In this document: in pieces, positions 1 through 42,177 of the stretch
Position numbering within the stretch: position 1 is the stretch's first letter
Layout: each line of letters begins with the position of its first letter
Source: a virus
IMG/VR virus record: IMGVR_UViG_3300012930_000008
Span: 1 to 42,177 of that record
DNA: 42,177 nucleotides
Strand: one strand, 5' to 3'
Made by a program: the position numbers and the translations under genes
Notes under the pieces: generated by a model
What the model saw: only the letters and a program-made list of their open reading frames with translations
What the model was told of the DNA's origin: nothing
Databases searched by the model: none

Positions 1-121
1 CTACAACCGGGGATATTTCTATCTCCTCAAGCAATGGGACGCGATGATGCTGTATATTACGGCGGGCGGCGGCTTGTTCGCGCTCAACTATACGCGGGCC
101 AGCATGATGCCGGTGCCGTAA
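1..121 (+). CDS. 3' end of virion/tail protein gene (duplicate of the end of 41423-42175)
   Basis: The first full codon begins at base 2 and the frame runs to TAA at 119-121. The 39 residues are identical to the C-terminus of the protein encoded at 41423-42175. This is a copy created by the terminal repeat and not a separate gene. On a closed circle the 250-residue gene is directly followed by the secreted protein at 138-623. Confidence 0.9.
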   Translation, partial: YNRGYFYLLKQWDAMMLYITAGGGLFALNYTRASMMPVP

Positions 122-123
122 TA
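1..123. repeat. terminal direct repeat, left copy
   Basis: Identical base for base to 42055-42177. It starts in mid-codon inside the last virion gene and ends two bases after that gene's stop. This is what a circular or circularly permuted molecule looks like when an assembler leaves its overlap at both ends. A genuine short terminal repeat as in T7 is possible, but those normally lie outside genes. Confidence 0.95.
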
Positions 124-137
124 CCGAGGGGGTTTCC

Positions 138-623
138 ATGATATCGCGCTGGCTTCTCGCTCTCGCCTTCTCTCTGGTCGTCGGCTCCGCCATGGCGCAG
201 CCGCGCGATGCCACCGGCACCGCGCCTGGCGTCTTCTCCCCGGCCAATGCCAATGGCTGCGGCTCGCAGCCGTGCTATGTCACGACGCTGATCCCGGCGG
301 TTTGCGGCTCGGCCGTATCGAACTGCGTTCTCAAGGCGGCGGCGGGGACGCTGCTCGATGTCTATGCCGAGTGCACCTCGGCATGCTGGCTCATGGTGTT
401 CAACGCGACGGCGCTGCCGAGCAATGGCGCGACGACGGCGGGCACGGCCAGCGGCAACCTCGTCGAGTGCGTCGACATCGCCGCCAACACGTCACGGTCG
501 CTCAGCTTCGTCTCGGCGCCGGGCGAGACGTACTCGGTCGGGATCACGGTGGCGATCAGCTCGACGGCGTGCTCAAGCCTGACGGCGAGCACGGTCGGCT
601 TCGTCCATGGGCGGGTGCTGTAA
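138..623 (+). CDS. hypothetical protein with signal peptide, tail-gene cluster
   Basis: 161 residues. The start ATG follows a purine-rich GAGGGGG ribosome site. The N-terminus is a textbook Sec signal: ISRW, a hydrophobic core LLALAFSLVVG, then SAMA before Q, which fits signal peptidase I cleavage. The mature part is small, Ser/Thr/Ala-rich and has at least eight cysteines, suggesting disulfides in an exported protein. It lies between the last tail gene and the S74-domain protein, so it may be a virion appendage or may act on the host envelope. I do not recognise a family. Its stop TAA shares a base with the next ATG. Confidence 0.75.
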   Translation: MISRWLLALAFSLVVGSAMAQPRDATGTAPGVFSPANANGCGSQPCYVTTLIPAVCGSAVSNCVLKAAAGTLLDVYAECTSACWLMVFNATALPSNGATTAGTASGNLVECVDIAANTSRSLSFVSAPGETYSVGITVAISSTACSSLTASTVGFVHGRVL

Positions 624-1498
624 TGCGTGCCATCTGGGCGGTAGCGGCAGCCTTCGCGCTCCTCGCCGCGGGCGTAACCGCGCAGCAGTTATCGACGCCG
701 AGCGGGGTACCGCAGAGCACGACGATCACCGATCCGACGCTGATGGACAGCGCGGGTGTTCTCTTGGTCACATTGAATACGCAGGCGCTTGTCTCCACGC
801 GCTCCGCCAATGCGCCGATTGGTTACACTGTAAGCAATACAAATACCGGAACATTGGCGAAATCGCGCCTCAGTCTCATCAGTTCTGCCACGCCGGGAAC
901 CGCCGAGATCGGCAATACATCGTCCGGCTTTACCACCGCCGGCGGCCTCGCCGCGAGCACGACATACTGGACGGCGGGCGCCAATGGCACGGGTGGCGTT
1001 CTGATCCAGTCGCCGAACGCCTCCGGCGGATTTTCCGTGCAGACCGGCGGCACGACGGTCGGACTGACGGTCAGTTCGGCGCAGCAAATCACTCTGCCCG
1101 GTGTCACCACGGGGACCAACGCCGATTTCGTCTGCATGTCGGCCGGCAACATTTTGACCTTGCAGACGACGGCTTGCACCATCTCGTCGCGGCGATACAA
1201 GATGAATATTCAGCCGCTTGAATCACGCGCCGTCGATCTCGTCGGCAAGCTGGAGCCTGTTGCCTTCAATATGCGCGAGGACGCGATTCCCAATCCGGAT
1301 CGAAATTTCCCCAGGCGGCAAATCGGCCTTATCGCCGAGAATGTCGCCGACGCCGATCCGCGTCTCGCCATCTACGACGACGACGGGGTGACGCCGAAAA
1401 GCTATCGACAGGAGGCGGTCATCGCGGTTTTGGTCAAGGCCGTACAGGAGCAACAGCGCGAGATCGACGCGCTAAAACGCGCCATGCGGCTGCCGTAG
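623..1498 (+). CDS. tail fibre/spike protein with C-terminal Peptidase_S74 chaperone domain
   Basis: 291 residues from the ATG whose A is the last base of the previous stop (TAATG). The frame is open further upstream, but that part only shadows the preceding gene. Residues 1-21 look like a signal peptide (hydrophobic run, then GVTA-QQ). The middle is Thr/Ser/Gly-rich, repetitive and probably beta-structured. Residues about 188-291 match the intramolecular chaperone domain Peptidase_S74: SSRRYKMNI at the self-cleavage site, GLIAENV, and a terminal Gln/Arg-rich helix. In the family this domain trimerises the fibre and then cuts itself off. A signal peptide on such a protein is unusual. Confidence 0.85.
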   Translation: MRAIWAVAAAFALLAAGVTAQQLSTPSGVPQSTTITDPTLMDSAGVLLVTLNTQALVSTRSANAPIGYTVSNTNTGTLAKSRLSLISSATPGTAEIGNTSSGFTTAGGLAASTTYWTAGANGTGGVLIQSPNASGGFSVQTGGTTVGLTVSSAQQITLPGVTTGTNADFVCMSAGNILTLQTTACTISSRRYKMNIQPLESRAVDLVGKLEPVAFNMREDAIPNPDRNFPRRQIGLIAENVADADPRLAIYDDDGVTPKSYRQEAVIAVLVKAVQEQQREIDALKRAMRLP

Positions 1499-1506
1499 GA
1501 CTCGCC

Positions 1507-1818
1507 ATGGACCAGAATGATTACCTCGGCCTCGTGCGCGATCTCCTCAAGGTCGTCGGCGGCGTGCTCGTCGCGCATGGCGCGGTGACCTCCGGCAATT
1601 ACGAACTGATCTCCGGCATTGCCATCGCCGCGTTTCCGATCGTGTGGTCGGCCGTGAACCGCCGGCAGGTCAAGGCCGCCATCGTCGACAGCGCGGCGAC
1701 CGGCAAGCCGATCACCGTCGGCGTCACCTCGCCGGTGGCGCCGCAGACCTCGACCGCCCAGCAGGCCGCCGCCGCGCTCGGGCCGGTCGCATCCAAGGGG
1801 GGAGGGGCCACACCATGA
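1507..1818 (+). CDS. putative holin (Pam3-gp28-like)
   Basis: 103 residues. The N-terminal half has hydrophobic stretches at about 13-28 (VVGGVLVAHGAVTSG) and 35-50 (ISGIAIAAFPIVWSAV), followed by a basic NRRQVK segment. The rest is a low-complexity Ala/Thr tail. The layout DQNDY...VRDLLKVVGG...G...E.ISG resembles the Pam3-gp28 group of small phage holins, which would form inner-membrane lesions releasing the muralytic enzyme. It heads the lysis genes and overlaps the following lipoprotein start by ATGA. The holin role is inferred from topology and position. Confidence 0.7.
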   Translation: MDQNDYLGLVRDLLKVVGGVLVAHGAVTSGNYELISGIAIAAFPIVWSAVNRRQVKAAIVDSAATGKPITVGVTSPVAPQTSTAQQAAAALGPVASKGGGATP

Positions 1819-2153
1819 AGAGACCATACCTCGCCGTCGCACTGGCGGCCTCGCTGGCGGCCTGTAGCGGCTCAGGCGTCCAGACGGCGCAAACCGATGT
1901 CGCCGCCGCCGTGGGGGCCATCCAAGCCGCCTGCATGGATGCTCTCGCGGCGGGGCAGATCGCCGGCCAGGTCGCGAAGGGCGGCGCGGCGTCCACCGTG
2001 GCCGCGGTCAATGTGTACGTGCAGGCCGGCTGCGGCACGGCGGAGGCGATCTCAAAGCTCGCGGCGAACTCGTCATCGCTGGCGTGGCTCGGCCAGCAGA
2101 CCGGCACGCTCAAGACGATCGCCAACCCGCCGGCCGTCGTGGCGCTGCCCTAA
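1815..2153 (+). CDS. lipoprotein in lysis cassette, possible outer-membrane spanin-type component
   Basis: 112 residues from an ATG overlapping the holin stop. Residues 1-17 form a lipoprotein signal ending in a clear lipobox LAAC, with the cysteine followed by SGS. The mature protein is Ala-rich with two further cysteines and no second membrane segment. Its position between the holin and small membrane proteins suggests a role in outer-membrane disruption, like the Rz1 o-spanin. However, it is longer than most Rz1 proteins and is not proline-rich, so this is tentative. Confidence 0.7.
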   Translation: MKRPYLAVALAASLAACSGSGVQTAQTDVAAAVGAIQAACMDALAAGQIAGQVAKGGAASTVAAVNVYVQAGCGTAEAISKLAANSSSLAWLGQQTGTLKTIANPPAVVALP

Positions 2154-2156
2154 GCC

Positions 2157-2243
2157 ATGGACGACATCGTCAAGATCCTGCTCATCATCCTGGTGTTCGT
2201 GGTCGTCGGCGGCCTGGGCTATTATTTCGCGCGAAAGCTATAG
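2157..2243 (+). CDS. 28-residue single-pass membrane peptide
   Basis: The ATG lies three bases after the lipoprotein stop, and the frame ends at TAG 2241-2243. The peptide is almost entirely one transmembrane helix (ILLIILVFVVVGGLGYYF) with acidic residues at the N-terminus (MDD) and basic ones at the C-terminus (ARKL). Tiny one-pass proteins of this kind in lysis cassettes can be holins, antiholins or i-spanin anchors; which applies cannot be told. The tight spacing and the composition are what support a real gene. Confidence 0.5.
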   Translation: MDDIVKILLIILVFVVVGGLGYYFARKL

Positions 2244-2281
2244 GCCAAGGCGATGCAACCCACTGTCCACCGTGCGCTGCC

Positions 2282-2470
2282 ATGAAGAAGACTTTCCCCA
2301 TCGCTATTGTTACTCCCGACGGTCGCTGTTGCTATGTGTTGCCGAAAACGGCAAAACCTGGTGACAGAATGAGCCCGGAACAGGTTCTTGAGGCCGAGCG
2401 GCAACTCGGCATGAAAAGCCCCTGGCACAATGCCGCGGTGCGCGCCATCGAAGCGCGCAAGCGCAACTGA
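2282..2470 (+). CDS. hypothetical protein, 62 residues
   Basis: Starts at ATG (MKKTFPIAIVTPDGR), 38 bases after the membrane peptide. The product is soluble and basic, with a short beta-like start followed by SPEQVLEAERQLG and a helical basic end ARKRN. No family is recognised. Base composition is lower in G+C than the flanking lysis genes, so it may be an accessory insertion. The frame stays open upstream, but that part lies in the neighbouring genes. Confidence 0.55.
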   Translation: MKKTFPIAIVTPDGRCCYVLPKTAKPGDRMSPEQVLEAERQLGMKSPWHNAAVRAIEARKRN

Positions 2471-2478
2471 GGCGCGCC

Positions 2479-2640
2479 ATGAGCCCGATCGCCCTGCTCC
2501 GCTGCCCGCAACGCCGCGCTGCCTTCATGCGCGGATTCTGGGATGGCGCGTTCCATGCCGTGCTGATTGTGGTGTGCGCATTGGCTTCAATCGCCGTGCT
2601 CGCGATGGTGCTCACCCTCATCATCTGGGCCGGCGGATGA
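2479..2640 (+). CDS. 53-residue single-pass membrane protein, possible second holin or antiholin
   Basis: The ATG follows the previous stop by eight bases; the stop TGA overlaps the transglycosylase start (ATGA). The N-terminus is basic (LLRCPQRRAAFMRG), followed by a long hydrophobic helix of about 26 residues (AVLIVVCALASIAVLAMVL and on). Translational coupling to the muralytic enzyme and this topology fit a holin, antiholin or signal-anchor helper. No sequence family is recognised. Confidence 0.6.
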   Translation: MSPIALLRCPQRRAAFMRGFWDGAFHAVLIVVCALASIAVLAMVLTLIIWAGG

Positions 2641-3080
2641 CGACTCCCTCACCCTCCCCCGAGCTTGAGGCAATGATCGCCGCCGCCGCCGAGCGCCACG
2701 GCATCCGCCCCGAGCTGCTCCGCGCCATCGTCCAGCACGAATCGAATTTTGACGAAAACGCGATCGGCGACGGCGGCAAGGCACGCGGCCTCATGCAGAT
2801 GCACGGGGGAGCCGCCAGCGACATGGGAGTCGATTGGGAGAAGCTGTTCAATCCGGCCTTGGCGCTCGACGCCGGGGCAGCCTATCTCGCATGGCTGATC
2901 ACCGAGCTTCAGGACGAGAGGACGGCGGTCGCGGCCTACAATGGTGGCCTCTCAACCATGCGGCATGGCTCGGGCGCGAGGTTCTACGATCAAGCCGTCG
3001 CCTACGCCAATACCGTCTACATGCTCATTCGCGAGGCGCCGCCAGCGGTATCTCTTGGAGAATCCGAACCACCGTCCTGA
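2637..3080 (+). CDS. lytic transglycosylase endolysin (SLT fold)
   Basis: 147 residues from the ATG overlapping the previous stop. It carries the soluble lytic transglycosylase signature: catalytic Glu35 in QHESNF, GLMQM at 51-55 and AYNGG at 100-104. These enzymes cleave the MurNAc-GlcNAc bond with formation of 1,6-anhydro-muramic acid. There is no signal peptide, so access to the wall would depend on a holin. It is the last gene of the rightward lysis cassette, and its 3' end overlaps an opposing frame at 3025-3225. Function is well supported; whether it serves lysis or entry is inferred from position. Confidence 0.92.
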   Translation: MTTPSPSPELEAMIAAAAERHGIRPELLRAIVQHESNFDENAIGDGGKARGLMQMHGGAASDMGVDWEKLFNPALALDAGAAYLAWLITELQDERTAVAAYNGGLSTMRHGSGARFYDQAVAYANTVYMLIREAPPAVSLGESEPPS

Positions 3081-3225
3081 TCATGTGGTCGACGGCCATG
3101 ACGCAATTCGGCGAGACGAACAAATCGCCGTTGGCCTGGCGGACGGCCTCGATCGCGCGGTCGCGGAAGCTGCGGGCGCCCTCGATCGCCGCGTCGTCTG
3201 CCGCCTGCGTGTCGTTCATGGGCAC
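3025..3225 (-). CDS. hypothetical protein, 66 residues, convergent with the lysis cassette
   Basis: Reads leftward and ends inside the 3' part of the transglycosylase gene, a 56-base tail-to-tail overlap. The product (MPMNDTQAADDAAIEG...) looks like a small helical soluble protein with a balanced charge pattern typical of leftward accessory genes in this genome. A second start two codons in (MNDTQ) is possible. Neither start has a clear ribosome site. No family recognised; it may be the distal end of the leftward unit. Confidence 0.5.
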   Translation of the reverse strand: MPMNDTQAADDAAIEGARSFRDRAIEAVRQANGDLFVSPNCVMAVDHMIRTVVRILQEIPLAAPRE

Positions 3226-3235
3226 TGCCGGGGAA

Positions 3236-3354
3236 GTGAGTGATCGCGGTCACAGCCGCCGCGCCAAGCTTATATGGTTAGCGCTTGAGACGGGCGGATT
3301 TGTTGGCGCACGTCGGCGGCCACCTTACCGCTGTGACTTTCTTGTGAGTGATCG
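3236..3354. repeat. 11-bp direct repeat GTGAGTGATCG (3236-3246 and 3344-3354)
   Basis: Two exact copies, 108 bp apart, in the gap between the opposing genes 3025-3225 and 3406-3534. The gap also holds an AT-rich TTATATGG stretch near 3270. Binding sites for a regulator are possible, but nothing else supports this. Confidence 0.35.
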
Positions 3355-3361
3355 ATTAACG

Positions 3362-3395
3362 AACGGAAATTAAACTCCTCCGCGTGTTGGAGGAG
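3362..3395 (-). terminator. putative leftward terminator hairpin
   Basis: CTCCTCC (3375-3381) pairs with GGAGGAG (3389-3395) around a 7-nt loop. Read leftward, the stem is followed by TTTAATTT, a plausible intrinsic terminator about 80 bp beyond the end of the 188-residue gene. Read rightward, the GGAGGAG arm would serve as ribosome site for the small frame at 3406 and would be masked by the stem. The two roles are not exclusive. Confidence 0.5.
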
Positions 3396-3405
3396 AACTT
3401 TTCCC

Positions 3406-3534
3406 ATGGAAACCTTGCTAATCGATGAAGCGATCCACGAGCACGTGCCGATCGCGTGGCTGATCGCCCTCGTCTGGTTCACCCCGGCGGTAACCGTGAT
3501 CCTGCGGCTCGTCGAGGCGTGGCGCAAGCGCTGA
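3406..3534 (+). CDS. 42-residue single-pass membrane protein (tentative)
   Basis: ATG preceded by a strong GGAGGAG ribosome site 10 bases upstream. The acidic start (METLLIDEAIHEH) is followed by one membrane helix (IAWLIALVWFTPAVTVIL) and a basic end (EAWRKR), a believable inside-positive membrane peptide. Its last 56 bases lie antisense to the 3' end of the leftward gene 3479-4045. It sits at the far right of the lysis direction. Because the ribosome site is part of a hairpin, either its translation is controlled or the site is incidental. Confidence 0.4.
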   Translation: METLLIDEAIHEHVPIAWLIALVWFTPAVTVILRLVEAWRKR

Positions 3535-4045
3535 AATCGAACAGCGGCGTGCCATGCATTGATCGACACATCGCCGGAGTAGGCACCGGCATATCGCCGG
3601 GGAGTAGCCGGAAGGCGAGCAAGCCGCCTTTCGTCTCGCCATCTGGGAAGAAACCGGCTTTGCGCCATGTCCATCCCCAAGTTGCGACACCGCGAACAAT
3701 TGTTGGGCGCACTTGGCCGCGGTCGATAAAAGTCACCATGCCAGTAGTCGGCGGCTCGCCCCACCATGACAGCGATGCGGCGACCGCATCCCGGATGAGG
3801 TCGGATGCTCGTCCAGCGTCTTCCGACCGAAAGGCGGAGCATACCCACGCGCCAGCCCAGCGATGCTTGACGTACTCGGCGAAGGGCCAGGACGTGATCC
3901 AAAACGCGCGCCCATTCTCGGAGACCAGTACGAGGCAGCGGCCCGGCGGAACGAATTGCTTGGTCCCGATCTTCTGTCGATTGTAATGCCTATCGGCGAG
4001 ACCAGCGGCGGCGGGGTCGGCTCGGTGAGAGAGGCACCACTGCAT
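3479..4045 (-). CDS. conserved phage protein of unknown function, acetyltransferase-like
   Basis: 188 residues. The order of motifs is one I recognise from a widespread uncharacterised phage/prophage family: ADRHYNRQKIG near the start, PPGRCLVLVSENGRAFWITS, AWVCSAFRSED, LIRDAVAA, a TGMVTFID strand, FRKAG-like WRKAGFF, and GETKGGLLAF near the end. The fold looks like an N-acetyltransferase variant, but no acetyl-CoA loop can be pointed out with certainty. The C-terminal 20 residues (RRAAGSRLPPG end) lie beyond the usual family core and overlap the opposite small gene. Confidence 0.75.
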   Translation of the reverse strand: MQWCLSHRADPAAAGLADRHYNRQKIGTKQFVPPGRCLVLVSENGRAFWITSWPFAEYVKHRWAGAWVCSAFRSEDAGRASDLIRDAVAASLSWWGEPPTTGMVTFIDRGQVRPTIVRGVATWGWTWRKAGFFPDGETKGGLLAFRLLPGDMPVPTPAMCRSMHGTPLFDFSACATPRRAAGSRLPPG

Positions 4046-4054
4046 GGGAAAATC

Positions 4055-4219
4055 TTAACCCCTCTCGGCTATCTTCGCCAGCGGAGGCGCGATGTTCCGC
4101 TGGCAATACAGGCTCGGCCTCTTGTGGCTGCACACATTACACCCCCGGCCTCGTCCGCCGGAGGTGCGTGGCCGGAACATCGCGTCTCCGCGACCGCTGT
4201 GTGAATGGTCATCCGACAT
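4055..4219 (-). CDS. doubtful 54-residue Cys-containing protein
   Basis: Frame from ATG 4219 (MSDDHSHSGRG) to the stop at 4055, just before the 188-residue gene. It contains CNVCSHKRPSLYC, which could be part of a small metal site. No ribosome site is visible, and two other frames are open over the same bases. The DNA includes a 12-bp inverted repeat that could equally be a structured RNA. Weakly supported. Confidence 0.25.
   Translation of the reverse strand: MSDDHSHSGRGDAMFRPRTSGGRGRGCNVCSHKRPSLYCQRNIAPPLAKIAERG
4088..4184. repeat. 12-bp perfect inverted repeat, arms 73 bp apart
   Basis: CGCGATGTTCCG at 4088-4099 and CGGAACATCGCG at 4173-4184. The arms could pair in RNA to enclose a 73-nt G+C-rich loop, or bind a dimeric protein. 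The repeat lies in the poorly coding stretch between 4046 and 4778. Confidence 0.6.
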
Positions 4220-4435
4220 CGAGATGTGGTACGGGCCGAAGGGGAGACGGCGGTAGTTGCCGCGGGCCGGGCTTGGTACCGGCTCGGAATGACCTTGCAG
4301 TCCAGGTGCCTGCCGCCGCTTCCCGGCTCCCCTGTGGCGGGGACGCGCTGTCCATCCAACGCTGCCGCGGTGATGGCATAATAGCACGGCGCGGCAGGCG
4401 TGTCGCCGACTCGACTTGATCCGGGCTCTCGCGTC

Positions 4436-4597
4436 CTACCAGAGATGCTCGATCGGGCATCCCAAGAGTCCGGCACGCCTTTCGTTCAGTGGTAACTCCC
4501 TAGGGCCACTAATGCTACCACGTTCCGCGCGCCGGGCAAATTCACGGTCGTTTAGCCCGGCGGCTAAAGTCACGCCTCGTTGCATGGTGACCGTCAT
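4436..4597 (-). CDS. doubtful 53-residue protein in structured region
   Basis: ATG at 4597 to TAG at 4436 (MTVTMQRGV ... CPIEHLW). The charge pattern is plausible, but there is no convincing ribosome site. The same bases form several hairpins: TTTAGCC/GGCTAAA at 4551-4568, AGTGG/CCACT at 4489-4511 and GATGC/GCATC near 4445-4462. It could therefore be part of an untranslated RNA instead. Confidence 0.25.
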   Translation of the reverse strand: MTVTMQRGVTLAAGLNDREFARRAERGSISGPRELPLNERRAGLLGCPIEHLW

Positions 4598-4778
4598 AGA
4601 GCGCCCCGCCACCTAGTCAGATGACGGGGCGTCGTCTAAGGCATAACTGTTGGTTTTCGCGGTCGATGTGGCATCACCTCCTCTCGCGCATCATCTCACA
4701 TTCGGTTGTATTGGGAGATTCAAGCGGCACCACCTCCTTTCAAGCGGGGCGCGCTCGCGTTGCGCCGGCGTGCGCGGC
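4598..4778 (-). other. gap with extended Shine-Dalgarno sequences but no clear gene
   Basis: Downstream of the leftward gene 4779-5195 are two unusually complete matches to the 16S anti-SD: AAAGGAGGTG (4740-4731) and AGGAGGTGAT (4682-4673). Only mini-frames follow them: 10 codons from TTG, 6 from ATG and 12 from ATG, with overlapping stops and starts. A 7-bp hairpin CGCCCCG/CGGGGCG spans about 4602-4630. Nothing else is identifiable. Confidence 0.4.
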
Positions 4779-5195
4779 TCAGCGGTCATCGGGCGGCTCG
4801 GTGGCAAGGGCGCCCCATCCGCAGTCACATTTCGCGATGAAATCCTCGTCGTGATATTGTCGAATGTCACAATTAGAAGTGTGGTCACCATGCTTTCTCA
4901 ACGCGGCTTCCAACTCGGCGATGCGGTCGAGCGCGACGGAGAGATCGTCGCCGCGGCGCACGGCGTCAAAGCTCAGCGGCTCTTGCTTGCGACGATCCAG
5001 CCTCACGATCGCGTACCCGTCCTCCGCCAGCGCGGCCTCGTAGGCAGAGATGGCGGCGGCGGCGAGCGCTGATCGTTGGGCGCCGATTGCTTCGGGCGTC
5101 TTTTCCGGCAATGGCGTGTCGGCGAAGAATTCCTTGATGGCGTCTGCGACGCGCTCGATCCTGAGCGCTTGGCGAAGGGGGCTCTCGGCGGTCAT
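4779..5195 (-). CDS. hypothetical protein with shared module and Cys motif
   Basis: 138 residues from the ATG overlapping the previous stop (ATGA); an earlier in-frame ATG at 5228 would overlap its neighbour by more. The N-terminal part (RIERVADAIKEF...AAISAYEAALAEDGYAIV) is clearly related to part of the protein at 8501-9103. The C-terminal ALRKHGDHTSNC...KCDCGW resembles the C-terminal motif of the protein at 5425-5862 and may bind metal. The gene therefore looks like a recombination of modules within this operon. Function unknown. Confidence 0.75.
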   Translation of the reverse strand: MTAESPLRQALRIERVADAIKEFFADTPLPEKTPEAIGAQRSALAAAAISAYEAALAEDGYAIVRLDRRKQEPLSFDAVRRGDDLSVALDRIAELEAALRKHGDHTSNCDIRQYHDEDFIAKCDCGWGALATEPPDDR

Positions 5196-5428
5196 GGGCG
5201 TAATCTCTGTACCAGCGATGCCGTCCAATCATTGATGGGGCAGTTGTCTTTCGGTCGCTGAGCGAGCCAATCGACTGCCTCGCGTTCCCAGATGTACAGG
5301 CCGCCGTCATCCCCATCAAGATAAGCCCGGCGCATGTCGCGCTCTCGTATCGGCTGATAGAGAAGGGTCGACGAGAGCAAATCCGACATGATCATTGCTG
5401 CCCGCCTGATGACATCGCCATCGGTCAT
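5192..5428 (-). CDS. hypothetical protein, 78 residues
   Basis: MTDGDVIRRAAMIMSDLL... with a central acidic DGDDGG turn and an aromatic ending (YIWEREAVDWLAQRP). It is coupled by ATGA overlaps to the genes on both sides. The soluble composition and the tight coupling support it as real. No family recognised. Confidence 0.7.
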   Translation of the reverse strand: MTDGDVIRRAAMIMSDLLSSTLLYQPIRERDMRRAYLDGDDGGLYIWEREAVDWLAQRPKDNCPINDWTASLVQRLRP

Positions 5429-5862
5429 CGTGGCGGCTCATTGGCAGGGACGGTGCGCACGGCGAGGGCTACCGTCAGCCCGCAGATGCACTTATTCTCC
5501 GACAACCCAAAGCGGTCACAATCTTCTATATGGCGCCCATACTTCCGCAGCGCCGCTTCCATCGCGGCGGCGCGTGCTTCCCACCAAGCGCTGCATGTCT
5601 CGCGCAAGGCGAGATGCGATTTCTCGGCGCCGAGTTGCTGTTCCAGATCGGCGGCGCGGGCCAAGGCGGTCCCGCCGGCAGCGGAAAGCTGGCCGAGACC
5701 AACCGTTAGTTCCTCGATCTGGACACGCAATTCGGCGATCTCCGCCCGCGCCGCGTCGAGAAGGCGCAGCAGCGGCGCGGCCACGCTGTCCTCAGGCCCA
5801 AGCATCGGTAACATCCCGATCCAGGCGCGTATCTCGGCCTCGCGCTCGGCGTCGGTGATCAT
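5425..5862 (-). CDS. coiled-coil protein with C-terminal Cys/His motif
   Basis: 145 residues from the ATG that overlaps the J-domain gene's stop. The frame is open upstream, but that part shadows the J-domain gene. Residues about 35-85 (LLDAARAEIAELRVQIEELTVGLGQL) predict a helical coiled coil. The end ALRKYGRHIEDC...NKCICGL matches the motif ALRKHGDH...KCDCGW of the protein at 4779-5195. In phages such Ea22/Eae-like early proteins are common and of unknown role. Confidence 0.75.
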   Translation of the reverse strand: MITDAEREAEIRAWIGMLPMLGPEDSVAAPLLRLLDAARAEIAELRVQIEELTVGLGQLSAAGGTALARAADLEQQLGAEKSHLALRETCSAWWEARAAAMEAALRKYGRHIEDCDRFGLSENKCICGLTVALAVRTVPANEPPR

Positions 5863-6461
5863 GCCGCGAAATCCTTTCGTGCGTCCGCAATCGCTTGGTT
5901 GGCCCGCGCCGCGATATCGACATCGCCGCCGATGTCCGGGTGATGACGCCGCATCATCTTCCGCCATGCCTTTTCGGCCTCGTCGATCGAGCGCGGCCGT
6001 TCGCGCAGACCGAGATCGTCCCACCATGCCGGCGGCGGCAAATAGAGGAAGCCCTCGAAGGCCTGCTCCACCGTGCCGACGCCGTAGCGCTCGATCGCCC
6101 GCATCGCATCGATGTGCCAGGCGACGGCGCAGATATTGTCAGGGGCGCGGTCCCAGCGGTCGCACGGCAGGCAATAGGCCTTGCCGTCGAGGCGAAAAAA
6201 AACGGCGACGCCTGGATCTTCCGGTTTCCAGTCCGAGCGCGGAAAGCCGTCGCGGCGCAACGGAATGTTGCTGCTCACGACGAGAGCGCTGGCATGTCCG
6301 CCGCTCTTGCCGCGTAGATTGTCGACGTTGGCTTTCAGCCGATCGAGAGCGCTCGCGACCGTCAGCGCCTGGCCATGTTTTGTGAACTTCGCCGCCTTCC
6401 GCCTGATGGCAGGCGTCCGCGGCACCGCGCGCGGCCAAGCCAAGGGGTATGCCTCGGTCAT
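5859..6461 (-). CDS. J-domain (DnaJ-like) phage protein
   Basis: 200 residues. The N-terminal two thirds are unclassified, with a small CLPCDRWD motif around residues 97-104. The C-terminal part (about 157-200) is a J domain: helix AEKAWRKMMRRHH, the HPD tripeptide at about 174-176, then GGD and a closing helix ARANQAIADARKDF. J domains stimulate the ATPase of host DnaK. In a phage this points to steering the host chaperone in replication-initiation remodelling or virion assembly; the partner here is unknown. Coupled by ATGA to the XRE regulator upstream. Confidence 0.85.
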   Translation of the reverse strand: MTEAYPLAWPRAVPRTPAIRRKAAKFTKHGQALTVASALDRLKANVDNLRGKSGGHASALVVSSNIPLRRDGFPRSDWKPEDPGVAVFFRLDGKAYCLPCDRWDRAPDNICAVAWHIDAMRAIERYGVGTVEQAFEGFLYLPPPAWWDDLGLRERPRSIDEAEKAWRKMMRRHHPDIGGDVDIAARANQAIADARKDFAA

Positions 6462-6706
6462 GTTCTCCCGCCCCCGTTCAATGCCGCGATCTTGGCCCGA
6501 TACTCGGCCGCCCGTGCCTTGCGCAGCGCCGCGCCGAGCGGCGTCGCCGCGCCAACCCGATCGATCAGGCTATCGGGCAGGTTGCGCCGGCCGTTCTCGA
6601 TGTCGCTGAGATGCGACGGGCTGATATCGAGCGCGGCGGCGACCTCGCGCTGCGAGAGCTTCTCGCGCTTGCGCCAGTCGAACAGGGCGGCGGCGGCGGT
6701 CATCAT
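6458..6706 (-). CDS. XRE-family helix-turn-helix regulator
   Basis: 82 residues starting at tandem ATGs (6706 or 6703). Residues 10-55 are a classic Cro/C1-type HTH: REKLSQREVAAALDISPSHL, then SDIENGRRNLP. There is no dimerisation or cleavage domain, so it is a small DNA-binding protein and not a full CI repressor. It is preceded by a 57-bp gap with a GCGGATA direct repeat that could hold its own promoter or site. It could regulate the divergent control region at 12.9 kb, but that is inference. Confidence 0.85.
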   Translation of the reverse strand: MMTAAAALFDWRKREKLSQREVAAALDISPSHLSDIENGRRNLPDSLIDRVGAATPLGAALRKARAAEYRAKIAALNGGGRT

Positions 6707-6763
6707 GGCGCAACGCTAGCACGCGGATATGCGGATAGCAATAGGAATTGTCGCGGTCATCGC

Positions 6764-7186
6764 CTACTCCGCCGCCTTCGCCGGGGCATCCTGCGAAGCC
6801 TTCGGCGAAGCAGGATCGGCCGCGCGCAGTCCCCACTCGCCGCGCGCGTTCTCGGCGACCTTGCCGGCCTTCTGGAGCGCCGCCAGAGCCTTGCGGATGG
6901 ATGAGCGGCTATACCCGATGTCAGCCCCCAGAGAAGCGAGGGACATCGGCTGTGTATGGTTCATGATCGCGGCCAGCACCGCGCCGGCGACCGAGTTGCG
7001 CGCGGCGCGCGGCTTCGCCTCGGCGGCGGGCGCCACCATGATATTGGTGCGGATCGTATTCAGCTTGCGCAGCATCTTCTCGGCAGCGCGGAGACTGCCG
7101 ACCCCCATTTCGACCTCCTTCTCGGCGAGCGCGATCTCCGCCTCGATCACGGCGAGGCAATTGTCTTCTTTCGATGGTCGGCTCAT
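6764..7186 (-). CDS. winged-helix-like DNA-binding protein
   Basis: 140 residues. The N-terminal half is helical and acidic (AVIEAEIALAEKEVEMGVG), probably an oligomerising coil. Residues about 64-120 (SVAGAVLAAIMNHTQPMSL...IGYSRSSIRKALAALQKAGKV) follow a winged-helix pattern with a recognition helix RSSIRKALAAL and a wing ending in GEWGL. The last 20 residues are Ala/Pro/Lys-rich and are encoded by a palindromic element (6788-6816), suggesting a secondary extension. Likely a regulator or DNA-structuring protein. Confidence 0.75.
   Translation of the reverse strand: MSRPSKEDNCLAVIEAEIALAEKEVEMGVGSLRAAEKMLRKLNTIRTNIMVAPAAEAKPRAARNSVAGAVLAAIMNHTQPMSLASLGADIGYSRSSIRKALAALQKAGKVAENARGEWGLRAADPASPKASQDAPAKAAE
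6788..6816. repeat. palindromic element inside gene 3' end (copy A)
   Basis: Outer arms ATCCTGC (6788-6794) and GCAGGAT (6810-6816) enclose GAAGCCTTCGGCGAA, whose inner arms are GCC/GGC. It has the same nested architecture and flanking words (CCTGC-GAAGC ... GGC-GA/GAGC-AGG) as the element at 11815-11844. Both encode Ala/Pro/Ser-rich C-terminal tails. Confidence 0.6.
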
Positions 7187-7195
7187 GATGAATTC

Positions 7196-7711
7196 CTATT
7201 CAATTTTCAGCGCGAACGGGCTCACGATGACGCGCGGCTCGACATAGACCGGCTGCACGTCTTTCGTTTCCGGATTGAGACACATGATCCACGTCCCATC
7301 GGCTGCATTCGGCATGAACAGGCCATTGGGCTCCGGCTGCGGCATGGCAAAATGAATGCTCGTGCCGGGATCGCCGTAGTAAGTGTCGCGATTGGGGTTG
7401 GTGAACTGTGTCGCATAGGGAAATCCGTATCCGAGCGCATCGCATACCTTGTGCAGCTTGCCGTTGAGATCGACGATATAGGCAACCGTCGCGAGCTTCG
7501 GATTGTCCCGCATCTCGTATAGTGCCTTGAGATTTCGCTTTTCCGTGAAGCGCGTTACGGCAGGCATACCGACCTGCGTGCTGGCCTGCTCCGTCAACCG
7601 TGTGGTTTGCTCGCGCTCGCGCTTGTCGGAAACGCCTTCGCTGCTACAGCTATCGGCGCCGCCGCAAAGCACCGCGACCAGGATGAGCATGGCCACTCTT
7701 TTGACGTGCAT
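7196..7711 (-). CDS. exported (possible lipoprotein) protein of unknown function
   Basis: 171 residues with an N-terminal export signal: MHVKRV, a hydrophobic core AMLILVAVLCGG, then ADSC. The cysteine may be lipidated, although the residue pattern before it is not an ideal lipobox. The mature domain (NPKLATVAYIVDLNGKLHKV...GYGFPYATQFTNP) looks globular and resembles uncharacterised exported proteins of phages and prophages. It lies directly downstream of a membrane protein (7714-8034), so the two may act together at the host envelope, for example in superinfection exclusion. That role is inference. Confidence 0.75.
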   Translation of the reverse strand: MHVKRVAMLILVAVLCGGADSCSSEGVSDKREREQTTRLTEQASTQVGMPAVTRFTEKRNLKALYEMRDNPKLATVAYIVDLNGKLHKVCDALGYGFPYATQFTNPNRDTYYGDPGTSIHFAMPQPEPNGLFMPNAADGTWIMCLNPETKDVQPVYVEPRVIVSPFALKIE

Positions 7712-7713
7712 GA

Positions 7714-8034
7714 TTATCCCCCTACCTGCGTCATGAATGCACGTAGATCGCTCGGAAGGCGCTCTTGCGGGAAGATTGAAAATTCATGGCGCGCGGCAGC
7801 GGCCAGGGTGTCGCGCTCGGCGTCTGTCTTTGCTGCCTGATATTGGCGTTGAAGGGTATAAAGCTCGCGGATCGTGCCCTCTGAATAGGCGCGTGACTCG
7901 ATCATTTGATCGCGCCGCACCGCTTCGTATTTCGGAGCGAAGAAAGCGAAGATCGAGAACCCCAAGGCATTGAGCCCAAAGATTGCGATGCAGAACAGAG
8001 CGACAGTGCCGATGATCCGTGCGGTAATTCTCAT
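7714..8034 (-). CDS. membrane-anchored protein, 106 residues
   Basis: An N-terminal transmembrane segment (IIGTVALFCIAIFGLNALGF) is followed by a helical soluble domain rich in Arg/Glu/Gln (RRDQMIESRAY...LYTLQRQYQAAKTDAER). The start overlaps the preceding 29-residue membrane peptide by ATGA. It ends two bases before the exported protein's start, indicating coupled expression. The domain would face the cytoplasm or periplasm depending on insertion. No family recognised. Confidence 0.75.
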   Translation of the reverse strand: MRITARIIGTVALFCIAIFGLNALGFSIFAFFAPKYEAVRRDQMIESRAYSEGTIRELYTLQRQYQAAKTDAERDTLAAAARHEFSIFPQERLPSDLRAFMTQVGG

Positions 8035-8120
8035 ACAAAAAATCCCCCGATGATCATGATCAGGACGGCGAGGATCGCCGCCACGCCGATGACGATGTCG
8101 CTGGTGCGGTTCTCGTTCAT
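8031..8120 (-). CDS. 29-residue single-pass membrane peptide
   Basis: ATG at 8120, one base after the stop of the previous gene; the stop overlaps the next ATG. The sequence MNENRTSDIVIG is followed by a hydrophobic helix (VAAILAVLIMIIGGFF). Composition and exact operon spacing support it in spite of its size. Function unknown. Confidence 0.6.
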   Translation of the reverse strand: MNENRTSDIVIGVAAILAVLIMIIGGFFV

Positions 8121-8121
8121 C

Positions 8122-8361
8122 TCAATCCCCGCACGTCGGATCGAGCGGGCAATAGCCCTTGCCGGCGCACGCATCTGGATTGCGGCACCATTCGCCATAG
8201 GGAGCGATGATCTTGTTCAATTCGTCCCGGAGCATGCGCATTCTTTCATCCTCTTGCGGGCGAGGCGCGTTGGTGACCGCGTCTCGCCATGGCCCACCAG
8301 AGCCATCCTCGCCTGCGGGCACAGCGCGAGGCACAATCTTTTCGCGTTTGTTGTCGCTCAT
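8122..8361 (-). CDS. 79-residue protein with Cys-rich C-terminus
   Basis: Starts at the ATG overlapping the previous stop (MSDNKREKIVPRAVP). The upstream open frame is a shadow of neighbours. The C-terminal CRNPDACAGKGYCPLDPTC has four cysteines spaced like a small zinc or disulfide knuckle. The middle is a charged helix (DERMRMLRDELNKII). Unknown function. Confidence 0.7.
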   Translation of the reverse strand: MSDNKREKIVPRAVPAGEDGSGGPWRDAVTNAPRPQEDERMRMLRDELNKIIAPYGEWCRNPDACAGKGYCPLDPTCGD

Positions 8362-8504
8362 GGCAGCCACCATCCGAGCGCGGCGCCGAGGATGGCAGCG
8401 AGGACGACAGCGCGGACGCACGTCCGCAGTTCGATCTTGCGTGAGCGCGCCGGCGGCGACGATTCGAGGATCGCGCACCATGTACGACCGTGGCGGGGGA
8501 TCAT
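8358..8504 (-). CDS. 48-residue C-tail-anchored membrane protein
   Basis: ATG 8504 overlaps the preceding stop, and the stop overlaps the next start. The basic N-terminus (MIPRHGRTW, then PPARSRKIELRT) is followed by a C-terminal hydrophobic helix (VRAVVLAAILGAALGWWLP), giving a tail-anchor topology. One of several tiny membrane proteins in this operon. Confidence 0.6.
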   Translation of the reverse strand: MIPRHGRTWCAILESSPPARSRKIELRTCVRAVVLAAILGAALGWWLP

Positions 8505-9103
8505 GGCCGGTCCTTCGCGGCATCGAGCATGACGCGCCAAATATCGTTCTGATGAATGTCGTCGCCGAAGCCGTCGCATTGTTTGCAGCCGGCCAGGGAC
8601 GCGGCGGCGCCCTGCATGGCGGTCGTCGGATGGATAGGGACAATTTCGTAGCCGTCCTCCGCCAGCGCGGCCTCGTGGGCGCGGATGGCGACAGCGGCGA
8701 GCTCCAGTCGATGGGCGCTGATCGCTTCGTGGGTCATTGCAGGCAACGGGGCTTCGTCGATGAACTTCCGCATCGCACTCGCGACGCGCTCGATGCGGCT
8801 CTCGGCGGTCACTGTGGCGACTCCCGGCAGCGGCAGGGCGCCTACGATAGATGCGATTTCCCGTAAGTCTGTAGGGCCAGCCCAGCGAGCTTGATCGATC
8901 GCCTCTTTTGCCGCCTCCCGCATCTCCTCGGCGCCCTTGCGGCACGCGGCGCGCAGAGCGGCGGCTATTGGGCCGTTAGTGTATAGGTTAGCTGCTTCTA
9001 GATCGGCCCAATCGGGCTTGTGTGGGGGAGTACGGATCATCGTAGTATCGAAGCTCATTTTCTCCGCTACCGTAAGATCGCGGTCTTCCGGTGTGGCGCT
9101 CAT
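8501..9103 (-). CDS. hypothetical protein with duplicated module
   Basis: 200 residues. The middle (RIERVASAMRKF...AIRAHEAALAEDGYEIV) is homologous to the N-terminal part of the 4779-5195 protein, and 25 bases are identical in the DNA (8652-8676 and 5017-5041). A CKQCDGFGDD motif near the C-terminus may bind metal. Coupled by ATGA overlaps on both sides. The function is unknown; the module exchange suggests fast recombination among these early genes. Confidence 0.75.
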   Translation of the reverse strand: MSATPEDRDLTVAEKMSFDTTMIRTPPHKPDWADLEAANLYTNGPIAAALRAACRKGAEEMREAAKEAIDQARWAGPTDLREIASIVGALPLPGVATVTAESRIERVASAMRKFIDEAPLPAMTHEAISAHRLELAAVAIRAHEAALAEDGYEIVPIHPTTAMQGAAASLAGCKQCDGFGDDIHQNDIWRVMLDAAKDRP

Positions 9104-9462
9104 GGCGCGGCTCCGTCAATGCGGGCGAGGACGCGTATGGCGATGGCCTTGATGAAATGTGGATCGTTTGAAAGTTGATTGGCCATCATGCCATCGATAC
9201 GCGCATCTTCTGCCGCAGCGCGCTGTTTCATATATTTAATCGGATCGGCGATCTCGCGCAGCGCCTCGATCAGGTCGGCGACATGCGCCTCGGCCAGGAC
9301 GGCGCGAGTCTCACCATCAACGTCGTTTGAGCGTGGAATTGTGCCGTCTCCCCAGGGCTCTAACTGGTACTCAATTGGGAGACATCCGTTGTTTGTTGTG
9401 CGACGTCGCTCCCATGCGACACGGGTGCAGCGTTCGACGAGCGCTTCCGGGAGGGCGGTCAT
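9100..9462 (-). CDS. hypothetical protein, 120 residues
   Basis: MTALPEALVERCTRVAWERRR... The C-terminal helical half (DLIEALREIADPIKYMKQRA...AIAIRVLARIDG) follows a pattern, ALREIAD...A...VLA, that is common in small phage early proteins. The related motif ALREIVPLSD...A.AVLSEV appears in the 10698-11372 protein. No enzymatic motif. Coupled by ATGA on both sides. Confidence 0.7.
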   Translation of the reverse strand: MTALPEALVERCTRVAWERRRTTNNGCLPIEYQLEPWGDGTIPRSNDVDGETRAVLAEAHVADLIEALREIADPIKYMKQRAAAEDARIDGMMANQLSNDPHFIKAIAIRVLARIDGAAP

Positions 9463-9650
9463 TCGTCGACCTCGAAGCTGACGTTTTGCGCGTTGAGGCT
9501 GAATTCACAGATATCGCTTTTTCTCAGGCTTCCGGTTTCCAGGAGATGGAATCGCAGCCATGCTAACACCTCGGTATCGGTCGCGGCGGCCGGCAGATTG
9601 AGCGAGAACGACACGGCAATGCGCGTGCCCTTCGGGAGCGGGGCGGTCAT
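9459..9650 (-). CDS. hypothetical protein, 63 residues
   Basis: The true start is taken as ATG 9650 (MTAPLPKGTRIAVSF), which overlaps the stop of the 51-residue membrane protein. The longer open frame upstream would swallow that gene. The product has alternating beta-like segments and a C-terminal NAQNVSFEVDE. No family recognised. Confidence 0.65.
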   Translation of the reverse strand: MTAPLPKGTRIAVSFSLNLPAAATDTEVLAWLRFHLLETGSLRKSDICEFSLNAQNVSFEVDE

Positions 9651-9802
9651 GATGTAAAAATCCTTGTCAGTACCATAAGGTAAGCGATGTTCCACATCAG
9701 CGACGACAGCGGCCAATTTTGCGCGATCGTCGCCACTAGCCCAGCCAGTGCGAAAAGAGTTCCCACCGTTGCGAAAAGCGCGCTTAGTTTTTGCAACGTC
9801 AT
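9647..9802 (-). CDS. 51-residue membrane protein
   Basis: ATG at 9802 overlaps the zinc-ribbon gene's stop, and TGA at 9649-9647 overlaps the next ATG. Two hydrophobic segments (LFATVGTLFALAGLVATIA and LSSLMWNIAYLMVL) suggest a small two-pass membrane protein. Exact ATGA coupling on both sides is strong evidence that this frame, and not the overlapping 125-codon frame, is the gene. Confidence 0.65.
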   Translation of the reverse strand: MTLQKLSALFATVGTLFALAGLVATIAQNWPLSSLMWNIAYLMVLTRIFTS

Positions 9803-10008
9803 GTCGCATCATCCTCAGTGAAGCGTCGCTCTTCATCCTCTATCAGTCGATTGAGTTCGTTCTGCCGCGCGACGGCCGAGAAAAATCCCTCTGGATAATC
9901 GTTCCGGCATGGCTCGCACAGCACACGGCTACTGCCCTCGATGAAGCAATCGGGGTCGGCATCAGAATCGAAGATGTCGCCGCAGTCGTCGCACCTGATC
10001 ATGCTCAC
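9799..10008 (-). CDS. zinc-ribbon-like protein, 69 residues
   Basis: Two cysteine pairs, CDDCG at residues 6-10 and CEPC at about 31-34, make a four-Cys zinc ribbon. A further Cys lies between them, and an acidic C-terminal helix (ELNRLIEDEERRFTEDD) follows. The start at 10008 overlaps the preceding stop; an internal ATG two codons on is also possible. Probably a nucleic-acid or protein-binding early protein. Confidence 0.7.
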   Translation of the reverse strand: MSMIRCDDCGDIFDSDADPDCFIEGSSRVLCEPCRNDYPEGFFSAVARQNELNRLIEDEERRFTEDDAT

Positions 10009-10340
10009 GTCGCATCCCTCCGGCTCTCCGCCGCGTCCGCGGCAGCCTGCTCGCGCGCGTTGCCCGCCGCCTCGATGCCGGCCTCCTCGATCATCGCCCA
10101 GATCGCCGGCGTGAGCAGCAACGGCGCCATGTCGATGACGACGGGAATACCGGAGGCGCGCTTCACGCTGACATAGACGCCGTCGATCTCGAATTCTGCT
10201 GGCACTGGCGGATCAATCGGCCCATGCATGCCAAAATAGGTGATGTCTTTCTCGGCAGGGCGATATGTCCCGCGCACCAGCAAATCATGCTCGACCTGGT
10301 GGCCGTTGATCTCGATGATCAGGGGCAGAGTGAATCTCAT
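10005..10340 (-). CDS. hypothetical protein, 111 residues
   Basis: The start is taken at ATG 10340 (MRFTLPLIIEINGHQVEHDLLVRG), which overlaps the upstream stop. The first half is beta-rich (VEHDLLVRGTYRP, AEFEIDGVYVSV) and the C-terminal part is helical and Ala/Glu-rich. It resembles the small beta-sandwich-like early proteins of many phages, but I cannot name a family. Coupled on both sides. Confidence 0.7.
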   Translation of the reverse strand: MRFTLPLIIEINGHQVEHDLLVRGTYRPAEKDITYFGMHGPIDPPVPAEFEIDGVYVSVKRASGIPVVIDMAPLLLTPAIWAMIEEAGIEAAGNAREQAAADAAESRRDAT

Positions 10341-10501
10341 TGCGGCACCCTCGCATCGACCATCGAGCAGAACTCCTCGCACGTATATTGGATCGCCACG
10401 GCAAGTGCCTCGATATCGGCCGGTGCTGCGTTCGGGCAATCGGCCAGGCAATGCTCAGCCAAGTCGACCGCGGCTTGATCAACGCCTATGCTTTTGCTCA
10501 T
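10337..10501 (-). CDS. hypothetical protein, 54 residues
   Basis: MSKSIGVDQAAVDLAEHC... is an all-helical acidic protein with four cysteines (EHCLADC, YTCEEFC). The start overlaps the preceding stop, and its stop overlaps the next ATG. The longer upstream frame is a shadow. Unknown function. Confidence 0.65.
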   Translation of the reverse strand: MSKSIGVDQAAVDLAEHCLADCPNAAPADIEALAVAIQYTCEEFCSMVDARVPQ

Positions 10502-10701
10502 GGTCTCAATCTCCCGCTGATCTCGTCGAGGATTTGCACGTCGGGGCCGAGCCAGTGCTTGGCCGCCTGGATCGCCGCGTCGTGGCTGCGCACCGTCAAG
10601 CGGTATTTCGTGCCGCTCTCGCGCACCGTCACCCGGCCATCCCGGTATGTCGTCAGAATGGCGAGAGGGCGCGCGGGCACTTCCAGATATGTCGAGGTCA
10701 T
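10498..10701 (-). CDS. hypothetical protein, 67 residues
   Basis: MTSTYLEVPARPLAILTTYRD... has a beta-rich start, then VRSHDAAIQAAKHWLGPDVQI, a helix-turn pattern seen in small phage proteins of unknown role. ATGA overlaps on both sides support the start. Confidence 0.7.
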   Translation of the reverse strand: MTSTYLEVPARPLAILTTYRDGRVTVRESGTKYRLTVRSHDAAIQAAKHWLGPDVQILDEISGRLRP

Positions 10702-11372
10702 TCCGGGACCTCCGAGAGGACGGCGCGGGCAATCTTTGATATTTCGTAAAGTTGTCGGTAGCCATCTGGTTGGTCGCTGTCGGATAACGGCACAATCTCG
10801 CGCAGCGCGGCCTCGGCTCGCAGGGCGCGATTAGCAAACGTACGCGATTCAACAAGCATATCTTTTGCTACGCTAGATGAATCCAATGCAGCATCGCGAC
10901 TCTTCTCGATCTCCGCGCGCAGCTCGGCGACGCTCTTCTCGGCGGCCTCGGCGCGGATCGTGTTTCGGTCGGCGCGTTCACTTTCGCTGGAGATGACTTT
11001 GATCTGCTGTCCGATTTGCCGGCGAGCCGTTTCTAGCGCGCCCTCCGCTTGCTCAAGCGCATAATCGTACATGCTAACGGGCGAATGCCCGTCTCCCAAC
11101 CCATGCTCTGTCACGTAGTTACCGCAACAGCATATCGATTTAGCGTGATGCTGCTCGATCTCCGCGCGCAGCCTCGCGACCTCGTCCAAGAGAGCCGGCA
11201 CAGCCTCGCGCGCGGCGGCGATGAAGGCGGCGTTGGCGTAGATCGAGACAAAATCCCCGGAGGCTGTCCAAATGGGTGCTCTACCACGGTCGTCTATCTT
11301 TGCTTCTCGCCACGGTCCTTCGGTGGCGGCATTCGCCAGCTCGCGCCAGCGCGCCTCGTCGGCGGGGGTCAT
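10698..11372 (-). CDS. Ea22/Ead-like early protein
   Basis: 224 residues. The N-terminus RWRELANAATEGPWRE...AAFIAAAREAVPALLDEVARL is the characteristic opening of Ead/Ea22-like phage proteins. A CCCGNYVTEHG segment near residue 80 may bind metal. The rest is a long predicted coiled coil (ARRQIGQQIKVISSESERAD...VAELRAEIEKSRD) ending in an ALREIVPLSDSDQPDG module. In lambdoid phages such proteins are non-essential leftward early products affecting host physiology. The family call is fairly sure and the function is not known. Confidence 0.8.
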   Translation of the reverse strand: MTPADEARWRELANAATEGPWREAKIDDRGRAPIWTASGDFVSIYANAAFIAAAREAVPALLDEVARLRAEIEQHHAKSICCCGNYVTEHGLGDGHSPVSMYDYALEQAEGALETARRQIGQQIKVISSESERADRNTIRAEAAEKSVAELRAEIEKSRDAALDSSSVAKDMLVESRTFANRALRAEAALREIVPLSDSDQPDGYRQLYEISKIARAVLSEVPE

Positions 11373-11554
11373 TGCAGTAGGTCCATCGACGGTATCTCAA
11401 AGTCGACGCGCGCCGTTATCGGAGTTCCCATTTCGCACGCCTTTTCTATGAGTTCTTTCATTGCCTCCATCGCGTCCGCGGCATTGATCTCGGTCGTATA
11501 CTTCACGACGAGCGTGAAGGTCGCTAACGGTCCCAATATCGGCGCCTCACTCAT
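11369..11554 (-). CDS. hypothetical protein, 61 residues
   Basis: MSEAPILGPLATFTLVVKYT... predicts strand-helix-strand: a beta strand FTLVVKYTTEI, a helix AADAMEAMKELIEKACEMG, then strand TARVDFEI. This is a compact ferredoxin-like half fold common in small phage proteins. Coupled by ATGA overlaps. Function unknown. Confidence 0.7.
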   Translation of the reverse strand: MSEAPILGPLATFTLVVKYTTEINAADAMEAMKELIEKACEMGTPITARVDFEIPSMDLLQ

Positions 11555-11763
11555 TCCTCGCTCCCCTTATCCTGAGCCTGTCGAAGGACGATCTCGCGCC
11601 AGATCGCGGCGGCGGTCGCATCGTCAGCGTTCACGAATGTTCGCAGCGGGAAGTCGATGAAATCGTTGATCTCGTCTACCGAAAGGTCTGACACGCCAGG
11701 AAGGCCGCGAACGATCAACTCTTCCATCGCGCGCAGGCAGCGGGTGAACTCGGCGCGGGTCAT
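11551..11763 (-). CDS. hypothetical protein, 70 residues, C-terminus from a repeat
   Basis: The start ATG 11763 overlaps the stop of the pentapeptide gene. Residues MTRAEFTRCLRAMEELI... are helical. The last residues (LRQAQDKGSEE) are encoded by the word CCTGAGCCTGTCGAAGGA read on the opposite strand, a sequence I recall as a common dispersed repeat in some bacterial genomes. The C-terminus therefore appears to be replaced or extended by a host-type repeat. Confidence 0.65.
   Translation of the reverse strand: MTRAEFTRCLRAMEELIVRGLPGVSDLSVDEINDFIDFPLRTFVNADDATAAAIWREIVLRQAQDKGSEE
11571..11588. repeat. CCTGAGCCTGTCGAAGG-type dispersed repeat
   Basis: CCTGAGCCTGTCGAAGGA is the core of a repeat known to me from many environmental bacterial chromosomes, especially sphingomonads. 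There it yields recurring peptides such as RQAQD or LSLSKG when translated. It is present once here, inside the 3' end of the gene at 11551-11763. Confidence 0.55.
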
Positions 11764-12440
11764 CCTCCTGCGCTCCCTTCGGGAGCTTCGGAGGACTTCT
11801 GCCGTCCGGGCTCGCCCTGCGAAGCCCCTTGGGGCGGAGCAGGGTCCTCTGCGGCGCATGCGCGGATGTCGGCCAGTGCCGCCTCGTTCGTGGTGACGAA
11901 CTGCGGCACCGGCTTGCCGGGCCGGCTGGCGGCATAGATCAGCGCGCCGGCCGCAGCGGGGCCAATCGCGCGTTCCAGTGCCCATCCCGCCTCACCGGCG
12001 AGAGCGATGGCGAGGCCGGCGCGGCAGTGCGTCGTCTCGCACCAATGATCAGGATTGCATTTCTCATCGTCGCCGTGCCATGAATGCATTTCGAAATGCT
12101 TGGGGTCGCGCTCGATCTGGCGCAGGATCGCGGCGTCTATATGCGGCACGATCGGGATAGGCGGCAGGCCTTTGGCGCGCGACAGAACGGCGCCCGTCAG
12201 ATCGGCGTCCGTCAGATCGGCGTCCGTCAGATCGGCGCCCGTCAGATCGGCGCCCGTCAGATCGGCGCCCGTCAGAACGGCGCCCGTCAGAACGGCGCGA
12301 GACAGATCGGCGCCCTGACGGAGGGCGATCCTGACGGCGGCGCCGAGGCGGATGTCGGGCGCGGCGTTGTCGAGCGAGACGGGCAGCTCGACCGCGAGCT
12401 TGCGGGTGGACCAGCGGTAGGCGATTTCGACGGTCGACAT
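11760..12440 (-). CDS. pentapeptide-repeat protein
   Basis: 226 residues. Residues about 42-90 are tandem A(D/V)L(T/S)xx pentapeptides (RQGADLSRAVLTGAVLTGAD and on), which form a right-handed square beta-helix. A globular domain follows with HSWHGDDEKC...WCETTHCRAGLAIALAG, a segment I associate with phage proteins of unknown role. The last 35 residues are Pro/Ser/Glu-rich and coded by palindromic elements. Some pentapeptide proteins mimic DNA and inhibit gyrase, but only about nine repeats are present here, so that function is uncertain. RBS AGGAGCC precedes the start. Confidence 0.85.
   Translation of the reverse strand: MSTVEIAYRWSTRKLAVELPVSLDNAAPDIRLGAAVRIALRQGADLSRAVLTGAVLTGADLTGADLTGADLTDADLTDADLTGAVLSRAKGLPPIPIVPHIDAAILRQIERDPKHFEMHSWHGDDEKCNPDHWCETTHCRAGLAIALAGEAGWALERAIGPAAAGALIYAASRPGKPVPQFVTTNEAALADIRACAAEDPAPPQGASQGEPGRQKSSEAPEGSAGG
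11815..11844. repeat. palindromic element inside gene 3' end (copy B)
   Basis: Outer arms CCCTGC (11815-11820) and GCAGGG (11839-11844), inner arms GCCCC (11824-11828) and GGGGC (11831-11835). Its organisation matches the element at 6788-6816. A neighbouring GCTCCC/GGGAGC hairpin lies at about 11772-11786. Together they encode the low-complexity tail of the pentapeptide protein. Confidence 0.6.
12181..12315. repeat. nine tandem 15-bp units coding the pentapeptide repeats
   Basis: Units such as GTCAGATCGGCGCCC recur nine times without interruption, differing at a few positions (ATC or AAC, CGCCC or CGTCC). Near-identity at the DNA level means the array expanded recently and can change copy number by slippage or recombination. 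The array is entirely within the coding frame, so it is not a CRISPR array. Confidence 0.9.
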
Positions 12441-12468
12441 CAGGCGGCTCCTGTCGCGGCGCGGCGGG

Positions 12469-12663
12469 TCATTCCAACTCGTTCATTTCGCGGGCAACCG
12501 CGAAGATCTTGCGGGCAAATTTGCGATAGTCGTCGGCCTCTTCGCAGATGGCGCCGCCCTGAAGGGCGCGCGAATCCGCTATCTGTGTGAAGCTCTCATC
12601 GAGGCGATCGGCTTCGGCACGGAGACGCTTGGCAAGATCGCGTGTTTCTTCGGATAAGGTCAT
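12469..12663 (-). CDS. hypothetical helical protein, 64 residues
   Basis: MTLSEETRDLAKRLRAEADR... is a charged, all-helical protein. The ATG at 12663 is preceded by AAGAGAG, and the frame is open further upstream only as a shadow of the first operon gene. It ends 28 bp before the pentapeptide gene. No family recognised. Confidence 0.7.
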   Translation of the reverse strand: MTLSEETRDLAKRLRAEADRLDESFTQIADSRALQGGAICEEADDYRKFARKIFAVAREMNELE

Positions 12664-12674
12664 CTCGGCTCTCT

Positions 12675-12851
12675 TCAGGCGGCCTTGTGGACGACGCGGG
12701 CTTCGTAGCGCTCGACGTGGCGGAGCAACTCGGCGCGGTCGTCGCACATGCCGGCGAAGGTCATGATGTCGATGTTGTCGAAGTGACTCTGCGCCTCGAC
12801 CAGACGGGTCATCAGGTCCGGGTTGGCTTTCCATGTCGCGATCTTCGTCAT
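12675..12851 (-). CDS. first gene of the leftward operon, 58 residues
   Basis: ATG at 12851 with a strong AAGGAG ribosome site and a leader of about 20 nt after the predicted leftward promoter. The product (MTKIATWKANPDL...RAELLRHVERYEARVVHKAA) is small, helical and basic at its end. As the most promoter-proximal early gene it is likely made first after infection. No known family. Confidence 0.7.
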   Translation of the reverse strand: MTKIATWKANPDLMTRLVEAQSHFDNIDIMTFAGMCDDRAELLRHVERYEARVVHKAA

Positions 12852-12877
12852 CTCGGCTCTCCTTGTTCGATGACGTA

Positions 12878-12906
12878 AAAATAGTGGACGACAAAAATCT
12901 TGTCAA
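12878..12906 (-). promoter_or_regulatory. predicted leftward promoter (PL-type)
   Basis: Reading leftward: -35 TTGACA (complement of 12901-12906), a 17-bp spacer, then -10 TATTTT (complement of 12878-12883). Initiation near 12871 would give a leader of about 20 nt carrying AAGGAG before ATG 12851. The -35 box overlaps the first operator-like palindrome. Confidence 0.75.
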
Positions 12907-12930
12907 CATCTAATTGACAAAATCTTTGTC
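12890..12930. promoter_or_regulatory. pair of operator-like palindromes GACAA-N5-TTGTC
   Basis: GACAAAAATCTTGTC (12890-12904) and GACAAAATCTTTGTC (12916-12930). Both have identical half-sites with a 5-bp centre, and the centres are 26 bp apart. One overlaps the leftward -35 box and the other the rightward -35 box, so a dimeric regulator could shut both promoters symmetrically. The likely binder is the small Cro-like protein encoded just to the right, or the XRE protein at 6458-6706. Confidence 0.75.
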
Positions 12931-12942
12931 GCACCATATTGT
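12914..12942 (+). promoter_or_regulatory. predicted rightward promoter (PR-type), possibly leaderless
   Basis: -35 TTGACA (12914-12919), a 17-bp spacer, -10 TATTGT (12937-12942). The expected start point is about 12949, which is the A of the first gene's ATG. The mRNA would then lack a leader, and no ribosome site is visible upstream of that ATG. Confidence 0.75.
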
Positions 12943-12948
12943 CTCATC

Positions 12949-13128
12949 ATGAAGCGAGAGACCGAGATAGAGCGGGCACTGCGGCTGGCCGGCGGCAGGA
13001 CCAAGCTTGCCGATATCTGCGGCGTCACCCGACAGACGATTCACAATTGGGCGAAGGGCAAGGTCAGCCGGGGCGGCGAGGCGATCCTCCGTGAGGCGCT
13101 CACCAAGCTCGGCGGGCGGGCGGCGTGA
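12949..13128 (+). CDS. Cro/YdaS-like helix-turn-helix regulator
   Basis: 59 residues, too small for anything but a DNA-binding domain. RALRLAGGRTKLADICGVTR followed by QTIHNWAKGKVS is the HTH of YdaS/Cro-type proteins. It is the first gene of the rightward unit, directly beside the two operator palindromes, which fits an autorepressing switch regulator. The stop overlaps the next start (TGATG). Translation is probably leaderless, as no Shine-Dalgarno is present. Confidence 0.8.
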   Translation: MKRETEIERALRLAGGRTKLADICGVTRQTIHNWAKGKVSRGGEAILREALTKLGGRAA

Positions 13129-13523
13129 TGTGCGCGATCGACGGCGCCGAACCGTACGAAATGTATCGCCGGGTCGCTCGGCGCGCTCGGCGGGCATATC
13201 GCTGCGATGAATGTGGGCGCCCGATCGTGGCTGGAGAGGGATACTGGGCAGCGAGCGGCCTTTGCGATGGACACTGGAACTCGCACCGCACATGCGCTCA
13301 CTGTGCGGTCGGCGAGGCATGGCTGATAGCGCAATGCGGCGGCTTCCTACATGGCGGCGTCGGCGAGGACATTATCGAGCATGCCGACGAGTACCGCGAG
13401 TTCCAGCGCCCGCTCAATCGGCTCGTCGTTGGCATGCGGCGCGGCTGGCGTCGGTTCGACTCGGCCGGATTGATGCCGGTGCCGCGTCTGCCACCGCTTC
13501 ATGGCCCGGGAGTGGCGGCATGA
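13128..13523 (+). CDS. conserved phage protein with treble-clef-like Cys motifs
   Basis: 131 residues from the ATG in TGATG. The N-terminal half carries CDECGRPI (around residue 26), then AGEGYWAASGLCDGHW and HRTCAHC, a four-to-six Cys zinc-binding pattern. The C-terminal half is basic and helical (HADEYREFQRPLNRLVVGMRRGWRR). It is common in early regions of alphaproteobacterial phages to my knowledge, with no assigned function. Coupled to the next gene by ATGA. Confidence 0.75.
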   Translation: MCAIDGAEPYEMYRRVARRARRAYRCDECGRPIVAGEGYWAASGLCDGHWNSHRTCAHCAVGEAWLIAQCGGFLHGGVGEDIIEHADEYREFQRPLNRLVVGMRRGWRRFDSAGLMPVPRLPPLHGPGVAA

Positions 13524-13756
13524 CCCCGCGGCGGCTGATGTCGGAGACCGTCGCGATGTCGATCGAGGTCGGCGAGGGGACACATGATCTTGATGTCTCG
13601 CTGGTCTACGACGACAGCGGCATTCTGCGCGAGATCGCATTCGTCGGACGCGGCAAGATCGGCGGCGGTGTCGATGCGCTATTACGCGATCTCGGTGTCA
13701 AGCTCAGCCGGGCGATACAGGATCGATCGCCGGATACCGGAGAGGCGATGCGGTGA
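13520..13756 (+). CDS. conserved phage protein, 78 residues
   Basis: ATG overlaps the previous stop. The beta-rich core MSIEVGEGTHDLDVSLVYDD, then SGILREIAFVGRGKIGGG, leads to the helix LDALLRDLGVKLSRAI-like end. It is found next to RusA in several phages as far as I recall. Its stop overlaps the GTG of rusA, so the two are translated together. No enzymatic residues can be assigned. Confidence 0.75.
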   Translation: MTPRRLMSETVAMSIEVGEGTHDLDVSLVYDDSGILREIAFVGRGKIGGGVDALLRDLGVKLSRAIQDRSPDTGEAMR

Positions 13757-14100
13757 TCGTCTATGCTCTCCCCTTCCCGCCGTCGACGAACGGCCTCTTC
13801 GTCACCGTCCGTAACCGCCGCGTCGTCGCGCCGGTCTACGAGCGCTGGCGCGACATCGCTGCCGTACAGATCATGATACAGCGCATGGATCAATCACCCA
13901 ACAGCGTCGCTGGCAAGTACCGGATGACCCTGACCTTCTCGGCCAAGCATCGTGCCGGCAGCGATCTCGGTAACCTCGAAAAGGCGGTCAGTGACGTGTT
14001 GGTGACCATGCGCGTCGTCGAGGATGACAGCCTCGCCGAGTCTATCGTTCTGCGCTGGGGCGATGTTGCCGGATGCGCGGTGGAGCTGGAGCAGGCATGA
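13753..14100 (+). CDS. rusA: RusA-family Holliday junction resolvase
   Basis: 115 residues from GTG overlapping the previous stop. It has the family hallmarks: PFPPSTNGLF near the start (Asn13) and the acidic/basic cluster DLGNLEKAVSDVL (Asp71, Asn74, Lys77, Asp81), followed by VEDDSL (Asp91/92). RusA dimers cut four-way junctions symmetrically and would resolve recombination or replication branches before packaging. It stands at the head of the DNA-metabolism genes. Confident family assignment; activity is inferred from conserved residues. Confidence 0.88.
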   Translation: MIVYALPFPPSTNGLFVTVRNRRVVAPVYERWRDIAAVQIMIQRMDQSPNSVAGKYRMTLTFSAKHRAGSDLGNLEKAVSDVLVTMRVVEDDSLAESIVLRWGDVAGCAVELEQA

Positions 14101-14972
14101 TCTTAACCAACCGTCTCAACCTGCCGTCCTCGATCGTCAACGCGGTACGCAACGATCCCTACAGCAAGGGCGATGCGCATATCAGCGTCACCGGCCTCAT
14201 CGGCCCCGCCCGCAAGCGCGCCATCGAGATCGCGCACGCGGCCGAGCTGACCGAGGATGTCGCCGAGCGCATCTGGGCGCTGATGGGACAGATCGCGCAT
14301 GGCATCCTGGAGCGCGCCGACGACGAGGCGCTGACCGAGGAGCGCCTCTTCCTCGAGCGGCACGGCTGGCGCATCTCCGGTCAGTTCGATCGGCTGCTCC
14401 TGGAGAATGGATTGCTCCAGGACTATAAAATAACCAGCACCTACAGCATCAAGGAAGGCGCCAAGCCCGAGTGGGTGTCGCAGCTCAACATCTATGCCCT
14501 GATGCTGCGCAAGCACGGCTACCGCATCGAGCGCGGACAGGCCGTCGTCATCTTGCGCGACTGGCAGAAGTCGAAGGCGCGTCATACGCCGGAGTATCCA
14601 CAGACGCCGGCTGTCGTCATCGACATCCCGCTCTGGCCGACCGAGGATGTCGAGACGTTCATCACCGCTCGGCTGACCGAGCACGGGCATGCGCAGCACA
14701 AGTTGCCGCTGTGCACGGCGGAAGAGCGCTGGGCACGGCCGGCGACCTACGCGCTATGGAAGGACGGCAACCAGAAAGCGACGCGGCTCTTTGCCACTGC
14801 GGAAGACGCGAAGGACGCCCTCGCCGCCGCGCAAGCCAAGAACCTCAAGGCGCTCTATCGTGTCGAGATCATGCCGGAACGCAGTGTCAGATGCGCCGAT
14901 TATTGCCTGGCCTATCAATTCTGCGAGCAGGGTAAGGCCTTGACGATGGACTCGCTCGGGTTGAGAAAGTGA
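14097..14972 (+). CDS. PD-(D/E)XK nuclease, Cas4/AddB-like with four-Cys Fe-S signature
   Basis: 291 residues from the ATG overlapping the rusA stop. Nuclease core: His68 in QIAHGILERA, Asp98 in SGQFDRLLL, D109-Y-K111 in LLQDYKIT, and Gln129 in WVSQLNIYALML. This is a RecB/Cas4-type active site. One cysteine (206, LPLC) plus three near the C-terminus (266, 270, 276 in CADYCLAYQFC) match the layout used by Cas4 and AddB to hold a 4Fe-4S cluster. Likely a single-strand exonuclease in recombination or replication, working with RusA and the adjacent candidate ssDNA-binding protein. Confidence 0.85.
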   Translation: MILTNRLNLPSSIVNAVRNDPYSKGDAHISVTGLIGPARKRAIEIAHAAELTEDVAERIWALMGQIAHGILERADDEALTEERLFLERHGWRISGQFDRLLLENGLLQDYKITSTYSIKEGAKPEWVSQLNIYALMLRKHGYRIERGQAVVILRDWQKSKARHTPEYPQTPAVVIDIPLWPTEDVETFITARLTEHGHAQHKLPLCTAEERWARPATYALWKDGNQKATRLFATAEDAKDALAAAQAKNLKALYRVEIMPERSVRCADYCLAYQFCEQGKALTMDSLGLRK

Positions 14973-15052
14973 TCCTGCTACGCCAAGACTTCGCAGGACA
15001 AGCCGCCGCGCGTCGGCAACGCGCATGACGAAGGTGAAAGGACAACGCAGAA

Positions 15053-15727
15053 ATGGCCCTCGGGATTCAAACGGAAAGCACGGCGGGCGACTTCACGCCG
15101 ATCATGAAGTACGACGCCAAGGCGGGACGCTTCTTCCGCGTCGACCGCACGCAAGACAGCGCCGGGAATTGGCAGACCGACAATGTCGAGATCACCAACG
15201 GCATCGCCTTCATCCTCGACTTCGCCACCATCGAGGTCGGCTGGATCAATTTCAATGCCGGCAGCGCGCCCGACTTCCGGCTCGTGCCGCTCGGTCAACC
15301 TCTGCCGGCGAAGCCCGGCGACAACTACAAGCAGGGCTTCCGCTCACGCATCAAGCTCGCCAAGTCGTGCGGCGGCGACGTGCGCGAGTGGGCGCATACC
15401 GCCAAGATCGTCCTGGGCCAGGTCGATGGACTGCACTCGGCCTATCTCGCCGCGCCGGAATCGAAGCAGGGCAAGCTGCCGGTCATCCAATGCCACGGCA
15501 CCGTGCCGGTGAAGACCGGCTCGGGCGCCAAGTCGTCGACGAACTACCAACCACAGATCTTCATCGCCTCGTGGATCGATCGGCCGGCGGATATGCCGCT
15601 CAAGAATGGCAATGGGGCGACGCCGGCTTCCGCACAGCCGGCACGGACGCTGGCGGCGACGCATGTGCCCCCGCCGGTCCAGGAGACGCCCAAGACGGCT
15701 CCCCTCGTCGCTGGCGCGGAGTTCTAG
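15053..15727 (+). CDS. putative single-stranded DNA-binding protein
   Basis: 224 residues with RBS AAAGGA. A beta-rich N-terminal domain of about 185 residues (YDAKAGRFFRVDRTQD, VEITNGIAFILDFATIEVGW, AKIVLGQVDGL) is followed by a disordered Ala/Pro-rich tail (from about 190). A folded OB-like part plus a flexible tail, next to a Cas4-like nuclease and upstream of the primase-helicase, suggests an ssDNA-binding protein. The usual acidic SSB tip is absent (it ends AGAEF). The assignment is contextual. Confidence 0.6.
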   Translation: MALGIQTESTAGDFTPIMKYDAKAGRFFRVDRTQDSAGNWQTDNVEITNGIAFILDFATIEVGWINFNAGSAPDFRLVPLGQPLPAKPGDNYKQGFRSRIKLAKSCGGDVREWAHTAKIVLGQVDGLHSAYLAAPESKQGKLPVIQCHGTVPVKTGSGAKSSTNYQPQIFIASWIDRPADMPLKNGNGATPASAQPARTLAATHVPPPVQETPKTAPLVAGAEF

Positions 15728-15731
15728 AGCG

Positions 15732-15947
15732 ATGAGCGCGCGCCGTAAAACTGAAAGACGAAAGGAAATCGCTGCTCTCGTCGAGGAAGGTCGAGTGGCT
15801 TATCTTGCCGGTCGCCATCGGCAAACCAATCCGTACCGCTATTGCAATATGGACCATTGGTTGAAGGGCTATGATATAGCCGAAACGGAAGAGAAAACCC
15901 GGCTGTGCATGGCGGTTAACGGATCTCACGGTAAAATGTCCCGGTGA
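15732..15947 (+). CDS. RMF/CrpP-like small protein
   Basis: 71 residues from the ATG four bases after the previous stop. It shows the pattern of the ribosome modulation factor/CrpP fold: EEGRVAYLAGRHRQTNPY followed by W43-xx-GY. RMF dimerises 70S ribosomes in stationary phase; CrpP was described as a plasmid ciprofloxacin-modifying protein. Phage members are frequent and uncharacterised. Interference with host ribosomes is an attractive guess. G+C is lower than in neighbours. Its stop lies in a hairpin (15944-15965). Confidence 0.75.
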   Translation: MSARRKTERRKEIAALVEEGRVAYLAGRHRQTNPYRYCNMDHWLKGYDIAETEEKTRLCMAVNGSHGKMSR

Positions 15948-16144
15948 CGGCAGGGGAACCGTCACGCTAGTATGCTAGGATGCATCTTCCGGGGCTTGCA
16001 ATCCCGGCGCGTCGGCCCGCCCCCCGGCGGTCGGCAACTGCGGCGACGGTAACGGCGGCCCTACACCGCTGCTGCCCGACCCAACGGGAAGGATGATCGC
16101 GGCCCAATCCGCGATCATCCAACCTGCCTCATTGGGGAGGCATC
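15944..16144. promoter_or_regulatory. structured intergenic leader with two hairpins before the primase-helicase
   Basis: GTGACGG (15944-15950) pairs with CCGTCAC (15959-15965). GGATGATCGCGG (16091-16102) pairs perfectly with CCGCGATCATCC (16109-16120) around CCCAAT. The stretch between is very G/C-rich (CCCGCCCCCCGGCGG). Neither hairpin has a T-run, so attenuation, mRNA protection or protein binding is likelier than intrinsic termination. RBS GGGGAGG follows just before ATG 16145. No convincing gene lies in this gap of about 200 bp. Confidence 0.65.
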
Positions 16145-18229
16145 ATGACCGAGCAAGCCCCTACTGATGTTCCAGCAACCCTCAGTTGGGCGCTCTTCTA
16201 TCATTCTCTCGGCTGGTCGGTCATACCGGCTCATCGCCTCGCGGGCGCTTCCTGCTCCTGCCAGCTCGGCCCTGCCTGCGTCTCCCCCGGCAAGCATCCC
16301 GCCATCGCCTGGACGCCGTTCCAAACGCAACGCGCCGGGCTCGACCAGATCAAGGCATGGTTCACCGGTCCGTACCGCGAGTACGGTATCGGCATCATCA
16401 CCGGCGCCGCCTCCGGCAACCTTTTCGTCGTCGATGTCGACCAGGCGCCCGGCAAGGAGGGCGCCGACACGCTGCACTTCCTGCAAATGCACAATGACGA
16501 CTTGCCGGAAACCTGTCAGGCGATAACCGGCGGCGGCGGCCGGCACTACCTGTTCACGGCTCCCGCCGGCATACGAATCAAGACCGATCGCAACATCCTC
16601 GGACCCGGCGTCGACACAAGGGGGGAGGGCGGCTTCATCGTCGCCGCGCCGTCTCTTCACGCCAGTGGCCGCTACTACCTTTGGGACGAGCGCCACCATC
16701 CCGCCAAGCTCAAGCCGGCCGATGCGCCGCCTTGGCTCCTCGCCCTGATCGAGAGCGGCGCCGAGCGGGCTCAGCCCAATGGCGCGACCGGCGCCCATGC
16801 CAATGGCATCGACCGCACTGCCTTCGGCTTCGTCGGCGACGGGCGCGAGAAGTACATGGTGCAGGTCATTTGCGGCTGTATCGGCAGCTATGTCCGCGCC
16901 AATGGAACTCTACCGGAGCCCATCGAGCTATTCGCCGAGGCATGGCCGACCTACGAGCGCAACGTCAAGGCTCGCAGCACCAGCCTCGATGCCGATCAGC
17001 GCGGCGAGGCGCTCATGCGCCAGCGCATCGGCTACCTGCTTCACCGGGCCGCTACCGGCAAGTTCCCCGTCCTGCAACAGATCGCCGACGAAATCGCTCA
17101 AGCGGCGTTCAAGGAAGGGATTGCCGGACGCCCCCACCCCGTCGTAGAGCCGGAACAATCGTCCGGCGAATATCCTCTGCCTTTCATATGGTTCGATGCA
17201 GTGCAGCCATCCATAGATGCGATTGATTTCGTTGAAGGTATTCTCTGCACTAATCAGATGTCCGTCGTATACGGCGAGAGCAATTGCGGCAAGACATTCT
17301 TTATGACGGACCTTGCCTTTCACATCGCCACCGGCCGACGCTGGCGCGATCGCGAAGTCGACCGTGGCGGGGTCATCTATGTCGCCCTGGAAGGCAGTTT
17401 CGGGATTAAAAACCGTCTTTCCGCGCTCAAGAAACATTATGGCATGGAAGGACAGAAAATCCCTCTCGCCGTCGTCGCCACGTCCATCAACATGCTCGAT
17501 CCCAAGGCCGATACCGGCAAGCTCATCGCCCTGATAAAGCAGGCTTCCGCTGAAATCGGAATGCCCATCTTGCTCGTCGTCATCGATACCCTGGCCAGGG
17601 CCTTCGCCGGCGGCAATGAAAATGCCCCGGAAGACATGGGCGCTGTCGTCATCAATGCCGACCGGATCAGGATGGAAGCACCCACTGCCCTCGCCTTTGT
17701 CCATCATAGCGGCAAGGATCAGGCGCGCGGCGCGCGCGGTCATAATTCCTTGCGTGCCGCTACCGATACCGAGATCGAGGTCACAAGACAGGAAGGCGCC
17801 GATTTCAGCGTCGCCACCGTCGTCAAGCAGCGGGAGCTGGAGACCGGCGGCGCCTTCGCCTTCAGGCTTGAAAAGGTAGAGCTTGGAACCAACCGCCGCG
17901 GCAAGCCGGTGACCTCCTGTATCGTCAAATCCGTCGATGACAATTCTATATCCATAAAGGCAACAAGGCCGCTATCACCAAAAGAAATACGCGCCCTCGA
18001 TGTCCTTAAAAATGTCTTCGTCGAGCACTCGATCCCAGCTCCGGCCGGACACAATTTGCCCAATGTCAGGGTCGTCAAAATTGAAACATTCCGCGCCGAG
18101 CTTGGGCAGTCTGGAATTACCACGCGTGACATACCAGGGACGGAGCGAAAGCAATGGGAGAGGATTCGCGATGGTCTTGATAACAAAGGAATTATCAGGA
18201 TGTATGGGGAATGGATTTGGATAGCGTGA
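16145..18229 (+). CDS. primase-polymerase / replicative helicase fusion
   Basis: 694 residues. Residues about 10-210 are a bifunctional primase-polymerase (Prim-Pol) domain: GWSVIPAH, GKHPAI, catalytic DVD at 97-99, and GGGGRHYLF with His134. A linker leads to a RecA-like RepA/AAA_25 helicase: Walker A GESNCGKT (377-384), Walker B LLVVIDT (about 475-482) and the later HHSGK. The C-terminal part may be a small DNA-binding domain (IRALDVLKNVF...GITTRDIPG). It would unwind and prime the phage origin, and GTGACA boxes begin at its stop codon and follow it. Fusion of the two domains is common in phages and plasmids. Confidence 0.9.
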   Translation: MTEQAPTDVPATLSWALFYHSLGWSVIPAHRLAGASCSCQLGPACVSPGKHPAIAWTPFQTQRAGLDQIKAWFTGPYREYGIGIITGAASGNLFVVDVDQAPGKEGADTLHFLQMHNDDLPETCQAITGGGGRHYLFTAPAGIRIKTDRNILGPGVDTRGEGGFIVAAPSLHASGRYYLWDERHHPAKLKPADAPPWLLALIESGAERAQPNGATGAHANGIDRTAFGFVGDGREKYMVQVICGCIGSYVRANGTLPEPIELFAEAWPTYERNVKARSTSLDADQRGEALMRQRIGYLLHRAATGKFPVLQQIADEIAQAAFKEGIAGRPHPVVEPEQSSGEYPLPFIWFDAVQPSIDAIDFVEGILCTNQMSVVYGESNCGKTFFMTDLAFHIATGRRWRDREVDRGGVIYVALEGSFGIKNRLSALKKHYGMEGQKIPLAVVATSINMLDPKADTGKLIALIKQASAEIGMPILLVVIDTLARAFAGGNENAPEDMGAVVINADRIRMEAPTALAFVHHSGKDQARGARGHNSLRAATDTEIEVTRQEGADFSVATVVKQRELETGGAFAFRLEKVELGTNRRGKPVTSCIVKSVDDNSISIKATRPLSPKEIRALDVLKNVFVEHSIPAPAGHNLPNVRVVKIETFRAELGQSGITTRDIPGTERKQWERIRDGLDNKGIIRMYGEWIWIA

Positions 18230-18436
18230 CACCTAATGTCACGGCGCGTGACATAGCGTGACATCGCCATTTTCGTAAAATCAGAGATAAAGGGACACCA
18301 TGTGACATTGGGCGTGACATCAAAAAAATCAATGAAATCAATGATCGTGACATAGCGTGACATAGCGTGACATCGGCCAATGTCACCACCGTGACATCCG
18401 GGATATATCTAAAGATATATTCCCCCGGAATGTCAC
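18226..18436. repeat. GTGACA box cluster, candidate replication origin (iterons)
   Basis: GTGACA occurs at 18226, 18248, 18258, 18302, 18314, 18347, 18357, 18367 and 18391. Its complement TGTCAC occurs at 18237, 18381 and 18431. Several share the longer core AGCGTGACAT and are spaced exactly 10 bp (18248/18258; 18347/18357/18367), which places them on one face of the helix. An A/T-rich stretch of about 26 bp (18321-18346, with two AATCAATGA-like words) lies among them. Iterons plus an AT-rich region beside the helicase gene fit an origin; a multi-site operator is the alternative. One further GTGACA is at 18126 inside the helicase gene. Confidence 0.8.
18391..18436. repeat. 46-bp near-perfect palindrome with AT core
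   Basis: The centre ATATATCT-AA-AGATATAT (18403-18420) is flanked by GTGACATCCGGG on the left and the inverted CCCGGAATGTCAC, with additional C residues, on the right. Apart from a few inserted bases the whole 46 bp is self-complementary, and its tips are GTGACA boxes. It could extrude as a cruciform, melt as an unwinding element, or bind a dimer. It ends 34 bp before the next gene. Confidence 0.8.
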
Positions 18437-18470
18437 GGATCGAGATGGCGGGCTTTTTAGGAAAAACACC

Positions 18471-19013
18471 ATGACTGTCACCATCTCCCGCACAGCCGCC
18501 CAAGTCGATCGCATTCAGGCCCTCGTCGAGCACGTCGACATAACCGCTCGGGAAATGGATACGAAGTGGGGCGTCGGTCGCCTTCGCCTCCTCGTCCCCC
18601 CCGACCTGCGCGAGCGATGGGACCGCCAAGCCGTCGCCTGGGACCATGCCATCTGGCATGGCGACCCGCACGAGGTCGACGCCCTCTCGGCCGCCATGAT
18701 CCGCGGCTACCGCGTCCTCGACGCAGCCGCGCTAGAGGCCGGCCAAGCGCCGCTGAGCCCGGTCGTCTGGGAAGTGGCACTCGGGGATGGTAAGGTCGCC
18801 GCCATGGTCCAGACGCCCCAGGACGCTCACGCAATCGCCATCTCAGGCCGTTATCTCGAAATCTGGACCCTTGACGAGGTCGCCCGCCTCATCGCCGCCT
18901 TCCCCGAGATCGCCCAAGCCAAGCAAATCTTTCCCGGCGCCCGCGTTCAAGCCGCCCGCCGATCGGACCTCGATTGGAAAACCGGCGACCCGATCCAGGA
19001 TATTTTCGCTTGA
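18471..19013 (+). CDS. conserved hypothetical protein, 180 residues
   Basis: MTVTISRTAAQVDRIQALVE... is helical with a Trp-rich middle (LRERWDRQAVAWDHAIWHGD) and an EIWTLDEVARLIAAFPEIAQ segment near the end. It stands between the replication module and terminase, where rhizobial-type phages often have an uncharacterised gene. A packaging or replication accessory role is possible. No motif is diagnostic. The weak ribosome site is TAGGAAA. Confidence 0.75.
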   Translation: MTVTISRTAAQVDRIQALVEHVDITAREMDTKWGVGRLRLLVPPDLRERWDRQAVAWDHAIWHGDPHEVDALSAAMIRGYRVLDAAALEAGQAPLSPVVWEVALGDGKVAAMVQTPQDAHAIAISGRYLEIWTLDEVARLIAAFPEIAQAKQIFPGARVQAARRSDLDWKTGDPIQDIFA

Positions 19014-19062
19014 CGATCACGGAAATCGCGCAAATCATGCAAATTCCGCAGGAGGCCCCACC

Positions 19063-19224
19063 ATGCCGCATGCCATCCCGTCCACCGTCACCAACGCCAA
19101 GACCACATCCGCGCCCTCGCAGAAATCCGGCAGCGATGGCGGCGATAGCGGACCCGCCAGGCAGGTCACTCAGGCCAGTTACGGAAAGCCAAAGCCAGGC
19201 TTCAACGGCGGCAAGGGGTTCTGA
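19063..19224 (+). CDS. small disordered protein, 53 residues
   Basis: ATG with a good ribosome site (CAGGAGG). The product is almost entirely Ser/Gly/Pro/Lys-rich (TTSAPSQKSGSDGGDSGPAR) and ends in PKPGFNGGKGF. Intrinsically disordered, possibly a structural or packaging accessory peptide. The frame is open upstream, but the RBS favours this start. No family known. Confidence 0.55.
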   Translation: MPHAIPSTVTNAKTTSAPSQKSGSDGGDSGPARQVTQASYGKPKPGFNGGKGF

Positions 19225-19263
19225 CCGCGATACCAGGGAGTAGGCCAGGAAGCCTCATAGCAG

Positions 19264-19593
19264 ATGAAATTCGAACCTGGGAAAAGCGGCAATCCAGGCG
19301 GCAGACCAAAAATTCCCCCCGAAATCAAGGAACTCGTCGCCGAAGCAACGCCCGCAGCAATGAGAAAGATTATCAGGCTTGTTGCCAGCAAAGATGAGAG
19401 AGTTGCTCTGGCCGCAGCCCAATATGTCGCCGATCGACATCTCGGCAGACCTTCCCAACACATAGACGCCGATGTCCGACACGACAGCCTCCCAGCGCTT
19501 CTCGCCGGAATCCTTGGCGGCACGCAAGACGCTGAGACGTTGGCACCTCGACCCACTGGCCTTCGTGACCGAGGCGTTGCAGGCTCAGCCTGA
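19264..19593 (+). CDS. terS: small terminase subunit (DUF5681-like)
   Basis: 109 residues, RBS AGGAAG. The N-terminus KFEPGKSGNPGGRPK is the DUF5681-type opening seen in many alphaproteobacterial phage terminase small subunits. It is followed by a helical DNA-binding/oligomerisation region (ELVAEATPAAMRKIIRLVAS...ALAAAQYVADRHLG). It would recognise phage DNA and load the large subunit. The last 122 bases overlap the start of the large subunit in another frame, an unusually long overlap. Name assigned by signature and position. Confidence 0.75.
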   Translation: MKFEPGKSGNPGGRPKIPPEIKELVAEATPAAMRKIIRLVASKDERVALAAAQYVADRHLGRPSQHIDADVRHDSLPALLAGILGGTQDAETLAPRPTGLRDRGVAGSA

Positions 19594-20905
19594 GCCTTGG
19601 CAAGCCGACTCGCTGCGCGCCCTCGCGATATCAGACCGCCTTTCCATCCGCGCCGGCCACGGCGTCGGCAAAACCACCGATCTCGCCTGGATCGTCCTCT
19701 GGTTCATGTGCACGCGCGTGCCGTTTAAGGTGCCGATCGTCGCCAACTCCCAAGACCAGCTGCGCGATGTCGTGTGGCCGGAAATCCGCAAGTGGCATGG
19801 CCGCCTGCCGGAGGCGCTGCGCGGCGAGCTGCAAATCGATGCCGAGCGCGTCTACATGACCGCCAAGCCGGAATGCTTCGCCGTCGCCCGAACCGCCTCC
19901 AAGGACAACCCCGAAGCTCTCCAAGGCTTCCACGAGGACAACCTCCTCTTCGTCGTCGAGGAGGCGTCCGGCATCCCCGACATCGTCTTCGAGGTCGGTG
20001 CCGGCTCGATGTCGACGCTGGGCGCCAAAATGGTGCTGTTTGCCAATCCGACGCGCTCGAGCGGCTTCTTCTATGACACCCACCACGGCATGCGTGACCG
20101 CTGGTCCACCATGCGCGTCAATTCTGAGGACGTGCCGCGCGCGCAAGGGCACATCGACGATATCGCCGCGAAATACGGCAAGGACAGCAATGCTTACCGT
20201 GTCCGCGTGCTCGGCGAATTCCCCGATACCGAGGACGATGCGGTTATTCCGCTGCATCTTTGCGAGGCCGCGGCGCGCCGCAAGGTGGCGGCAACGGATT
20301 ACCGGCCGGTGTGGGGCGTCGATGTCGCGCGCTTCGGCGATGATCGCAGCGCGCTCGCCAAGCGGCAGGGGAATACTCTGCTCGAGCCGGTGCGCGCGTG
20401 GCACGGCAAGGACACCATGCAACTCACCGGCCTCATCGTCGAGGAATGGAAGCTGACTCATGAGCTCGACCGGCCGTCCGAAATACTCGTGGATGTCATC
20501 GGGTTGGGTGCTGGCGTTGTCGATCGCCTGGGCGAGCTTGGTCTTCCTGTGCGGGGCGTTAACGTCGGCGAGGCCGCTGCTATATCCGATCGTTTCATGC
20601 GTCTTCGCGATGAGCTTTGGTTTCGCGCTCGCGATTGGCTGGCTGGTGGCAGTTCGGTATTACCGCAAGATGATCAGGCGCTCATCGCTGAGCTGAGCGC
20701 CCCGAAATACCGCATCGAATCGACCGGCAAGGTCAAGGTCGAGGCGAAGGACGAGATGAAGAAACGCGGCCATCGCTCGCCCGATCTCGCCGATGCGTTC
20801 TGCCTCACCTTCGCCGGCGGGCTCGACCGCAAGCCGGACGAGATGGTCGACAAGTATCGCCGCAAGCTCTACGGCGGCAAGCGGCGCTCGGCGTGGGCCG
20901 CGTGA
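19472..20905 (+). CDS. terL: terminase large subunit
   Basis: 477 residues. ATPase: Walker A GHGVGKTT (62-69), Walker B LLFVVEEAS (158-165) with catalytic Glu. Nuclease: Asp284 in WGVDVARFGDD, Asp341 in ILVDVIG, Asp438/441 in SPDLADAF. This is the DNA-packaging motor and headful or cos nuclease acting at the portal. The start overlaps terS by 122 bases, and no later ATG keeps the N-terminal helices, so the overlap seems real. The stop overlaps the GTG of the next gene. The mode of packaging cannot be read directly. Confidence 0.95.
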   Translation: MSDTTASQRFSPESLAARKTLRRWHLDPLAFVTEALQAQPEPWQADSLRALAISDRLSIRAGHGVGKTTDLAWIVLWFMCTRVPFKVPIVANSQDQLRDVVWPEIRKWHGRLPEALRGELQIDAERVYMTAKPECFAVARTASKDNPEALQGFHEDNLLFVVEEASGIPDIVFEVGAGSMSTLGAKMVLFANPTRSSGFFYDTHHGMRDRWSTMRVNSEDVPRAQGHIDDIAAKYGKDSNAYRVRVLGEFPDTEDDAVIPLHLCEAAARRKVAATDYRPVWGVDVARFGDDRSALAKRQGNTLLEPVRAWHGKDTMQLTGLIVEEWKLTHELDRPSEILVDVIGLGAGVVDRLGELGLPVRGVNVGEAAAISDRFMRLRDELWFRARDWLAGGSSVLPQDDQALIAELSAPKYRIESTGKVKVEAKDEMKKRGHRSPDLADAFCLTFAGGLDRKPDEMVDKYRRKLYGGKRRSAWAA

Positions 20906-21165
20906 GCGGCATTGAGAACGACGTGCGGGATCGCCTACCCGCCGAATTCGTTGTCGTCAGAAGTCTCGTGTTCGATGCGGAAACACAAATCGGCGTCGTC
21001 GTTTGTCGGCGCGATTCGCTTGATCAGCCGGCATCCGAGCGGCGCCACTGGGCGGCGCGCGCTCCGATTGACGCGCCTGATGCCGCCGATATCCTGATCG
21101 CCGGACTCGGCAGGGCGTGGTTGACCGAATTGCCAGACTGTGACGATCCCGTTATGGTTGCATGA
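20902..21165 (+). CDS. hypothetical protein between terminase and portal
   Basis: 87 residues from GTG overlapping the terL stop (an upstream in-frame GTG at 20893 is less likely). The beta-rich start VVVRSLVFDAETQIGVVVCRR is followed by an Arg/Ala-rich middle. The stop overlaps the portal ATG. Tight coupling on both sides supports translation. No family recognised. Confidence 0.65.
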   Translation: MSGIENDVRDRLPAEFVVVRSLVFDAETQIGVVVCRRDSLDQPASERRHWAARAPIDAPDAADILIAGLGRAWLTELPDCDDPVMVA

Positions 21166-23321
21166 TGGCGGATGAGACAACCTATGCCACCAGCGCGGCC
21201 GAGCCCGATGCGACGACCGCGTCCGAGCAGGACGAGGACGAGCTTTTCCTCACCATCAAGGGCTGGCACAAGGACAGCCGCAAGCATCTCGCCGATTGGG
21301 TGGTCGAGGCGGCCGAGAGCTTCGCCATGGTCTCGGGCGATCAATGGGAGGCCGAGGACAAGCGGCTGCTGACCGAGATGGACCGCGCGCCTGTCGTCTT
21401 CAATCGCGTCGGCCCGGTCGTCGATAGTGTCAGTGGCATGGAGGTCAATCATCGCAACGATACGATCTACATTCCGCGCCAAGTCGATCAGACCGGGCTC
21501 AACGATCTCCTCACCAACGCGGCGAAATTCTTCCGCGAGGAGAGCGAGGCCGAGGACGAGGAGTCTGATGCTTTCTTTGATACGGTTGTATGCGGCCTTG
21601 GCTGCACGGAAACCCGGCCGGACTTCGAGGAGGACCCGGAAGGCCTTATTCCTGTTGATCGCATCGACCCTCTGACGGCGTGGTACGACCCGACCTCACG
21701 CAAGCGCAACCTCTCCGATCGGCGCTACTGCGGCTATGACCGCGAGATGGCGTTCAGCGAGGCGAAGGCGCTTTTCCCCGATGCCGAGGATGACGATCTC
21801 GATGCGGTGTGGGCGCATGTTGAGCGGCCGGACGCGGCCGATCCGCACGATGCGACGCCGCAGCTCGCCTACAACCAGGGCGATCAGGGTAATAAGGATC
21901 CGCTGCGCAAGCCGACCGTGGTCATCGTTTATTGCGAGTGGTACGAGCGCGAGACCTATCATATCGGCGTCGACCCGTTCACCCAGAAGCGGGCCGAGTT
22001 CACCTCGGCGCAAGCTGGCAAGGCGCGCGATCGGCTGAAGGTCTTCGGGATTCCGTTCGAGACCGCGCAGATGACCCGCAAGGTCTTCCGCAACGCCTTC
22101 ATCGGCGGCAAGATACTGAAGCAGGGCAATGGGCGCTGCCCGCACGAGTTCACCATAAATTTCATCACTGGCAAGCGCGACCGAAACAAGAATACCTGGT
22201 ACGGCATTGTCCGCGCGATGAAGGACCCGCAGCGCTGGGCGAATAAGTTCTTCAGCCAAATCCTGCACATTATCAATAGCAATGCGAAAGGCGGCGTCGT
22301 CGCCGAGCGCGGTGCCTTCGAGAACGACCGTCAGGCGGAAGCGGATTGGGCGCGCTCGGACGCGATTATCTGGGCGAAGCCCGGCGCGCTGGAGAAGATA
22401 CAGCCGCGCGAGGCTATCGTCTTTCCGGTCGGCTTGGACAAGCTGATGGAATACGCGGCAGGCTCGATTCCAGACGTGACCGGGGTCAATCTCGAAATTC
22501 TCGGCCTCGCCGACCGCGAGCAGGCCGGCGTCCTGGAATACCAGCGCAAGCAGTCCGGCATGACGGTGCTGGCGACGCTGTTCGACAGCCTGCGGCGCTA
22601 CCGCAAGCAGCAGGGCCGCGCCATGCTCTACATCATGACGCACTACATTCCGAAGGGGCGGCTGATCCGCATCGACAGCGAGAACGGGCCGAAATACGTG
22701 CCGTTTCTGAAGGACGAGAGCGTCCTCAAATACGATGTGATCGTCGACGAAAGCCCGACCTCGCCGAATCAGAAGGAGGCGATTTGGTCGATGGTGATGG
22801 GCATGCTGCCGATGCTGGCGAAGGCGCCGGTGCCGACCGCGGTATGGGCGGAAATCCTGAAATACTCGCCGCTGCCGGAGAGCGTGGCGCAGAAGATCGG
22901 CGGCATGCTGAGCCAGGCGCCGCCGCCGGTGCCGCCGCAGGTCCAGAAGCAAATGCAATCGCTGACCGATCAGCTTCAGGGCTTGCAGAAACAGCTTCAG
23001 CAGGCCGAGCAGGAGAAGGAGTCGCTGCGCCAGAACAACGATCTGAAGGCGCAGGAGTTTCAATTCGGTATGGCGATGGAGAAGCAGAAGGCGGACGCCG
23101 AGGCGGTGCTGGCGGTGCAGGAATTGGAGCTCAAGAAGCGGATCGCCGAGGTCGAGATGCAGATTCAGCGCGAGCGGGCACAGCAGGAGATCGCCATCAA
23201 GCAGGCGACGGCGGCTTCCGATATCGATGTCGAGCAGAAGAAGGTCGAGATTCAGCGCGAGAGTGCGAAGGTGAAGGATCGCGCTGCGGCGAAGCAGAAG
23301 ACGGGAGCCGATCATGGTTGA
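21162..23321 (+). CDS. portal protein, P22 type
   Basis: 719 residues. It resembles the P22-like portal family: SGDQWEAEDKRLL, FNRVGPVVDSVSGMEVNHR, VCGLGCTETRPDFEED, RIDPLTAWYDPTSRKRNLSD, then a wing and stem, with GVNLEILGLADREQAGVLE in the later part. The C-terminal 120 residues (about 590-719) are a long Gln/Glu/Lys coiled-coil barrel (LQKQLQQAEQEKESLRQNND). Twelve copies form the DNA gate at one capsid vertex, binding terminase outside and the gp4-like adaptor later. Start ambiguous between 21162 and 21165. Confidence 0.93.
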   Translation: MMADETTYATSAAEPDATTASEQDEDELFLTIKGWHKDSRKHLADWVVEAAESFAMVSGDQWEAEDKRLLTEMDRAPVVFNRVGPVVDSVSGMEVNHRNDTIYIPRQVDQTGLNDLLTNAAKFFREESEAEDEESDAFFDTVVCGLGCTETRPDFEEDPEGLIPVDRIDPLTAWYDPTSRKRNLSDRRYCGYDREMAFSEAKALFPDAEDDDLDAVWAHVERPDAADPHDATPQLAYNQGDQGNKDPLRKPTVVIVYCEWYERETYHIGVDPFTQKRAEFTSAQAGKARDRLKVFGIPFETAQMTRKVFRNAFIGGKILKQGNGRCPHEFTINFITGKRDRNKNTWYGIVRAMKDPQRWANKFFSQILHIINSNAKGGVVAERGAFENDRQAEADWARSDAIIWAKPGALEKIQPREAIVFPVGLDKLMEYAAGSIPDVTGVNLEILGLADREQAGVLEYQRKQSGMTVLATLFDSLRRYRKQQGRAMLYIMTHYIPKGRLIRIDSENGPKYVPFLKDESVLKYDVIVDESPTSPNQKEAIWSMVMGMLPMLAKAPVPTAVWAEILKYSPLPESVAQKIGGMLSQAPPPVPPQVQKQMQSLTDQLQGLQKQLQQAEQEKESLRQNNDLKAQEFQFGMAMEKQKADAEAVLAVQELELKKRIAEVEMQIQRERAQQEIAIKQATAASDIDVEQKKVEIQRESAKVKDRAAAKQKTGADHG

Positions 23322-23487
23322 TGAAGACACGGCGAGCGCGCGGCTTGAGCCTCTGGCACGTAAGCTTTGCGAGGATGACGGCGATGATCCGGATCGCAAG
23401 ATCAATGTAGTTATCGCAGGGAAAATTGTCGGAACGGTGCCGCTTTGGACGGCTTATCTTAACGCTGCGGGATTCACCAATGGCTGA
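23314..23487 (+). CDS. 57-residue hypothetical protein between portal and scaffold
   Basis: ATG 23314 overlaps the portal end by 8 bp, and the stop at 23485-23487 overlaps the scaffold start by 8 bp. The product (MVDEDTASARLEPLARKLC...INVVIAGKIVGTVPLWTAYL) is small and mixed alpha/beta. The symmetrical overlaps make a real coupled gene probable. Function unknown. Confidence 0.6.
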   Translation: MVDEDTASARLEPLARKLCEDDGDDPDRKINVVIAGKIVGTVPLWTAYLNAAGFTNG

Positions 23488-24343
23488 CGAAAACCTGACG
23501 GATTTCACGGCGGAAGAGACGGCGGCGACGCAGCCGGAGCCGCGCCAGCCAGCCGTGCCGGAAGCCGATGTTTCACGTGAAGCAATCCCGGATACGCCGG
23601 CGGAATCAACGGATGGCGACGGAAAGACGCTGGCCAAGCCGGATGCCATGGTGCCGTCCTCGCGGCTGCGCGAGGAGACCGAGCGGCGGCGCGCTAGCGA
23701 GCAGCGCTATCAGCGCGACATGGGCAAGCTCGAGGAGCGGCTGAACCTGCTTCAACGGGCGGTGACGCCGGCCGATCAGCCGAAGGCGCCCGATTGGGAT
23801 ACCGCGCCGCTTGACGCGGGGAAGCGGCTGGAAGCGGATGTGCGGCAGATTCTCCAGCGCGATGCTCATCGCGATCAGATGGAGAGTTTCCGCAATTCCT
23901 ACGCCGCGCATGCACAAAACTTCGCGCGCGAGCATCAGGATTTCGGCCAGGCTTATCATCATTTCATTCAGTCGATCGCCGGCGAGCTACAGGATGCCGG
24001 CTGGACCGATCCTGGCGTCGTGGCGCAAGAAATCCAGCGCATGGAGGCGGCGATTGCCTCGAAGGCGATGCGGGACGGCGTCAACCCGGCGGAGCGCATC
24101 TATGCCGTCGCCAAGCGGAGAGGCTATCAGGCGACCAATGGCGCTCAGCAGCCGGGCGCCGGCGATGGGAAGCAGCATGTCGAGACATTGCAGCGCGGCC
24201 AGCAGGCGGCAGCCTCGACAGCGCGGGCCGGCAACGCGCCGCCGGCCAATCTGACGCTGAACAAGCTGTTGGAGATGGATGACCACGACTTCGCCGAGAT
24301 CGCGACCAATCCGCGCAAGTGGCGGCAGATCATGGGCGGCTGA
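23480..24343 (+). CDS. scaffolding protein (putative)
   Basis: 287 residues from ATG 23480 (MADENLTDF); an upstream in-frame start would overlap its neighbour more. Composition is typical of podovirus scaffolds: an acidic disordered first 60 residues, coiled coil at about 70-100 (LREETERRRASEQRYQRDMG...LEERLNLLQ), a helical core, a Gln/Gly/Ala linker and a C-terminal charged helical hook (LLEMDDHDFAEIATNPRKWR) that would bind coat protein. The position between portal and capsid genes supports the role. Confidence 0.8.
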   Translation: MADENLTDFTAEETAATQPEPRQPAVPEADVSREAIPDTPAESTDGDGKTLAKPDAMVPSSRLREETERRRASEQRYQRDMGKLEERLNLLQRAVTPADQPKAPDWDTAPLDAGKRLEADVRQILQRDAHRDQMESFRNSYAAHAQNFAREHQDFGQAYHHFIQSIAGELQDAGWTDPGVVAQEIQRMEAAIASKAMRDGVNPAERIYAVAKRRGYQATNGAQQPGAGDGKQHVETLQRGQQAAASTARAGNAPPANLTLNKLLEMDDHDFAEIATNPRKWRQIMGG

Positions 24344-24530
24344 GGACTGGTATACCGCACGATAATATTGTAAAACCGTCTACCGCCTGTCTTCCGCGAT
24401 AGCGAGGGCCGTCGGCCGGGACGTTAAGCCGGTATTCGCCGCGCTCCTGCGACAAGGGAGCGGATCGCATGCACGCCAGCGACATGGCGGCACATCCGCA
24501 ACTTTCTTTGATCAAAGGAGACACCGTTTT
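24344..24530 (+). promoter_or_regulatory. leader region of the capsid gene
   Basis: This 187-bp gap holds an A/T-rich word GATAATATTGTAAAAC (from 24360) that may include a -10 box, though I see no good -35. It also has a hairpin CGCTCC (24452-24457)/GGAGCG (24467-24472) and the capsid ribosome site AAAGGAGA about 10 bases before ATG 24531. A separate strong leader suits a highly expressed protein. No gene seen. Confidence 0.45.
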
Positions 24531-26377
24531 ATGGCAGGCACATCTTATGGGGTTGATTAATTAGCCCCATGCGCAGTAAGATGGCATATGGTCAAAACGT
24601 GCGCTCGATGCGGGATCGTTGCCGAGATGGGCAAGGGGTCTCGTTGCTACTGTCAGCCCTGCACTCTGGAATATCAGCGCGAGTATCGCGCGGCGAACAA
24701 GGAGCGGCTGAAAGAGTACTGGCGTCTGAAGAATTTGCGCGACCGCGAAAATCCAGCGTGGACCACGAAAGAGCGAAAGCGTGGCCGCGATTACTGGCAG
24801 AAGGTCAGGCACGAAGCGATCATGGCGTATGGCGGGTATATTTGCGCTTGTTGTGGCGAGACGGAACCGAGGTTTCTGACCCTGGATCACATGAACAACG
24901 ACGGTGCCAATCACCGGCGTTCGCTTGGGTGGACAATCAGCAACGGACGAGGCTGCGGCGGTGCCATGCTGAATCATCTGAGACACACCGGGTATCCGCC
25001 CGGCTATCAGATTCTCTGCATGAACTGCAATTTCGGGAAGGCTCACAACGGCGGCGTTTGCCCACATATTACGGCGCATGCAAACCGCGTGAACTCAGGG
25101 GAAGCCCAGACCGGGTAATCCTGAACCGAGCCCAGCAATGGGAAGGCGCAACGACTATCCCTTCGGGGAGTACGGCCAAGCGGCCGGAAGCGCGCGGGGT
25201 CCTTCATCGGGACCATGATATAGTCTGCTCTGCATGGGAACATGCAGCAGCCCGCAAGGGCGGTCGGGAAAGTAGCGAATCCCGGCGAACGCAAGGCAAC
25301 AACGCCCTCGCCGTGAAGGCCTGGGCAAAGAAGCTGTTCGTCGAGGCGCTCAAGCAAACCCGATACGAGCAGTTCAAGGGCACCACCGGGACCGACAGCC
25401 TGATCACCCTGAAGACCGAGACCTCGAAGGGTCCGGGCGACCGCGTCACCATCGGGCTGCGCATGCAGCTCGTCGGCACCGGCGTGCAGGGCGATGCGAC
25501 GCTGGAGGGCCAGGAAGAGGCGCTCATCACCTATTCCGACAATCTCTTCATCGATCAGCTTCGTCACGCCGTGCGGTCGAGCGGCAAGATGTCGGAGCAG
25601 CGCGTGCCGTTCGAGGTCCGCGACGAGGCGCGAGCGGGCTTGCAAGACTGGTGGGCCGACCGCATCGATTGCTCGATGTTCAACCAGATCGCCGGCGCGA
25701 CGACGCAGCAGACACAGGCGAACGCGACGCAGAGCACCTCGATCTCGACGGCGTTCTCGGGCAACCAGGCGGCCATCGCGCCGACCGCTACGACCAACCT
25801 GATCATCTGCGACCAGAACGGCGGCAACACCACCGAGGCATCCCTCTCGGCGACCTTCATCATGAACCTGAAGGATGTCGACCGGGTCGTCGCCAAGGCG
25901 AAGACGGCGACGCCGGCGATCCGGCCACTGACGGTGAACGGGGACAAGATGTACGTCCTCTTCATCCACCCGAATCAGACGTACCAGTTTCGCACCAATA
26001 CCAACACGGGGCAGTGGATCGACATTCAGAAGGCGGTGCTGACCGGCGGCCGGATCGCCGATAACCCGATCATCACCGGGCTCATCGGCGTCTACAACAA
26101 TTGCGTCCTCGTCGAGGATGCGCGTGTGCCCTACGTCGCGTCTTCGGTGACCTCGTCGACCAACTACCGCCGCGGCATCTTCTGCGGCGCCCAGGCGGCG
26201 GCGATCGGCTTCGGGCGAGGGGGAGGCGCCGACAACATGTCATGGGTCGAGGAGCTTTTCGACTACGGCAATCAGCTCGGCGTCATGGCCGGGGCGATTT
26301 TCGGCATCAAGAAGCTGGTCTTCAACTCGGCCGACTTCGGGACGATCGTGATGTCGTCCTACGCGCCGGCATTGTAA
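24531..26377 (+). CDS. major capsid protein (N4-gp56/P22-coat type), interrupted by a group I intron
   Basis: Exons 24531-24553 and 25297-26377 join to 1104 nt, 367 residues, beginning MAGTSYGVNNALAVKAWAKK. The N4-gp56 family signature follows: KLFVEALKQTRYEQFKG, a beta-rich GDRVTIGLRMQLVG.G, LEGQEEALITYSDNLFIDQL and RDEARAGLQDWWADRIDC. The T=7-type HK97-fold coat would assemble on the scaffold. Unspliced RNA reads only nine codons before TAA (24558-24560). Exon 2 has no plausible own start with a ribosome site. The frame running open from 24569 through the intron into exon 2 encodes implausible sequence and is not the gene. Confidence 0.9.
24554..25296 (+). ncRNA. group I self-splicing intron (743 nt) in the capsid gene
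   Basis: P1: exon AUGGGGU (24547-24553) pairs with intron GCCCCAU (24564-24570), and the splice-site U forms the required U-G wobble with G24564. P7: GACTA (25153-25157) pairs with TAGTC (25221-25225), the latter in the hallmark context GATATAGTC. P9-type hairpins: TGCATG-GGAA-CATGCA (25231-25246), GCCC-GCAA-GGGC (25250-25261), both with GNRA-type loops, and CGGGA/TCCCG (25265-25284). The terminal omega G is 25296. Exact removal restores a sensible capsid N-terminus in frame. Confidence 0.9.
24588..25118 (+). CDS. HNH homing endonuclease encoded in the intron
   Basis: 176 residues, wholly inside the intron, between P1 and the P7-P9 core. The N-terminal four-Cys knuckle (CARC at 5-8, CQPC at 22-25) is followed by a basic helical linker rich in Arg/Lys/Tyr. 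The catalytic domain has CACCGE (86-91), LDHMNNDGANHR with Asp100-His101 and His109, GYPPGYQ, then LCMNCNFGKAH with C144, C147, N148 and H153: an HNH beta-beta-alpha metal fold. It should cut intron-less capsid genes to spread the intron. The ribosome site is weak. All key residues appear intact. Confidence 0.9.
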   Translation: MVKTCARCGIVAEMGKGSRCYCQPCTLEYQREYRAANKERLKEYWRLKNLRDRENPAWTTKERKRGRDYWQKVRHEAIMAYGGYICACCGETEPRFLTLDHMNNDGANHRRSLGWTISNGRGCGGAMLNHLRHTGYPPGYQILCMNCNFGKAHNGGVCPHITAHANRVNSGEAQTG

Positions 26378-26389
26378 GGAGGACCGCAC

Positions 26390-26857
26390 ATGGCGCTCTC
26401 GACCTCGACCAACTACAATCTCGGCAACATCAAGGCTGTTCACATCGGCAACATGTCGGTCTCCGGCAGCGCCGTGGTTCCCGCCACGGCGATCGCGCCA
26501 TCGGTCGGCGATATCGTGCTCCTGGCGAAAATTCCGCACGGCGCCGTGGTCGTCGATTTCTTCGAGGACCATACCTGTGCCGACACCGCGGGCCTCGATT
26601 TCGGCTTCAATACCGGGATCGTCGCCGGCGGCACCGGCAATCTCTCGGCCCTCATCGCCGCCGGCGCCAAGTCGACATTCAATCGCCGCAACGTCGTCAC
26701 CGCAGGCAATGGCGGCCAGGGGATCACCATCTCGCTGTCCGATCTCGACCCGAACCGCTTCGCCCAATTGACGGCGAAGGTGGCCTCGGGCTCGCTGACC
26801 TCGCAGGTCACCATCAATTGGACCTGCATCTATCGGCTGGACGGGCTACCGGGCTAA
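26390..26857 (+). CDS. putative capsid decoration/head protein
   Basis: 155 residues with a strong ribosome site AAGGAGG. Beta-rich and Gly/Ala-rich (IGNMSVSGSAVVPA, IPHGAVVVDFFEDHTCAD, RNVVTAGNGGQGITISLSD) and ends in a VTINWTCIYRL strand. The gene directly follows the capsid gene and precedes a strong terminator, so both are likely expressed at high level. Small beta proteins in this place usually decorate or stabilise the head. The family is not recognised by name. Confidence 0.7.
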   Translation: MALSTSTNYNLGNIKAVHIGNMSVSGSAVVPATAIAPSVGDIVLLAKIPHGAVVVDFFEDHTCADTAGLDFGFNTGIVAGGTGNLSALIAAGAKSTFNRRNVVTAGNGGQGITISLSDLDPNRFAQLTAKVASGSLTSQVTINWTCIYRLDGLPG

Positions 26858-26869
26858 GTATCCGATGTG

Positions 26870-26950
26870 GTAGGCTTCGCGGCGGTAACCACCGCGAGGT
26901 CTACTCGGGCTGTCTTCTCCAGGCCCTCCGCGAGGAGGCAGCCCGCTTTT
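26870..26950 (+). terminator. double hairpin and intrinsic terminator after the capsid genes
   Basis: The first hairpin has TCGCGG (26877-26882)/CCGCGA (26892-26897) nested in GTAG/CTAC. The second is 14 bp with two G-U pairs, CGGGCTGTCTTCTC (26906-26919)/GAGGAGGCAGCCCG (26932-26945), followed by C and TTTT (26947-26950). This is a convincing Rho-independent terminator. It would keep capsid and decoration mRNA levels above those of the following accessory block. Confidence 0.85.
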
Positions 26951-26960
26951 CGGGGGCGTG

Positions 26961-28376
26961 ATGAGCGAGCTTTTCGAGCAGGCCAAGGCGCATATCCACC
27001 GCAGCGAGTGGGAGCCGGCGATCGCGCTGCTGTCGCGCCATCTCAATACCAATTTCGACGACGACATCGCTCTCTGGTCGCTCGCCTCGTGCCTGATCGA
27101 GACCGGCCGGCAGGGCATCGCGGCGGCGCTGCTGCACCAGGCGCTCGCGGTGCGCAAGCAGAAGGGCGGCGGCATCTTCACCGACGCGCTCGCCAGCCTC
27201 GGTGCCGCCTATTTCACCATGGGCGACATCGAGCGCGCCGAAGGGCTCTATGATGCGGCGCTGAAGCATGAGCGGCATGAGCCCTCGCGCGCCGATCTCT
27301 TCGCCAATCTCGGCAAATGCTGCACCAACACCGGCGATCCGGTGCGGGCATTGCATTTCCTCAAGCAGGCGATGGCGATCCGGCCGGACCATGACGGCGC
27401 ATTGTTCAGCAGCCACTTCGCGCATCTCTCGCTCGGACACTGGCGCGAGGGCTGGACGGCAGCCGAGACGCGCTTTCTGCCGACCGTGGAGCAGACGCAG
27501 CGCCGCATCTACCGCGGGCTGCCGGAATGGGACGGCAGCCATGGCAAGACGGTGATCGTCTGGGGCGAGCAGGGCATCGGCGACGAGATCCTGTTCGCCT
27601 CTTGCATCCCGGACCTCGTCGAGCGTTCGGCACACGTCATCATCGATTGCCATCCCAGGCTTGAGGCGCTGTTCCGGCGCTCGTTCCAGCACTGCACGGT
27701 GCACGGCACGCGCAAGGTGCTGTCGTCGCTCGAATGGCTCGATCATGTCGAGCCGGACTGCTCGATCTCGATCGCCTCGCTGCCGAAGTTCTTCCGCAAC
27801 AGGGACGAGGATTTTCCGGGGACGCCGTATCTGATGGCCGATATTCCAGGTGTCGTTGTCGGGGATTCGTTTCGTCCGCGCATCGGCATCGCCTGGACCG
27901 GCGGCACGCCGAAGACCAACCAGCACGTCCGCTCGGTGCCGCTGCTGGCGCTGGAGCCTGTCTTCCGCGCTGTCGACGCCGATTTCTACTCGCTCCAATA
28001 TCAGGGCGACGCAGCGCGTGAGGTGTGCGAATTCGAGGAGAAGACGGGCATCAGGATCAAGCACTATCCGGGTTGGGTGCAGTGCCGGGACTACGACAAG
28101 ACGGCATCTTTCGTCGCCTCGATGCAGCTTGTTATCACGGTGGGAACGTCGATCCACCATCTCAGCAATGCGCTTGGCATACCGACCTGGACGCTGGTCC
28201 CGATACGCTGCGGTTGGCGCTACGCCGACAAGGGCAAGCTCTGGTACCGCTCCAGCTCGCGTTTCTTCCGGCAGACCGGCACGGCACGCGACCGAGGCGA
28301 GTGGGCGAGCGCCATAGGTGAGGTGGTCGACGAGTTGAGATCGATGGACGAGGCGATGCGGGAGGCAGCGGAATGA
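26961..28376 (+). CDS. TPR-containing glycosyltransferase
   Basis: 471 residues from ATG 26961 (a GTG one codon earlier is possible). Residues 1-150 are tetratricopeptide-type helical repeats (AIALLSRHL, LGAAYFTMGDIERAEGLYDA, LGKCCTNTGDPVRALHFL). From about 190 a GT-B-like domain begins (KTVIVWGEQGIGDEILFASC, GEQGIGDE at 202-209), as in bacterial TPR-glycosyltransferases. Near the end are VITVGTSIHHLSNALGIPTW and a sugar-nucleotide-type pocket. Probably adds sugars to a phage or host surface component; the acceptor is unknown. Confidence 0.8.
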   Translation: MSELFEQAKAHIHRSEWEPAIALLSRHLNTNFDDDIALWSLASCLIETGRQGIAAALLHQALAVRKQKGGGIFTDALASLGAAYFTMGDIERAEGLYDAALKHERHEPSRADLFANLGKCCTNTGDPVRALHFLKQAMAIRPDHDGALFSSHFAHLSLGHWREGWTAAETRFLPTVEQTQRRIYRGLPEWDGSHGKTVIVWGEQGIGDEILFASCIPDLVERSAHVIIDCHPRLEALFRRSFQHCTVHGTRKVLSSLEWLDHVEPDCSISIASLPKFFRNRDEDFPGTPYLMADIPGVVVGDSFRPRIGIAWTGGTPKTNQHVRSVPLLALEPVFRAVDADFYSLQYQGDAAREVCEFEEKTGIRIKHYPGWVQCRDYDKTASFVASMQLVITVGTSIHHLSNALGIPTWTLVPIRCGWRYADKGKLWYRSSSRFFRQTGTARDRGEWASAIGEVVDELRSMDEAMREAAE

Positions 28377-29344
28377 CCCTTCTCGCCTTCTACGATCTCG
28401 CTGTCTCGCCGGTCAGCTTCGATTTCATGCACTTCCTCATCGGCGCGCAGCATTTCGCGCAAGGCGAGAATCTGCATGTCGTCATCGTGCCGGGACCGGG
28501 CGATGGCTTCAAAGAAGAGGATCACAAGCCGATCTCGACGGCGGAGAAAATCTGGCGCGTCGATCACATTCTGGTGCCGCTATGCCGGATGATCGGCGCG
28601 ACGGTGACGGTGCTGCGCCGGCGCGAGGAGGCGGAGGCGTTCAAGAGCAAGGTCTTCTATCCGCTGACCTTCGGCAACGGTGAGCCGGACAAATCGTTCC
28701 TGATCTCGGTGGCGAAGCGGGCGATGGATGCCGGCATGGTACCGCGTTTCGAGGCGAGCGAGCGGGCGCGCGAGCATGTTAAGCGGCTATGGGGTTGTGG
28801 TGAAAATCTCGTCACCATTACGCTTCGCAGTACGCATAGCGTCATGCGCAACTCAAATATAGCGACCTGGACAGATGTCCATCTGGGTTTGAAATCGCGC
28901 GGATACTGGCCGGTTTTCATCTCCGACACCGGGAAGATGGGCGAGGCGATCTGGCTTGCGGAATTCCCCGATCCGCTCGCCGCCTGCGACCTCGACATCC
29001 GCGCCGCGCTCTACGATGCCGCGGTGATGAACCTTTCGGCCTCGGGCGGCCCGTTTTCGCTGTGCTACCTCGACGCCAAGCGGCCGTTTTTGTTCTTCCT
29101 TCACCTCTTCGAAAAGCGCCTGATGGCTGATCAGACAGGTAGACTGCACTTTCACCCGACAGCGGAATGGATGGAACTGATGGGTATCCCGCCGGGCTCG
29201 CAACTGCCGTTCAGCGCACCGAACCGGCGCATCGTCTGGCGCAGGGACGACGATGCTGAGTTGATCTTGGATCAGTTCGATAAGGCTACTTCTACAAGGA
29301 TTAAAGAGGGGCCGTCGCATGATCAGGCGGAGAACGTCGCATGA
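28373..29344 (+). CDS. putative glycosyltransferase-like protein, 323 residues
   Basis: ATG overlaps the previous stop. Rossmann-like alternation (LHVVIVPGPGD, VTVLRRREEA, YWPVFISDTGK) and an acidic-rich catalytic-type centre suggest a sugar-processing enzyme of GT-B type. I cannot match a defined family. Genomic pairing with the TPR glycosyltransferase and a later GT-A-like gene supports a role in the same glycan pathway. Middle segment (about 28800-28870) is locally A/T-rich. Confidence 0.6.
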   Translation: MTLLAFYDLAVSPVSFDFMHFLIGAQHFAQGENLHVVIVPGPGDGFKEEDHKPISTAEKIWRVDHILVPLCRMIGATVTVLRRREEAEAFKSKVFYPLTFGNGEPDKSFLISVAKRAMDAGMVPRFEASERAREHVKRLWGCGENLVTITLRSTHSVMRNSNIATWTDVHLGLKSRGYWPVFISDTGKMGEAIWLAEFPDPLAACDLDIRAALYDAAVMNLSASGGPFSLCYLDAKRPFLFFLHLFEKRLMADQTGRLHFHPTAEWMELMGIPPGSQLPFSAPNRRIVWRRDDDAELILDQFDKATSTRIKEGPSHDQAENVA

Positions 29345-29745
29345 GCGCCCGTCCGATGGTGCCGATCGATAAGCAAGTGCTGACGGACGACAACCCGGAG
29401 CGCTTTCTCTTCACCCTGTTCTGCATGTCGGTGAGGTCGGACCGCGCCGCCATTGGCTTCGATCACGAGGATTTGGAGTGGACGGCGCAAGTGTGGAACC
29501 TCGCGGCGACGGCGGCGCTCGGCGATGAGGAGATGGTGCATTGGGCCGCCTTCTACCGGCACCATTGCGACGCGCTGAAGGCCGGGGAGTTGGAGCACGG
29601 CACCATGGGCTATACGGTCTTCGATCAGCCCGACGAGTGGCCCTCGGCGCGCATCATCGGTCTCGCCATCGTGGCGTTGCGCCACGCTGGCATGGCGGCG
29701 CCGGGCGTCTCGCCGAAGCCGTCGCTGCATCGGAGCGTGCAGTGA
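29341..29745 (+). CDS. hypothetical protein in glycosyltransferase block, 134 residues
   Basis: ATG overlaps the previous stop. Helical, Trp-rich, acidic (FDHEDLEWTAQVWNLAATAAL...VHWAAFYRHHCDAL) with no enzymatic motif that I can name. Its coupling to glycosyltransferases suggests it belongs to the same cassette. Confidence 0.7.
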   Translation: MSARPMVPIDKQVLTDDNPERFLFTLFCMSVRSDRAAIGFDHEDLEWTAQVWNLAATAALGDEEMVHWAAFYRHHCDALKAGELEHGTMGYTVFDQPDEWPSARIIGLAIVALRHAGMAAPGVSPKPSLHRSVQ

Positions 29746-29927
29746 AACTGATGAACGATCCCATCATTGATCAGGTCGCCTTTGCCATTTGGAAGGTGGA
29801 GTTGGAGCCAAGCGAAGATTCCGCCAGGATTACGATGGCCGAGAGCGAGGCAGAATGGGCACCGTATCGTGATGCAGCGCGTCGTCATGTTGCCGCGCAT
29901 AATGCGATGATGGGGCGGCTGCCGTGA
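29742..29927 (+). CDS. hypothetical protein, 61 residues
   Basis: GTG 29742 overlaps the previous stop; an ATG three codons on (29751) is the alternative. MNDPIIDQVAFAIWKVELE... is helical and acidic and ends RHVAAHNAMMGRLP. Its stop overlaps the next GTG. Small but well coupled. Unknown function. Confidence 0.6.
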   Translation: MKLMNDPIIDQVAFAIWKVELEPSEDSARITMAESEAEWAPYRDAARRHVAAHNAMMGRLP

Positions 29928-30640
29928 AGACGCTCGACCTTCACATCGGCTTCGACACGCGGCAGCCGCTATCCTTCCAGGTCTTCCGCAACTCGCTGGA
30001 GCGGCAATCGTCGGCAGCGCTGCACATCCGGCCGTTGATGCAGAAGGCATTACGTCACGAGGGGCTCTACAGGCGCGAGCAGATTCTCAAGCAGGGGCAA
30101 TCGTGGGACGTGATTTCCGGCGCGCCGATGAGTACCGAGTTTGCCATCACCCGGTTCCTGGTCCCCCACCTGCAAAGAACCGGATGGTGCATGTTCGGCG
30201 AGTGCGACATGCTTGCGCTCGCCGACATCGCCGGGCTTTTCAGCCTCGCCGACGATCGCTACGCGGTCATGTGCGTGCAACACGAGCACCACGTTTATAC
30301 GCTCCGATCGAAGATGGATGGCCGGATGCAACTCGATTATCCGCGCAAGAACTGGTCGAGCCTGATGCTGATCAATGCCGACCATCCTGGCAACCGCCGG
30401 CTTACCGTCGAGATGGTGAACACGCTTCCGGGCCGCTATCTGCACCGCTTCTGCTGGCTCGATGACGCCGAAATCGGCGCGCTGCCGGTCGAGTGGAACT
30501 ACCTCGTCGGCGAGCAAATGCCGGACGTGGTGCCGAAGCTGCTGCACTTCACGAATGGCACCGCCGAGACGACGCAGCCGCGCTGGCTCGACGAGGCGCT
30601 GCGCGTGCGCCGGTTTCCGATAGCGGAGAGTGTCGCATGA
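29924..30640 (+). CDS. glycosyltransferase, GT-A/GT8-like
   Basis: 238 residues from GTG overlapping the previous stop. It has the layout of GT-A enzymes: LHIGFDTRQPLSFQVFRNSL at the start, STEFAITRFLVPHL, then a DXD-type metal site within GECDMLA (92-98), WSSLMLINADHP, and WLDDAEIGALPVEWNYL as acceptor side. The family resembles stress/galactosyltransferase GT8 and phage relatives. Likely a sugar transferase acting with the TPR glycosyltransferase on virion or host glycans. Substrate cannot be read. Confidence 0.75.
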   Translation: MKTLDLHIGFDTRQPLSFQVFRNSLERQSSAALHIRPLMQKALRHEGLYRREQILKQGQSWDVISGAPMSTEFAITRFLVPHLQRTGWCMFGECDMLALADIAGLFSLADDRYAVMCVQHEHHVYTLRSKMDGRMQLDYPRKNWSSLMLINADHPGNRRLTVEMVNTLPGRYLHRFCWLDDAEIGALPVEWNYLVGEQMPDVVPKLLHFTNGTAETTQPRWLDEALRVRRFPIAESVA

Positions 30641-31113
30641 AATTTTGGTTTGATACTGAATTCATCGATGATGGTCACACGATTGACTTGATATCGATAG
30701 GTATCGTTGCTGAAAATGGCGCTGTTTTCTACGCTGAAAGCTTGCAATGTGATTTGTCGCTAGCATCCGAATGGGTGAGGAAACACGTTTTCCCATCCCT
30801 GTCAGGATATAAGATGACTCGCCGAGCTATCGCCGATTCTATTCGCGACTTTGTTGGAGCGGAGCCAGAATTCTGGGCTTGGTACGCGGATTACGATTGG
30901 GTGGCTCTATGCCAACTCTACGGTACCATGATGGACCTTCCAGAGGGATGGCCGATGTTTTGTCGAGACGTGAGGCAATTGGCCGATGCCGTTGGCAATC
31001 CTTCCATGCAGCGCCCGGCTGGTGACGATCATAATGCTTTGGCGGATGCCGAATGGGCAAAACATCTGTGGTTTGAATTCTCTCGTATGCAAAAGGGAAA
31101 GGCAGCGGCATGA
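30637..31113 (+). CDS. DEDD-type 3'-5' exoribonuclease (Rv2179c-like)
   Basis: 158 residues, start overlapping the previous stop. The metal-binding acids are WFDTEF (Asp6, Glu8), WYADYDW (Asp85/87) and the HNALADA end (His132, Asp137), i.e. the DEDDh arrangement. IDLISIGIVAENG is the family-typical opening. It may degrade RNA or repair DNA ends. The gene is distinctly A/T-richer than its neighbours in both composition and third positions (TTT, GAT, ATA abundant), a sign of recent acquisition by the late operon. Confidence 0.85.
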   Translation: MKFWFDTEFIDDGHTIDLISIGIVAENGAVFYAESLQCDLSLASEWVRKHVFPSLSGYKMTRRAIADSIRDFVGAEPEFWAWYADYDWVALCQLYGTMMDLPEGWPMFCRDVRQLADAVGNPSMQRPAGDDHNALADAEWAKHLWFEFSRMQKGKAAA

Positions 31114-31352
31114 GACGCCGGCAGATTTGGCAGGCTTTGCACGCGGCCGAGCATGCGACCGTCACGCCGCTCCCGTTGCCCGAGCCGCCGAAGCCGCAGC
31201 CCTGGAAGGTGACGCCGGTCGCCGCGCCGAGCGCGGCAGAACGCGCCAGCGAGCCGCCGAAGGAATTCGCCCCCGGCATCTGCTCGAAATGCGGCCGCTA
31301 CATCGGCCGCGGCATGCACTTCCATGTCCGCAGTTGCGATGGCAAGCCATGA
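31110..31352 (+). CDS. proline-rich zinc-finger-like protein, 80 residues
   Basis: ATG overlaps the exonuclease stop. The middle is Pro/Ala-rich (VTPLPLPEPPKPQPWKVTP). At the C-terminus CSKCGRYIGRGMHFHVRSC contains CxxC, His and Cys ligands for a single zinc. It overlaps the adaptor gene's start. Virion connector or chaperone role unknown. Confidence 0.65.
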   Translation: MRRRQIWQALHAAEHATVTPLPLPEPPKPQPWKVTPVAAPSAAERASEPPKEFAPGICSKCGRYIGRGMHFHVRSCDGKP

Positions 31353-32008
31353 CCGGCACCTACGTCGATCTTCAGAACCGCATCGCCGACGAGCTGCTGA
31401 CCGGCGCCACGGTCACCACGGCGCAGATCAAGCTCGAAATCCTCTCGGCGATTCAGCACTATGAGCGCGAGCGCTTCTGGTTCAACGAGGCGCAAACGAC
31501 GCTCTCGACCGCCGCCTCGGCCAACTCGGTCGCGGTGCCGAGCGATCTCCTCGAAATCGACACCATCGATGTCACCTATGGCGGCCATCCCTACGGCCTC
31601 AGACGCCGCGATTGGGCGTGGTACTCGCGTCTGGGATTGCGTGACACGACGGTCGGCAAGGCCGTGCCGGGGCAGTTCGTCTATTACCAGAATACGCTCT
31701 ATCTCTATCCGGTGCCGGACGCCATCTATGCGCTGCTGATGAGCTATGTGAAGCAGCTGACCACGCTCTCGGCCGACGCGGATACCAATTCCTGGACGAC
31801 GGACGGCGAGGCGATGATCCGCGCGCGTGCCAAGCAGGCGCTCAAGCTCAACTATCAGAACGATGACACGGCAATGCAAATGGTCGGCGCGATGGAAGCG
31901 GCCGGCAAGGATTTCTTCTCGCCGCTTGAGGAGATGGCGTATGTGTCGCTGACCCGTTCATCGACGGCGCGCATTTCGTCCGGCCGGATCGCCGCGACGA
32001 GGTTCTGA
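31349..32008 (+). CDS. head-tail adaptor, P22 gp4-like
   Basis: 219 residues from the ATG at the end of the previous gene. The start TYVDLQNRIADELL...QIKLEILSAIQHYERERFWFN is typical of P22 gp4-like/phage adaptor proteins. It is followed by WFNEAQTTLSTAASAN, VPSDLLEIDTI and a QFVYYQNTLYLYPVPD domain. Such proteins form a ring under the portal and close the packaged head. It lies directly before the gp10-like gene, as expected in this virion type. Confidence 0.85.
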   Translation: MTGTYVDLQNRIADELLTGATVTTAQIKLEILSAIQHYERERFWFNEAQTTLSTAASANSVAVPSDLLEIDTIDVTYGGHPYGLRRRDWAWYSRLGLRDTTVGKAVPGQFVYYQNTLYLYPVPDAIYALLMSYVKQLTTLSADADTNSWTTDGEAMIRARAKQALKLNYQNDDTAMQMVGAMEAAGKDFFSPLEEMAYVSLTRSSTARISSGRIAATRF

Positions 32009-33531
32009 TGCCGCAGACCTACAGCCTCAAGATTCAGGATTTCGCGCCCGATCAGCCGGACTACAACAATGACGGCTCGGCGGTCATGCTGAACGTCATT
32101 CCGGTGACCAACAAGAGCTATGGCCCGTTCCCCTCGCTCGCCGTCTACTCGGGTGCGCTGACGGCGCGCTGCCAGGGCGCCATTTCAGAACTCGACACGT
32201 CAGGCAACGTCTTCAACTTCGCCGGCGACGCGACAAAACTCTATCGCCTGGCCTCGGGCTCGACGACATGGGTTGATGTCTCGCGCCTCGCCGGGGGCGC
32301 CTATGCTCCGCCGGCGGACGGCTTTTGGCGCTTCACCTTCATGAACGGCAAGGTCATCGCCACCAACTACATCGATGCGCCGCAGGTCTTCGCGATCGAT
32401 ATCGACAGCAACTTCTCGCTGCTCTCGGCCGGGGCGCCGAAGGCGCGCTACTGCGCCGTCATCAAGAACTTCCTGATGCTGGCGAACACGACGGATGCGG
32501 TGTTCGGCAATCAGCCGCAATGCGCCTGGTGGAGCGCGCTCAACGATCCGACCAATTTCCCGACGCTCGGCACCGCCTCGGCGGCGGCGGTGCAGTCCGA
32601 CAGCCAGAATCTCTACGGCGACGGCGGGTGGATTCAGGGCATCGTCGGCAATCTCGGCACCGCCGATGGCGCGCTCTTCATGGAGCACGCGGTTGTGCGT
32701 GTCATCTACGCCGGGCCGCCGGGCATCTTCTACTTCCTGCCGGCCGAGGGGGTACGCGGGACGCCGGCGCCGGGCTCGATCGTGCAGCTCGGCGCCCTGG
32801 TCTACTATCTCGGCGAGGACGGCTTCTATGTCTTCGACGGTACCCAATCGAAGCCGATCGGCATCGACCGGGTGGACCGCTATTTCTTCGAGAATGTCGA
32901 TCAATCGAAGATGTTCCGCATCGTCGCCGCGGTCGATCCGGTCAACCGCCTGATCGTCTGGGCGGTGCCGTTCTCGGGCAATAGCGGCGGCAATCCGAAC
33001 GTGCTGCTGATCTACAACTGGGCCGTCGACAACTGGTCCATCATCAGCGTCAACGTCGAGTACATCTTCCGCTCGCTGACATTCGGTTACACGCTGGACG
33101 GCCTCGACGCGCTCGGCTTCACGCTCGATACGCTGCCATTTTCGCTCGACAGCCGAGTGTGGACCGGCGGCAAGGCGGCGCTCGCCGGCTTCGATAGCGC
33201 GCACAAGATGAACTACTTCAACGGCGCCTCGATGGCGGCGACGTTGCAGACCTCGGAGGGGCAGCCGGTGCCGGGCCGGCGCGTCATGGTCAGCCGCGCC
33301 TTTCCGACCGTCGAGGGCACCGGCTCGTCGCCGAGCGTCTCGGTCATCACGCGCGACCGGCTGATCGATGCGCAGATCGCCGGCCCTTATGTCGCCATCA
33401 ACAGTCTGGGGTACTGCCGCGAGCGGGTGACCGGGCGCTTCGTTCGCTACAACATCCAGATGGCGGCTGGCGATCCGTGGACGCAGATGCAGGGCATCGA
33501 TATCGATGTCGTGCCGGTGGGTGAGAGATGA
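32008..33531 (+). CDS. P22 gp10-like tail hub protein
   Basis: 507 residues; the ATG shares its first base with the adaptor's stop. A beta-propeller-like series of strands (KLYRLASGSTTWVDVSRL, WRFTFMNGKVIATNYIDAPQ, ALVYYLGEDGFYVFDGTQ, LIYNWAVDNWSIISVN) is shared with gp10-type stabilisation/tail proteins of short-tailed phages. It would sit below the adaptor and carry the fibres or needle. Naming is by pattern and gene order. Confidence 0.8.
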   Translation: MPQTYSLKIQDFAPDQPDYNNDGSAVMLNVIPVTNKSYGPFPSLAVYSGALTARCQGAISELDTSGNVFNFAGDATKLYRLASGSTTWVDVSRLAGGAYAPPADGFWRFTFMNGKVIATNYIDAPQVFAIDIDSNFSLLSAGAPKARYCAVIKNFLMLANTTDAVFGNQPQCAWWSALNDPTNFPTLGTASAAAVQSDSQNLYGDGGWIQGIVGNLGTADGALFMEHAVVRVIYAGPPGIFYFLPAEGVRGTPAPGSIVQLGALVYYLGEDGFYVFDGTQSKPIGIDRVDRYFFENVDQSKMFRIVAAVDPVNRLIVWAVPFSGNSGGNPNVLLIYNWAVDNWSIISVNVEYIFRSLTFGYTLDGLDALGFTLDTLPFSLDSRVWTGGKAALAGFDSAHKMNYFNGASMAATLQTSEGQPVPGRRVMVSRAFPTVEGTGSSPSVSVITRDRLIDAQIAGPYVAINSLGYCRERVTGRFVRYNIQMAAGDPWTQMQGIDIDVVPVGER

Positions 33532-33920
33532 GTGGATTTCTCGATCAAATCAACGATTGGCTTTCTGGACCGGGTATTTTGTCTCAGAGTATCAAGGCAC
33601 GGGACACCGCCAGCTCAATGGGGCTTCTGTCTGATCGGCTAAAATACATCATGGCTAACGATCCAATCGCGACATCTCTGGGTGTCGGTAATTTGCGGCC
33701 GTACGCGAATGTCCCGAATTCGCTCATGGGGTTTCGCAAAAATGGCCCAAACGTCGGATTTGACAATAGCAATTATCCACACTCTCAGCCGGTCAAGGTT
33801 ACCATCCCTGGACAAGAGCCGTTTTTCGACGAGATCAAGGGCATGAATAAAGAGCATGCTCTTGAAAGAGCGCGTCGAAACTGGGATGGCGCTAAAATTG
33901 AAGATGCATCGGCACAATGA
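33528..33920 (+). CDS. hypothetical protein, A/T-richer insertion in tail genes
   Basis: 130 residues, coupled by overlaps on both sides. MSGFLDQINDWLSGPGILSQ... has Asn/Ser-rich loops (NLRPYANVPNSLMGFRKN, GFDNSNYPHSQPVKV) and a helical end. Third positions are notably A/T-rich compared with flanking genes (e.g. ATT, CAA, GGA), which suggests later acquisition. No family recognised; could be toxin-like or structural. Confidence 0.7.
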   Translation: MSGFLDQINDWLSGPGILSQSIKARDTASSMGLLSDRLKYIMANDPIATSLGVGNLRPYANVPNSLMGFRKNGPNVGFDNSNYPHSQPVKVTIPGQEPFFDEIKGMNKEHALERARRNWDGAKIEDASAQ

Positions 33921-34258
33921 CCGCGCCGACCTTCGCCCTCGTCCCCGATTTCGAACCCGATGCCGACGAGCACCGCCGCAAGCTGGCGCGCGCGATCAAC
34001 AGTCTTCGCGGCGGCAAGATGAACGTCACGCTCGATGTCACGCTGACGGCGAACGCGGCGGCGACGACGATCACCGACAGCCGCATCGGCTACTACAGTC
34101 AGTTGACCTTCATGCCGATGACGGCGAATGCCGATGTCGATTGCCGGGTCGGGCCGCTCTATGTCGCGCAATCGACATTGAAAAAGGGAAGTGCTGTCGT
34201 GACGCATGCCAATAACGCAAACGTCGATCGGACGCACCGCGTCGTAATTCTGGGGTGA
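33917..34258 (+). CDS. conserved virion-associated protein, 113 residues
   Basis: ATG overlaps the previous stop. Beta-rich (KMNVTLDVTLTANAAATTIT, SRIGYYSQLTFMPMTANADV) and ends THRVVILG. I recall similar short proteins in tail operons of alphaproteobacterial phages. The last 30 bp recur in degraded form at 35045-35074 after the next gene. Function unknown. Confidence 0.7.
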   Translation: MTAPTFALVPDFEPDADEHRRKLARAINSLRGGKMNVTLDVTLTANAAATTITDSRIGYYSQLTFMPMTANADVDCRVGPLYVAQSTLKKGSAVVTHANNANVDRTHRVVILG

Positions 34259-34262
34259 TTCA

Positions 34263-35042
34263 ATGATGACATTGACAAATCAGGAGCTTAGGCATGCGGC
34301 GAAACTACTGGAGCGCATGGGCAAGCGCGGCGATACCGTGCTGGCTCATCTGAACCGGCGAGAGGTGGCGCTCTTGAAGGCGCATGGCGGCGCTGGCGAC
34401 AGAAACCCACGCACTGGACTTTTGGAGTTCGATAGCGAGAGTGGCGGCGAGGGGCCGGGCGCCGAAGGCGGCCATGGCGGCGGCGGCGATACGGGAGGTC
34501 CCGGCACGGGATCGAGCGACTCAAGCGCCGAGGGCGGTCAAGCGGAAGGTGGCGGCGGCAATCGCACCGGCGGACCGGGCGGAACGCATGGCACCCAAGG
34601 CGTTGCCGATGTTGGTGTTGGCGCCATGGGACCAGGACCTGGTGTCTCCTTTAGCGGGCCATCGCCGGCCAGCCTTGTCGGCAATATGGCGGCGGGATTG
34701 GCTGGTCTTGGTATTCCGAACTCGATATCCAGCATCGCGACGGGGGGCAAATCCGTTGCCACCATGGCAGCAGAGAGGGCTGGTTTGAGTAGCACGCCGA
34801 TGGGTACCGTAAGCTTTGGCGGAACGCCGGGGAATGTCGGTCCTGGCGCTGGAATATTTGGGGGCGGTGGCGGCGGTCTCAGCGGCATTGGCGGCGCTTT
34901 CAGCGGCTCTCAAGGCAATTTCGGCGGCGGGCAAGGCTCGGTCGGCGGTGGCTCTTTGGGGCCGCAGGTCTATGGATTGCTGCATCCTGACATGTGGCAG
35001 ACAATGCCGGGAATGTTGAATTTCCAAGGGACCAACCGATGA
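34263..35042 (+). CDS. glycine-rich structural/ejection protein
   Basis: 259 residues (second ATG at 34266 also possible). Residues 1-57 (LTNQELRHAAKLLERMGKRG, DTVLAHLNRREVALLK, GDRNPRTGLLEF) are a recurrent N-terminal module of phage virion proteins. From 58 on the chain is extremely Gly/Ser-rich (EGGHGGGGDTGGPG, IFGGGGGGLSG) and probably disordered or membrane-active. It is one of a set of candidate ejected internal proteins. Confidence 0.75.
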   Translation: MMTLTNQELRHAAKLLERMGKRGDTVLAHLNRREVALLKAHGGAGDRNPRTGLLEFDSESGGEGPGAEGGHGGGGDTGGPGTGSSDSSAEGGQAEGGGGNRTGGPGGTHGTQGVADVGVGAMGPGPGVSFSGPSPASLVGNMAAGLAGLGIPNSISSIATGGKSVATMAAERAGLSSTPMGTVSFGGTPGNVGPGAGIFGGGGGGLSGIGGAFSGSQGNFGGGQGSVGGGSLGPQVYGLLHPDMWQTMPGMLNFQGTNR

Positions 35043-35074
35043 TGCGGATGCACCGCGCCATAATCCTGGGGTGA
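35039..35074 (+). pseudogene. 11-codon remnant of a duplicated gene end
   Basis: ATGATGCGG... ends in codons for HRAIILG and TGA. The 30 bases 35045-35074 match 34229-34258, the 3' end of the gene before last, at 26 positions. It looks like the leftover of a tandem duplication within which the glycine-rich gene now sits. Too short to be functional. Confidence 0.6.
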
Positions 35075-35079
35075 CCGCC

Positions 35080-35553
35080 ATGCCGATATCGCCATTTCTC
35101 GGTCAATACATGCCGCAAGGGCTTCTCAGCGGGATGTACGGCGGCGGTGCGGCCGGTATGCCCGGCGGTGCCCAGATGCCCGGCATGCCGATGGCGAACG
35201 CGGCCCCGCAACTGCCGATGGGTATGGGTGGCGGTGGCGGCGGACAGCCTTTCACGCCGCATATGACGGGGCCGACGGCGCCTACTGGTGCCGCAGGCGC
35301 CAGCCCGATGACGATGCAGAGCTTGATGAGCGACCCCAAGCAAATGGCAGCGCTCAAAAGTCTTATCGCGATGGGCAAGGGTGGCGGCTCGGATGCCAAC
35401 CCAGGGATATTCGGCATGCTCGGCAGCATGTTCGGCGGCAATCCAGGCAATGCCGGCTACAGCGGCCTTCTCGGCGGTAGCATGGCAACACAAAGCGATC
35501 TCGGCAGCATGTCCTTCGCCGACATGCTGTCCAAGGGATTGATCGCGGAATGA
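35080..35553 (+). CDS. Met/Gly-rich virion protein, 157 residues
   Basis: ATG 35080 (MPISPFLGQYMPQGLL). Low-complexity Gly/Met/Pro blocks (GGAAGMPGGAQMPGMP, GMGGGGGGQPFTPHM) precede a helical region (SLMSDPKQMAALKSLIAMG) and a Gly/Met-rich amphipathic end. Met-rich amphipathic proteins of this kind in short-tailed phages are usually ejected with the DNA to help cross the envelope. The assignment is by composition and location. Confidence 0.7.
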   Translation: MPISPFLGQYMPQGLLSGMYGGGAAGMPGGAQMPGMPMANAAPQLPMGMGGGGGGQPFTPHMTGPTAPTGAAGASPMTMQSLMSDPKQMAALKSLIAMGKGGGSDANPGIFGMLGSMFGGNPGNAGYSGLLGGSMATQSDLGSMSFADMLSKGLIAE

Positions 35554-35990
35554 GCGCGGCCGAGCGCATCGAGACGCCGCCGCCGGTTCTGCGCGGTGTT
35601 CTGGCAAGCGACCTCATCGACGTTTGGGGTGAGATTGCGCCATTTATCGAGCGGCTGTGCGCGCGCACCAAGGGACGGTTTCGCGCCATTGAGCTTGTCA
35701 AGGCGGTGCGCGACAGGGACATTCAGCTTTGGTCGGCGGTCGAAGACGGCCGGATTGTCGCTATCGCGACAACCGAAATCATCAACTATCCAGGCCGCCG
35801 GATGTTGCGCTTTCTTGCTACCAGCGGCGACGACATCGAGCGCTGGATCGGCAACATCGCGGTGATCGAGGAATGGGCGATCTCGATGGGTTGCACCGGC
35901 GGAGAGGCTCTCGCGCGCAAGGGAATGGAGCGCGTGATGAAGCCCTATGGCTGGCTCTCGACGCACGTCTTTCTTGAAAGGGAGTTCTGA
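35550..35990 (+). CDS. GNAT-like internal virion protein (T7 gp13-like)
   Basis: 146 residues, start overlapping the previous stop. The fold pattern is N-acetyltransferase-like: IQLWSAVEDGRIVAIATTEI, RMLRFLATSG, IEEWAISMGCTGGEALARKG, MKPYGWLSTHVFLEREF. Small GNAT-like proteins next to ejection genes are typical of T7-like and related podoviruses, where the T7 counterpart is an internal virion/morphogenesis protein. Acetyl-CoA-binding residues are not convincingly present, so it may be structural only. Confidence 0.75.
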   Translation: MSAAERIETPPPVLRGVLASDLIDVWGEIAPFIERLCARTKGRFRAIELVKAVRDRDIQLWSAVEDGRIVAIATTEIINYPGRRMLRFLATSGDDIERWIGNIAVIEEWAISMGCTGGEALARKGMERVMKPYGWLSTHVFLEREF

Positions 35991-35992
35991 CC

Positions 35993-36844
35993 ATGCCCAG
36001 CGGCGGCGGCGGCTCCAGTCCCAATCCGCAAGGCACCACGACGACGGTGCAGAAGGCCGATCCGTGGTCCGGGCAGCAGCCGTTCCTCAGCGATGTCATG
36101 GGCCAGGCGCAAGGCCTCAACCAGAACTACTCGCCGAGCTATTTCCCGAATTCGACGGTTGCCGGCTTCACCGCGCCGCAACAGCAGGCGCAAGCGGCTG
36201 AGATCGCCCAAGGCACGTCCGGCACGCCGCAGGTCAACGCGGCGGACCAGAACTCGGCGCTGACATCGAGCGGCTACTTCCTCGGCGCCGGCAATCCGTA
36301 CTTCCAGCAGATGGCCGACAAGGTGACTGCCTCGGCCCTGCCGGCGCTCACCTCGACCTTCAACATGGGCAATCGGATCAACTCGCCGGGCGCGGCCTAT
36401 GGTGTCTCCGCCGGTCTCGGCGATGCGATCGGCGCGCTCGGGTATCAGAACTATAGCGACGAGCGGACCAATCAGCTTCGCGCGCAAGGCCTCGCGCCAT
36501 CGTTGCAGGGCGCCGACTATCAGAATATCGGTGCCGTGGCGGATGCCGGCGCGCAGCAGCAGCAGCAGACGCAGGCCAGCATTAATGATCAGATTCAGCG
36601 CTTCAACTTCCAGCAGCAGCTACCCTACAACAAGCTTGGCTTGTATAACCAGATGATCCAAGGCAACTACGGCGGGACATCGACCCTGACGCAGCCGTAT
36701 TTTGGGCCGGCAAGCGGATCGAATCTGGCGGGCGGATTGAGCGGCGCGGCAACGGGCGCCGGGCTCGGCACCATGATCATGCCGGGCTTCGGCACTGCCG
36801 GCGGCGCCATTCTTGGCGGTCTCTTCGGCGGTGGGGCGTTCTGA
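35993..36844 (+). CDS. ejection/internal virion protein, 283 residues
   Basis: A Gly/Ser-rich start, Gln-rich helices (APQQQAQAAEIAQGTSG, GAQQQQQTQASINDQIQRFN), and a C-terminal Gly/Ala-rich hydrophobic stretch (GLSGAATGAGLGTMIM...AILGGLFGGGAF) with glycine-zipper character that could insert in membranes. It belongs to a four- to five-gene group of internal proteins, a role analogous to T7 gp14. The stop overlaps the next ATG. Confidence 0.75.
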   Translation: MPSGGGGSSPNPQGTTTTVQKADPWSGQQPFLSDVMGQAQGLNQNYSPSYFPNSTVAGFTAPQQQAQAAEIAQGTSGTPQVNAADQNSALTSSGYFLGAGNPYFQQMADKVTASALPALTSTFNMGNRINSPGAAYGVSAGLGDAIGALGYQNYSDERTNQLRAQGLAPSLQGADYQNIGAVADAGAQQQQQTQASINDQIQRFNFQQQLPYNKLGLYNQMIQGNYGGTSTLTQPYFGPASGSNLAGGLSGAATGAGLGTMIMPGFGTAGGAILGGLFGGGAF

Positions 36845-38880
36845 TGGCTGGCCTGCTCGACGGTCTCTTTGGCGGCGGCGATTCATCGTCCGATCCTAAC
36901 GCGACGGGCGGAATGGGCATGCTGACCGATCCGCGCGTGCTCGCCCTGCTCGGCGCCGGCTCCGGCATCGCCAAGGGCATCGAGCCCTATGCCGGCTATT
37001 CGCGCCTGCCGCAATCCGGTGCACAGCTTCGCGCCGGCGCTATCGCCGGACTTGGGCAGGGGCTTACAAGCGGAATTCAGGCCGGAACGCAACAGCAGAT
37101 ATTGCAGCAAGGCTTGCAGGAAAAGATGCTCAATACGGCGGTGCAGCTTTACAAGCTCGATGCCGGGCAGATGATACTGCGAAATCAGCCGCCGCCGGCA
37201 TTCGACATGAACAAATACCTGCCGATGGCGAAAAACGTCATGTCGGGACATTTCGGAACGCAGCCACCACCGCCGGCACCAGAGGGCATCACCGACCGCG
37301 AGCAGCCTCCGCCGCAGCTTGGCGCATCGCCGACAGCAACACCAGGAGCGGCACCGCCAGCCTCGCCGCCATCCTCGGCGCCGGGTTGGATCACGCCGCC
37401 GACACTATCGCCTGGCATGCAGGCCGGTACCGCTCAATTGCCGGGCAATATGGGGCCTGTCGCAGGCGGTGCTCCGCCGATGCAACAGCCGCCAATGGCG
37501 CAACCCCAGATGCCGCCGATGCAGCAACCGCCCATGCAGCAACTACCGGCGGTTGGTGCGACTGGTGCACCTCCCGCCGCACCTTCCGGCGGGGCGATCG
37601 GCGGTTTGCCGTCCAATGTCGTGAAAAACGCCTATGGCATGGATATATTGTTTCCCGGCTCGGGCAAGGACATCATTTCGAAGCAGTTCCCCGGCCCGCT
37701 CGATCAGCAGCGTCTCGTCGAGTATGCCAACTCACTGCCGCCGGGGCCGCTGCGCGATGGATTGCTTGCCAAGGCTGCCGATCTCAAGCCGTTCATTGGC
37801 GGCGAGCGGCCGGGCGTTCCGGGACGCTTCCTCGACATGAAGACCGGGCAATACCGCGTGCAGCCGGGCGAGGAGGATATCGCGCGCCGGTTCGCCGGCA
37901 TTCAACAGGGTGCGCAGCTCGCGCGCGAGTCGGCGCTGGCGCAGCAGCAGCACGGCTTCAAGATGGGGCCGGCGGCTGGCGCTCCGACGATCCTCGGCGG
38001 CGGCGGCGTGCCGCTATCAAGCGGTGCCGGACCGCTGCCGACGCCGGTTGCTGGCGGGGCGAAGCCGCCGAGCGGAGATTTCGCCGCAACGCCGCAGCAA
38101 TCGGCCCTAACCGGCAAGGATTTTGTGACTGAGCGCGGCACTATCGTTCCATCCTCGCGCGGTAATCAGACGCTCAAGACCGGCGAGATGGATTATTCCG
38201 GCCAGTCCGCGGCATCGACGAAGACTGAGGAGAATTGGAACGCGGTCAGCGGTAGCATCCCGACGGTGCGCGCGCGCGTCCTCTCGACGGCGAAGGTCCT
38301 CGCGGTGACCGAGGCCGGCGGCTTGAGCGAGGCGAGGGCGAACGCATCGAAAATGGTCAGCGGCATGGGGTTCGATGGTTTGGCAGCCAAGATCATGAGC
38401 GCCAAGGATCGTGCCGGCGTGCAGACGATCCTGTGGAACAGCATGCAAGAATCGCTTGCCTACCTGAAGACGGCCAATGCCGGCACGGGGGGGCGCATCC
38501 TCAACAGCGAGTTCAATGCCTTCCTGGAGCATGGCTACTCGCCGGACATGGAGCCGGCGGCCTTGCGCGAGGGCATGACGCAGCTTCTCGGCGGCGCCTA
38601 CCAGACCGGCAACATGATCGATGACTATCATGGTCCTGGCCAGCAGGGGAATTGGCTCGATGCGAATCAATTCCAAAGCAGCTATCTGAGGAAGAATCCG
38701 CTCGAGAAATTCATCGATTACGCCAATAAGGAGTTGCCCACCTTCAAGGGCATGAAGGTTCCCGATCAACTGCCGCCCATGTCCTCGCGCGAGGTCGGAA
38801 AAACCCAATGGACCGCGCCGAGCGGCGAAAGCTACACATGGGGCGCGAAGGGATGGTTGAAAAATGCCCCCGCTCAGTGA
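36844..38880 (+). CDS. large internal virion/ejection protein, 678 residues
   Basis: Begins MAGLLDGLFGGG, a glycine-zipper amphipathic start. Residues about 135-250 are Pro/Gln/Met-rich with MQQPP-type repeats (nucleotides 37480-37560). The C-terminal 250 residues are helical and globular (WNAVSGSIPTVRARVLSTAK, WLDANQFQSSYLRKNPLEKF). No lytic transglycosylase or other enzyme motif seen. Probably ejected and part of a DNA-delivery conduit. The final 17 bases overlap the next gene. Confidence 0.75.
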   Translation: MAGLLDGLFGGGDSSSDPNATGGMGMLTDPRVLALLGAGSGIAKGIEPYAGYSRLPQSGAQLRAGAIAGLGQGLTSGIQAGTQQQILQQGLQEKMLNTAVQLYKLDAGQMILRNQPPPAFDMNKYLPMAKNVMSGHFGTQPPPPAPEGITDREQPPPQLGASPTATPGAAPPASPPSSAPGWITPPTLSPGMQAGTAQLPGNMGPVAGGAPPMQQPPMAQPQMPPMQQPPMQQLPAVGATGAPPAAPSGGAIGGLPSNVVKNAYGMDILFPGSGKDIISKQFPGPLDQQRLVEYANSLPPGPLRDGLLAKAADLKPFIGGERPGVPGRFLDMKTGQYRVQPGEEDIARRFAGIQQGAQLARESALAQQQHGFKMGPAAGAPTILGGGGVPLSSGAGPLPTPVAGGAKPPSGDFAATPQQSALTGKDFVTERGTIVPSSRGNQTLKTGEMDYSGQSAASTKTEENWNAVSGSIPTVRARVLSTAKVLAVTEAGGLSEARANASKMVSGMGFDGLAAKIMSAKDRAGVQTILWNSMQESLAYLKTANAGTGGRILNSEFNAFLEHGYSPDMEPAALREGMTQLLGGAYQTGNMIDDYHGPGQQGNWLDANQFQSSYLRKNPLEKFIDYANKELPTFKGMKVPDQLPPMSSREVGKTQWTAPSGESYTWGAKGWLKNAPAQ

Positions 38881-40300
38881 CAGCGACCTGATCGCGGCAC
38901 ATGATATTCCTAATCCTGGCTCGGGGTTGAGCGACGCCGATCTCGTGAAGCAGCATGGCATTCCGCAACAAAGCACGCCGTTCAGCGTCCTGCCGTTCAG
39001 CGAGGACCCGCAAGGCGGCGTTCATTTTGACATCCATGCCGGCTTGACCGGCGCGGCTCTAGATGCCTTCACGGCGCCGGGCGATGCCTACGCTGGCCGC
39101 CTCGACCCCGCGAGTCCGGAGGGACAGAAGCGTGCCTTCGACTTCGCAACCATGTTCTCGCCGATGTCGCCGGCGATGCGGGCGGGCGCTCGCGCCGTTC
39201 CTGGGGCGCTGATGTCGGAGCGCCGCGGACAGGCACCCGTTCCGACCGCTGCCGAGCTGAAGACCGCGGCGAGTGCCGGTTACGATGCAGCACGCCAAAC
39301 CGGCGCGGAATATCCCGGCGCCGACATTGGCAATCTTGCCCAGACGGCGCAACATGAGCTTGAGTCCGATGGCATCCTTTCCGAGCTTGCGCCCCAGACC
39401 TTTGCCGTCCTCGGCCGTCTCTCCAATCCGCCGCCGGGATCGACCGTCAACATCGGCAGCCTCGATGCCGTCCGAAAGTCGCTCGGCCGCATCGCCGGCA
39501 ATTTCGGCAATCCAACCGAGCAGGAAGCCGCCCGAAGAATCATTGCTCGGATCGATCAGCATATTGAGGATGCTGGTGCTGGCGCCGCTTCTATTTCCCC
39601 TGGCCCTGGCTCGACTCTACCTGTCCCCTCTGCCGCCGCCGGGGCGGGCGGCGCGAACGGGACCGGGGCTGCTGGGGTGGCTGAAAACCCTCTCACCGCG
39701 GCGGCTAGGCTCATCAGGGAAGCCAGGGCCAACTCAGCCGCCATGTTCCGATCCGATCGCGTCAGCGGCGTCGAGGAGGCTGCCGACCTGCGAGCCTCCG
39801 CCGCGAATTCCGGCCAGAACACCGGAAATACCTTGCGGCAGCGGCTTGCCTCTCTCCTCCTCAATGACAAGCAAAGTCGAGGCTTCTCGGCGGAGGAGCT
39901 AGACGCCATGCGGCAGGTCGTCAACGGTACGGCGACTTCGAATACGTTGCGCCGTGTCGGCAACATGCTCGGCGGCGGCGGTGGCCTGGGGCAAACGGCA
40001 ATTGCCAGTCTTGGCGGTGCGATCGGCTCGGCCATGGGCGGCGGAATGGAGGGCGCCGCTATTGGCGCCGGAGCGGCGACAGGACTCGGTACTGGCACCC
40101 GCTCGGCCTACAACTCGTTGGTCGGCCGCCAGATGAGAGGGCTCGACGAGATGATGCGCCGGCGCTCGCCGCTGTTTCAGCAGCGTCCTGTACCGATGCT
40201 TCCGAATCTTTGGGACATGGGTGCCGGCGCTGGGGTGCGGGGCTCGCTGTTGAGCAACCCGCAAGGTCTTCTCGATGCCTACTCGTTCCCGTCGCCGTAG
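38864..40300 (+). CDS. large internal virion/ejection protein, 478 residues
   Basis: The N-terminus has two DxDLIxxHxIP-type short repeats (SDSDLIAAHDIP and SDADLVKQHGIP). These are linear motifs common in ejection proteins of podoviruses. It continues helical (ELKTAASAGYDAARQTGAEY) and contains a long Gly/Ala-rich hydrophobic section (IASLGGAIGSAMGGGMEGAA) that may cross membranes. It ends in YSFPSP. Role inferred from repeats and order. Confidence 0.75.
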   Translation: MPPLSDSDLIAAHDIPNPGSGLSDADLVKQHGIPQQSTPFSVLPFSEDPQGGVHFDIHAGLTGAALDAFTAPGDAYAGRLDPASPEGQKRAFDFATMFSPMSPAMRAGARAVPGALMSERRGQAPVPTAAELKTAASAGYDAARQTGAEYPGADIGNLAQTAQHELESDGILSELAPQTFAVLGRLSNPPPGSTVNIGSLDAVRKSLGRIAGNFGNPTEQEAARRIIARIDQHIEDAGAGAASISPGPGSTLPVPSAAAGAGGANGTGAAGVAENPLTAAARLIREARANSAAMFRSDRVSGVEEAADLRASAANSGQNTGNTLRQRLASLLLNDKQSRGFSAEELDAMRQVVNGTATSNTLRRVGNMLGGGGGLGQTAIASLGGAIGSAMGGGMEGAAIGAGAATGLGTGTRSAYNSLVGRQMRGLDEMMRRRSPLFQQRPVPMLPNLWDMGAGAGVRGSLLSNPQGLLDAYSFPSP

Positions 40301-40536
40301 GGACTGGCGCGTGCTATCCGCTCTCGAAGCTGTCTGGTCCGGCGCCGCTCCCAGGGACCGCCGACGGCAAAATCAATGAGCCGCAGCGGTATCCATATTA
40401 TCATGGCGACCTTCAAAAAGTCGCCGACCAGCCCCTCGATCGGGACTGAATGCGAGTTCGGTCCGCCCGAAAGTGCGGCGATGAAAACGACGAAACAGCC
40501 GGTCAGCGCGATGGTGATTCTATCGGCCCAAATCAT
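40279..40536 (-). CDS. small membrane protein on the opposite strand of the late region
   Basis: 85 residues with two hydrophobic segments (ITIALTGCFVVFIAALSG and FLKVAMIIWIPLRLIDFAVG) and a strongly basic C-terminal part (ERRRTRQLRERIARA). It overlaps the 3' end of the large ejection gene by 22 bp. It is the only credible leftward gene between 12.9 kb and 42 kb and may be a separately expressed envelope protein. Small phage membrane proteins of this composition occur commonly beside tail genes. Confidence 0.6.
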   Translation of the reverse strand: MIWADRITIALTGCFVVFIAALSGGPNSHSVPIEGLVGDFLKVAMIIWIPLRLIDFAVGGPWERRRTRQLRERIARASPYGDGNE

Positions 40537-40594
40537 GCTTCACCATCCTGCATCGCGGCGCGCGTCGTCAAGCGCACAGAAGAGGTAGTCGGTA

Positions 40595-41410
40595 ATGACT
40601 TTTTCGGCCTGGGATTGGTCAGCTACGCCAGCTTCAAATAACCAAGCTGTGCCTCAGGGATGGCCAGAAGGGATGCTACCCAGCAACGTTAACGATTGCG
40701 CGCGCGCGGCGTTGGCATGTTTATTTGAGGCGCTTTGCGTCTCGACGGTCGCCGGCGGCACGGCCGATGCGCTGACGGTGACCTATACCAACATTCCGAC
40801 CGCGCCATCGACCCTCGTCGACGGCATGGCGATCAGGATCAGGGCTATCGCCGCGAACGCCACCACGACGCCGACGCTGGCGATCAATGGCGGCACCGCG
40901 CGTACCATCGTCAAGAAGGGCGGTACGGCGCTTGTCGCCGGCGACATCGCCGGCAATCTCGCCCAGATCGACCTCGTCTACAATCTGGCGAATACCAGAT
41001 GGGAGCTGCTCAATCCGACGTTCCCGGCAGCTGTCGCCACCAAGGCGACGATGCAAACCGGAACCGACAACGCGACCATCGTCACGCCAGCGCGGGTGAA
41101 TGACAGCGACAGTGCGGCGAAGGCTTGGCTATTCGCCAACTCCAGCGGCGTCATTCAGGCATCCTACAACATCGCCAGCGTGACGAGGAACTCGGCTGGC
41201 AATTATACGGTGAACTTCACGACCGGATTCGCGACCGCCAACTATGCGGCGGTTCCCGGTCTTGAAGTTGCGGCTGGCACGGCGAATGCGATTTCAACGG
41301 TCCCCGGCGGGCGGGCTGCCGGAAGCTGCATCGTCCAGGTCTACAATTCAACTAATGGCGTAGGCGCGGACGCCGCGTTCTCGCTCGTCTGCTATGGCCG
41401 CCAAGCATAA
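40595..41410 (+). CDS. tail fibre protein
   Basis: 271 residues. The N-terminus (TFSAWDWSATPASNNQAVPQ, GWPEGMLPSNVNDCARA) is the typical opening of phage tail-fibre/host-specificity proteins. The middle (VTYTNIPTAPSTLVDGMAIR, ATTTPTLAINGGTARTIVKK) is the beta-repeat seen in fibre shafts. The C-terminal part (SVTRNSAGNYTVNFTTGFAT) is beta-rich and may be the receptor-binding end. It is followed by another structural gene 12 bp on. Confidence 0.85.
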   Translation: MTFSAWDWSATPASNNQAVPQGWPEGMLPSNVNDCARAALACLFEALCVSTVAGGTADALTVTYTNIPTAPSTLVDGMAIRIRAIAANATTTPTLAINGGTARTIVKKGGTALVAGDIAGNLAQIDLVYNLANTRWELLNPTFPAAVATKATMQTGTDNATIVTPARVNDSDSAAKAWLFANSSGVIQASYNIASVTRNSAGNYTVNFTTGFATANYAAVPGLEVAAGTANAISTVPGGRAAGSCIVQVYNSTNGVGADAAFSLVCYGRQA

Positions 41411-41422
41411 GGAGCACGCCAA

Positions 41423-42175
41423 ATGACCGTTCCTCTCATCAAATTGACGATGCCGGCGGTCATCAGCGTCGTCGCGGGCTGGGACGGCGCGGAAATCTGG
41501 CTCGACTGCGAGAATGGCGATGCCAATGTGGCACTTCCGCCGGCCAGCACGCTGCCGGCCGGCTGGCGCTGCCGTTTCCGCAAGAGCGATGATTTCGCCT
41601 TCGTCATGGCGTTCCGCGTCCAGGGCACCGATCGGCTCAACCGCTTCTACGGCGCAACCCACCCCTACGGCATCATCTGCCCGATGCCGCAGGATGTCGT
41701 CGAGTTGACCTGCGACGGCGTCGGCGACTGGAGCCTCGCCGAGCTGACGCACCACACCAACGTGCCGCGCTCGCAGCGCACCATTGCCGTGCCGGCCTTC
41801 CAGTGTACGCCGCGCAGCCATCGCGAGATCGTTTACGGCAATGTGACGCTCGCCGGCGGAAATATTCAGGTCTCGCTCGATCCAACGGCGAATTGGTGCC
41901 CACCGGCGCCGGCCGGAACGAATGCCAACGGCGGCGATTATCTCTCCTGCGTCGTCTGGTTCATGAAGGTGGACGCGGGTACCGGACCAATGGTGATCTG
42001 TCCGGCGCCGGGCGAGTTCATCAACCCGTCGAATGATCCGCTGGTCAATCCGGGCTACAACCGGGGATATTTCTATCTCCTCAAGCAATGGGACGCGATG
42101 ATGCTGTATATTACGGCGGGCGGCGGCTTGTTCGCGCTCAACTATACGCGGGCCAGCATGATGCCGGTGCCGTAA
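41423..42175 (+). CDS. virion structural (tail) protein, 250 residues
   Basis: RBS AAGGAG. A beta-rich protein (SVVAGWDGAEIWLDCENGD, VIGC-free core, REIVYGNVTLAGGNIQVSLD) with an aromatic C-terminus (YFYLLKQWDAMMLYITAGGG). It sits between tail fibre and the signal-peptide proteins across the circle joint. It resembles uncharacterised proteins following fibres in related phages; a receptor-binding or fibre-tip role is possible. The last 119 bases before the stop-end are also present at the start of the window. Confidence 0.75.
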   Translation: MTVPLIKLTMPAVISVVAGWDGAEIWLDCENGDANVALPPASTLPAGWRCRFRKSDDFAFVMAFRVQGTDRLNRFYGATHPYGIICPMPQDVVELTCDGVGDWSLAELTHHTNVPRSQRTIAVPAFQCTPRSHREIVYGNVTLAGGNIQVSLDPTANWCPPAPAGTNANGGDYLSCVVWFMKVDAGTGPMVICPAPGEFINPSNDPLVNPGYNRGYFYLLKQWDAMMLYITAGGGLFALNYTRASMMPVP

Positions 42176-42177
42176 TA
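42055..42177. repeat. terminal direct repeat, right copy
   Basis: Exact copy of bases 1-123. It includes the last 39 codons and stop of the final gene. Collapsing it yields a circle of 42,054 bp in which all virion and lysis genes are contiguous. Confidence 0.95.

Follow-up and report, generated by a model that had tools for sequence, protein, structure and literature searches.

The window analysed here is the whole 42,177-nucleotide stretch of virus record IMGVR_UViG_3300012930_000008. Its 123-bp direct terminal repeat (1-123 and 42055-42177) shows that the record is a closed circular genome of about 42,054 bp written with an overlap. The locus under study comprises a primase-helicase gene, an array of short boxes directly behind it and the gene that follows. 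The features are:

16145 to 18229, plus strand: primase-helicase gene, 694 aa, with a Prim-Pol domain, a RepA-type helicase core and a predicted C-terminal winged helix; proposed initiator
17978 to 18223, plus strand: predicted CRP-like winged helix at the C-terminus of the enzyme (residues 612-693), which is proposed to bind the boxes
18126 to 18131, plus strand: lone extra box in the helicase gene, 100 bp upstream of the array
18140 to 18184, plus strand: predicted recognition helix, residues 666-680, with codons 668-669 at 18146-18151
18226 to 18436, no strand assigned: iteron array of 12 GTGACA boxes, consensus CGTGACAT; proposed core of the replication origin
18315 to 18354, no strand assigned: A/T-rich stretch within the array (73% A+T) with the direct repeat AAATCAATG; candidate unwinding element
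18389 to 18438, no strand assigned: inverted box pair (18391 plus, 18431 minus) around an A/T-rich palindrome; strong hairpin
18471 to 19013, plus strand: next gene, 180 aa, without a family match; a recurrent neighbour that is dispensable for the presence of the array and is not favoured as its binder

Exactly 12 GTGACA/TGTCAC boxes were counted between 18226 and 18436, nine on the plus strand (starting at 18226, 18248, 18258, 18302, 18314, 18347, 18357, 18367 and 18391) and three on the minus strand (18237, 18381 and 18431). Two more copies flanked the array, one at 18126 within the helicase gene and the other at 18476, at the beginning of the gene that follows. The boxes were mostly 10-12 bp apart; four start-to-start spacings were exactly 10 bp and others were 11, 11, 12 and 14 bp, and TRF reported a 10-bp unit CGTGACATAG repeated 2.8 times at 18346-18373, the tightest part of the array. 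The window was shuffled 100 times (first order), and in these sequences the highest count of any hexamer per 211 bp was 7, compared to the 12 observed. Outside the array GTGACA occurred nine times in the window, which was not above chance expectation. The A/T-rich stretch was the joint A/T-richest 40 bp of a genome with 62% GC, and the array held the A/T-richest or nearly A/T-richest 40 bp in all four genomes tested. The stop codon of the helicase gene (TGA, 18227-18229) sits inside the first box. The locus thus combines several short direct repeats, near-helical spacing and an adjacent A/T-rich region, as expected of iteron origins in general. A first-pass annotation of this DNA had claimed twelve boxes, several of them exactly 10 bp apart, at a density beyond chance, around an A/T-rich segment and directly after the primase-helicase gene, and each of these claims was borne out by the recount.

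The hairpin at 18389-18438 had a DNA folding energy of -18.3 kcal/mol (z -5.8). A search for intrinsic terminators at the array found no T-tract site, and a hairpin lacking a T tract is not a typical terminator. An Rfam search gave no match at the array. Cumulative GC skew, which had been suggested as a check on the origin, was uninformative: the minimum of the window (20230) lay 1.9 kb from the array, but in three other closed genomes it lay 4.5-13.8 kb away, and skew was dropped as an origin indicator.

The primase-helicase matched PF09250 (Prim-Pol, E 2.5e-33) and PF13481 (AAA_25, E 3.3e-33), with the Prim-Pol domain at residues 16-197 and the RepA-type helicase core at about residues 348-595. 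The best-covered solved structure for the core was RSF1010 RepA (1g8y, TMt 0.75), and the core has the RSF1010-type RepA hexameric helicase fold. In a full-protein AlphaFold model built from 38 relatives (mean pLDDT 84), the C-terminal domain was predicted as helix-strand-helix-helix-strand-strand, separate from the helicase core; modelled alone, it reached a pLDDT of 83.7. When this domain was submitted to Foldseek by itself, the best PDB matches were to the half of CRP/CAP proteins that binds DNA (probability 0.99-1.0, E about 0.01-0.05). No Pfam family model matched the domain and a sequence-profile search of the PDB with it returned nothing credible, so that the resemblance to CRP rests on fold comparison. 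The domain is probably a CRP-like winged helix, with a high Foldseek probability and a weak E-value. The residue register was set by the CRP pattern LEDQNLI, which we take to correspond to LDNKGII in the window protein; in this by-eye alignment the base-contacting R180, E181 and R185 of CRP fall on R668, K669 and R673.

Relatives of the primase-helicase were found in 79 viral contigs, and almost all of them carried an array built on one short word (hereafter the box word) directly after the helicase stop codon. Of 75 loci, a set that includes near-copies, 58 had at least eight copies of one hexamer in the 300 bp that follow the stop codon, against two of 1729 control windows, which were the other 300-bp windows of the same loci. 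After further searches, near-copies were collapsed at 90% identity; of the resulting 85 non-redundant loci from phages and prophages, 68 presented at least six copies of one word and 17 had no clear array. The search for arrays in related phages that the first-pass annotation had proposed thus showed most relatives to have a similar array in the corresponding position, and the annotation's reading of the locus as an iteron origin gained comparative support: it is the helicase gene that the arrays accompany, rather than the terminase or the gene that follows. The box word varied between lineages, and over 20 were found, including GTGACA, GGGACA, CGGACA, CAGACA, CATACA, GTAACA, GCAACA, CTACAA, GCACCG and AGGGTA; in most of them ACA formed the second half and the preceding three letters varied. 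Same-strand neighbouring boxes of the relatives were 9-12 bp apart in 182 of 307 cases. Isolated phages shared this architecture: the Rhizobium phages 16-3 and RHph_X2_25 carried GTGACA arrays of about 16 boxes with a protein only about 30% identical to that of the window, and the Roseobacter phages CRP-823 and CRP-811 carried CTACAA arrays of 11 boxes. Four elements from a plasmid database that encode a related helicase also had arrays right after the gene (GCAACA, GCGGCA, CGGACA and GGGACA). One Klebsiella plasmid record with a GCGGCA array directly after a RepA-type helicase gene (CP018459, 16,971 bp) also encoded an integrase and a capsid protein and is probably a phage satellite (L260).

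An exact search of viral contigs for CGTGACATAGCGTGACAT gave six matches. One of them (L085) was a true relative with an array, and four (L081, L082, L084 and L086) seem to be brief coincidental matches or to belong to different contexts. Positions 182-350 of contig L083 (IMGVR_UViG_3300028887_000018) held a dense array of 11 CGTGACAT boxes; this contig appears recoded, its sole AAA_25 match having five in-frame TGA codons. This array is real but has no nearby gene under the standard code, and it places the window's box in a very different phage.

The variety of box words allowed the letters of the box, taken from the DNA alone, to be compared with about 347 protein columns in 49-55 non-redundant proteins; an earlier run with 19 representatives had been too small. 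Residue 668 ranked first of 347 columns for base 1 of the box (z 12.5 and 15.3) and residue 669 was the first or second column for base 2 (z 10.9 and 11.7), with high ranks for residues 671 and 672 as well. K or R at 669 went with G at base 2 (two-by-two counts 33, 2, 2 and 12; Fisher 8e-8), and Q at 668 with C at base 1 (12, 0, 5 and 32; Fisher 7e-8). The window protein is one of the two exceptions to the K/R669-G rule, having K669 and T at base 2. Since shared ancestry could produce such covariation, three kinship checks were run. When the box words were placed on a helicase-core tree from which the C-terminal domain had been left out, the word had to change 22 times or more and hardly clustered; the box word does not follow helicase phylogeny but tracks the C-terminal domain. 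With the phage 16-3 clade removed, residue 668 remained the top-ranked column for base 1, and residue 669 came second for base 2. Among disjoint pairs of near neighbours differing in base 1, the residue had changed as predicted in 12, was unchanged in four and had changed in the opposite direction in none; for base 2 the figures were 11, 3 and 0. A tree-based pair test restricted to well-supported branches, which had little power, comprised seven and four pairs and was not significant (median p 0.06 and 0.25), with none or almost none of the pairs in the opposite direction. The rules were partly predictive: in three ACA-type plasmid elements outside the rule-making set, five of six base letters were as expected. 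Altogether, these comparisons suggest that the C-terminal domain of the helicase reads the boxes, residues 668 and 669 tracking bases 1 and 2, respectively.

The pattern of similarity between close relatives pointed to how the box word may change. In the 16-3 clade, the helicase core was about 75-97% identical per segment while the C-terminal domain was only about 29-47% identical. Between members with different words (L110/L111, L110/L106, L087/L109 and L106/L143), DNA similarity often ended 286-320 bp before the stop codon, which is the start of the C-terminal domain, and resumed past the array. The C-terminal domain and the array are thus often exchanged jointly, the helicase core staying about 90% identical. 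Other pairs remained alignable despite a word change (GTGACA in L087 and GGGACA in L104; GTAACA in L002 and GCAACA in L008), and a concerted change of many boxes would therefore be needed. As judged from these alignments, the C-terminal domain and its adjoining array probably evolve as a single specificity cassette.

Several other explanations of the array were considered. The boxes could be operators at which the C-terminal domain of the helicase, or another regulator, controls the helicase operon or the downstream genes and not the start of replication. The modelled winged helix does resemble the regulator domain of CRP/FNR, initiators commonly autoregulate at their own iterons, and one weak promoter-like match (18302-18329, 9/12) lies over a box. 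However, promoter-like matches occurred only at chance level, the position of the arrays is 3' to the helicase gene, and about ten boxes in both orientations around an A/T-rich stretch are unlike simple operators; binding by a domain linked to a helicase would also point to replication, and we regard this explanation as unlikely. It is more improbable still that the locus works like the origins of pRN1 and Bordetella phage BIP-1, with the stem-loop at 18389-18438 essential and the boxes secondary. A strong hairpin does follow the Prim-Pol helicase gene, pRN1 requires a stem-loop at the corresponding place and BIP-1 has a similar one (PMC4234260), and stable hairpins were also present in most of the 26 relatives tested. 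Yet the hairpins of the relatives may simply result from inverted boxes in the arrays, pRN1 has no iterons (PMC4234260), and in the present loci it is the boxes that are conserved, with letters that follow the protein.

As to which protein binds the array, the first-pass annotation had named the C-terminus of the primase-helicase or the product of the next gene, and the former is favoured by the modelled winged helix and by the covariation of its recognition-helix residues with the box letters. The next gene would be the initiator if its product bound the array and then loaded the primase-helicase, in the way that RSF1010 RepC acts for RepA. Its relatives did follow the array in several phages, including those of Roseobacter, but 58 of the 68 array loci had no detectable homologue there and the box letters are tracked by the helicase's own C-terminal residues; the gene was therefore set aside as a general binder, and we consider this role very unlikely. 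Relatives of the next gene were found after the array in 10 of the 68 array loci and also in 5 of the 17 loci without a clear array; homologues sharing the motif WGV..L...V lay right after the array in several lineages (L033, L089, L040 and L012). Finally, the array could serve in packaging (as a pac site) or in partition and stand between the replication and terminase genes by coincidence; the large terminase gene of the window (19472-20905) is about 1 kb downstream. Roseobacter phages, Rhizobium phages and plasmid-like elements nevertheless keep the array with the helicase, while the downstream neighbours differ and the terminase lies kilobases away; moreover, the word covaries with the C-terminus of the helicase, which leaves a packaging or partition site scarcely credible.

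SaPI Rep, Cch2 and P4 alpha provide precedents both for iteron origins next to the gene of the initiator and for origin-binding domains at the C-terminus. SaPI Rep is an AAA+ protein, and a SaPI Rep-family initiator was ruled out here, the helicase matching AAA_25 and RSF1010 RepA. The repeats of P4 alpha presumably do not lie in a single array right after the gene; membership of its family was also rejected, the primase of the window being Prim-Pol (PF09250) and not Toprim, with a C-terminal winged helix present. The arrangement of SaPI Rep (with SCCmec Cch2), a short-iteron origin directly 3' of the helicase gene and read by the C-terminal domain of the helicase (PMC7581432), is nonetheless similar, and the iterons of the window likewise lie directly 3' of the helicase gene. 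In contrast to SaPI Rep, the phage has a RepA/RecA-type (SF4) helicase core fused to Prim-Pol, many more boxes, a putative CRP-like winged helix and a box that changes quickly between relatives. P4 alpha of satellite phage P4 (ori1/crr) likewise combines several functions in one primase-helicase and binds origin repeats through a C-terminal winged helix, but its primase is of the bacterial (Toprim) type (PMC4234260) and its helicase belongs to a different class. ORF904 of pRN1 and the BIP-1 protein share Prim-Pol, helicase and C-terminal winged helix with a cis element just 3', but have an SF3 helicase and a stem-loop element without iterons; for ORF904, specific binding could not be demonstrated (PMC4234260). 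The phage locus was not assigned to this type: although a stem-loop exists, the helicase is RecA-type and the iteron array is clear. RSF1010, whose RepA comes closest among solved helicases in terms of structure coverage, has an iteron origin too, but uses three separate proteins (RepA, RepB' and RepC), RepC binding the iterons and melting the origin for RepA, whereas here recognition appears fused to the helicase. No RepC-like protein was found among eight scanned proteins, mostly encoded around the array. For PrimPol families with a C-terminal winged helix (PolpTN2, and PrimQH with RepA-type helicases), origin recognition has been proposed; in the parts of that account available, the proposal of Kazlauskas et al. 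rests on domain content, with neither an origin sequence nor a specificity determinant (PMC5862659).

Taken together, the array is very probably the replication start site of the phage, and we hold it highly likely that this origin is recognised by the phage's own primase-helicase. The best reading is a self-recognised iteron origin in the style of SaPI Rep and P4 alpha, here with a helicase of the RecA fold (SF4). That the enzyme binds the array, opens the DNA, loads the helicase and starts replication at this site is inferred from the computed features and by analogy to SaPI Rep, to SCCmec Cch2 and to P4 alpha. The CRP-like winged helix of the Prim-Pol/RepA-type enzyme would bind GTGACA boxes about one helical turn apart, so that the winged helices would occupy boxes along one face of the DNA helix and several enzyme subunits would gather side by side next to the A/T-rich stretch. 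The duplex could then open at this stretch, the RecA-fold (SF4) helicase ring would load by closing on one strand, and the Prim-Pol domain would prime. Confidence is lowest for the final steps, since a RecA-fold helicase commonly depends on a loader, just as RSF1010 RepA depends on RepC.

How the ring is delivered to the origin is a central question for RecA-fold replicative helicases, and the usual answer is separate initiators and loaders; in this phage recognition, unwinding and priming appear combined in one protein beside its own origin. The sequence evidence backs an earlier suggestion (PMC5862659) that PrimPol proteins read origins through their C-terminal winged helices. In a literature search that reached few subscription papers, we did not find this class of arrays on SF4 helicases, the many box words or the correspondence of residues to bases described. 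A wider proposal, in which our confidence falls a little short of even, is that phages, prophages and plasmid-like elements forming a large group share a self-loading helicase of the SF4 (RepA) type, fused to a CRP-like winged helix that reads the adjacent array by a residue-to-base code (668 to base 1, 669 to base 2), and that specificity diversifies very fast by joint cassette exchange or by concerted change of the boxes, perhaps avoiding cross-talk between co-resident replicons. The natural set of more than 20 words with matching changes in the recognition helix makes origin specificity directly testable, and the arrays offer a simple route to origins in uncultured phages.

Two further features were observed elsewhere in the window. 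A group I intron (Rfam RF00028, 54.9 bits) was found at 25004-25247 on the plus strand, just before the capsid domain of the open reading frame 24569-26377; the frame stays open across the intron model, and the true start of the capsid gene and the splicing are uncertain. On the minus strand, a 15-bp tandem repeat of 9.5 copies (12174-12315) corresponded to a pentapeptide-repeat stretch in the open reading frame 11760-12440 of the same strand.
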